From positions 1-34,487 of the IMG/VR virus record IMGVR_UViG_3300046471_000041: a DNA stretch of 34,487 nt; one strand, given 5' to 3'. The notes beneath the pieces were generated by a model. The model made no database searches. It was not told where the DNA came from and saw only the letters and a list, made by a program, of their open reading frames with translations. Made by a program: the position numbers and the translations under genes. Position 1 is the first letter of the stretch. Each line of letters opens with the position of its first letter. Below are positions 1-34,487 of the stretch, piece after piece. Origin of the DNA: a virus.

Positions 1-736
1 CAGTTATTCCTCGCACCGTGCCAGTGACTATCAACTGGAAGGGAATGTTGACGAACTCCGGCTAATCGTCAACGTACCGATCAAGGTGTTCTAGGCGAAC
101 ACCTAGCATGTTAGCCGCAAACGATGAAATAGCCGCAAGATGCACCACCGCCCTTGCGGCGCATTCACTTAACGGTTTTATTCGAGGAGTTTGGACTAAA
201 CCTGCTCGCCTTTGTCGGGAACAGAAGGAGGAGTGCCCTGCGCACCCGAGTAGGTCACAATTACCACGGCCATCTAACCAAATAAACTCTACCAGCCATA
301 CCGAAGAAAGCCCGTTGTGCCCCTTCACTTATGAGTGTTTGGGGCATCACGGGCTTCTTTGTTGGTGCCACAAACTCGGTCTACGGTGCACAAGGATGAC
401 TCCCTGAAGCAGCTGCCCCATATCGCTCAGCCAGAAAATTGATCGGCACCCAGACTCTGGTCGCCGAGTGCTTGCGGCGGGAATAGACCACGTAGATACC
501 CAGTTCGACGGACTGGCAGCCGCTCTGGCGATAGCTCAACTGTTAGTTACCGCGACCGCCCAATCCGACAATGGCTGGAGCTTCACCAACGCCAATGGCG
601 CCTGGAAATATCCCGTGGCGACAGCACTGGTCGTTGCGTTGCTGGGGTTTCGGCCTGCAGAGATGGGCCCGCAAACGGCCAATAGTGGACATTCACGCAA
701 TTGCCCTCCCTGCCTCATAGCGCAAGTGTTCTGCAC
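1..736. other. Left flank with no supported gene
   Basis: This stretch of over 700 bases lies outside the insertion sequence and carries no reading frame that I recognise or that has a convincing ribosome binding site. It holds a long hairpin (310-354) and a degenerate frame reminiscent of a membrane protein (from 468). It is not clear whether it is host chromosome or a remnant of the prophage's left end. No integrase, tRNA gene or attachment-site repeat is visible in it. Confidence 0.5.
310..354. terminator. Long hairpin, possible bidirectional terminator
   Basis: The arms GCCCGTTGTGCCCC (310-323) and GGGGCATCACGGGC (341-354) pair with two mismatches out of 14. The loop contains a further small stem, CACT/AGTG. 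Short T-rich runs follow on both strands (TTCTTT to the right, TTTCTT on the complement), so it could end transcription from either side. It is the strongest structure in the left flank. Confidence 0.5.
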
Positions 737-758
737 TGAATCGCCCCGGATTCTCTAG
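468..758 (+). pseudogene. Possible remnant of a small membrane protein gene, cut by the IS
   Basis: The frame opens with GTG at 468, without a clear ribosome binding site, and runs into the insertion sequence, where it stops after its left end. Residues about 15-70 look protein-like: a hydrophobic helix, then NGWSFTNANGAWKYP, then a second hydrophobic stretch. This pattern recalls the C-terminal half of DoxX-type membrane proteins, but the match is from memory and weak. After about base 650 another frame looks more plausible, suggesting a frameshift. It may equally be chance. I list it only because it is the sole protein-like frame in the left flank. Confidence 0.2.
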
Positions 759-765
759 ACACCTT
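737..765. repeat. IS inverted repeat, left end
   Basis: The first 13 bases, TGAATCGCCCCGG, are identical to the complement of the right end. A second block, TAGACACCT, is also shared; about five of 29 positions differ. It lies just past the 3' end of orfB (stop at 755-757). Confidence 0.9.
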
Positions 766-1636
766 GCAAGCTCATTGCGTAACGCTTTTCAAACTCTACC
801 GGTGACAGCTGATTGTTGAAACCATGACGGCGTTTTGCGTTGTAGAACATCTCGATGTAGTCGAACACATCGCTACGAGCATCTTGCCGCGTGGTGTAGA
901 TTCTCCGCTTGATACGCTCCCGCTTTAGAAGCTGGAAAAAGCTCTCGGCTACGGCGTTGTCATGACAGTTGCCTCGGCGACTCATGCTGGCAACCAAATT
1001 ATTCGCCTTCAAAAAACTGCGCCAATCGGTGCTGCTGTACTGGCTGCCTTGGTCGGAGTGAACCATCACCTCCTGTTTCGGCTTACGCCTCCAAACCGCC
1101 ATCAACAACGCATCAATGGCCAGATCACTGGTCATCTGCGACTTCATTGACCAGCCAACGACCTGACGAGAAAACAGATCCAGCACCACAGCCAAATACA
1201 GCCAGCCTTCGTACGTGCGAATGTAGGTGATGTCGGTGACCCACACTTTGTTGGGTTCTACGACATCGAACTGGCGCTTCAGTAAATTGGGTGAGGCGAC
1301 TGCTGGCTTACCTCCGTACTTTCCAGGGCGTCGTCGATACCCTGTCTGAGAGCGCAGCCCCTCAAGACGCATTAGCCTCGCCACACGATGCCGACCACAA
1401 TCTTCACCGACCTCGCGAAGATCATCATGGATTTTGCGATAGCCATACACTCCGCCACTCTCCAGCCATGAATGCTTAATCAAACCCAGCAATCGCTGAT
1501 CATCTTTAGCGCGTGCAGATTGCGGCTCAGACAACCAGGCGTAATAACCACTGGGATGGACTTTCAGCGTCAGGCAAAGCCGTCGAATGGAATAGTCGCC
1601 CGCGCGCTGCTTGATAAAGGCGTACTTCAGCCGCAC
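755..1636 (-). CDS. IS3-family transposase OrfB (DDE integrase domain)
   Basis: OrfB is the catalytic half of the transposase. Residues about 1-100 form the HTH_21-like region (IHDDLRE, RVARLMR). The rve integrase core follows with the DDE triad: first Asp in VWVTDITYI, second in VHSDQGSQY, Glu in NAVAESFF. The C-terminal YNAKRRHGFNNQLSPVEFE is typical. At 293 residues it is full length. It starts with GTG at 1636, but is normally made as an OrfAB fusion by -1 frameshifting from orfA, whose end it overlaps by 10 bases. The frame stays open from the slippery site (1660-1666) into orfB, supporting this. No internal stop or missing catalytic residue is seen. Confidence 0.95.
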   Translation of the reverse strand: MRLKYAFIKQRAGDYSIRRLCLTLKVHPSGYYAWLSEPQSARAKDDQRLLGLIKHSWLESGGVYGYRKIHDDLREVGEDCGRHRVARLMRLEGLRSQTGYRRRPGKYGGKPAVASPNLLKRQFDVVEPNKVWVTDITYIRTYEGWLYLAVVLDLFSRQVVGWSMKSQMTSDLAIDALLMAVWRRKPKQEVMVHSDQGSQYSSTDWRSFLKANNLVASMSRRGNCHDNAVAESFFQLLKRERIKRRIYTTRQDARSDVFDYIEMFYNAKRRHGFNNQLSPVEFEKRYAMSLQGV

Positions 1637-1905
1637 TCCTTGGCAAAGTACGCGGCGGCCTTTTTTAAGATGTCTCGCTCTTCAGTGACCCGCTCGAGTT
1701 CCGCTCGCAGTCGACGTAGTTCAGCGTGCTGGTCATCGTCTTGCTGCCGTTCTTCTTGAGGTTTGCTGTAGCGCTTTATCCACGCATAGAGGCTATGCGT
1801 CGACACACCAAGACGGGCCGCTACGTCAGCGACGGGAAGCTTCTTTTCGGTCACTTGATTGACCGCTTGGATTTTGAATTCTTCGGGATAACGCGGGTTG
1901 CTCAT
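1627..1905 (-). CDS. IS3-family transposase OrfA (helix-turn-helix)
   Basis: OrfA is the DNA-binding half of the IS3-family transposase, 92 residues, the usual length. Residues about 7-50 form the HTH_Tnp_1 domain (EEFKIQAV, VADVAARLGVS, LYAWIKRY). Residues 55-85 form a leucine-zipper coiled coil (LRRLRAELERVTEERDILKK) that mediates multimerisation. It binds the terminal repeats and, fused to OrfB by frameshifting, forms the active OrfAB transposase; made alone it usually represses transposition. Its start is 62 bases inside the right inverted repeat's outer end, as expected for the family. It is intact. Confidence 0.95.
   Translation of the reverse strand: MSNPRYPEEFKIQAVNQVTEKKLPVADVAARLGVSTHSLYAWIKRYSKPQEERQQDDDQHAELRRLRAELERVTEERDILKKAAAYFAKECG
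1660..1666 (-). other. A6G slippery heptamer for OrfAB frameshifting
   Basis: Read leftward the sequence is A AAA AAG in the orfA frame, the classic -1 slippery heptamer of IS3-family elements. OrfB lies in the -1 frame, and no stop codon intervenes between the heptamer and the orfB start. The slip would join OrfA residue ~81 to OrfB with a short bridging segment. Confidence 0.85.
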
Positions 1906-1938
1906 GGCACCTCCTGATTGGCCTCATTTTAAGGCATG

Positions 1939-1967
1939 GAGGTGTCTACGAAACCCGGGGCGATTCA
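1939..1967. repeat. IS inverted repeat, right end
   Basis: This end reads CCGGGGCGATTCA at its outer edge, the complement of the left end. The symmetry can be extended two further bases on each side (AC at 735-736, GT at 1968-1969), so the true outer boundary is uncertain by 2 bp. No direct repeat flanks either version. Confidence 0.9.
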
Positions 1968-1968
1968 G

Positions 1969-2157
1969 TTAGCGTGATACCGCGATTCTCAGCGCTACCG
2001 CCACCTCAATAAGCTTGTGAGCTTGGATAGATACGGAAGTAGCCAAGTCATCTTCCCGAGCTTCTTTGAGCGTTGTAGACAAATCGAGCAGCTTCCCCAC
2101 CTCAGTTTCTATGGCGCGGATGGACTCACCTATATGGTAGTGAAGCGAGTGCGCCAT
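1969..2157 (-). CDS. Small protein at the end of the immunity operon, probably truncated by the IS
   Basis: This 62-residue, mostly helical protein of unknown function reads MAHSLHYHIGESIRAIE at its start. It is the third leftward gene after the repressor and follows the 91-residue gene by 64 bases. Its stop codon (1969-1971) falls exactly at the edge of the insertion sequence, so the frame appears to have been cut and ended by the junction; the original protein was probably longer. I do not recognise a family. It is likely co-transcribed with the repressor and therefore expressed in the lysogen, if it still makes a stable product. Confidence 0.5.
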   Translation of the reverse strand: MAHSLHYHIGESIRAIETEVGKLLDLSTTLKEAREDDLATSVSIQAHKLIEVAVALRIAVSR

Positions 2158-2221
2158 GCTGTTGACCCTCGATCCAGATCACTCACAAATTATGGCCGCA
2201 TCGGATCAGTCGACTCAGATA

Positions 2222-2497
2222 TCAGCTACGGCCAAACCATTTCTTAAACGTCAGCATTACTGAGGATCGAGGCTTCTTCGGCTTGTGATCACCCACTAAG
2301 CTTTCAAGTGCGAAAGTAGCCTTTAGGGTTCGCTCCCGTAGCGTGCTGAGTCGAATGTGCAGCTCTTTCTTCAGGCGCTTTTGTTCGTCGGGTGGAGAAA
2401 GCTCTATCAGCTTGCGAGCCATGAAAAAATTCAGCTCCATCTGCTGGTCTAGAGCTTCGGTGATTTCCTTGATCGCATCTTTCATCCTAGATTCCAT
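2222..2497 (-). CDS. Hypothetical helical protein downstream of the repressor
   Basis: The protein has up to 91 residues, is charged and helical throughout, with no membrane segment or signal peptide, and ends in a basic tail (FKKWFGRS). It begins 31 bases after the repressor stop on the same strand, so it is very likely in the repressor operon and made in the lysogen. Two starts are possible: ATG at 2497 without a clear ribosome binding site, or ATG at 2485 with GGA about seven bases upstream; the second would give 87 residues. Function unknown. Genes in this position often affect superinfection or host fitness, but nothing here shows that directly. Confidence 0.6.
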   Translation of the reverse strand: MESRMKDAIKEITEALDQQMELNFFMARKLIELSPPDEQKRLKKELHIRLSTLRERTLKATFALESLVGDHKPKKPRSSVMLTFKKWFGRS

Positions 2498-2528
2498 TCA
2501 GTTGACACATTGGTTACGCCTTTTGGCG

Positions 2529-3401
2529 CTAAACCAGGTGAGCGTTCCACACCAGCAGTACTCGCGCTTGAATGTAGGTGTCTTCCGCCCTGATGGTTTG
2601 CGGTGGATGCCGAGGGTTGTCAGAGAGCATGTTGATCTGCTCGTCACCCAGCCACTGAAGTCGCTTGATGTAGAGGTGACCTTCCCAAGAGAACATGTAG
2701 ATTCCATCGCCTACGAACTCTCGAATGCTGACGTCGACCAGCAGTGGGTCGCGATGCTTGATTGTGGGAGCCATTGATTGGCCCCAACCAGTCACCATTT
2801 TCAAATGGAAGTGTTCTTTGAACTCAACGCCCATCTCGCGCAAATGCTGTGGGCTTACACGCACGTCCTGAAACATCTCAGGGTAGTCGTGGGGGATTTG
2901 TCCACCGCCCATTGCAGCGCGGACGTCGTAGTGGGCGATCCACACCTCATCGCCCATTGCGCCGGGGCGGTAGTAATCCAATTCGATGACTCCGCCGCCA
3001 TCGTCGGCTTCTGCCGCTGCAAGCAACCTCTTCCTTGCAGCCTCAGGTAGAGACGTCCCTTGTTTTGCGAGCATCTGGCGAACCATATCGGCAGCGGAAG
3101 CGCTTTTCGATGACGTGTTCGTTTGTTCGGCTGCGCCTGTAAGACCACTGATTTCATTCGCCAGGCGCTTGCTGAATTTTTCAATAGGGACATTTAGAAG
3201 GCGCGACAACACCGCCGCAAACTTCACGTTCAGCGGGTTGGTGCCGTTCAGGTACATCGCGACCGCAGCAGAAGAGATGTCAGCCGCTTCTGCAAGACTC
3301 GCTTGAGTCAGGCCGAGGGAGTTCTTTTTCGATACGAAAAGCGCCTTGGCGGCGTCGCACTCAGCTTTTAGCTCTGGGGAAAGTTCTTTCTTTTTACTCA
3401 T
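2529..3401 (-). CDS. CI-like repressor (HTH plus S24 autoprotease)
   Basis: This is the prophage repressor, 290 residues. An N-terminal Xre/lambda-type helix-turn-helix spans about residues 25-75 (LTQASLAEAADISSAAVAMY). A linker rich in Ala and Ser follows. The C-terminal LexA/CI-type S24 peptidase domain covers about 150-285, with nucleophile Ser209 in GWGQSMAPT and general-base Lys246 in YIKRL. The likely self-cleavage region is RAAMGGG (161-167), although the usual Ala-Gly pair is interrupted by Met, so the exact scissile bond is uncertain. It would bind the three operators at 3411-3474, hold the lytic genes off, and be cleaved with RecA during DNA damage, making the prophage SOS-inducible. 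It is divergent from cro. Confidence 0.93.
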   Translation of the reverse strand: MSKKKELSPELKAECDAAKALFVSKKNSLGLTQASLAEAADISSAAVAMYLNGTNPLNVKFAAVLSRLLNVPIEKFSKRLANEISGLTGAAEQTNTSSKSASAADMVRQMLAKQGTSLPEAARKRLLAAAEADDGGGVIELDYYRPGAMGDEVWIAHYDVRAAMGGGQIPHDYPEMFQDVRVSPQHLREMGVEFKEHFHLKMVTGWGQSMAPTIKHRDPLLVDVSIREFVGDGIYMFSWEGHLYIKRLQWLGDEQINMLSDNPRHPPQTIRAEDTYIQARVLLVWNAHLV

Positions 3402-3410
3402 CCGTGAAAT

Positions 3411-3425
3411 TTAACCGTTGGTTAA
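3411..3425. promoter_or_regulatory. Operator site 1 of the immunity region
   Basis: TTAACCGTTGGTTAA is a perfect 6-bp-arm palindrome with a 3-bp centre, nine bases upstream of the repressor start. It shares the TTAACC-N3-GGTTAA plan with the two sites to its right. Being nearest the repressor gene, it is the best candidate for negative control of the repressor's own promoter, like lambda OR3. Confidence 0.75.
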
Positions 3426-3435
3426 TTTAAAAGCG

Positions 3436-3450
3436 TCAACCGGCGGTATT
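3436..3450. promoter_or_regulatory. Operator site 2 of the immunity region
   Basis: TCAACCGGCGGTATT is the least symmetric of the three sites but keeps the AACC-GGC-GGT core. Its centre is 25 bp from site 1 and about 24 bp from site 3, placing all three on nearly the same helical face. It overlaps the start of the -35 element proposed for the cro promoter and the complement of a TTGACG -35-like hexamer facing the repressor gene (3434-3439). Confidence 0.7.
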
Positions 3451-3477
3451 GCTAGAAAACTAACCGGCGGTTAATAT
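3449..3477 (+). promoter_or_regulatory. PR promoter for cro and the early operon
   Basis: TTGCTA (3449-3454) and TAATAT (3472-3477) are separated by 17 bases, giving a good sigma70 promoter. Transcription would begin near 3484, about 26 bases upstream of the cro start. Operators 2 and 3 cover the two hexamers, so repressor binding would block polymerase directly. Confidence 0.65.
3460..3474. promoter_or_regulatory. Operator site 3 of the immunity region
   Basis: CTAACCGGCGGTTAA is nearly perfectly symmetric and matches site 1 in its arms and site 2 in its centre. It covers the -10 region of the proposed rightward promoter, making it the analogue of lambda OR1. Confidence 0.75.
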
Positions 3478-3509
3478 TGATCTCGAAAACACCATTCGAG
3501 ATTTTCAGA

Positions 3510-3716
3510 ATGAAGCAGATCCCACTAACAGAGCTGGTTGCTACGAAAGGGCAGGCCTTTGCGGCTAAGTCTCTTGGGGTCAGCCCCGCTGCAATCAGTA
3601 AGGCCATTTCCGCCGAGCGAAACATTTCGGTCACATGCAATGAAAACGGGACCTTTGAGGCCCATGAACTCAAGTCGTTCCCGGCGCAAGCATCACCGAA
3701 GAGATCCGCAGCCTAA
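3510..3716 (+). CDS. Cro-family repressor
   Basis: This 68-residue protein resembles lambda Cro over its whole length: an N-terminal MKQIPLTELVATKGQ, a helix-turn-helix in QAFAAKSLGVSPAAISKAI (about residues 15-33), then a beta segment with NISVTCNENGTFEA and a final ELKSFP before a short flexible basic tail. It would bind the same operators as the repressor and favour lytic growth. An in-frame TTG at 3477 exists, but it lies in the -10 region of the promoter, so I take ATG 3510, preceded by a weak GAG nine bases upstream. It is the first gene of the rightward early operon. Confidence 0.88.
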   Translation: MKQIPLTELVATKGQAFAAKSLGVSPAAISKAISAERNISVTCNENGTFEAHELKSFPAQASPKRSAA

Positions 3717-3928
3717 ATAACCGACTTCCGCGATGATGCGAGAGAGACGGTTGTGCGCTCAAAACCGCGCAGCTCATCACCGCCAAGGCGATCACGTAAG
3801 GGGCCAGCAACCCGCTCAAACGCAGGCCAAAGCCGGAGTTGAGACGACAAGGGAAGGGTGGATGCCAAGGCAACCACCAAGCAGCAAAGGGCGGCTATCT
3901 CGCCTTGTAATTCGGAATGAGTGGTCAT
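3713..3928 (-). CDS. Small leftward gene between cro and the CII-like gene
   Basis: This 71-residue protein of unknown function is encoded against the early operon. Support comes from the ribosome binding site CAGGGA placed seven bases before its ATG, from a protein-like sequence (LPLSSQLRLWPAFERVAGPLRD) and from the lack of any good gene on the other strand. Its stop overlaps the end of cro by four bases, so the two genes converge. Rightward transcription from PR would produce RNA complementary to its whole message, so it may be expressed only when the early operon is off. The composition suggests a short hydrophobic helix (residues 10-30) followed by an amphipathic region. I do not know its family. 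Confidence 0.55.
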   Translation of the reverse strand: MTTHSELQGEIAALCCLVVALASTLPLSSQLRLWPAFERVAGPLRDRLGGDELRGFERTTVSLASSRKSVI

Positions 3929-4011
3929 GGATGAGTCCCTGATCAGTTGATGACCAGATCATCGCTTTGTTGGCGTAACGCCACCACGGAAACAAATTTG
4001 AGGTTTTACGA

Positions 4012-4434
4012 ATGGAAGATTTTCTGCGGGCCTGCCAAAGCGCTGTTCTGGATAACGAGGCCAAATCACTGGCGGCAAAGATGGGCGTTCCTCACGTTGG
4101 GCTGCTTCAGCGCGCCAACCCGGACAACGATGCTCACCACCTAACCGTGGAGCACTTGTTCGGGATCTTGCTGCACACCAGCGACATCCGCCCTCTGGCG
4201 GCGCTCGCAAATGAATTCGGCTTCGACCTGGTCGCTAAAACTTCTCCTCAGCCTCAAGCGCTGACCAAATCTCTGATCAACGTCGGCAAGGAAGTGGCTG
4301 ATTTGACGATCGCCGTGCACGAAGCGCTCGGCGACGACCACGTCAGCACCTTCGAAAAATCCTTGATACGCCAAGAAATCAATCATGTCCGGCAAAGCCT
4401 GGACGTGATGGATGCATCGGTGAAAGCCGCCTGA
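4012..4434 (+). CDS. CII/CP76-family phage regulatory protein
   Basis: This 140-residue protein looks like the Phage_CP76 (CII-type) regulators of enteric and Pseudomonas phages: an N-terminal helical region (residues 1-35), an HLTVEHLFGILLHTSDIRPL helix-turn-helix-like segment at about 45-66, and a helical C-terminus (VADLTIAVHEALGDDHVS) that would oligomerise. These proteins take the place of lambda CII and influence the lysis/lysogeny choice by activating repressor or integrase promoters. ATG at 4012 has GAGG eight bases upstream. It lies between cro and the Rha-type gene, the expected position. Its target promoters could not be identified in the window. Confidence 0.75.
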   Translation: MEDFLRACQSAVLDNEAKSLAAKMGVPHVGLLQRANPDNDAHHLTVEHLFGILLHTSDIRPLAALANEFGFDLVAKTSPQPQALTKSLINVGKEVADLTIAVHEALGDDHVSTFEKSLIRQEINHVRQSLDVMDASVKAA

Positions 4435-4516
4435 AAAAGATTTCGCATGCGGAATCTCGAGAACTGGGTCACTGCCTTCTCACTATTAGTTTGAAGGTCG
4501 ACAAAACCATAAGGCA

Positions 4517-4543
4517 CAAAAAAGCCGACGGACGAGGTCGGCT
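4517..4543 (-). terminator. Intrinsic terminator facing left
   Basis: The stem AGCCGAC/GTCGGCT (4523-4529, 4537-4543) has a run of A just to its left, which becomes a U tract on the leftward transcript. On the rightward strand no T run follows, so it is not a terminator for the early operon. A leftward transcript starting inside or beyond the Rha gene would end here, just short of the CII-like gene. Confidence 0.6.
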
Positions 4544-4571
4544 GATTCGATAACACTTTGTGAGGCCGATT

Positions 4572-5384
4572 ATGCAGAGCCAACTCCATTCAAGCAATAC
4601 CCCGAACCATGCCGCGACACGTTTTGTTAATTCCGAAAACGTGTCGCGGACCACGATGTCTTCCCGCGAGATCGCCAACGTCACCGGCAAGCGTCACGCC
4701 AACGTGAAGCGCGACATCGCCGCGATGCTGAAAGAGCTGAAATTAGATGTACTCAGTTTTGAGCACATCTATCTGGATGGTCAAAACCGCGAGCAGGTCC
4801 AGTATCTGCTCGACCGCGAGCATACCGACTGCCTGCTCACCGGATACAGCGCACCGATGCGCATGAAGGTGATTCGCCGTTGGCGTGAACTGGAACAGCA
4901 GCAGGGCGCCCGCGAGCAAGTCCTGCTCAGCGGAACCAAAGTCGTCGGCGAGCTCGCAATCCTCGAGTGCTTCACGCGCCTTCTGAAGCCGGCGCCATCC
5001 AGTCAAATGCTGATGCTGGCCAAGATCGCCGCGAACAACGGCCTCGACGCCAAGTTCCTCCCTGGTTACACCATCGACGCCGCACCAGACGCAACGGGCG
5101 GCAGTTCCATGCCGACCAAGGCCATCACTGCCCTGATCAAAGATCACGGTATCGCCAGCACAGCCGCCGCCTTCAATCGTGCACTGGCCGCCAAGGGCTT
5201 CCTCAAGCAGCTCCAGCGCAAGAACTCCAAGCAGGAAATGGTCGACTTCTGGTGCGTTACCGAGAAGGGCATGACCTACGGCAAGAACCTCACCAATCCT
5301 CAATCCCCCCGCGAGACGCAGCCTCACTGGTACGTCGATCGTTTCCTCGAACTGGCCGACCTGGTCGGCAAGGGAGCCAAGTAA
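4572..5384 (+). CDS. Rha-family phage regulatory protein
   Basis: This protein of 270 residues has an N-terminal pRha domain (about 28-115: TMSSREIANVTGKRHANVKRD, then LDREHTDCLLTGYS and a basic helix MRMKVIRRWRELE). The C-terminal region (about 155-265) resembles the DNA-binding C-terminal domain found on phage antirepressor-type proteins. Rha proteins are early regulators that can interfere with growth in some hosts. The GTG at 4560 is in frame, but GAGG lies six bases before ATG 4572, which decides the start. The first 28 residues are partly encoded by a 36-bp palindrome (4613-4648), which is unusual. Its stop overlaps the start of the next gene (TAATG), indicating translational coupling. 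Confidence 0.85.
   Translation: MQSQLHSSNTPNHAATRFVNSENVSRTTMSSREIANVTGKRHANVKRDIAAMLKELKLDVLSFEHIYLDGQNREQVQYLLDREHTDCLLTGYSAPMRMKVIRRWRELEQQQGAREQVLLSGTKVVGELAILECFTRLLKPAPSSQMLMLAKIAANNGLDAKFLPGYTIDAAPDATGGSSMPTKAITALIKDHGIASTAAAFNRALAAKGFLKQLQRKNSKQEMVDFWCVTEKGMTYGKNLTNPQSPRETQPHWYVDRFLELADLVGKGAK
4613..4648. repeat. 36-bp palindromic site, copy A
   Basis: CGCGACAC and GTGTCGCG lie 20 bases apart. The pairing extends inward through GTTTT/AAAAC and outward by one pair, giving perfect 14-bp arms (4612-4625 and 4636-4649) around a 10-base centre. It is inside the N-terminal coding part of the Rha gene. A second copy with the same arm spacing is at 11207-11242. Confidence 0.85.
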
Positions 5385-6175
5385 TGGCCGGAGACTGGAT
5401 AAAAATGCGCATCGAACTTCAGACTCATCCGAAAGTTTTCCGCATGGTGTCCGCATTGAAAGCGGACAGACTTCGGATCATCGGCGGACTGCACATCGCT
5501 TGGAGCATCTTTGACACTCATTGTGATGATGGTGTGCTGGTGGGTTACACCACTGATGCGATGGACGCTGTCATCGGCTGGCCGGGCTTCACTCAGGCCA
5601 TGATTGACGTCGAATGGGCAGCCCTGAATGACGCTGGAAGCCTTGTAATGCCTCGCTTTGACGAGCACAACGGTAAGAGTGCAAAGCGCCGCGCCAACGA
5701 CAATGAGCGCAAACGTAACGACCGAAACAGCAAGGATGTCCGCAATGTGTCCGCTAGTGATGCGGACAAAAAGCGGACTAGAGAAGAGAAGAGAAGAGAA
5801 GATAAAGATAAAAAGCCTTATGGCGATGATGCGGTCGATCCTGCGGAGCTGTTCGCACGGTTCTGGGCGCTCTATCCCCGCAAGGTCAGCAAGGACGCTG
5901 CACGCAAGGCCTGGGACAAGCTCGATCTGTCCGCAGAGCTTTTCGAGACGATGATCCAAGCCTTGGGTGCGCAGAGCCTTAGCGTCGACTGGACCAAGGA
6001 CAACGGCCAGTTCATCCCGCACGCCTCGACCTGGCTCAACGGCAAGCGCTGGGAAGACGAAGTGCCGGAGCCAGCACCCATGGGCAGCAATGTCCACCCG
6101 TTCCCACCGCGTCGTCAGGCCAATGGCCCGGACTTCGACGACAAGACCTGGGCTGATGACTTGGGGGCGCTGTGA
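5384..6175 (+). CDS. Phage replication initiator (O-like)
   Basis: This protein of 263 residues combines an N-terminal winged-helix-like domain (about 1-95: GDWIKMRIELQTHPKV, RIIGGLHIAWSIFD), a very charged linker (about 105-145, KKRTREEKRREDKDKK) and a C-terminal domain (about 150-245) with FARFWALYPRKVSKDAARKAW and FIPHASTWLNGKRWEDE. The C-terminal motif is standard in phage replisome organisers. It should bind the origin and recruit the helicase loader encoded next. It starts within the Rha stop (TAATG), with GGGAG upstream. The long frame opening upstream at 4967 is a shadow of the Rha gene. The linker DNA contains the candidate origin. Confidence 0.82.
   Translation: MAGDWIKMRIELQTHPKVFRMVSALKADRLRIIGGLHIAWSIFDTHCDDGVLVGYTTDAMDAVIGWPGFTQAMIDVEWAALNDAGSLVMPRFDEHNGKSAKRRANDNERKRNDRNSKDVRNVSASDADKKRTREEKRREDKDKKPYGDDAVDPAELFARFWALYPRKVSKDAARKAWDKLDLSAELFETMIQALGAQSLSVDWTKDNGQFIPHASTWLNGKRWEDEVPEPAPMGSNVHPFPPRRQANGPDFDDKTWADDLGAL
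5448..5468. repeat. Inverted repeat TGTCCGC-N7-GCGGACA, upstream copy
   Basis: Perfect 7-bp arms surround a 7-base centre (ATTGAAA). The inner pair of the larger structure at 5737-5779 has exactly the same arms and the same 7-base spacing, which argues for a shared binding protein, most simply the initiator in whose gene both lie. Confidence 0.65.
5737..5779. repeat. Nested palindrome, candidate replication origin iterons
   Basis: Four copies of the 7-mer form a symmetric array: TGTCCGC at 5737 and 5748, then GCGGACA at 5762 and GCGGACT at 5773. Copies on the same side are 11 bp apart, one helical turn, and the inner pair is separated by 7 bases. A purine-rich, A-rich tract follows at once. 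The array lies in the poorly conserved linker of the initiator gene, as lambda's origin lies inside gene O. Confidence 0.6.
5780..5815. other. Purine-rich tract with GAGAA repeats beside the iterons
   Basis: Four tandem GAGAA units (5781-5800) continue into GATAAAGATAAAAA, giving about 35 bases of nearly pure purine on the coding strand. In lambda, an asymmetric A-rich region next to the iterons melts first during initiation; this tract is the natural counterpart. It encodes the charged linker, so composition alone could explain it. Confidence 0.5.
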
Positions 6176-6834
6176 TGAAAACCCCGAATCAGCTCATGCA
6201 GACCTTGGGCAACCTGCCTACCGTGGAGACTGCTCCGCTCAAGATCGACACCGGTACCACTGACGTCGTGAACTCGTTGTTCAAGGAGCTGCAGGCGATC
6301 TTCCCTGCATGGCGGCAGGCTTGGCCGGATGACGAAGCACTGAAGGCGGCCAAACGCAGTTGGATCAAGGCGTTCATGGCCCAGGGCATCAACCAGTTGG
6401 GGCAGATCCGCTACGGCATCGAAAACTGCCGCAAGCTGCAAAAGCCGTTCGCACCGAGCGTGGGCGAGTTTATTGCCATGTGCCAGCCGACCCCTGAAGC
6501 GCTCGGCATTCCGTCCCACGAAGCCGCCTTTACCGAATCCGTCGCCAATGCTCACCCGAGCATGGCTGGCGGCCGAGAATGGTCGCACCAGGCCGTGTAC
6601 CACGCTGCCAGCCAGTGTGGCTTCAACGCGCTGAACACGATGAAGGCCGAAGTCAGCCGCAAGCTGTTCGACCGCAACTACGACATCACCATCCGAATGA
6701 TGCTCGCGGGTGAGCGCTTGCGGAACATTCCGTTGGCCTTGCCTGAGCGGGTCGACGGTCGCGTGACGGCGGCGATCGGCAACAAAGCCTTGGCTGACTT
6801 GCGCAAAAACCGGGGAGGGCATGCCCATGGGTAA
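6175..6834 (+). CDS. Lambda P-like helicase loader
   Basis: This 219-residue protein matches the lambda P family: VVNSLFKELQAIFPAWRQAWP near residue 30-50, KRSWIKAFMAQGINQLGQIRYG at 60-85, and FAPSVGEFIAMCQP at about 97-110. It would load the host DnaB helicase at the origin together with the O-like protein. The GTG at 6172 is possible, but ATG 6175 overlaps the previous stop (TGATG) with a G-rich ribosome binding site eight bases upstream, so I use ATG. The C-terminus is basic and variable. It follows the O-like gene, the canonical order. Confidence 0.88.
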   Translation: MKTPNQLMQTLGNLPTVETAPLKIDTGTTDVVNSLFKELQAIFPAWRQAWPDDEALKAAKRSWIKAFMAQGINQLGQIRYGIENCRKLQKPFAPSVGEFIAMCQPTPEALGIPSHEAAFTESVANAHPSMAGGREWSHQAVYHAASQCGFNALNTMKAEVSRKLFDRNYDITIRMMLAGERLRNIPLALPERVDGRVTAAIGNKALADLRKNRGGHAHG

Positions 6835-6934
6835 GCAGACGACCAACAAAACTATGACCACCCTGGCCTGCACCATGGCTGGTTTCTCCATCGGCGTGTT
6901 CTGCGTCCTGATCACATTGGCGGTGACGTCATGA
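6827..6934 (+). CDS. Tiny single-pass membrane protein
   Basis: This 35-residue protein has a short basic N-terminus (MGKQTTNKTM) followed by one hydrophobic helix (about residues 13-33, CTMAGFSIGVFCVLITLAV). It overlaps the end of the P-like gene, and its stop overlaps the NinB start (ATGA). The strong GGGGAGG at 6812-6818 is eight bases from ATG 6827 but only two from the in-frame ATG at 6821, so 6827 is chosen. Function is unknown. Its tight packing between two genes argues that it is translated. Confidence 0.6.
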   Translation: MGKQTTNKTMTTLACTMAGFSIGVFCVLITLAVTS

Positions 6935-7401
6935 GCGACAAGATCAGCGTCAACAGCCAGGCCAAGCTGTCCGAGGCCATCACCAGCCTGACCACCATGT
7001 TCCGCGAAAAGAAGTTCGTCGTTGTGTCGCTGCGCCCGGGGAAAGACCGCACGCTCGACCAGAACGCACTGTGGTTCTCCCTGTACCAGCGCATCGCTGC
7101 GATGACGCAGATCGGCGACGTTGAGGATGCGCGCCGTTACTGCAAGCTGCACTTCGGCGTGCAGATCCTGGTGAACGAGGACGATGATTTCCGCAACGGC
7201 TGGTACCGGACCATGCGCCACCTGACCTACGCGGAAAAGCTGGACTTGATGGGTGGCAACCCGCTGTTCGGCCCGGACGGATTCCCGGTGACACGATTGT
7301 TCAGCCGCGCTCAGGGCATCGCCTACACGGATCGCATTGTTGCTGACTTCACTGGGCGCGGCGTGGTGTTCACGGATCTGCTGGGTGAGGTGGCTGCATG
7401 A
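6931..7401 (+). CDS. NinB-family recombination protein
   Basis: This 156-residue protein has the NinB signature: a beta-rich N-terminus (KKFVVVSLRPGKDRTLDQNALWF, where RTLDQNALW is the family hallmark) and a C-terminus with YTDRIVADFTGRGV. In lambda, NinB (Orf) binds single-stranded DNA and replaces RecFOR in Red recombination. Here no Red-type exonuclease or annealing protein is seen in the window, so it probably feeds host RecA. Its start overlaps the stop of the tiny membrane protein gene and its end overlaps the next gene, both by ATGA. Confidence 0.85.
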   Translation: MSDKISVNSQAKLSEAITSLTTMFREKKFVVVSLRPGKDRTLDQNALWFSLYQRIAAMTQIGDVEDARRYCKLHFGVQILVNEDDDFRNGWYRTMRHLTYAEKLDLMGGNPLFGPDGFPVTRLFSRAQGIAYTDRIVADFTGRGVVFTDLLGEVAA

Positions 7402-7709
7402 GCAAACAATTCAAACCGGGCGATCTGGCGATCCTCAAGAGTTCCGAGGCCGAACATCTGATAGGCAGTGTTGTTGAGCTGGTGGCATATGTCGGCAGTG
7501 AAGAGCACATGATTTATGAGGGCGTTGCAGCATTCAATCCCCAAAGGAACAGAATTTGGTGGGTAGAAATTACGTCGGGTCAGACGTTCTGCTCAGTAGC
7601 CCGCGGGCTTGTGAGTGATGGGTTTTGTGGAGAATTTCGGCTCATCCCTCTGCGCGGCGACTTCGAGCCTGAGCAGCAGAAGACCAAGGAGGCCGAACCT
7701 TGCGCGTAG
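7398..7709 (+). CDS. Hypothetical protein between NinB and NinG
   Basis: This 103-residue protein is not recognised. Its opening, FKPGDLAILKSSEAEHLIGSVVEL, resembles the SH3-like barrels of small phage proteins that begin with a beta strand and a G-D turn. The rest is beta-rich with two Trp residues and an acidic Lys/Glu tail. It is translationally coupled to NinB (ATGA) and overlaps NinG by 10 bases, so it belongs to the same operon. It sits in the nin region, where non-essential early accessory genes collect. Confidence 0.75.
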   Translation: MSKQFKPGDLAILKSSEAEHLIGSVVELVAYVGSEEHMIYEGVAAFNPQRNRIWWVEITSGQTFCSVARGLVSDGFCGEFRLIPLRGDFEPEQQKTKEAEPCA

Positions 7710-8308
7710 CCATGGAGAAGAAGGCGCCGAAGCCAAAGACCTGCAAAAACCCAGCCTGCAAAACCTCATTCGTCCCGCAGCGCCTTGGGCAATCCGTCTG
7801 CAACTACGCCTGCGGCCTGGCCATCAAGGACGTGAACCAGGAGAAGGCGCGTAAGTCGCTGGCTCAGGTCGAGCGCCGGGAGATCAAGGTCCGCAAGGAG
7901 AAGCTGAAGAGCAGGGCGGAGCACCTTCGCGAGGCACAGTCAGCGGTGAACGAGTTTGTCCGTCTGCGCGACGCGCACCTGCCCTGCATCAGCTGCGACT
8001 CCATGCCAAGCGATCACGACCTGATCACGGGCAGTCGCTGGGATGCAGGGCATTACCGTTCTGTTGGGGCCTGCCCGGAACTGCGTTTCGAACCGCTGAA
8101 CATCCACCGGCAGTGCGTGAAGTGCAACCGGAACCTGTCCGGCAACGCGGTCGAGTACCGCATTCGGTTGGTGCAGCGCATCAGCACCGAAACCGTGGCT
8201 TGGCTCGAAGGGCCTCATGAGCCCCGCAAGTACACCGTCGAAGAAATCAAAGCCATCAAGGCCGAATACCGAGCCAAGACCCGCGAACTGAAGAGGGCTG
8301 CAGCATGA
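7700..8308 (+). CDS. NinG-family recombination protein
   Basis: NinG (Rap) proteins are structure-specific nucleases acting on recombination intermediates. This one has 202 residues: an N-terminal Cys cluster (TCKNPACKTSF, CNYACG; residues about 14-37), a basic coiled coil (50-85), then CISCDS...DAGHYRSVGACPELRFE and NIHRQCVKCNRNLSGN, an HNH-like metal site. The start is TTG at 7700: a perfect AAGGAGG (7686-7692) lies seven bases upstream, whereas the in-frame ATG at 7712 is too far from it. The gene overlaps its neighbours on both sides, showing operon packing. Confidence 0.9.
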   Translation: MRVAMEKKAPKPKTCKNPACKTSFVPQRLGQSVCNYACGLAIKDVNQEKARKSLAQVERREIKVRKEKLKSRAEHLREAQSAVNEFVRLRDAHLPCISCDSMPSDHDLITGSRWDAGHYRSVGACPELRFEPLNIHRQCVKCNRNLSGNAVEYRIRLVQRISTETVAWLEGPHEPRKYTVEEIKAIKAEYRAKTRELKRAAA

Positions 8309-9000
8309 TCTATCCAAGTATTCTGAACGCAGTTGTCTCGGCCCTCGCGGCTGAGGCGATCGACAACACCAGTAAACAGGCGTGGCAGAAGCTGTACAAC
8401 TCCGCTGATGAGGACGAGGGGGGCGATCTGGCGACACTGGTTCGCTCGCGTGGGGCTGACACCATCGACCGCACGCAAGTTGACTGCTGGGTGTCTGCCC
8501 GCCTGCACAGCGCGCTTGAGCAAAAGCACTGGGATGCGCTGGTGGCGAAGTACAGCACGCACAAAGGGCGCAAGGTGCAAGCCATCGCGGCATTGCAAGC
8601 CCTGATCAATACCCCAGCACCGAAGTTGTTCCTGTTCAAGGCGACCACTGCCTGGGCTATCCCGCAACTGAAGGGCGCGCGGCCGAAGGTGGCGACCTCC
8701 GTGGCAGTCGAGATCCCGATCGATGCGCCAGAGTGGCGCCGCGAGGCCGTGGTAAGGGCTGCGCTGGCCGCCGGTCAGGCGAAGGTGAAACGTGACAGCT
8801 CCCGATCCGCCGACATGATCGTGCTCAAGGACAGCTTTTACGACATGAACACCTGGGACAATGACGGCACGCCGGAGTCGACTCGCCGCCGGTGGCGTCA
8901 GGATATCGGCAAGGCTGCTGATGACCTGGTGTACGAGGCTCTGGCGCATGCCGCCGACATTCTCGGAGGCGAAGGTTTGCTGATTGAACAAGCTGCGTGA
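8305..9000 (+). CDS. Unrecognised protein in the position of antiterminator Q
   Basis: This protein has 231 residues, overlapping NinG by ATGA and closing the early operon. I cannot assign a family. It has an Ala-rich N-terminus, a basic central segment (HWDALVAKYSTHKGRKVQ), a WAIPQL motif and a C-terminal RRRWRQDIGKAADDLVYEAL helix. It is followed at once by a TTGACA promoter-like hexamer and an intrinsic terminator, the same order as lambda Q, pR' and tR'. That makes a role in late-gene antitermination likely by position only. There are no obvious Q-type zinc cysteines. Confidence 0.75.
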   Translation: MIYPSILNAVVSALAAEAIDNTSKQAWQKLYNSADEDEGGDLATLVRSRGADTIDRTQVDCWVSARLHSALEQKHWDALVAKYSTHKGRKVQAIAALQALINTPAPKLFLFKATTAWAIPQLKGARPKVATSVAVEIPIDAPEWRREAVVRAALAAGQAKVKRDSSRSADMIVLKDSFYDMNTWDNDGTPESTRRRWRQDIGKAADDLVYEALAHAADILGGEGLLIEQAA

Positions 9001-9007
9001 TTGCCTG

Positions 9008-9036
9008 TTGACATCAGTGAGCGAATGAGCGAAATT
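9008..9036 (+). promoter_or_regulatory. Candidate late promoter
   Basis: A perfect TTGACA (9008-9013) lies seven bases after the Q-position gene. The hexamer 17 bases on is poor (GAAATT), and slightly longer spacers give AATTAA or ATTAAT. A weak -10 would fit a promoter at which polymerase is modified by a Q protein. A transcript would run about 60 bases to the terminator at 9079-9105. Confidence 0.4.
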
Positions 9037-9078
9037 AATCCGATCCTGTCATTCCTGCGTGTGTAGGACTGATAAACG

Positions 9079-9105
9079 AAACCCGGCCTGCGAGCCGGGT
9101 TTTTT
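9079..9105 (+). terminator. Intrinsic terminator after the early operon and late promoter
   Basis: The stem ACCCGGC/GCCGGGT (9081-9087, 9094-9100) is preceded by AA and followed by six T. It can end the early operon transcript and also a short leader from the candidate late promoter, like lambda tR'. Confidence 0.85.
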
Positions 9106-9114
9106 GTTTGCAGG

Positions 9115-9363
9115 TCAGTCTTGAATCTCGACCTCGGTAACGGTCACAGTTTGTCGAGCAGCATAGAAGCCGCGCTCTTTGAGTGATGCCATGACTTCTT
9201 CACTTTGAAGCCCCATCGGCAAATCTTTAAAATCGACCTGCCGATGAAATGTAAGACCTTTCAAGAACTTCGAGCCTTCACCAGAAATTCGAGGGATCTC
9301 TTTCCCGTCTTCTACGATCAGGATTCTATCCAGAGCTTCGTCGCGGTAGATATCTACGAACAT
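9115..9363 (-). CDS. Hypothetical protein, leftward, inside the late leader
   Basis: This 82-residue protein of unknown function begins MFVDIYRDEALDRILIVEDG. The frame opens 20 codons earlier, but AGAGG lies seven bases before the ATG at 9363, which fixes the start. It looks folded: alternating beta and helix, no membrane segment, an acidic C-terminus. It is encoded against the late operon and reads left toward the terminator region at 9079-9105. Since it cannot come from the late transcript, it probably has its own promoter and may be expressed in the lysogen. Confidence 0.65.
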   Translation of the reverse strand: MFVDIYRDEALDRILIVEDGKEIPRISGEGSKFLKGLTFHRQVDFKDLPMGLQSEEVMASLKERGFYAARQTVTVTEVEIQD

Positions 9364-9442
9364 TTCAATTCCTCTTCCTTGGTGGTGCCAAGATGGCTCC
9401 TCCTGCGAAAGGCTTGTTAGCACGATTTGTTTTGATTTGCCA

Positions 9443-9467
9443 AACCGACCAGTGCGTCGGTTTTTTT
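9443..9467 (+). terminator. Intrinsic terminator, second in the late leader
   Basis: The stem AACCGAC/GTCGGTT (9443-9449, 9456-9462) has a six-base loop and is followed by an unbroken run of seven T. It faces right and lies upstream of the leftward gene's start. Confidence 0.85.
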
Positions 9468-9469
9468 AC

Positions 9470-9714
9470 GCCTCGAATTCACCTGTAGCCAGGGCAGCCC
9501 TCGGGAAGGCCTGGACACTGATAAGCCGGCAAGTGCAGTGCTACGACAAAACACCGGCAGCCCGCGTACCCCGTCCTCACCATGCTTACGGGGTAGCGCG
9601 AGACTGAACCAGCGAGATCGATGAATTCGGGCGTCGACGCAGTGAAGGTCTTTGGCAGACAGCGGGAAAGACTGCGCACCTATTCAGGGCCTCTGCATTC
9701 GCAGGGGCTTTTTT
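9470..9714 (+). ncRNA. Structured untranslated stretch, candidate small RNA
   Basis: About 245 bases between two rightward terminators contain no convincing gene. A strong stem is visible: CGCGTACCCCGT (9563-9574) pairs with ACGGGGTA plus CGCG (9588-9600), with one bulged base. Further pairing joins GCAGT...TCTTT near 9640-9654 with AAAGACTGC near 9667-9675, and the stretch ends in the terminator at 9689-9714. It could be a small RNA or a late-leader element. I see no clear promoter of its own. Confidence 0.3.
9689..9714 (+). terminator. Intrinsic terminator, third in the late leader
   Basis: The stem GCCTCTGC/GCAGGGGC (9689-9696, 9701-9708) has one G-T pair, a four-base ATTC loop and six T. 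It ends only seven bases before the ribosome binding site of the next gene (GAGG at 9721-9724), so polymerase must pass it for that gene to be made from the late transcript. Confidence 0.85.
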
Positions 9715-9732
9715 CGTTATGAGGCACCGAAA

Positions 9733-9975
9733 ATGTCCGATCCTCAATTCAGCATATTGATCGCCCAAATCGAGTCGCTCAGCGCACAGATTCAAACCGA
9801 GTCGAGCGAGCGCTCGATTGCGGATGAGGCATTGGCCTCTCGTGTTGCGGCTAGCGAAGCTGCTATCGCTGCGATGAATTTGCAATCAATTGCCGAGGCC
9901 GGAAACGCAGCAGGCGAAAAAATCCTGTTGGAGCGCCGCTTGACCGAGATCGAGCGGCGTTTAGGAATCGCTTAA
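9733..9975 (+). CDS. Small coiled-coil protein ahead of the lysis genes
   Basis: This 80-residue protein is almost wholly helical, with heptad-like Ile/Leu spacing (FSILIAQIESLSAQIQTESS, then LLERRLTEIERRLGI). The frame is open further upstream, but GAGG eight bases before ATG 9733 sets the start, and upstream codons fall in a terminator. Function is unknown. Small coiled-coil proteins in this position accompany lysis cassettes of Pseudomonas phages. Its stop overlaps the end of the leftward gene at 9972-10172 by four bases. Confidence 0.7.
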   Translation: MSDPQFSILIAQIESLSAQIQTESSERSIADEALASRVAASEAAIAAMNLQSIAEAGNAAGEKILLERRLTEIERRLGIA

Positions 9976-10172
9976 TCGTTGGCTTTTTCAAACTCGCGCA
10001 GGGCGTAGGCCTTAAGTTCGGCTACTGACATTGAGTCCGCATTGGCGGGTGACTTCGGGCTGAAGTTTGTTGTGGTGCCTGCTGGTAGCAGGATGGTCGC
10101 CAGCAAGTTCCACCCGTCTCCGGCGTGCAGGTTCGCTAGGTTTAGACTCATAAGTTTGTATTTGCTGCTCAT
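9972..10172 (-). CDS. Small hypothetical protein, leftward
   Basis: This 66-residue protein is soluble, with a Gly/Asn-rich middle (HAGDGWNLLATILLPAG, TTTNFSPKSP) and a C-terminal helix (MSVAELKAYALREFEKAND). AGGGA five bases before ATG 10172 supports translation. It converges on the preceding rightward gene with a four-base overlap. Like the gene at 9115-9363, it lies against the late operon and would be silenced or opposed by late transcription. No family is recognised. Confidence 0.6.
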   Translation of the reverse strand: MSSKYKLMSLNLANLHAGDGWNLLATILLPAGTTTNFSPKSPANADSMSVAELKAYALREFEKAND

Positions 10173-10228
10173 TACTTTCCCTTTTAGAGCTGTTTCGTTA
10201 GTGGAATTTCGATAGTAGCTCTAATCCC

Positions 10229-10253
10229 AAGCCCGTCACCATGCGGGCTTTTT
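10229..10253 (+). terminator. Intrinsic terminator upstream of the holin gene
   Basis: The stem AAGCCCG/CGGGCTT (10229-10235, 10244-10250) encloses an eight-base loop and is followed by a T run. It is the fourth rightward terminator between the Q-position gene and the holin. Confidence 0.75.
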
Positions 10254-10340
10254 CGTTTTCGGCTCCCCACACCCATTGCTCCGAGCTGGGAGTGCTGTTG
10301 GAGCCGTACCTATCACGCTCCCCCCAAGGGAGGACATCGG

Positions 10341-10667
10341 ATGAAGCTCATGCCCGAAAAGAACCCGGACACGTGGGCCGCTATCTGGATGGCCCTGAGC
10401 AATCCACTTTGGCAGGGCGCAATTATGGCGATCCTTATCTCCTTCCTGCGCGTCCTGTATGACGCTAAAGAGACCAGCAAACGCCGGATCTTCTTCGAAG
10501 CACTGATCTGCGGTGGGTTGAGCTTGTCAGCCAGTAGCGTCATTGAGTGGATGGCCTGGCCATCGAGTTTGTCTGTTGCCGCCGGCGGAACGATTGGCTT
10601 TCTCGGCGTAACGGCCATTCGCGAGATGGTGACCCGCTTCCTGGGTCGCAAGGTTGATTCGTTATGA
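10341..10667 (+). CDS. Lambda-type holin
   Basis: This 108-residue protein has three predicted membrane helices (about 23-42, 50-70, 76-97) and a short basic C-terminus, the class I holin plan of lambda S-like proteins; the N-terminal MPEKNPDTWAAIW is also typical of that family. It would form membrane holes that release the endolysin. ATG 10341 has GGGAGG seven bases upstream. A second Met at codon 4 could give a dual-start holin/antiholin pair as in lambda, but no control hairpin was traced. Its stop overlaps the Rz start. Confidence 0.8.
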   Translation: MKLMPEKNPDTWAAIWMALSNPLWQGAIMAILISFLRVLYDAKETSKRRIFFEALICGGLSLSASSVIEWMAWPSSLSVAAGGTIGFLGVTAIREMVTRFLGRKVDSL

Positions 10668-11041
10668 AGGCGTTCGCAGCTACAGCAATCATCGCGCTCG
10701 TTGCCTGCCTGTTGTTGGGCATCCAGCACTACCAGGTCATTGCTCTTGAGGGGCAGGTGACGATCGAGGCCAAGGGCAAGCAGGACGCCATCGCGGCTAA
10801 CACCGAGAGCCAGGCGACGATCACCACGCTTCGCGCCGAAGCCCAGCGCAACGCCGCCTACACCGCCGACCTCAACAAGCGAATCAGGGCCAGCGAAGAC
10901 AAAGCCAAAAAGGCGAGGAAAGACTTTGAAGATCTCAAGCGCAACAGCAAGCCTGTTCGTGATTGGGCTGCTCAGCCTCTGCCTGACGGCCTGCGCGGGA
11001 AACCCGCCAGTAGTAACAAAAGCAACGGCAGTACGAATTGA
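10664..11041 (+). CDS. Rz-like inner-membrane spanin
   Basis: This 125-residue protein has an N-terminal signal-anchor helix (AATAIIALVACLLLGIQHY) and a long periplasmic coiled coil (about 25-95) rich in Lys/Glu/Ala, ending in a flexible Ser/Asn tail. It would pair with the Rz1 lipoprotein to fuse inner and outer membranes in the final lysis step. It is coupled to the holin by ATGA, and Rz1 begins inside it in another frame. No endolysin gene sits between holin and Rz, where lambda has one. Confidence 0.85.
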   Translation: MKAFAATAIIALVACLLLGIQHYQVIALEGQVTIEAKGKQDAIAANTESQATITTLRAEAQRNAAYTADLNKRIRASEDKAKKARKDFEDLKRNSKPVRDWAAQPLPDGLRGKPASSNKSNGSTN

Positions 11042-11204
11042 GGCGCCTGAGCTTACTCCCTGTGAGCGGATCGACGCGGCCGAGTCTGAGGCTGGCCTTC
11101 GCATGAACGGGGATGTGTGGGAGCTCAAGGATCAGGCCATCAAACTGCTGGACACGTGTGCCGACCAGGTGGACGCCCAGATCGTGCGCAGTCAGAGCAA
11201 GTAG
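10926..11204 (+). CDS. Rz1-like outer-membrane spanin lipoprotein
   Basis: This 92-residue protein begins with a signal peptide ending in the lipobox LTAC, so Cys23 would be lipidated, followed by AGNPPVV, a short Pro-containing stretch typical of Rz1. The start is TTG at 10926, with GAGG seven bases upstream inside Rz. The gene begins in another frame within Rz and runs 163 bases beyond the Rz stop, an overlapping rather than fully embedded arrangement. Its C-terminal part has two Cys (PCERID and DTCADQ), which might form a disulfide in the periplasm. Confidence 0.85.
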   Translation: MKISSATASLFVIGLLSLCLTACAGNPPVVTKATAVRIEAPELTPCERIDAAESEAGLRMNGDVWELKDQAIKLLDTCADQVDAQIVRSQSK

Positions 11205-11206
11205 TC

Positions 11207-11242
11207 CGCGACACGTTTCGCGAATCGGTAAATTGTGTCGCG
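11207..11242. repeat. 36-bp palindromic site, copy B
   Basis: CGCGACAC (11207-11214) and GTGTCGCG (11235-11242) are 20 bases apart, the same arms and spacing as copy A at 4613-4648. Inside, GTTT, AAT and AAA occur at matching positions in both copies. It starts three bases after the Rz1 stop and ends just before the ribosome binding site of the next gene. Confidence 0.8.
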
Positions 11243-11256
11243 ACATTGGAGTGAGC

Positions 11257-11445
11257 ATGACCAACATCACGCGTCTGCATCATGCATTGCCGCTGAGCCC
11301 CGCAATTAACCAGGCCATCACTGAGCTGGATAGCGCGATCGCCAAAGCGATTGACGCTGCCAAGGCTGCCGGCCTGTCTCAGGGGTTGGTTGTATCGCTC
11401 CTGCACGGGCACGCCCACGCACAAACGCACGTCATGGTGACTTGA
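11257..11445 (+). CDS. Small conserved-looking protein upstream of the terminase
   Basis: This 62-residue helical protein reads MTNITRLHHALPLSPAINQ at its start and ends with a His-rich LLHGHAHAQTH segment. GGAG five bases before ATG 11257 supports the start; the frame is open upstream, but the palindromic site lies there. The sequence reminds me of small proteins found beside lysis or terminase genes in Pseudomonas prophages, function unknown. The His pairs might bind a metal, though there is no structural support for that. Confidence 0.7.
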   Translation: MTNITRLHHALPLSPAINQAITELDSAIAKAIDAAKAAGLSQGLVVSLLHGHAHAQTHVMVT

Positions 11446-11524
11446 GCTCTTGTGCAGACCTTCGTAGGGGGACGTTGTCATAGTCGACCGGGCATACTGA
11501 GCCTTCATTCAAAAGGAGGTTGGT

Positions 11525-12019
11525 ATGAGTTTCAAAAAAATCCCAGATGCTCAGTTCGATTTGACAAGGAATGCTGCTTTCCATGCTGGGCTCGTAAAAT
11601 CGTTCGCAGCCAAGTTGAGCAAAGGAATTAGTGATCTCCTTAACAGTGATTATCCCACCGAAGAATGGGGTACTTCTTGCGAGGTGGGTGATGACGGAAT
11701 CAAGCTCCGTATTAGCACACCTTTTGGCGAGGCTCGCGCGATAGCCATTGTTCAGTTGAGCGATGGGTACATTAGGGCTCGTTACGTTTTCGAGAAGCTC
11801 GTTTCGTCGAGCTCTGGCGGTCCGATCTTCCTCCCAGTATGGGCAGTTCGCATATGCGGCGAAGGGAAGGTGACAAGTGACAATGGTGATTTGATTTACC
11901 GCATTCAATCAATCTCAGGCATGGAACGTGATAACGGCGTGGCTACCGTAGCGTTGTCCGCTATCTATGCAATCGCTACAGACCAAGGCTATTACGTCTC
12001 CGATGAAGAAATAAGCTAG
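11525..12019 (+). CDS. Hypothetical protein before the terminase, accessory-like
   Basis: This 164-residue soluble protein is not recognised. It has a strong AAAAGGAGG five bases before its ATG. It is mixed alpha/beta, with a helical N-terminus (FHAGLVKSFAAKLSKGISDLL) and a beta-rich remainder (GIKLRISTPFGEARAIAIVQLSDGYIRAR, shown here as fragments). Codon choice includes more A/T-ending codons than the terminase genes that follow, suggesting separate acquisition. It lies in the gap between the lysis and packaging modules, a common place for added genes. Confidence 0.7.
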   Translation: MSFKKIPDAQFDLTRNAAFHAGLVKSFAAKLSKGISDLLNSDYPTEEWGTSCEVGDDGIKLRISTPFGEARAIAIVQLSDGYIRARYVFEKLVSSSSGGPIFLPVWAVRICGEGKVTSDNGDLIYRIQSISGMERDNGVATVALSAIYAIATDQGYYVSDEEIS

Positions 12020-12028
12020 GGGCCCAAT

Positions 12029-12634
12029 ATGACGAAGCAACCCGACTGGGAGGCAATCGAACGCGCCTACCGGGCTGGGCTGCTTTCCATCCGAGAGATC
12101 GCATCGACCCAGGGCATCACCCACGGTGCTATCAACAAGCGTGCGAAGCGGGATGGCTGGGAGCGAAACCTCAAGGCGAAGATCCAAGCCAAGGCTGATG
12201 CGCTGGTATCCAAGCGCACGGTATCCACTGCGGTATCCAGCAAACAAGCGGATACCGAAAGAGAAATCATCGAGGTAAACGCCGAGGTCATTGCGAACAT
12301 CCGCATGGCTCATCGTGGCGACATTTCACGCGGACGGCGCCTCACGAACAAACTGCTTGACGAGTTGGAAGGGCTGACGGACAACCGCCACCTGTTCGAA
12401 GAGCTGGGCGAGCTGATGCGCTCCGAAGACGACAACGGACAGGACAAGCGAAACGACCTTTATCAGAAGATCATCGATCTGCCGGGTCGCTCCAAGACGA
12501 TGAAGGAAATGGCCGAGACGCTGAAGACCCTGATCTCTCTGGAGCGCCAAGCCTACGATCTCGACACCAAGACTGGCGGCAGTGACGCCGACGAGCTATC
12601 GAAATTGATGGACGATCTATCGAAGGAAGCCTGA
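12029..12634 (+). CDS. Terminase small subunit
   Basis: This protein of 201 residues carries an N-terminal helix-turn-helix (about 8-45: AIERAYRAGLLSIREIAS, then THGAINKRAKRDGWER), a basic linker, and helical oligomerisation segments to the C-terminus (LSKLMDDLSKEA). It would recognise the packaging site and deliver DNA to the large subunit encoded two bases downstream. The end of this gene contains the AAGGA ribosome binding site for the next. No cos or pac site could be identified with confidence. Confidence 0.85.
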   Translation: MTKQPDWEAIERAYRAGLLSIREIASTQGITHGAINKRAKRDGWERNLKAKIQAKADALVSKRTVSTAVSSKQADTEREIIEVNAEVIANIRMAHRGDISRGRRLTNKLLDELEGLTDNRHLFEELGELMRSEDDNGQDKRNDLYQKIIDLPGRSKTMKEMAETLKTLISLERQAYDLDTKTGGSDADELSKLMDDLSKEA

Positions 12635-12635
12635 C

Positions 12636-14123
12636 ATGAAGCCCGAGCACATGAAGCTGCTCCGGGACAAGCGTTGGCGCCTGAACAATCTCTACTTCAT
12701 CACGGACAAGCAGGGCAAAAAGGTCCGCTTCCGGATGACGGACGAGCAGATCGAATACTTCGACGGGATGCACACGCGCAACATCATCCTGAAGGCTCGG
12801 CAGCTCGGCTTCACCACTGAATGCTGCATCATCCAACTGGACGCGGCACTGTTTGAGTCTGCCAAGTGCGCGCTGATCGCTCACACCCTGAACGATGCAA
12901 AGCGCCTGTTCCGGGAGAAGGTGAAGTACGCCTACGACAACCTGCCTGCTGAGATCCGCGCTGCCAACCCGGCGAGCAACGACGCCGCGGGCGAACTGGT
13001 GTTCAGCAAGGGCGGTTCGCTCTACGTCTCCACGTCCTTCCGGGGCGGCACACTGCGTTACCTGCACGTGTCCGAGTTCGGGAAGATCTGCGCCAAGTTT
13101 TCACACAAGGCCCGAGAGATTGTCACCGGTGCATTCGAGGCTGTGGCCACCGACTGCTTTGTCACGATTGAATCAACGGCGGAAGGCCGGGCCGGCTACT
13201 TCTTCGATTATTCGCAGAGCGCTGAGCGACAGCAGCTGGCTGGTGTGCCTCTGGGCTTGCTGGACTGGAAGTTTTTCTTCTTCTCTTGGTGGAAGAATAA
13301 GGCGTACTGGCTTGATCCCACTGACGTGGTCATCCCGCAACGATTGACCGATTACTTCAATGAGCTGCACGCCAAGCACGGGATCGTCACGAACGACGGG
13401 CAGCGCGCCTGGTACGCGGCCAAGGAGAAGACGCTAGGCGACGACATGAAGCGGGAATACCCGTCGATCCCTGTTGAAGCCTTCCAGCAGTCGGTCGAAG
13501 GTGCCTATTACGCACAGCAACTGACCAAGCTTTACGCCCAGCAACGCATCGGCGCGATACCGAACAACAGTCACCTGCCGGTGATGACCTTCTGGGACAT
13601 CGGCGTCGGCGACTCCACGGCCATCTGGTTCGTGCGTCAGGTCGGCGAAGAGTTCCACGTCATCGACTACTACGAGAACAGCGGCGAAGGCCTGCGGCAT
13701 TACATGAAGGTGCTCAAGGACAAGGGTTACACCTACTCAGAGCACTGGGGGCCGCACGACATCGACAACCGCGAGTTTGGCAGCGATGCCAAAACTCGCC
13801 GGGAACTGGCTCGCGAGGGCTACGACATCGACGGCCAGAAGTACTGCATGACATTCCAAGTCGTCCCCAAGCTCGGCATCAACGACGGCATTGAGCAGGC
13901 TCGCGAGATCCTGCCCAAATGCGTATTCGATGAATCCAAGTGCGAGAAGGGCATTGCCTGCCTGGAGAACTACCGCAAGGAGTGGGACGACAAGCGCGGT
14001 TGCTGGAAAGACAAACCGCTTCACGACTGGACGTCTCACGGCTCAGACGGATTCCGGTATTTCGCTGTCGCCAAGAGCGCAAGGAAGCCGGTCAAATCAA
14101 TCAAAATGGGATTCGCACGCTAA
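12636..14123 (+). CDS. Terminase large subunit
   Basis: This is the DNA-packaging ATPase and nuclease, 495 residues. The ATPase domain shows the adenine/Walker A variant ILKARQLGFTT (51-61), Walker B RYLHVSEFG with acidic Glu147, and the coupling motif TIESTAEG (about 177-184). The RNase H-like nuclease follows, with Asp321 in FWDIGVGDS, then GPHDIDNREFG and a late acidic residue near SHGSDGFRY. All essential motifs look intact. It forms the packaging motor on the portal, whose gene overlaps its stop codon (TAATG). Confidence 0.93.
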   Translation: MKPEHMKLLRDKRWRLNNLYFITDKQGKKVRFRMTDEQIEYFDGMHTRNIILKARQLGFTTECCIIQLDAALFESAKCALIAHTLNDAKRLFREKVKYAYDNLPAEIRAANPASNDAAGELVFSKGGSLYVSTSFRGGTLRYLHVSEFGKICAKFSHKAREIVTGAFEAVATDCFVTIESTAEGRAGYFFDYSQSAERQQLAGVPLGLLDWKFFFFSWWKNKAYWLDPTDVVIPQRLTDYFNELHAKHGIVTNDGQRAWYAAKEKTLGDDMKREYPSIPVEAFQQSVEGAYYAQQLTKLYAQQRIGAIPNNSHLPVMTFWDIGVGDSTAIWFVRQVGEEFHVIDYYENSGEGLRHYMKVLKDKGYTYSEHWGPHDIDNREFGSDAKTRRELAREGYDIDGQKYCMTFQVVPKLGINDGIEQAREILPKCVFDESKCEKGIACLENYRKEWDDKRGCWKDKPLHDWTSHGSDGFRYFAVAKSARKPVKSIKMGFAR

Positions 14124-15583
14124 TGGCAGACGTCACCTACACCCGCCCGGAGTACGACGCGGCACAGTCCCGTTGGCGGCTGGTGCGCGACGTGTGCAAG
14201 GGCTCCGAAACCGTAAAGGCCCGAGGCGATGTTTATCTGCCGAAGCCCAACGAGCACGACACCAGTCTTGAGAACATCGCCCGTTACAAGGGCTACAAGC
14301 AGCGGGCTGTGTTCTACAACGCCACCGGACGAACCAAAAACAGTCTGGTGGGTGCAGTGTTTCGCACCTGGCCAACACTGACTGTTCCTGGTGCACTCGA
14401 CTATGTGTCGAAGGACATCGACGGGCAGGGCGTGAGCATCTATCAGCAGTCGCAATCGGTCATCGGGCATCTGCTCGAAGTCGGTCGTCACGGACTGCTG
14501 GTGGATTACGTCGCCGTCGTAGCCGGCACCGTGAGCAAAGCAGACGAACAGGCTGGTCGGGCCCGGGCGAGCGTTGCCAGTTATCCGGCCGAAGCCATCA
14601 GGAACTGGAAAACTCGCAAGGTCGGTGGTCAGCACCTGCTGAGCCTTGTCGTCCTTCGCGAAGAAACGGACATCGATACTGATGACGGCTTCGGTGGCGA
14701 AAGGGTTGTCCGATACCGGGTGCTTCGTCTCGATGAGGCCGGCTTTTACACGCAGGAAGTGTGGGAGGAAGGCAGTAGCGAAACGTCCATGGTTGTCGCG
14801 CCTTTCACGCCACTCAACGGCCTCGGCCTTCCATGGAAGATCATCCCGTTTCAGTTCCTTGGCAGTGAGAACAACGACACCAGCATCGACGACTCTCCGC
14901 TGTATGACATGGCCGTGCTCAACATCGGGCATTACTGCAACAGCGCGGACTACGAAGACTCGGTGTGGTTTTCCGGGCAGCCTCAGTTCTGGATTTCTGG
15001 CCTCGACGAGGCTTGGCGCGATCACCTGGAAGAGAACGGTATTTACGTTGGCTCCCGCGCACCATTGACGCTGCCGGCCAATGGGTCATGCGGTTTTGCC
15101 CAGCCTGAGCCGAACACGCTCGTGAAAGAGGCGATGGACGCCAAGAAAGAAGACATGGTGTCGCTCGGCGCCCGGTTGATCGAGCAGGGGAGTGCGGTGA
15201 AAACCGCAACCCAGGCCGACAACGACAGCGCCGCCGAACATAGCGTGCTGTCGCTTGTGGTGAGCAACGTCAGCGAGGCCTACAGCCAGTGTCTGGTCTG
15301 GATGGCTGAGTTCGTGAACGCTACGGGTGAAACCCTCTACAAACTCAACCAGGACTTCAGCCAGATCACCCTGGACGCAACGATCCTCACTGGGTTGTTC
15401 AACGCGGTTCAGGGCGGCAAGCTGCCGTCGTCTGACTTCTGGCAGTACCTGCGCGATCGCGGGGTTATTGATCCCGAGAAGACCGACGACCAGATCCGCG
15501 ACGAGCTGGAAACCGAGGCCCCGGCACTCGACCTGGATGATGATGAGGTAATCCCGAATGGCCGCAAACCAAGTGATCCTTGA
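14123..15583 (+). CDS. Portal protein, DUF4055 type
   Basis: This 486-residue protein matches the DUF4055 group that occupies the portal position in siphophages. N-terminal features include WRLVRDVCKGSETVKARG and YLPKP; the centre has AVLNIGHYCNSADYEDSVWFSGQPQ (given in part), and a helical region around GARLIEQGSAVKTATQADND is typical of portals. As a dodecamer it would form the head vertex. The reading frame extends upstream to 13940, but ATG 14123 overlaps the terminase stop and is the natural start. The C-terminus is very acidic and overlaps the next gene by 26 bases. Confidence 0.85.
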   Translation: MADVTYTRPEYDAAQSRWRLVRDVCKGSETVKARGDVYLPKPNEHDTSLENIARYKGYKQRAVFYNATGRTKNSLVGAVFRTWPTLTVPGALDYVSKDIDGQGVSIYQQSQSVIGHLLEVGRHGLLVDYVAVVAGTVSKADEQAGRARASVASYPAEAIRNWKTRKVGGQHLLSLVVLREETDIDTDDGFGGERVVRYRVLRLDEAGFYTQEVWEEGSSETSMVVAPFTPLNGLGLPWKIIPFQFLGSENNDTSIDDSPLYDMAVLNIGHYCNSADYEDSVWFSGQPQFWISGLDEAWRDHLEENGIYVGSRAPLTLPANGSCGFAQPEPNTLVKEAMDAKKEDMVSLGARLIEQGSAVKTATQADNDSAAEHSVLSLVVSNVSEAYSQCLVWMAEFVNATGETLYKLNQDFSQITLDATILTGLFNAVQGGKLPSSDFWQYLRDRGVIDPEKTDDQIRDELETEAPALDLDDDEVIPNGRKPSDP

Positions 15584-16649
15584 TGCCACGATCAGGCACG
15601 CCGTCTTTCTCGAGCAGCTGAAGTCCGGCGAGGTCGCTAAGTTCGGGCCTTTCCTTAAGGAGATTGACCGCTCGATCCGTGAGCGGCTGACTCGGACCGA
15701 TCTGACGGATTACACCATCATCAGACTGGAGCGGTTGCTGAGTGAAGTGGACAGCCTGCTGCTGGGCATCTTCGAACGCTACAGCGATAAGCTGAACCTC
15801 GACCTGGTGGACATTGCCAATTACGAGGCCGAATTCGAAGCGACCAGCCTGACCCGGGCGGCGCCGGTGGGCGTCTCGTTTGATGCCGCGGTGCCAGGTG
15901 CTGCTGCAATTCGGACGGCCATCCTCACCAATCCGCTCAGCGTGCGCGGTGCTGACGGCGGCAAGCTGCTCAAGACCTTCATTGATGGCTTCACCGCCAC
16001 CGAGCGACAACGCCTCACAGGCGCGATCCGGCAGGGTTTCTTCGAAGGCCAGACCAACTTCCAGATCATCAAGAACATTCGCGGTACCAAAGCGCTTCAG
16101 TACAACGACGGGATTCTGGCCACGACCAACCGGAACGCCGGCGCCTTGGTGCGGACGGCGGTGCAGCACGTTGCCACCCAAGCGCGCATGGAGACGCTGA
16201 AAGAGAACTCCGACGTCGTGCAGGCGGTGGAGTGGGTCAGCACCCTGGACGCGAAGACCACCAGCCAGTGCCGGACGCTCGACAAGCAGCGCTTCAAGCT
16301 GACCGAGGGGCCGAGGCCGCCGATCCACATCAATTGCCGATCGACGATTGTTGCGGTGACTCGCTTCAGCGCTTTGTTTGCCAAGGACGCCACGCGGGCA
16401 TCCGTCGGCGACGGTGGTGCTCAGCAGGTGAGGGCAGACCTCAGCTATTACGACTGGCTCAAGCAGCAGCCGGCGGCGTTTCAGGACAAAGCTATCGGCC
16501 CGGTTCGGGCAAAACTTTTCCGTGAAGGTGGTTTAAGTGTCGAACGCTTCGCCGAGCTCCAGCTTGATCGGAATTTTGCACCGCTGACCCTTACGCAGAT
16601 GAAAGTCCTAGAACCGCTAGCGTTCGAGCGGGCAGGCTTGGTAGTGTGA
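15558..16649 (+). CDS. Phage head morphogenesis protein (Mu F / SPP1 gp7-like)
   Basis: This 363-residue protein contains a minor head protein domain (about 155-265): TERQRLTGAIRQGFFEGQT, RTAVQHVATQARME, WVSTLDAKTTSQCRTLDKQ and PPIHINCRSTI. The Cys-x-x-Leu and HINCRS motifs are the hallmark of this family. Such proteins bind the portal and are packaged in a few copies. It starts inside the end of the portal gene. The remaining N-terminus is helical and the C-terminus variable. Confidence 0.88.
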   Translation: MAANQVILDATIRHAVFLEQLKSGEVAKFGPFLKEIDRSIRERLTRTDLTDYTIIRLERLLSEVDSLLLGIFERYSDKLNLDLVDIANYEAEFEATSLTRAAPVGVSFDAAVPGAAAIRTAILTNPLSVRGADGGKLLKTFIDGFTATERQRLTGAIRQGFFEGQTNFQIIKNIRGTKALQYNDGILATTNRNAGALVRTAVQHVATQARMETLKENSDVVQAVEWVSTLDAKTTSQCRTLDKQRFKLTEGPRPPIHINCRSTIVAVTRFSALFAKDATRASVGDGGAQQVRADLSYYDWLKQQPAAFQDKAIGPVRAKLFREGGLSVERFAELQLDRNFAPLTLTQMKVLEPLAFERAGLVV

Positions 16650-17005
16650 TAAAAGCGCCATGGACGATAAAGCGAATCATGAAGTTCGACCTCACAATTG
16701 CCGAAAAATACGACGTTGCTAACTGTTTTTACTTTTATCAATGCGCCGTCAATGCGAATTATCAGCCGGGAGCTTTAGCGCAACTGGCAAGGCTTGACAC
16801 GATTGTTCAGAAAGCAATCAATCAGAAAAGACTCGATGATGATGAGATCAACAGAATTATCTTATTTGTCACCGAATATCCCGACTTACTTGAAGAGGCT
16901 AAGAAGTTTGGGGTGGGGTTGAACGACTTGATTGTGAAAGCTTACGAGCAGAAACCGTATGGGCCGAAGGCCGCTGAAACAATACGGATGGCCTACTACT
17001 GCTAA
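16646..17005 (+). CDS. Hypothetical A+T-richer insert gene
   Basis: This small helical protein has 119 residues from GTG 16646, or 108 from ATG 16679 (MKFDLTIAEKYDVANCFYF). Neither start has a strong ribosome binding site; GTG overlaps the previous stop, which favours coupling. Codons are visibly richer in A and T than those of its neighbours, and a strong terminator follows directly at 17022, so it looks like a gene added between the head morphogenesis and scaffold genes. Function is unknown; repeated ILLF-type helices and no signal or membrane segment are seen. Confidence 0.7.
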   Translation: MIKAPWTIKRIMKFDLTIAEKYDVANCFYFYQCAVNANYQPGALAQLARLDTIVQKAINQKRLDDDEINRIILFVTEYPDLLEEAKKFGVGLNDLIVKAYEQKPYGPKAAETIRMAYYC

Positions 17006-17021
17006 GAGATGAAAAAGACAG

Positions 17022-17043
17022 ACCCGCTTCGGCGGGTTTTTTT
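17022..17043 (+). terminator. Intrinsic terminator before the scaffold gene
   Basis: ACCCGC-TTCG-GCGGGT (17022-17037) carries a stable UUCG tetraloop and a run of seven T. It lies inside the head operon, between the accessory gene and the scaffold gene. Confidence 0.9.
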
Positions 17044-17088
17044 ATGCCCGCAGGCAGGGCCTGCACCCAAGTCTCTGGGAGACAACCA

Positions 17089-17796
17089 ATGCTGAAATTT
17101 CAACTGGACAGCCTGGATGGTGTCGACGAAGCCGTGCGCGCTCTTTACACCGAGAAGGACGGCAAGTTCGTGCTCGGCATTGAAGGCCTGCCTCAGCCTG
17201 AGGATGTCTCTGGCCTGAAATCCAAGGTTCAGGAACTGCTGGACGAGAAGAAAGCCGCCGACAAGGCGCGGAAGGACGCCGAAGATCAGGCGCGCCTGGA
17301 GCGCGAAGAGAATGCCCGGAAGTCCGGCAACGTCGAAGAGCTCGAAAGATCCTGGTCTGAAAAATACAACCGCCGCGAAGCTGAGCTGAACGGCACGCTG
17401 GAACAAGAGCGTGGAACGCTGAATGGGCAGATCCGTGATCTGACTGTCGGCCGTACCGCTACTGATATCGCGTCTGCCCTAGCTATTCCAGGCAGCGCCA
17501 AAGCCCTGTTGCCGCACATCGAGCGCCGGTTGAGCGTCGAGCAGCGCGACGGGAAGCCTGTTGTGGTCGTTCTCGACCAGCAGGGCAAGCTCTCGGCGGC
17601 AACGCTGGATGAGCTGAAAGCAGAATTCGCAAACGACACGGCGTTCGCGCCGTTGATCGCGGGTAGCAAAGCATCCGGCGGCGGGGCCAACGGTGCTGGA
17701 GGTGGCGGCGGGGCCGCGAAAGGAAAAATTGGCGGCACCAAGGAGGAGCGACAGGCAGCGATCGCGAGCCGGTTCCCCGATCTCCCACTCAAGTAA
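17089..17796 (+). CDS. Capsid scaffolding protein
   Basis: This 235-residue protein directly precedes the capsid gene. It has the usual scaffold design: a short N-terminal domain (LDSLDGVDEAVRALYTEKDG), a long charged coiled coil (about 45-130), a conserved GSAKALLPHIERRL region and a Gly-rich, basic C-terminus ending in ASRFPDLPLK. Such C-termini bind the capsid shell. The frame opens 15 codons earlier, but GGGAG seven bases before ATG 17089 decides the start. It would be expelled or degraded before packaging. Confidence 0.8.
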   Translation: MLKFQLDSLDGVDEAVRALYTEKDGKFVLGIEGLPQPEDVSGLKSKVQELLDEKKAADKARKDAEDQARLEREENARKSGNVEELERSWSEKYNRREAELNGTLEQERGTLNGQIRDLTVGRTATDIASALAIPGSAKALLPHIERRLSVEQRDGKPVVVVLDQQGKLSAATLDELKAEFANDTAFAPLIAGSKASGGGANGAGGGGGAAKGKIGGTKEERQAAIASRFPDLPLK

Positions 17797-17807
17797 GGAA
17801 ATAATTC

Positions 17808-18776
17808 ATGTCTCTGGCTCAAATGCAGGTTTTCAACGAGTTCGTCATGCCTGCCACCCTGGAAACGCTCGATCAAATGACTGATGCGTTCAACCAGGCC
17901 AGTAATGGCGCAATCGTGCTGTCTCCGGACGGCTTCACTGGCGACTTCTTGCAGGAGTCGTTCTTCCAGAACCTGGCCGCTGCTCAGCGTCGTGTTGATC
18001 GTTACGCTGCCAACGCCACTGTCAGCGCAACCGACCTCACCGAGCTGAAGAACACTTCGGTGAAAATTGCCGGCGGCTTTGGCCCGCTGCGCTATGAGCC
18101 GGCTCAGATGACCTGGTTGCAGCGCCCAACTGCGCAAGGCATCGAAGTCGCCAGCCGTGCGTTCGCTGAGGTCCTGCTGAAGGACCAACTGAACACTGCC
18201 ATTGCAGCGCTGGTGGCTGCGATCACCGCTCAGGCGGCTGCGACCAACGACGTGTCGGCCACTCTGGGCATCACCCAGTCCGCGCTGAACAACTCGCATG
18301 CGAAGTTCGGCGACTCCAGTCAGAACCTGGTAACTCAAGTTATGCAGGGTTCGACCTGGCACAAGCTGGTAGGCCAAGGCCTGGTCAACTCGGCGAATCT
18401 GTTCCTCGCCGGCAACGTTCGCGTTGTCGACATTCTGGGTAAGATTTCCATCGTGACCGATGCCCCTGCGCTGATGCAGGCAGGCACTCCAAACAAGGAA
18501 ATCATCTTGTCCCTGGTGTCTGGCGCTGCGCTGGTTCACGACAACCGAGACATCATCTCGAACGTCGAAACCACCAACGGCAAGGGCCGCATTGAAACCA
18601 CCATTCAGACCGACTACACCTTCGGCCTGGGCATGAAGGGTTACACCTGGGATACCACTGCTGGCGGCGCTTCGCCGACCGATGCTGAACTGGCGACCGG
18701 TACCAACTGGGACAAAACCGCTGCCAGCATCAAGCACACCGCTGGTGTGGCTCTGATCGGTGACGCCTCCAAGTAA
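17808..18776 (+). CDS. Major capsid protein
   Basis: This 322-residue protein has strong AAGGA upstream and regular codon use expected of an abundant structural protein. It follows scaffold and precedes head-tail genes. Internal features such as VASRAFAEVLLKDQLNTAI, GSTWHKLVGQGL and LSLVSGAALVHDNRD match a group of siphophage major head proteins of the HK97-like fold; the absence of a protease gene fits use of a separate scaffold instead of a cleaved delta domain. The assignment rests on position and general resemblance. Confidence 0.85.
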   Translation: MSLAQMQVFNEFVMPATLETLDQMTDAFNQASNGAIVLSPDGFTGDFLQESFFQNLAAAQRRVDRYAANATVSATDLTELKNTSVKIAGGFGPLRYEPAQMTWLQRPTAQGIEVASRAFAEVLLKDQLNTAIAALVAAITAQAAATNDVSATLGITQSALNNSHAKFGDSSQNLVTQVMQGSTWHKLVGQGLVNSANLFLAGNVRVVDILGKISIVTDAPALMQAGTPNKEIILSLVSGAALVHDNRDIISNVETTNGKGRIETTIQTDYTFGLGMKGYTWDTTAGGASPTDAELATGTNWDKTAASIKHTAGVALIGDASK

Positions 18777-18825
18777 CCCCTGACGGCCGAGCCGGGCCTG
18801 CGTCCGGCTCAGCGAGGACATGATC

Positions 18826-19386
18826 ATGAGCAACAAGAACATCTGGTATCTCCCGGGACCGTTCCACCAGTACCAGGAAGACGTGAAGGCACTGGCCAAG
18901 AAGGCCGGCCTGCGCATCATCGACGCGAATGTGACCGAAGGTCGTGAAGATAAAGCTGACGACACGCCCAAAGTCACGCTGAAGAAAGTCGAGCAGCATC
19001 TGGTGCTGGTTGTCGATGGGGGTTTCGGCAAGGCTGAACTCGAAGAGCTGATCGGCAAGATGCGCATCGAAAGCGATATGGTCCGCGCTGTCATTGATGG
19101 GCTTGACGCTGGCGAGATTGAAAAGCCGGAAGCCGGTGAGCTCGCAATCCGCCTATACGATGCGCTCGACAGTATCCGTGCTCAGATGATTGATCTGGCC
19201 GGTGCGCGCGAGGGTCTTGCGGCGGAAAACGAGAAGCTGCGCAATGAGCTCGCCGAGTTGAAGGCAGGCGAAGGCGTGGAAGTCGAAGCCCTGAAGGCTC
19301 AGCTCGACGCTGCTGGCGTGACCTACCGGGCCAACGCCTCGAAAGAATCCTTGGAAAAGCTCGTCGCTGATCTGCCCAAGGCGTAA
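18826..19386 (+). CDS. Head-region protein with C-terminal HeH/LEM-like motif
   Basis: This 186-residue protein sits between the capsid and head-tail genes. The middle forms a coiled coil (about 110-150, REGLAAENEKLRNELAEL), and the C-terminus (LKAQLDAAGVTYRANASKESL) looks like the HeH/LEM-type helical motif found on some phage structural proteins. GAGG lies eight bases before ATG 18826 but only two before ATG 18820, so the former is used. A GC-rich hairpin without a T run (18789-18810) precedes the gene. Its role could be head decoration or head completion; not certain. Confidence 0.65.
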   Translation: MSNKNIWYLPGPFHQYQEDVKALAKKAGLRIIDANVTEGREDKADDTPKVTLKKVEQHLVLVVDGGFGKAELEELIGKMRIESDMVRAVIDGLDAGEIEKPEAGELAIRLYDALDSIRAQMIDLAGAREGLAAENEKLRNELAELKAGEGVEVEALKAQLDAAGVTYRANASKESLEKLVADLPKA

Positions 19387-19448
19387 TACTGCTGGCTACC
19401 GGTAACCCGGCGGCCAATCAATCAAAACTCAATCCAGCGAGTTGATCC

Positions 19449-19952
19449 ATGACACTCATCATCGAGGACGGCACCGGCAAGCCTGACGCCGAAAGCTACG
19501 CGAGCGCCGCGGACTTGGTCATGTACGCCGGCAAGTTCGGCGTGACCATCCCAGCGGACGAGCCGGCACAAGAGGCACTGCTTCGCCGGGCCGCCTTGGC
19601 GATGGATGGAAAGACCTGGAAAGGGCGCAAGACGGACAGCGATCAGGCATTGGCCTGGCCGCGCCGCGGTGTTGAACTGGACTGCCAGATCAAGCCCGAC
19701 AACTACCTGCCGGCTCGAATCCAGTACGGCCAGATGGCCTTGGCTGCTGAGATTCATCAGGACGATATCGACCCGGTGGAGAAGCGCAAAGGCGCGGTGA
19801 CGCTGGAACGTGTCGAAGGGGCAGTGACTCGCGAGTACGCGACGATCCCGAACACCAGCGGCCGACTGTTGCCGGCGGCGCCGGATCGGCCGAGCGCCAC
19901 TCAGTTTGCCGACTACCTACAGAAGCGGGGCCTGTTCGCCGTCCGCGCATGA
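19449..19952 (+). CDS. Head-tail adaptor (DnaT-like annotated family)
   Basis: This 167-residue protein belongs to the group often labelled as DnaT-like single-stranded DNA-binding proteins but located among head-tail connectors of siphophages. It has ESYASAADLVMYAGKFG at the N-terminus, a helical bundle with EALLRRAALAMDGKTWKG, and a C-terminus with RRGVELDC. These features fit the helical first connector that binds the portal. I favour head completion over replication because of position: capsid upstream, tail terminator downstream. Confidence 0.75.
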   Translation: MTLIIEDGTGKPDAESYASAADLVMYAGKFGVTIPADEPAQEALLRRAALAMDGKTWKGRKTDSDQALAWPRRGVELDCQIKPDNYLPARIQYGQMALAAEIHQDDIDPVEKRKGAVTLERVEGAVTREYATIPNTSGRLLPAAPDRPSATQFADYLQKRGLFAVRA

Positions 19953-19968
19953 CTGAATCGGAGCCACC

Positions 19969-20337
19969 ATGGCCTTCTACGACGAAATGGCCGTGATGGC
20001 TCTGGAGATGATCACAGAGTTCGGCCAGCCGGTGATCATTCGAGCAATCACCGCCGGCGAGTACGATCCGGAAACCGGCACCGCTGGCCCTGGCACCGTA
20101 GTTGAGCAGACCGCCCAAGGCATTCTGCTCGAATTCACCGGCCAAGAATTCCAGAACAACAGCCTCATCAAGCAGGGCGACAAGAAGCTTAAGATCGCTG
20201 CGCAGGGGCTTGAGTGGGTGCCGGACCTGTTGAACAAAATCATCGTTCAAGGCCACACCTGGTCAATCGTCCCGCCGCTGAAAGAGATCAACCCCGCTGG
20301 CACGCCGATTCTGTATGAACTGCAGGTGAGATCGTGA
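19969..20337 (+). CDS. Head-tail stopper-like protein
   Basis: This 122-residue beta-rich protein has QPVIIRAITAGEYDPETGT at the N-terminus and a C-terminal strand set, LNKIIVQGHTWSIVPPLKEI. This is the plan of the small beta-barrel proteins that close the connector after packaging. It lies one place after the adaptor, and its end overlaps the next gene (GTGA). The assignment is by fold pattern and order. Confidence 0.7.
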   Translation: MAFYDEMAVMALEMITEFGQPVIIRAITAGEYDPETGTAGPGTVVEQTAQGILLEFTGQEFQNNSLIKQGDKKLKIAAQGLEWVPDLLNKIIVQGHTWSIVPPLKEINPAGTPILYELQVRS

Positions 20338-20930
20338 GCCGGGCCGGTGCCGGACAATCCGGAAGTTTCGCCCTGAGCCTTGCCGAGTTCGCGGCCCAGG
20401 CAACGGAGGCCATCGACGCGAGCCTGCGCGAGATCATCATCGAAGTCGGAAGTAGCGTCATCCGCATGTCGCCCGTGGGCAACCCAGAGATATGGGCGCA
20501 GAACACGGTGGCCCGCCAGTACAACAAGGCGGTCGACGATCACAACAGCGAACTGCGCAGCGATCCCGCCAACCTGACCAAGGCGGGCCGACTCAAGCCT
20601 GGCCGAAAGCTCAACGACGACATGGATATCGTCGCACCAGAAGGCTACGTCGGCGGGCGGTTCCGGGCCAACTGGCACCTTTCGATTGATGTCGTAGAGA
20701 ACGTCACTTTCGACGAGGTTGATCCCGGTGGCCAGGAGACGATTGCGGCTCTGGTTTCAGCCGTGAGCGACTTCACCGCCGGCCAAACGGCCTACCTCAT
20801 CAACAACCTGCCGTACGCGATTCCGCTCGAGTTCGGACATTCGACCCAGGCCCCCGGCGGCATGGTCCGTATCACCGTGGCCCGCTTCCAGCAGATCGTG
20901 CTGGAGGCCATCAGGAACAACCAGGTATGA
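20334..20930 (+). CDS. Tail completion / neck protein (HK97 gp10-like)
   Basis: This 198-residue protein opens with GTG 20334 and an AGGTGAG ribosome binding site within the preceding gene. It contains long helices (residues 15-45), VIRMSPVGNPEIW, a GYVGGRFRANWHLS segment and a C-terminal LPYAIPLEFGHSTQAPGGM motif, characteristic of the HK97 gp10-like neck family. It would join the tail to the filled head. It is coupled to the next gene by ATGA. Confidence 0.78.
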   Translation: MSRAGAGQSGSFALSLAEFAAQATEAIDASLREIIIEVGSSVIRMSPVGNPEIWAQNTVARQYNKAVDDHNSELRSDPANLTKAGRLKPGRKLNDDMDIVAPEGYVGGRFRANWHLSIDVVENVTFDEVDPGGQETIAALVSAVSDFTAGQTAYLINNLPYAIPLEFGHSTQAPGGMVRITVARFQQIVLEAIRNNQV

Positions 20931-21343
20931 GCCACAACATCATCGCCTCGATTTACGAGGCCAGGCTGATCGCCTGGGCGAAAGCCCTGCCGACACCGCT
21001 GAAGGTTGTCGTCGAGAACGAGGCCTACACTCCGGTGAATGGCGCTACTTACCTGAAGGCTTTCACGCTGCCGGCTGACACCGCGAGCAACACGCTCGCT
21101 GGCGACCACAGGCTGTTCACCGGAGTGTTTCAGGTCAGCATCGTGACGCCATCGGGCAAGTTCCGCGGCGCGGCCGGCGTGATAGCCGACCAGATTGCCG
21201 CGCTATTCCCTCTGTACGAGCGCATCACGAAGGGTGCACTAACCGTGGTGACCATGAGCCCGGTAGACCCAGGTCCAAGTATTCCCGACGACACCACCTT
21301 CACTGTCCCAGTGTCGTTCCAGTACCGAGCCGACACCAACTAA
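20927..21343 (+). CDS. Tail terminator protein (DUF4128 type)
   Basis: This 138-residue protein has LPTPLKVVVENEAYTPVNG followed by a beta-rich core (FTGVFQVSIVTPSGK), an AGVIADQIAALFP helix and a final VPVSFQYRAD strand, matching the tail terminator fold typified by lambda gpU. It caps the growing tail tube at its correct length. A terminator-like hairpin follows its stop. Confidence 0.78.
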   Translation: MSHNIIASIYEARLIAWAKALPTPLKVVVENEAYTPVNGATYLKAFTLPADTASNTLAGDHRLFTGVFQVSIVTPSGKFRGAAGVIADQIAALFPLYERITKGALTVVTMSPVDPGPSIPDDTTFTVPVSFQYRADTN

Positions 21344-21365
21344 ACCCGCCCGTTGGGCAACCCGG

Positions 21366-21387
21366 AACCCGCCATCGAGCGGGTTTT
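21366..21387 (+). terminator. Terminator-like hairpin before the tail tube gene
   Basis: The stem AACCCGC/GCGGGTT (21366-21372, 21379-21385) has a six-base loop and is followed by only four T, so it is weaker than the others. It lies 20 bases upstream of the ribosome binding site of the tube gene. Confidence 0.6.
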
Positions 21388-21412
21388 GTCATTTCTGCAA
21401 AGAGGAAACCCC

Positions 21413-22060
21413 ATGAGCGTCAAGATTCCCAACGGCACTACTTTCGAGATCGCGGCCACCCTCAGCCTCGCGAAATCGTTCACCGCCATCAGCAACGCCA
21501 AGCCGGCAGTGCTCACCGCAGCCGCGCACGGTCTGACCGATGGCGACGTGATCGTCATCGAATCGGCCTGGGCGAAGCTTAACGGCCGCCCGGCGCGTGT
21601 CATCGACTCCGACACCGGCGAGTTCGCGGCGGAAGGCATCGATACCACCAGCGTGAAAAGTTACCCGGCTGGCTCCGGCGCCGGCAAGGTGCGCGAGGCT
21701 TCGGGCTGGACCCAAATCTCGCAAATCACCGAGCCAGCTGCAAACGGCGGCGAGCAGCAGTTCCTCACCTACGGCTTCCTCGAGGACGACGATGACCGTC
21801 AGCTGCCGACCACGAAATCGGCCAGTAGCATGACCCTGCCGGTGGCGGATGATCCAGCCCAGGCATACGTCGCACTCGTTGAAGCGGCCGACGAAGACAA
21901 AGAGCCGCGCCTGATCCGCGCAAATCTCCCGGGCGGCGCAACGATCTACTACTACGCCTATGTGTCGATCACCGCGACCCCGACGTTGAGCCGCAACAAC
22001 ATCATGACGCGGACCATCACTCTTTCGTTTGCCTCCCGCCCAACCCGCTACAACGCCTAA
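21413..22060 (+). CDS. Major tail tube protein
   Basis: This 215-residue protein is beta-rich and well supported by AGAGG seven bases before ATG 21413; the upstream in-frame extension falls in the terminator hairpin. It begins MSVKIPNGTTFEIAATL, with an inserted segment LTDGDVIVIES, a helix-poor core and a C-terminal YYYAYVSITATPTLSRNNI typical of lambda gpV-like tube proteins. It polymerises around the tape measure. Position between terminator and chaperone genes is canonical. Confidence 0.85.
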   Translation: MSVKIPNGTTFEIAATLSLAKSFTAISNAKPAVLTAAAHGLTDGDVIVIESAWAKLNGRPARVIDSDTGEFAAEGIDTTSVKSYPAGSGAGKVREASGWTQISQITEPAANGGEQQFLTYGFLEDDDDRQLPTTKSASSMTLPVADDPAQAYVALVEAADEDKEPRLIRANLPGGATIYYYAYVSITATPTLSRNNIMTRTITLSFASRPTRYNA

Positions 22061-22069
22061 GGGGTTCTC

Positions 22070-22453
22070 ATGCCGAAGTTTTCCATCGCGCCGAAGCCGA
22101 CGTTCACCGTCGATGTGGCGATCCCCCAGGTCGGCGGAAAGCCGGCGATGGTGCCGTTCACGTTCAAATATCGTGATCGCACTGCGCTGGCTGAACTGTT
22201 CGACATCTGGAAAGACAGGGCAGAAGCCATCGGCGAGCGCTTCAAGGGGAGCGAGCCGACGCTTTCTGAAATTACCGCCGCAGAGGTTGAGCAGGGCGTC
22301 GACCAGATCAAGGACCTAGTTGTGTCCTGGGGCTTCACCGACAAGCTCAGCGATGAATCCATCACTGCCCTGGTGAAGAGCTGCATCGGCGTATCGGATG
22401 CCGTAGTGAAGGCCTACAGCGAAGCCTTCGGCAAGGCCCGCTTGGGAAACTGA
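22070..22453 (+). CDS. Tail assembly chaperone, G-like
   Basis: This 127-residue protein has MPKFSIAPKPTFTVDVAI, a beta segment PFTFKYRDR, and a helical C-terminus with KDLVVSWGFTDKLSDESITAL. It is the short product of a two-frame chaperone locus just before the tape measure gene. Its last sense codons are GGA AAC before TGA and form a G GGA AAC slippery heptamer, so part of the ribosomes would continue in the -1 frame to make a longer G-T fusion. The two products coat the tape measure during tail assembly and are absent from the virion. Confidence 0.88.
   Translation: MPKFSIAPKPTFTVDVAIPQVGGKPAMVPFTFKYRDRTALAELFDIWKDRAEAIGERFKGSEPTLSEITAAEVEQGVDQIKDLVVSWGFTDKLSDESITALVKSCIGVSDAVVKAYSEAFGKARLGN
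22444..22450 (+). other. -1 programmed frameshift site (G/GT type)
   Basis: GGGAAAC is read as G GGA AAC directly before the stop codon TGA in the chaperone frame. It fits the X XXY YYZ rule and differs from lambda's GGGAAAG only in the last base. The -1 frame is open from here to 22773 with no stop, giving a fusion of 234 residues. No clear downstream pseudoknot was traced. Confidence 0.85.
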
Positions 22454-22773
22454 CCGCCGCCGCCCGTGCGCTCTATGAGTCCGAAGGATCGGCGGAGCAG
22501 ATGGCCTTGTTCGGATTCTCGCCGGAGGACTACAACGAAACCGTCGAAGTCTGGCCAGACAACTGGCCGTCCTTTCTCGTCATGGATGCCATGGGCACCC
22601 AGTGGCGCACTGGCGCATGCGGCGCAACCGGGCTCGATTATGGCGTGCTACCCAACGTGATGAAGCTTGTCGGCATCCCGGCGAAGGATCGCCCCGGCGT
22701 GTTCCACGATATCCGCGTAATGGAATCAGAAGCTCTCGCGGTGACGGCTGAAGCCCGCGACAACAGCCCGTGA
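22450..22773 (+). CDS. T-domain extension of the tail chaperone (DUF1799-like)
   Basis: This frame is entered by -1 frameshifting from the G-like gene and adds about 107 residues to it. It contains EGSAEQMALFGFSPEDYNE, VWPDNWPSFLVMDAMGTQW and YGVLPNVMKLVGIP, the DUF1799 pattern seen in this position in many siphophages. An internal ATG at 22501 has no suitably spaced ribosome binding site (GGAG only three bases away), which supports production only as a fusion. In lambda the equivalent T domain recruits tube subunits to the tape measure. Confidence 0.82.
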   Translation: MTAAARALYESEGSAEQMALFGFSPEDYNETVEVWPDNWPSFLVMDAMGTQWRTGACGATGLDYGVLPNVMKLVGIPAKDRPGVFHDIRVMESEALAVTAEARDNSP

Positions 22774-22800
22774 GAACGGGCACTTATTCAAGGTGAGTCG

Positions 22801-25800
22801 ATGAACATTGCAGAACTCGGCATCAAGGTCGATTCGGCTGATGCCGCCAATGCTGCGACCGATCTCGACAAGCTGACCAAAGCCGGTGATCGCGCTGAAC
22901 AGTCCGCCGTCGGCCTGATGAACGAAATGCAGGCGCTAGAGAAGTCGCTGTCGAAAGGCGCGACCACCACGCAGGAGCTGGCCAAGCAGCGCGAGAACCT
23001 GGCGAAGCTGACCAAAACCGGTGCGTACGGCGAGGCTGAGTTCACCAAGATCACCGCGCAACTGGACAAGCAGCAAGCGGCGCTGGCGAAATCGACGCTG
23101 GATGAACAAAAAGCGCTGAACAGCCTGCTGGGGGCAATCGACCCGGCGAAGGCGGCGCTGGCCAAGCTGGACAAACAGGTCGAGGACCTGGGCAAGCATC
23201 TGGATGCAGGTCGCATCAGCCAAGATGAGTTCACTTCCGCGCTGGGCAAGATCGACAAGGACTACGCGAAGCTCGAAAAAACGGCGACCGGCTTCGATAA
23301 GCTGAAGCTGGGCACCCGCCAGGCTCAGGAAAACGTCGTTCAGCTGGGAAATGCGCTGTCCTCCGGCGACTGGGGGAGCGGCGTGCGCGCCGTGGCTCAA
23401 TTGGGGGCGGGCGCTGGCGCATCGGCTGCCGGTCTGCTTGCCATTCTGGCGCCGATCGCGCTGGTCACCGCCGCTGTGGGTGCGCTCGCCTATTCATACT
23501 ACAAAGGCAGCGAAGAACAGGATGCCTACAGCAAAGGGTTGATCCTCACCGGCAACTCGGCCGGGGTGAGCGCCGGGCAACTCAGCGAGATGGCCCGGCA
23601 GGTCAGCGCTACCGTGGGTACGACTGGCCAGGCCGCTGAAGTTCTGGCGCTGCTGGCTGGCAATGGCAAGATCGCCGGCGACAGCTTTGCAGGTATCGCC
23701 CAGGCCGCAGTGTCAATGCAGGAAGCGACCGGCAAAGCAGTGAGCGAAACGGTCGCCGAATTTTCGAGGCTGGCAGACGACCCAGTCAAAGCGTCCGCAG
23801 CGCTCAATGAGCAGTACCATTATCTCACGGCATCGGTTTACTCGCAGATCGCCGCGCTGGAGAAGCAGGGCGACCACGCAGGCGCAGTCAAGCTGGCGAC
23901 TGAGCAATACGCCGACGCCATCAACGAACGCACGCCGAGAATCCTCGAAAATCTGAGCTTCTGGGAGAAAGGCTACAACGCTGTCGCCCGGGCAGCGGAC
24001 AACCTGAAAAACATCGGACGGCCTGATATCGACGCTGATATCGAGCAGGCTCGGCGCAATCTGGCTTCAGCTCAGGCTGGAGAAATCGGGGCGTTCCAAA
24101 ACCAGAAAGAAATGGTCGAGCTTTATAGTAACCAGCTCAACATGCTGGAGGATCAGAAGGCTGCAGCTGCTGACATCGCAAAATGGGAAGGTGAGCAGAC
24201 AAAGGCCCAGGGTGATGCAGTTGTCGCCATGGCCAAAGTGGATGCGCTGACCAAATCCGCATACAGCAATGAGCAAAAGCGCGCGGAGGCGCTCAAGGAA
24301 TACAAAAGGCAACTCGACGACATTCGCAAGGTCGCTCCGACGGATCCCCGGCTGGACCAGGCGGCCATCGATAAGAACATTGCGAACATCAACGACCAGT
24401 TCAAGGACCCCAAGGCCCTGGCCGGCAGTGTCGACACCACCGGTTTCAACAACGCGAAGAACGCACTGGCCGAAACCCTGGCCTACTACAAAAATGCCGA
24501 CAAGGAGTTGGAAGCGTCCCAGCGCGCCGGCGTGATCAGCCAGGCAAGTTACACCGAGCAGCGGATCAGCCTGTTGAAGCAGCAGGCAGACGAAGTTGCC
24601 CAGGGCTACCAGGCGGAGATTGATGCGCTTGAAGCTGCCAAGGCGAAGAAAGGCGCCACTGGTGCCCAGATTATCCAGATTGACCAGAAGATCGCCGACA
24701 CCCGAACCGCTATGGTCAAGGCTCAGCAGGACAGCGACAGCGAACTGGCAGTCATTGCAACGAACGAAGAGGGGCGATTGCGCAAGCAGACGCTGGCCGT
24801 CAACACTTACACCAGCGCCTTGCAGCAGCAGGTCGACACGCTTCGTCAGCAGGGCCTGCGCGCCGCATCGAGCCTCGGCCAGGGTGACCGGCGGCGCGCG
24901 CTGACTGATCAGCAAAATGGAATCGACGACCGCTTCAACCAGCAGCGTCTGGAGTTGGCCAACCAATACGGCGACGGCTCGCGCGGCATGAGCCTAGACG
25001 AGTACAACCAGAAACTTGCAGCGCTGAAGGCTACCCAACAGGATCTGCACGACACCGTGCGGGCCAACTACGACGACATGACGGCTGCACAGGGCGACTG
25101 GAGCGCCGGCGCCTCCTCGGCGTGGCAGAACTACTTGGAATCGGCGCTGGACGTTGCGGGACAAACGAAGAGCCTTTTCACCAACGCCTTCAGCTCGATG
25201 GAGGACGCGATTGTCAACTTCGCCATGACTGGCAAGCTGTCGTTTGCGGACTTCACCAAGTCGATCCTGGCGGACATGGCGCGCATTGCCACGCGACAAG
25301 CCAGTTCTGCACTGCTCGGTAGTCTGGTCGGTGCAGCTACCGGCTACTTCACCGGCGGCAGCGGCAATGGTCTCGCTGCTGGTTCCGCGGGCGCGGTGTC
25401 GTCAAATGCCGGTGCATCTCAGGCGGGTTATCAAGGCGTCGACTTCTCAGGCTACCGGGCAGCCGGCGGTCCTGTGGCGCCCAACTCACTGTACGAAGTC
25501 AACGAGCTCGGTCCGGAACTCTACAACGAAGGCGGCCGTTCATTCCTCATGACTGGCGCCAATGGCGGCAGCGTCACGCCGCTGACCTCTGGCGGCGGGG
25601 CTGGCATTCAAGCCATGGGCGGTGGATCTACACAAATCAGCGTGCAGGTGAACGTTGCCAGCGATGGCGGCACCAGCGCCACATCCAGCGATCCGTCGTA
25701 TCAGCAGTTCGGGAAAGAGCTTGGTGACTTCGTCGAGCAGAAATATCGACAGCTGCTTCGCAAGGATCTGAGCCAGGGCGGCAGCATTACCAGAGCAATC

Positions 25801-25809
25801 AAAGGGTGA
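22801..25809 (+). CDS. Tape measure protein
   Basis: This is the largest tail module gene before J, 1002 residues. Extensive coiled coils cover residues about 15-165 and 410-700. A hydrophobic region lies at about 200-240 (GLLAILAPIALVTAAVGALA). A lambda-type C-terminal domain at about 755-840 holds SAWQNYLESALDVAGQTK and GKLSFADFTKSIL. Near the end, GGPVAPNSLYEVNELGPELY is the standard tape-measure tail motif. Using the usual rule of about 0.15 nm per residue, it predicts a tail of about 150 nm. It begins 27 bases after the chaperone's second frame. Confidence 0.93.
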   Translation: MNIAELGIKVDSADAANAATDLDKLTKAGDRAEQSAVGLMNEMQALEKSLSKGATTTQELAKQRENLAKLTKTGAYGEAEFTKITAQLDKQQAALAKSTLDEQKALNSLLGAIDPAKAALAKLDKQVEDLGKHLDAGRISQDEFTSALGKIDKDYAKLEKTATGFDKLKLGTRQAQENVVQLGNALSSGDWGSGVRAVAQLGAGAGASAAGLLAILAPIALVTAAVGALAYSYYKGSEEQDAYSKGLILTGNSAGVSAGQLSEMARQVSATVGTTGQAAEVLALLAGNGKIAGDSFAGIAQAAVSMQEATGKAVSETVAEFSRLADDPVKASAALNEQYHYLTASVYSQIAALEKQGDHAGAVKLATEQYADAINERTPRILENLSFWEKGYNAVARAADNLKNIGRPDIDADIEQARRNLASAQAGEIGAFQNQKEMVELYSNQLNMLEDQKAAAADIAKWEGEQTKAQGDAVVAMAKVDALTKSAYSNEQKRAEALKEYKRQLDDIRKVAPTDPRLDQAAIDKNIANINDQFKDPKALAGSVDTTGFNNAKNALAETLAYYKNADKELEASQRAGVISQASYTEQRISLLKQQADEVAQGYQAEIDALEAAKAKKGATGAQIIQIDQKIADTRTAMVKAQQDSDSELAVIATNEEGRLRKQTLAVNTYTSALQQQVDTLRQQGLRAASSLGQGDRRRALTDQQNGIDDRFNQQRLELANQYGDGSRGMSLDEYNQKLAALKATQQDLHDTVRANYDDMTAAQGDWSAGASSAWQNYLESALDVAGQTKSLFTNAFSSMEDAIVNFAMTGKLSFADFTKSILADMARIATRQASSALLGSLVGAATGYFTGGSGNGLAAGSAGAVSSNAGASQAGYQGVDFSGYRAAGGPVAPNSLYEVNELGPELYNEGGRSFLMTGANGGSVTPLTSGGGAGIQAMGGGSTQISVQVNVASDGGTSATSSDPSYQQFGKELGDFVEQKYRQLLRKDLSQGGSITRAIKG

Positions 25810-25812
25810 TTT

Positions 25813-26151
25813 ATGGCAATTGAGACATTCACCTGGCAGATCGAAAAGGGTGCCGAGGGCGACATCATCCAGCGGGTGCGCACCAAGCAGTTCGGTGACG
25901 GCTACAGCCAGTCAGTGTCGGACGGCATCAACAACAAGTCGCAGTCCTGGCCGTTCAGCTACATAGGTAAGGCCGTCACGATCAAGCAGATCATCGCCTT
26001 TCTCGACCGCCATGCTGGGGCGAAAGCCTTCCTGTGGACGCCACCACTCGGCGAACTCGGTCTCTACAAGTGCACGGGCTACAAGTCAGCGCACAAAGGC
26101 GGTGACGTTTACGCCCTGACCGGCACTCTCGAACAAACCTTTCACCCATAA
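25813..26151 (+). CDS. Minor tail protein M-like
   Basis: This 112-residue protein matches the Phage_min_tail family: METFTWQIEKGAEGD-like N-terminus (here AIETFTWQIEKGAEGDI), VRTKQFGDGYSQSVSDGIN, a FLDRHAGAKAFLWTPPLGE segment and a final YALTGTLEQTFHP. It is a tail-tip hub component at the distal end, next to L. Its start is three bases past the tape measure stop. Confidence 0.9.
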   Translation: MAIETFTWQIEKGAEGDIIQRVRTKQFGDGYSQSVSDGINNKSQSWPFSYIGKAVTIKQIIAFLDRHAGAKAFLWTPPLGELGLYKCTGYKSAHKGGDVYALTGTLEQTFHP

Positions 26152-26162
26152 GGAATTGCCGC

Positions 26163-26915
26163 ATGGCATTGATAACGGACATCCAGAAGCTGGAGCCCGG
26201 CGGGGAGGTGCGGCTGTTTGAAATTGACGGCACGGAATACGGTGCCGACGTGCTTCGCTTCCATGGTCACGCCATCCCGCACACACCAGCAGAGTTGATG
26301 GCCTACGAAAACTCAGTCGACGAACTGCCAGCCAAGTCAATCTGGTGGCAGGGCAACAAGTACGCGGCCTGGCCGGTGCAGATTGAAGGCCTTGGCGCGG
26401 ACAGCAATGGCAGCGCGACTCGGCCGAGCTTTATGGCAGGCAACGTCAACGGGCGCATCACGGCGTTGTGCCTGGCCTTCGACGACCTGCTGAAGTTTCA
26501 GCTGACGGTCCGCGAAACCATGGCCCAGTACCTGGACGCGGCGAACTTCCCGGGCGGCAATCCGACTGCTGACCCGACCCAAGAGGCGCTGGAGATCTGG
26601 TACATCGACCAGAAAACCGGCGAGGACGGTGAGGCTGTGCAGTGGGAGCTTTCGTCCCCGGGCGAGATCGACAACCACGGACTGCCTGGGCGCCAGATGA
26701 CGACCTTCTGTCACTGGGCCATGACCGGTGGATACCGCGGGCCGAACTGCGGCTACACCGGGAGCGCCATGTTCGACGATGACGACAACCCCACGGACGA
26801 CCCGAGCAAGGACGAGTGCAAGGGCGGGCTCAAGTCCTGCAAGTTGCGTTTCGGCGACAACAACCAACTTCCACACGGCGGCTTCCCCGCTGTTTCCCTC
26901 ATTGCCAGGAGCTGA
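26163..26915 (+). CDS. Minor tail protein L-like
   Basis: This 250-residue protein has the lambda L plan: KLEPGGEVRLFEIDGTEYG at the start, a receptor-facing middle, and a C-terminal cysteine set (FCHWAMT, GPNCGYTG, DECKGG, KSCKLRFG). In lambda L these four cysteines hold an iron-sulfur cluster. All four are present here. It connects the tip hub to the K and J proteins. The last codons hold the CAGGAG ribosome binding site of K. Confidence 0.9.
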   Translation: MALITDIQKLEPGGEVRLFEIDGTEYGADVLRFHGHAIPHTPAELMAYENSVDELPAKSIWWQGNKYAAWPVQIEGLGADSNGSATRPSFMAGNVNGRITALCLAFDDLLKFQLTVRETMAQYLDAANFPGGNPTADPTQEALEIWYIDQKTGEDGEAVQWELSSPGEIDNHGLPGRQMTTFCHWAMTGGYRGPNCGYTGSAMFDDDDNPTDDPSKDECKGGLKSCKLRFGDNNQLPHGGFPAVSLIARS

Positions 26916-26917
26916 CC

Positions 26918-27682
26918 ATGCGCAAGCACATCCTGCTGGCGGTTCAGGCGCACGCGGCTGCTGAGTACCCGAAAGAGTGCTGTGGCTTGCTGCTGGCGGT
27001 TGGGCGAAAGCAGCAATACTTCCCGTGCCGGAACATCGCGGCTGATCCAGGTGAAGAGTTCCGGATTGATCCGGAGGACTACGCCGCGGCGGAGGATGTG
27101 GGCGAGGTGATCGGCATCGTTCACTCGCACCCGGACGCCACCAGTCGACCATCGCCGCACGACCTGGCCATGTGTGAGGCCACTGAGCTGCCCTGGCACA
27201 TACTCAGCTGGCCGGAAGGCGACCTGCGCAGCATCACTCCGGCCGGCAACACGCCGCTGCTCAATCGCCCATTTGTGCACGGTGCGTGGGACTGCTGGCA
27301 GGTTTGCGCTGATTGGTACAAGCGCGAGCTGGGGCTTGAGTTCGAGTCCTTCAAGCGCGAGGACGGCTGGTGGGAAAGCGCGGACGCAGTAAGTCTCTAC
27401 GAGGCGAACTACGAAGCGGCCGGCTTTGTTCGCGTCGACCGACCGCAGCGGGGCGACATGATCGTTATGTCAGTCGGTCGCACGGCGCATCCGAACCATG
27501 CGGGGATCTACCTCGGCACCGATCCCACGCTGCCAGAGGAAGAGTCGAATACCTTCGGCCCCGGCCCCTTCCTGCTGCACCACTTGTACGGCCGCCCGAG
27601 CGAAATTATCGTCTTCGGCGGGCCTTGGCTGGACCGGGCACGACTCATTCTTAGACACAGCAGCGCACTCCAAATCCGATGA
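26918..27682 (+). CDS. Tail tip protein K-like (JAMM plus NlpC/P60)
   Basis: This 254-residue protein joins an N-terminal Mov34/JAMM domain (about 1-100; metal motif HSHPDATSRPSPHD) to a C-terminal NlpC/P60 peptidase (about 120-240; catalytic Cys in AWDCWQVCADW and His in HPNHAGIYLG). It is needed for tail tip assembly and may degrade peptidoglycan during entry. The open frame begins at 26816, but CAGGAG six bases before ATG 26918 decides the start. All catalytic residues that I can place are present. Confidence 0.92.
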   Translation: MRKHILLAVQAHAAAEYPKECCGLLLAVGRKQQYFPCRNIAADPGEEFRIDPEDYAAAEDVGEVIGIVHSHPDATSRPSPHDLAMCEATELPWHILSWPEGDLRSITPAGNTPLLNRPFVHGAWDCWQVCADWYKRELGLEFESFKREDGWWESADAVSLYEANYEAAGFVRVDRPQRGDMIVMSVGRTAHPNHAGIYLGTDPTLPEEESNTFGPGPFLLHHLYGRPSEIIVFGGPWLDRARLILRHSSALQIR

Positions 27683-27689
27683 TGGCAAA

Positions 27690-27719
27690 TTGACCCATGC
27701 TCCCTGGCCGCTGTAGATT
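27690..27719 (+). promoter_or_regulatory. Candidate promoter of the K-I accessory cassette
   Basis: TTGACC (27690-27695) and TAGATT (27714-27719) are 18 bases apart, a reasonable sigma70 promoter just after the K stop codon. It would allow the small membrane-protein gene downstream to be transcribed in the lysogen, independently of the late operon. Confidence 0.4.
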
Positions 27720-27784
27720 CAGCGCTGCGCGCGCTCCGGTTGACTCGGAGGCGTTAAATCACTCAGCAAAACAAGGGAATGAAA

Positions 27785-27967
27785 TTGGCCAAATTTATGT
27801 GGGTTGTCACAGTGATCATGTCGCTGCTCGGTGCGGTTGTTGGTTTTGGCGGGATGATTTTAGCGAAAAGCGCCCCTCAGGAAGCAGCTGCGGCTGCGAT
27901 GGGGTTGACCTGCGCAGTGATCCCATACTGTATTGCTCGGGCATTTACCGAGCTTCGCTCACTGTAG
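27785..27967 (+). CDS. Small two-helix membrane protein, accessory
   Basis: This protein of 60 residues has two hydrophobic segments (about residues 5-25, VVTVIMSLLGAVVGFGGMI, and 37-52, MGLTCAVIPYCIARAF) joined by a short polar turn (KSAPQEAAAA). AAGGGA at 27773-27778 lies directly against ATG 27779 but six bases from TTG 27785, so TTG is the more likely start, giving MAKFMWVV. It is flanked by a promoter-like sequence and a terminator at 27992, between tail genes K and I. No tail role is expected; it may change host envelope properties. Confidence 0.65.
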   Translation: MAKFMWVVTVIMSLLGAVVGFGGMILAKSAPQEAAAAAMGLTCAVIPYCIARAFTELRSL

Positions 27968-27991
27968 AGCATCCCAGGGAACACAAAATAG

Positions 27992-28014
27992 GCCCGGCCC
28001 CGCACCGGGCTTTT
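27992..28014 (+). terminator. Intrinsic terminator after the membrane-protein gene
   Basis: The stem GCCCGG/CCGGGC (27992-27997, 28005-28010) with a seven-base loop is followed by five T. It closes the first accessory gene. Confidence 0.8.
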
Positions 28015-28067
28015 TCGTTTCCATTACCCCAGTGATACAGTCGCCGTTTTCAGGACAAGGAATGATC

Positions 28068-28415
28068 ATGCGGATTTTGATCGGGGCGGTTGCAGTGGCT
28101 TTGTTGGCGGGGTGTACAACACCTTCTGACTTGAAATCAGGGAGTCCGGTTTTTTCTTCCGCGACAAAGAAAGCGCCAAAACAATATGCACTTTGCGTCT
28201 TTCCAAAGTGGCAAGACTCGAACGCTGGCTCGACGATGACCGAGACTGAGCGCGGTTATCGATTGGTTATGTCGAATCCCGGCGTCGGACAAACGGACGA
28301 GCTCCTCGAAATCGATAGGACAGCGACCGGCTCGTTTGTTCGCCACTACCAGCGTATTGCCTGGGTGCAGGTAGGCAGAGGCGATGTCTCCGATGCGGTA
28401 AAAAAATGCATATGA
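28068..28415 (+). CDS. Small lipoprotein, accessory gene between K and I
   Basis: This 115-residue protein has a classic lipoprotein signal: MRILIGAVAVALLAGC, with Cys16 as the lipidation site, followed by a polar linker and a beta-rich domain with two more Cys (ALCVFP and a C-terminal KKCI) that may pair. AAGGA lies six bases before ATG 28068, but only against ATG 28062, so 28068 is used. It is enclosed by terminators on both sides. Lipoproteins in this region of lambda-like prophages often block receptors for other phages; that is only a suggestion here. Confidence 0.75.
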   Translation: MRILIGAVAVALLAGCTTPSDLKSGSPVFSSATKKAPKQYALCVFPKWQDSNAGSTMTETERGYRLVMSNPGVGQTDELLEIDRTATGSFVRHYQRIAWVQVGRGDVSDAVKKCI

Positions 28416-28434
28416 ACATTGAGTAAAAATAGTG

Positions 28435-28455
28435 CCGCCTTCGGGCGGTTTTTTT
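28435..28455 (+). terminator. Intrinsic terminator after the lipoprotein gene
   Basis: CCGCC-TTCG-GGCGG (28435-28448) with a UUCG loop is followed by a run of seven T. It ends about 16 bases before the start of gene I. Confidence 0.9.
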
Positions 28456-28471
28456 ATGGGCGGGAGAAAAT

Positions 28472-29080
28472 ATGTCAATCGTCGCGATCGATTATCAGCC
28501 ACTCACAACGGTAAAGCTCTACGGCGCTCTCAGGCAGTTCGGTCGGGAGTTCAGGCTATCGGTCAGAACACCTGCTGAGGCGATTAAAGCTCTTTGCGTC
28601 CAGATCCAAGGCTTTGAGCGCTTCCTTTCTAATGCAAAGTCCAGAGGCATTGAGTTCGCGGTCTTTCGAAACTCCAAGAATTTAGAAGAAAAAGAACTGG
28701 GCTATTGTGGGGCTGGAGAGATTCGCATCGCACCAGTAATTACTGGCAGCAAACGGGCTGGCGCGCTTCAGACCATCATCGGTGTGGCAATGGTCGCTGC
28801 GTCGTTCTTCGTGCCCGGTAGTACACCTGCCGCATTGGCTTTAAGTGGGGCTTTGCTCAGTGGTGGTATTGCGCTGACTGCTGGCGGGGTAATTCAGCTT
28901 CTCAGCCCGCAAGCAGAAGGCCTTAAGACCAGCGCAGCCCCCGAGAACACCCCTGGCTACGCCTTCGGCAGCGCCAAGAACACCACCGCTTCCGGCAACC
29001 CTGTCCCGCTTTGTTATGGGAGGCGTCGGGTAGGCGGAGCAATCATCAGCGCCGCCATCTACGCCGAAGACCAGATGTAG
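28472..29080 (+). CDS. Tail assembly protein I-like
   Basis: This 202-residue protein matches lambda tail protein I: TTVKLYGALRQFGREFRLSV at the N-terminus, EIRIAPVITGSKRAG in the middle, a hydrophobic Gly/Ala-rich region (about 95-145, QTIIGVAMVAASFFVPG then ALALSGALLSGGIALTAGG), and the end motif NPVPLCYGRRRVGGAIISA. The C-terminal motif is conserved across the family. It is needed to attach J to the tail tip and is usually not in the virion. GGGAG lies just upstream of ATG 28472. Confidence 0.88.
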   Translation: MSIVAIDYQPLTTVKLYGALRQFGREFRLSVRTPAEAIKALCVQIQGFERFLSNAKSRGIEFAVFRNSKNLEEKELGYCGAGEIRIAPVITGSKRAGALQTIIGVAMVAASFFVPGSTPAALALSGALLSGGIALTAGGVIQLLSPQAEGLKTSAAPENTPGYAFGSAKNTTASGNPVPLCYGRRRVGGAIISAAIYAEDQM

Positions 29081-29100
29081 CCAGACCACCAAACACCACG

Positions 29101-29122
29101 ACCGCCCATGAGGCGGTTTTTT
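29101..29122 (+). terminator. Intrinsic terminator between I and J
   Basis: ACCGCC/GGCGGT (29101-29106, 29112-29117) with a CATGA loop is followed by six T, and the GGAGG of gene J begins eight bases later. Confidence 0.8.
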
Positions 29123-29139
29123 ATTGCCTGGAGGAACGC

Positions 29140-32100
29140 ATGGGCGCAGCACAACAAGTTGAAATCTTCGGCGCCAAAGGCGGATCGGACAAGCCAAAGA
29201 CGCCGACAGAAGCGCCCGATAGCCTGCGCTCGGTGGCCATGGCCAAGATCTTGATCGCAATGGGTGAGGGCGAGTTCGCCGGCAATCCGACCGCTCAGGA
29301 CATCTACCTCGACAATACGCCTCTGCAAGACCCGCAAGGCAACATGAACTTCCCAAATGTGAAGTGGGAGTACCGTAACGGCTCCGTCGAGCAGGACTAC
29401 ATCCAAGGTATTCCGTCGATCGAGAACGAAACCGCCCTCGGCATTGAGCTGCGTAGCGGCACGCCTTATGTGCGGGCAATCAGCAATACCGAGCTGTCGG
29501 CTGTGCGCCTGCGCTTAGCCTGGCCTGCGTTGCAATCGGTGGACTCAAGCGGCAACACAAACGGCTACCGAATCGAGTACAAAGTTGAGCTGGCCACCGA
29601 TGGCGGCGCCTATCAGCAAGTGCTGAGCGAAGCTGTAGACGGAAAAACCACCAGTACCTACGAACGCACGCGCCGCATCGATTTGCCGACAGCAACCAGT
29701 GGCTGGCTGATGCGCGTGACTCGCATCACGCCCAACCAGAACAACAACAAGATCGCCGACACCATGCAGATCGCGGGCTTCACTGAAGTCATCGACGCCA
29801 AGCTTCGGTATCCAAACACCGCATTGCTCTATATCGAATTTTCCTCTGAGCAGTTCCGCAACATCCCGGCAGTGACCGTTGAAACCGAACTGAAAAAAAT
29901 GTCGGTGCCGAGCAATTACAACCCGGAGACCAGGTCTTACGCCGGAATTTGGGACGGCACTTTCAAGCAGGCATGGACTGATAACGCGGCTTGGATGACC
30001 TACGACATCACGACTTCCGACCGTTTTGGTCTGGGCCGCCGCATCAAGCCATGGATGGTCGACAAGTGGGAGTTGTACCGGATCGCTCAGTATTGCGACC
30101 AACTGGTGTCGGACGGTAAGGGCGGACAAGAGCCGCGCTTTATCTGCAATCTCAACCTGCAAGGAAAGGCCGACGCCTGGTCACTGCTGCGCGATATTTC
30201 GGCGATTTATCGCGGCATGACCTATTGGGCACAAGGGCAGCTGTTCAGCCTGTCCGACATGCCGCGCGCAACCGACTTCGACTTCGCCTATACCCGGGCA
30301 AACGTCATTGACGGCAAGTTCACTTACTCGAGCGCGTCAGAGCGCACCCGCTACAGTCGAGCCCTGATCAGCTACGACAACCCGGCGAACAACTACGACA
30401 CCGATGTCACGTCGGTGACCGATCCGAAGCTGCAGCGCCGTTACGGCGACAACCCGCTGGAGATCAGCGCGATTGGCTGTACCCGCGAATCGGAAGCGCA
30501 ACGCCGCGGCAAGTGGGCGCTGCTGACGAACTCCAAGGATCGCGGCATTACGTTCAAGGTTGGCTTGGATGGTCGCATCCCGCTGCCTGGGTACGTCATC
30601 CCGGTGGCTGATGAGTTGCTGGCAGGTCGTGCAATCGGTGGGCGAATCTCCACGGTGTCTGGCCGCACCATCACCCTCGACCGCGACACACAGGCCAAGG
30701 CGGGCGATCGACTGATCCTGAACCTGCCCAATGGCAAGTGCGAAGGGCGCACGGTGCAGGCCGTGGCGGGGCGCGCAGTTACTGTCACTGTCGCCTATTC
30801 AGCAGTGCCGGAGAGCGAGCTTGTCTGGGCGCTCGACGCTGACGATTTGGCCGTGCCGCTGTACCGCGTGACCAGCGTTTCACGTCCCGAGCCTGGCGTA
30901 TTTGAAATCTCCGCTATCCAGTACGACCCGAGCAAGTTTGCGCACATTGATACCGGCGCACGACTGGAAGAACGCCCAATCAGCGTGATTCCGATCACCG
31001 TGGTTCCAGCGCCGGCCAGCGTCACCCTGACATCGACCTCGGTTATCTCCCAGGGCATTGCCGTCGCGACCATGAGCATTACTTGGCCAGCGGTTGCTGG
31101 TGCCGTCGGATATGACGTGGAGTGGCGCAAAGACAGCGGCAACTGGATCAAGCTCCCGCGCACCGGGATGACCAGCGTGGACGTGGTCGGTATTTACGCC
31201 GGGGCCTACGTGGCTCGCGTCCGCGCGGTCAGCGCCTTCGACATCTCGTCGGTCTGGCGCAACTCGATTCTTACCGAACTCAAGGGCAAGGAGGGGTTGC
31301 CACCGGCGCTTAGCTATCTGACTGCCACGCCGTTGCTGTTCGGCATCTATCTCAAGTGGGGTTTCCCTGCTGGTGCCGAGGACAGCCAGCGAACTGAAAT
31401 CTGGTACGGGTCGACCACCAGTCTTGAGGCCGCGACCAAGCTGACCGACCTGGCTTATCCGCAAAGCGACTTCTCGATGCTTGGCTTGGCCGCCGGCGTA
31501 ACGTTCTATTTCTGGGGTCGCATCGTCGACAAGATCGGTAACATCGGGCCGTGGTATCCAATCGGTATAGGCGTGCAGGGGCAGTCGAGCGCTGACGCTG
31601 GGGCCATTCTGGAAATGCTTGCCGGGCAGATCACCGAAACGGAACTCGGCGAGGACCTGCTGGCAGAAATCGAGAAGATCCCCGGGCTTCAGGCGCAGAT
31701 CGATGCGCTCGATGGCCTCAAGGGGTACAACCCAGAAGCGACCTACGTTGAATACGACCTCGTGGTAGTGGGCAAGCGGATCTATCAGGCGACCGGCAAC
31801 GTACCGCTCAATACTCCGCCGCCGAACGCAGCCTACTGGCTCGACGTTGGCCAAACGGTCGAGACGGCCAATGGACTGGCGCAGCAGGTCGCGACCAACA
31901 CCGCCGAGATTACTGAGCTCGACGGCGTGGTCACTTCTCAAGTGACAGCATTTCAGGCTTTGCGGGCATCGTCGAGAGACGACAACGGGGAGGGCGATCT
32001 TGCGGATGCGCTGAAAGGCTGGACCAGTACCGCAGCTATCGCTTCCGAAACAAAAGTTCGAACCTCCGAAAACGAAGCGACGGCACAACGGCTAACCACC

Positions 32101-32727
32101 TTTGACGCCGCGATCGGCGAGAACGCGGCCAACATAACCGAGCTGGAGCAAGTGGTCGCGACTAACAATTCGGCGATGGTCACGAAGACCGATCAGCTGA
32201 GTGTGACGGTTGGCCAAAACAGCACTGCGATTCAGCAGAATACGGCGGCGATCCAACAGACAGCCACAGCCTTCGCCGATACCAACGGCAAGCTGTCGAC
32301 CATGTGGTCGGTCAAAATGCAGGTTGCTGCCGACGGCAAGTATGTTGCTGCTGGTATTGGGCTCGGCATCGAGAACACCGGCGCCGGTCTGCAAAGCCAG
32401 TTCCTTGTCAGCGCGGATCGGTTCGCCATCGTCAACTCCATGGCAGGCGGCGCCATCTCAGTCCCATTTGCAGTGCAGGGTGGGCAGGTGTTCATGAACT
32501 CGGCGTTCATCCAGGACGGCAGCATTACGATGCTGAAAATAGGTCAGTACCTGCAATCCGACAACTATGTTGCCGGCACGCAGGGTTGGCGCCTGGATAA
32601 AGCGGGGAATCTAGAGTTCAACGGTCCTGCGCCGGGTGGCGGCCGGCTGACCATGACGAACCGCGCCATCAAGGTCTACGACCAGAATGGCGTGAAACGG
32701 GTGCAGTTGGGAGACCTGGACGCATGA
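29140..32727 (+). CDS. Host specificity / tail tip protein J-like
   Basis: This 1195-residue protein is the central tail fibre that decides which bacterium is bound. The N-terminal half carries the conserved J hub domains (AMAKILIAMGEGEFAG, PTAQDIYLDNTPL, then YRGMTYWAQGQLFSLSDMP). A fibronectin type III domain is visible at about 620-710 (VGYDVEWRKDSGNW, AYVARVRAVSAFD). A coiled-coil segment spans about 860-1080, and a DUF1983-type C-terminal domain ends it (RFAIVNSMAG, SAFIQDGSITMLKIG). GGAGG five bases before ATG 29140 fixes the start; the open frame extends to 29011 but those codons cross a terminator. Confidence 0.93.
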   Translation: MGAAQQVEIFGAKGGSDKPKTPTEAPDSLRSVAMAKILIAMGEGEFAGNPTAQDIYLDNTPLQDPQGNMNFPNVKWEYRNGSVEQDYIQGIPSIENETALGIELRSGTPYVRAISNTELSAVRLRLAWPALQSVDSSGNTNGYRIEYKVELATDGGAYQQVLSEAVDGKTTSTYERTRRIDLPTATSGWLMRVTRITPNQNNNKIADTMQIAGFTEVIDAKLRYPNTALLYIEFSSEQFRNIPAVTVETELKKMSVPSNYNPETRSYAGIWDGTFKQAWTDNAAWMTYDITTSDRFGLGRRIKPWMVDKWELYRIAQYCDQLVSDGKGGQEPRFICNLNLQGKADAWSLLRDISAIYRGMTYWAQGQLFSLSDMPRATDFDFAYTRANVIDGKFTYSSASERTRYSRALISYDNPANNYDTDVTSVTDPKLQRRYGDNPLEISAIGCTRESEAQRRGKWALLTNSKDRGITFKVGLDGRIPLPGYVIPVADELLAGRAIGGRISTVSGRTITLDRDTQAKAGDRLILNLPNGKCEGRTVQAVAGRAVTVTVAYSAVPESELVWALDADDLAVPLYRVTSVSRPEPGVFEISAIQYDPSKFAHIDTGARLEERPISVIPITVVPAPASVTLTSTSVISQGIAVATMSITWPAVAGAVGYDVEWRKDSGNWIKLPRTGMTSVDVVGIYAGAYVARVRAVSAFDISSVWRNSILTELKGKEGLPPALSYLTATPLLFGIYLKWGFPAGAEDSQRTEIWYGSTTSLEAATKLTDLAYPQSDFSMLGLAAGVTFYFWGRIVDKIGNIGPWYPIGIGVQGQSSADAGAILEMLAGQITETELGEDLLAEIEKIPGLQAQIDALDGLKGYNPEATYVEYDLVVVGKRIYQATGNVPLNTPPPNAAYWLDVGQTVETANGLAQQVATNTAEITELDGVVTSQVTAFQALRASSRDDNGEGDLADALKGWTSTAAIASETKVRTSENEATAQRLTTFDAAIGENAANITELEQVVATNNSAMVTKTDQLSVTVGQNSTAIQQNTAAIQQTATAFADTNGKLSTMWSVKMQVAADGKYVAAGIGLGIENTGAGLQSQFLVSADRFAIVNSMAGGAISVPFAVQGGQVFMNSAFIQDGSITMLKIGQYLQSDNYVAGTQGWRLDKAGNLEFNGPAPGGGRLTMTNRAIKVYDQNGVKRVQLGDLDA

Positions 32728-33044
32728 GTTACGGCGTACGTATGTGGGGCGCTGACGGCGCTCTACAGTTCAACACTGATACGGCCACTTGGCGAATCGT
32801 GCTGTCAGTGGTTGTGTCATTTGCAGGACAAGGGAAGGGCACGCAGCAATTTTTGGTGCCTGGATGCAATGCAAATAATACAACGGCACTAGTACTTCCT
32901 ATTGGCGCTTCAGCTGAATCTGATCGTCAGCTAGAAACTGAAGTTTCGGACGGAGTTGTTTACGTTAGGAATTTTATAAATGGATATGCAGCTTCAATGG
33001 TGTCTCAGAGCACGATGAGACTTATAGTTATGAGGTGGTATTGA
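32724..33044 (+). CDS. Small tail-tip accessory protein
   Basis: This 106-residue protein follows J by an ATGA overlap. It is beta-rich (MSYGVRMWGADGALQFN, then WRIVLSVVVSFAGQG), with no signal peptide, and codons become A/T-richer along its length. I do not recognise it by name, but proteins of this type, starting YGVR(M/I)W, occur directly downstream of J in Pseudomonas phages and are thought to be tail-fibre associated. Its stop overlaps the start of the next gene. Confidence 0.75.
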   Translation: MSYGVRMWGADGALQFNTDTATWRIVLSVVVSFAGQGKGTQQFLVPGCNANNTTALVLPIGASAESDRQLETEVSDGVVYVRNFINGYAASMVSQSTMRLIVMRWY

Positions 33045-33709
33045 TGGCAGGTTTTGGGTTTTCCGCTGTCAACGACGCTGGCATTATTTCTATTGATTCA
33101 GAATTTGCCAGACTTTGTGTAATGCAATCTGGTAGGTATGGTGGGGTTTCAGGTAATGCAAGCGTGGCGTTCAGTCCTGCAATAACAACTCAAGAACCGC
33201 CACTCATGTTTCTACGTCCAGATAATAACGGTGGGCTTGTCAATATTGGGTGCGGCCTGTTGGGTGCGCCAGGAAACTGGACAGGCATGAATATTATTGG
33301 CGCTACTACCTACAACCCTGCTGGAAAATATTTTATCGGGGCCTTCGCCCCCTTACCAACGGCCCAATTCGGCCTTCGGCTTTGGGACGGGGCGAGTACG
33401 TTGCTTTTCGATAGCGGAATGCAGTCTGCTGCCTTTACAAGGTTCTATCAGAACTGGACTTACGTAAAATCTACTCAGGATGCGCAAGGATTCTACACAA
33501 ACTGGTACTCATCCCCATTCAGCTCGTCTTCTGACGAATATCTATTGGTTAACAATACAAGCATGCGGCTGTTGTCTGGAGATAATATTGGACGTATTGG
33601 TGGGATTGTTTATGACTTTTCGCTATCCCAGCTTTGGTTCACCACTCGCGCTTTAAATAATCCGTTCGCGTTTTCACTTCCAGCAGTATTCGCAAAAATA
33701 GCTGCCTGA
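33044..33709 (+). CDS. Hypothetical tail protein downstream of J
   Basis: This 221-residue protein begins MAGFGFSAVNDAGIISIDSE; GAGG lies eight bases before ATG 33044, and the start overlaps the preceding stop (TGATG). It is beta-rich with many Gly, Asn and aromatic residues (FGLRLWDGASTLLFDSGMQ), as in receptor-binding or fibre-tip proteins. Base composition is visibly A/T-richer than J and the tail hub genes, suggesting that this receptor-facing part was exchanged. Together with the 106-residue gene before it, it forms a two-gene unit between J and the next fibre gene. Confidence 0.75.
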   Translation: MAGFGFSAVNDAGIISIDSEFARLCVMQSGRYGGVSGNASVAFSPAITTQEPPLMFLRPDNNGGLVNIGCGLLGAPGNWTGMNIIGATTYNPAGKYFIGAFAPLPTAQFGLRLWDGASTLLFDSGMQSAAFTRFYQNWTYVKSTQDAQGFYTNWYSSPFSSSSDEYLLVNNTSMRLLSGDNIGRIGGIVYDFSLSQLWFTTRALNNPFAFSLPAVFAKIAA

Positions 33710-33726
33710 TAACTTGGAGTAAACTA

Positions 33727-34487
33727 ATGCCTTGGTATAAATCGGGGACGGTCTCTGTCACCTTGAATTCGAATGCGGTGATAGGCAGTGGCACAGCATT
33801 CATCGCGAATTGTCGAGTTGGTGACGCCTTCCGCGGCCCGGACGGCGGCTGGTACGAAGTTACAAACATCGCCAGCGACACCGCAATGTCGATCTCACCG
33901 AACTATCAGGGTGCGACCAATGCAGCAGGCATCTACGCACTGGCGCCGATGCAGGGCTACCAGAAAGGTCTAGCGGATGAGGTGCGCAGCTGGGTGAACA
34001 CCTACGGCCCAAAAATGGCTGCGCTGGGCACGACCGGCAACTACGACATATTGCCCGTAAACAAGGGCGGTACTGGAGGGACTGACCAGGCTGGAGCTCG
34101 CTCTGGAATTGGCGCCGCGAAGTCTGGTTCGAACAACGACATCACAGCTTTGACCGGGCTGCTCACTGCGCTGAGCGTAGCGCAAGGCGGTACTGGCGTT
34201 ACCACAATGGCCGCACTGCTGGCAGCACTACAAGCAGTAGGCGCTTACGGAAGGTCCAATATCGTTGGCACGGTTTCGCAGAGCGGTGGTATTCCTACTG
34301 GGGCGAGTTTTGAAACAGCTACCAACGCAGCCGGAACATTTACCAGATTTCCAGACGGGACAATGATTTGTAGGAGTACGCCGGGTTCGATAGATCAAAC
34401 CGTAGCCAACACGGCCTATTCGACAACTTTCGGGCTGCCAGCCCCATTTGTTGGCGCGTACACAGTCATACCAAACGTTTCGGGGGT
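33727..34487 (+). CDS. Tail fibre protein, cut by the window edge
   Basis: At least 253 residues of an open frame reach the end of the window. The start ATG has GGAG seven bases upstream. The N-terminus (MPWYKSGTVSVTLNSNAVIG, GTAFIAN) is a common virion-attachment domain of Pseudomonas tail fibres. Two GGTG-type phage tail repeats follow (VNKGGTGGTDQAGARSGIG and VAQGGTGVTTMAALLAALQ), then GRSNIVGTVSQSGGIPTGA, frequent in fibre domains that bind the cell surface. The receptor-binding C-terminus lies outside the window. Codon use returns to G+C-rich after the A/T-rich genes upstream. Confidence 0.85.
   Translation, partial: MPWYKSGTVSVTLNSNAVIGSGTAFIANCRVGDAFRGPDGGWYEVTNIASDTAMSISPNYQGATNAAGIYALAPMQGYQKGLADEVRSWVNTYGPKMAALGTTGNYDILPVNKGGTGGTDQAGARSGIGAAKSGSNNDITALTGLLTALSVAQGGTGVTTMAALLAALQAVGAYGRSNIVGTVSQSGGIPTGASFETATNAAGTFTRFPDGTMICRSTPGSIDQTVANTAYSTTFGLPAPFVGAYTVIPNVSG

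Follow-up and report, generated by a model that had tools for sequence, protein, structure and literature searches.

A two-arm palindrome at fixed positions in Pseudomonas phages, a candidate operator of a small phage protein

Two 36-bp palindromes in a lambdoid Pseudomonas phage proved to be members of a large and apparently undescribed family, typically present as three copies in fully covered prophages. In the explanation that we favor, at roughly even confidence, the palindromes are operators whose two arms are recognized together by a small phage protein, most likely the product of phrog_5439, a predicted ribbon-helix-helix (RHH) protein. One short site recurs at the three main joints of phages that are otherwise unrelated, its copies co-varying as a set, and in two genes it also encodes an in-frame linker; the site links gene control with the swapping of parts among these phages.

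The palindromes of the window and their family

The window, that is, the whole stretch of 34,487 nucleotides that was analysed (IMG/VR virus record IMGVR_UViG_3300046471_000041), is part of a lambdoid Pseudomonas phage and carries genes for a CI repressor, a CII-like CP76 protein, Rha, replication, NinB, NinG, lysis, packaging, and head and tail. An IS3-type transposase lies at its left end. The features around the two palindromes are as follows.

4012..4434, plus strand: CII-like regulator (Phage_CP76; PF06892, E=8.4e-25)
4518..4543, minus strand: leftward hairpin resembling an intrinsic terminator, from its sequence (AGCCGAC...GTCGGCT, then T6)
4572..5384, plus strand: Rha-family regulatory/antirepressor gene (PF09669, E=1.8e-14; PHROG anti-repressor)
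4613..4648, no strand: site A, class 1 palindrome of type I (GACAC-GTTTT), within the 5' leader of the Rha-family ORF
10926..11204, plus strand: Rz1-like lysis gene, left neighbor of site B, an ORF overlapping the Rz-like spanin
11207..11242, no strand: site B, class 2 palindrome of type I, between the Rz1-like stop and the next ATG
11257..11445, plus strand: small gene phrog_15190 (E=1.2e-32), right neighbor of site B

Both 36-mers fit CGCGACAC-N20-GTGTCGCG and they are identical to each other at 27 of 36 bases. The first-pass annotation had placed two such sites at 4613-4648 and 11207-11242 with arms 20 bases apart, and both were confirmed; the perfect 14-bp arms that it gave copy A amount to 13 pairs inside the 36-mer and reach 14 if the flanking C4612/G4649 is counted. 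Copy A has a palindromic AATT at its center, and in copy B the perfect pairs are the 8 outer ones only. As had been described, copy A lies inside the Rha coding region, in the N-terminal leader of the ORF starting at 4572, where the residues around 14-26 (ATRFVNSENVSR) are the translation of the site. The coordinates likewise put copy B between the Rz1 stop and the next gene, 2 bp past the TAG of the Rz1-like ORF (11202-11204) and 14 bp ahead of the next ATG. The start of the Rz1-like ORF falls within the Rz-like spanin ORF at 10664-11041 (phrog_89), and the phrog_15190 gene is upstream of the terminase genes.

The pairing of the arms at this distance was beyond chance, as the first-pass annotation had argued. 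The two copies are the only hits in the window with a gap of 14-30 bp, and 100 dinucleotide shuffles of it gave none. When viral contigs were scanned for CGCGACAC-N12..28-GTGTCGCG, gaps among the matches listed peaked at N20 (96) and N21 (17), with single digits at every other gap; 150 of the 151 distinct TGTCGCGACACGTTT half-sites, again among the matches listed, were accompanied by the partner arm at this gap. The family consensus is CGCG(A/C)CAC-N20/21-GTG(T/G)CGCG, showing the inverted half-sites at fixed spacing that are expected of an operator. A scan of one genome per species (84,980 species) with an inner-specific pattern returned 113 stretches, and the titles of the 80 listed were all Pseudomonas except for one short contig labelled Streptomyces. 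With at most one mismatch the site was present in 66 of 199 Pseudomonas genomes, about a third; the reversed-pattern control found none in those 199 genomes, and 1.14 Mb of reversed sequence yielded nothing in a prophage profile scan. Copies numbered 1-6 per genome, at fixed positions, and those that were mapped fell in or near prophage genes; the position of site A was matched in more than 140 phage loci and that of site B in about 100 distinct oriented sites. The motif thus occurs neither at random frequency nor without positional conservation. Neither the motif strings nor these themes were found in the relevant papers, within a partial coverage of the literature.

Using classes assigned from the neighboring genes and homemade ORF calls, we found one site of each of three classes in well-covered prophages, with one apiece in the left early, right early, and late transcription units; the first spacing is roughly 10 kb and the second 5-8 kb. 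Class 1 sites lie about 105 bp past the stop codon of a CII-like gene, their usual left neighbor, and inside or just before the next gene. In most of them a conserved leader (ATGcagagccaa...gcaatacccc) crosses the site and continues into Rha or a different regulatory gene; without such a gene, the replication gene begins about 30 bp on. A leftward terminator-like hairpin precedes the class 1 leader in 134 of 142 cases, at the position of lambda oop, and the hairpin at 4518..4543 of the window sits in this oop-like position between CII and site A. Class 2 sites lie 2 bp past the stop of the last lysis gene, ahead of small genes and terminase, and class 3 sites lie in the left arm, within the 3' part of the small phrog_5439 gene. 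In the window, copy A is a class 1 site and copy B a class 2 site, and the record ends before the region where a class 3 site would be expected. The cores are class-specific, and the sites are located in mid-operon with no obvious promoters at them, which weighs against their being operators.

Another identity suggested earlier was a small mobile palindrome. Insertion of such an element, of REP, RPE, or MITE-like kind, at three places would agree with the palindrome being read in-frame in two genes, phrog_5439 and Rha (in its leader), with one and the same frame used in both. We nevertheless regard it as very improbable, given one to six copies per genome at fixed positions in prophage-like contexts and no empty or duplicated sites seen. 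The many dispersed copies at variable positions of a REP or RPE element were not found, the copy number being too low.

Symmetry and specificity types

A palindrome in transcribed DNA could act as RNA, in which case single-sided changes on the transcribed strand should more often leave G·U than A·C. The mismatches on that strand were G·U and A·C in the proportions 59:58 in class 1, 62:78 in class 2, and 46:79 in class 3. As G·U was no commoner than A·C, there was no RNA-hairpin signal, and a nut/boxB or put RNA antitermination site was rejected on this wobble comparison. An RNA hairpin in three transcripts (for nut/put-like antitermination, RNA processing, or translational control) would suit the presence of one site in each major transcription unit, stems of 8-13 bp, and a basic N-terminal helix in phrog_5439; in view of the mismatch counts, the inner arms that are unpaired in most class 3 sites, and the mid-operon locations, we consider it improbable. 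The better reading of these sequences is a double-stranded DNA site with two-fold symmetry. Of the identities proposed earlier, a common DNA-binding protein is the one supported: a two-arm site conserved at set places in the phages is best read as the site that such a protein binds.

The arms are of distinct types. At pair 5/32 the sites in the first set had either A:T (167) or C:G (90), with one exception, and among distinct sites hybrids at this pair numbered 3 of 143 in class 1, 4 of 97 in class 2, and 6 of 108 in class 3. Because such hybrids are rare, both arms must match one specificity. A third type retains the C:G and has RAAAT/ATTTY in place of inner GTTTT/AAAAC, a change shared by the sites of one phage. 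Distant sites of the same prophage tend to agree in type: in a concordance table compiled by hand, with statistics that ignore common descent, class 1 and class 2 agreed in 29 of 32 prophages (shuffled mean 13.4), class 3 and class 1 in 36 of 44 (shuffled mean 20.0), and class 3 and class 2 in 26 of 32 (shuffled mean 14.1), each with P<1e-4. The types of class 3 and class 1 differed in the other 8 of 44. Types I and II were also found in different prophages of one host genome (G094, G109, and G144). Type is thus a property of the phage, as would be expected were it read by a phage-encoded factor, and the sequences point to such a trans-acting factor.

These results bear on whether a Pseudomonas DNA-binding protein recognizes the sites, with phages and satellites exploiting it. 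The near restriction of the listed genome-scan titles to Pseudomonas and the sites in phages and a satellite that lack phrog_5439 would be accounted for. A host protein is unlikely, however, as types I and II coexist in the prophages of one host and follow the prophage, and with mapped copies in or near prophage genes a role in a host regulon is also unlikely. A host regulon was rejected for the further reason that copies occur as pairs or triples within prophages.

phrog_5439 as the candidate binder

The first-pass annotation had put forward Rha, CII-like, and repressor proteins as binders, and none of them was supported. Between cI and cro in the window there is no GTGTCGCG within one mismatch, which speaks against an operator for CI or CII. 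Some sites stand directly before a replication gene without an adjacent Rha, and Rha was found in 30 of 66 site-positive and 26 of 133 site-negative genomes, a weaker association than that of phrog_5439, so that Rha was rejected as the sole binder. Of the 199 Pseudomonas genomes, 93 had a phrog_5439 member, and among 368 genomes of other gammaproteobacteria there were weak matches in 3; the family was present in 52 of 66 site-positive compared with 41 of 133 site-negative genomes (P=2e-10). Many of these "site-negative" carriers do have sites, either a class 3 palindrome within phrog_5439 or a full set of three that is of the third type, and the palindrome is at codon ~73 of nearly every phrog_5439 gene, including those in genomes counted as site-negative. 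Members in isolated phages are AH14a_p13 (phiAH14a) and WHS04366.1 (PseuP_222). Three site carriers, the complete phages VW-6S and F10 and the satellite phiAH14b, have no recognizable phrog_5439, which counts against it as the binder.

No Pfam family and no sequence relative in the PDB were found for phrog_5439. An AF2 model built from 46 sequences has a basic N-terminal helix, an extended segment at 20-29, and helices at 30-43 and 48-62. Foldseek returned 33 PDB matches to this model, most of RHH type and all with E>1; apo-NikR had the highest probability (0.72, with an rmsd of 1.2 Å over 43 columns), and other matches were Arc, AtaR, MazE-like antitoxins, and TCP domains. A shallower model from 27 sequences gave no fold match. 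NikR profiles matched 5 of 46 phrog_5439 members (best E 3.3e-4), below the curated cut-off. An RHH protein is therefore likely, although the prediction is weak. For class 3 taken alone, the strand residue of phrog_5439 seemed to track site type cleanly, which is suggestive; the link held in part for class 1, and strand subfamilies RHR, LRV, and LH are found with both types; because the link is only partial in class 1, we did not use it as proof.

If phrog_5439 is the binder, each arm would be one DNA half-site and the pair of arms would be bound as a unit, probably by two dimers, one per arm. The phrog_5439 gene, in the left operon, carries one of its own candidate sites, and binding within the operons may lower transcription of phrog_5439 itself as well as that of the Rha/replication and packaging segments, acting as a roadblock or feedback brake with a logic comparable to that of P22 Arc/Mnt acting on ant. 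Binding might alternatively result in activation or in DNA organisation. Were binding by phrog_5439 to hold, a family of unknown function would turn out to be a regulator that acts phage-wide and whose specificity classes are readable, and the satellite would carry the operator of its helper.

Module joints and comparison with known systems

The sites also coincide with changes of neighboring sequence. Class 1 loci were compared in pairs that are related to the left of the site, to its right, or on both sides; in 92% of these pairs only one side was related, compared with 13-83% when the test point was shifted by 150-500 bp; for class 2 the corresponding values were 95% and 26-59%. Forty-eight class 1 pairs were related on both sides, where independence predicts about 20, and with the test point 150 bp further right there were 317. 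The left and right neighbors of class 1 and class 2 sites assort almost freely, and therefore the sites are also mosaic joints. The first-pass annotation had not anticipated this near-free assortment, nor the third site in the left arm, the co-variation of the two arms in discrete types, or the linked RHH-like phrog_5439. In class 3 it is the N-terminal domains and C-terminal tails of phrog_5439 that reassort, at the linker encoded by the palindrome. The change-over point within the site is not fixed.

Short conserved joints have a known precedent in lambdoid phages, and conserved sequence at a mosaic joint, as in their boundary sequences, is found here as well. That the palindromes are such boundary or linker sequences, conserved solely for the homology that they offer to module exchange and bound by no protein, would explain the precision of the joints; we judge this improbable, as it leaves unexplained the perfect symmetry, the symmetric type switches, the rarity of hybrids, and the concordance of distant sites. 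A recombinase might bind the two arms and swap modules between co-resident phages, the class-specific cores preventing deletion within a phage. Recombinase sites resemble the 13-10-13 architecture, and the class-specific cores and nearly unlinked neighbors of classes 1 and 2 fit as well. We think a recombinase rather unlikely, because the gene clusters that the carriers share showed no common recombinase, the change-over is not limited to one point in the site, and the same pattern would result if a conserved 36-mer underwent ordinary homologous recombination. It is also unlikely that phrog_5439 or a partner binds palindromic joints of matched type so that co-resident Pseudomonas phages trade left-arm, replication/lysis, and packaging modules more readily, and that satellites use this joint too. 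A dedicated exchange system is possible; conserved operators serving as islands of homology would suffice. With operators bound by phrog_5439, the favored reading, the sites would be preferred joints for exchange because they are conserved islands between modules. A long-standing question becomes testable, namely whether phages exchange modules wherever short homologies happen to occur or at dedicated joints to which a protein is bound.

The published satellite of phiAH14a is phiAH14b, and a term search of the paper describing it did not find the palindrome (PMC4936722). In this helper-satellite pair both members have the site, and phrog_5439 (AH14a_p13) is in phiAH14a. The one site of phiAH14b, of the C:G type, is between AH14b_p18 and p19, and AH14b_p18-like genes flank both site types in other Pseudomonas genomes. 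A parasite reading the regulator of its helper would look like this.

The system resembles P22 Arc/Mnt in having a predicted RHH protein, a candidate operator where an antirepressor-type gene (Rha) begins, and apparent self-regulation. It differs in that the half-sites are 20-21 bp apart and the three candidate operators extend over about 20 kb, inside operons and coding regions. NikR binds as an RHH tetramer to two separated inverted half-sites. Like the NikR operator, the palindromes are dyad half-sites with a wide fixed gap, and phrog_5439 is weakly similar to NikR in profile and fold; unlike in NikR, the sequence and gap are different, no metal-binding domain was found in phrog_5439, and the system is phage-borne. 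The several internal sites for a phage protein and the proposed effect on elongation recall the stoperators of mycobacteriophages (PMC9283540, PMC6550527). Stoperators are asymmetric sites that occur in large numbers and bind the immunity repressor, whereas here there are three palindromes. A stoperator of this type was rejected, as the empty interval between cI and cro shows no sharing of the site with a repressor operator. Finally, the short conserved sequences at module joints are like the boundary or linker sequences of lambdoid phages and their relaxed homologous exchange (PMC3945230); unlike those linkers, the present sites are palindromic, occupy three fixed positions, and have specificity types that co-vary.

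Protein fusions at the class 1 palindrome

At class 1 loci, where the 36-bp palindrome follows the CII-like gene, different downstream proteins (Rha and others) were fused in frame to one conserved N-terminal leader, and the palindrome formed the junction between the two (for example, in loci L028, L086, L094, and L115). As read from the sequences, this leader fusion is a cassette swap at the protein level.

Sites and phrog_5439-like genes in other phages

Genes like phrog_5439, the candidate site binder, occurred in tandem or in two-domain form, with strand sequences that differed inside a single phage:

L309, 2667-3041 and 3680-4036
L532, 15598-16116

In the window the expected third site and phrog_5439 would lie in the left arm, outside the record, beyond the following gene at its left end:

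755-1636, - strand, IS3-type transposase (rve and HTH_21 domains)

The satellite phage phiAH14b carried a single site, of the C:G type (arm pair 5/32), and in several Pseudomonas genomes sites were flanked by AH14b_p18-like genes. F10-like phages of P. aeruginosa carried a site variant, encoding the peptide PESVSRH, at the 3' end of a phrog_12707 gene; it matched many P. aeruginosa phage records.

phiAH14b, 10506-10541, site between AH14b_p18 and p19
F10, 28169, site variant in phrog_12707 gene
BR133a, 34258, site variant in phrog_12707 gene

A leftward hairpin before site A

Between CII and site A (the window's class 1 palindrome) lies:

4518-4543, - strand, leftward terminator-like hairpin

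Of the 142 flanks of class 1 sites, 134 had kept such a hairpin. It suggests an oop-like antisense RNA that would start near the palindrome.
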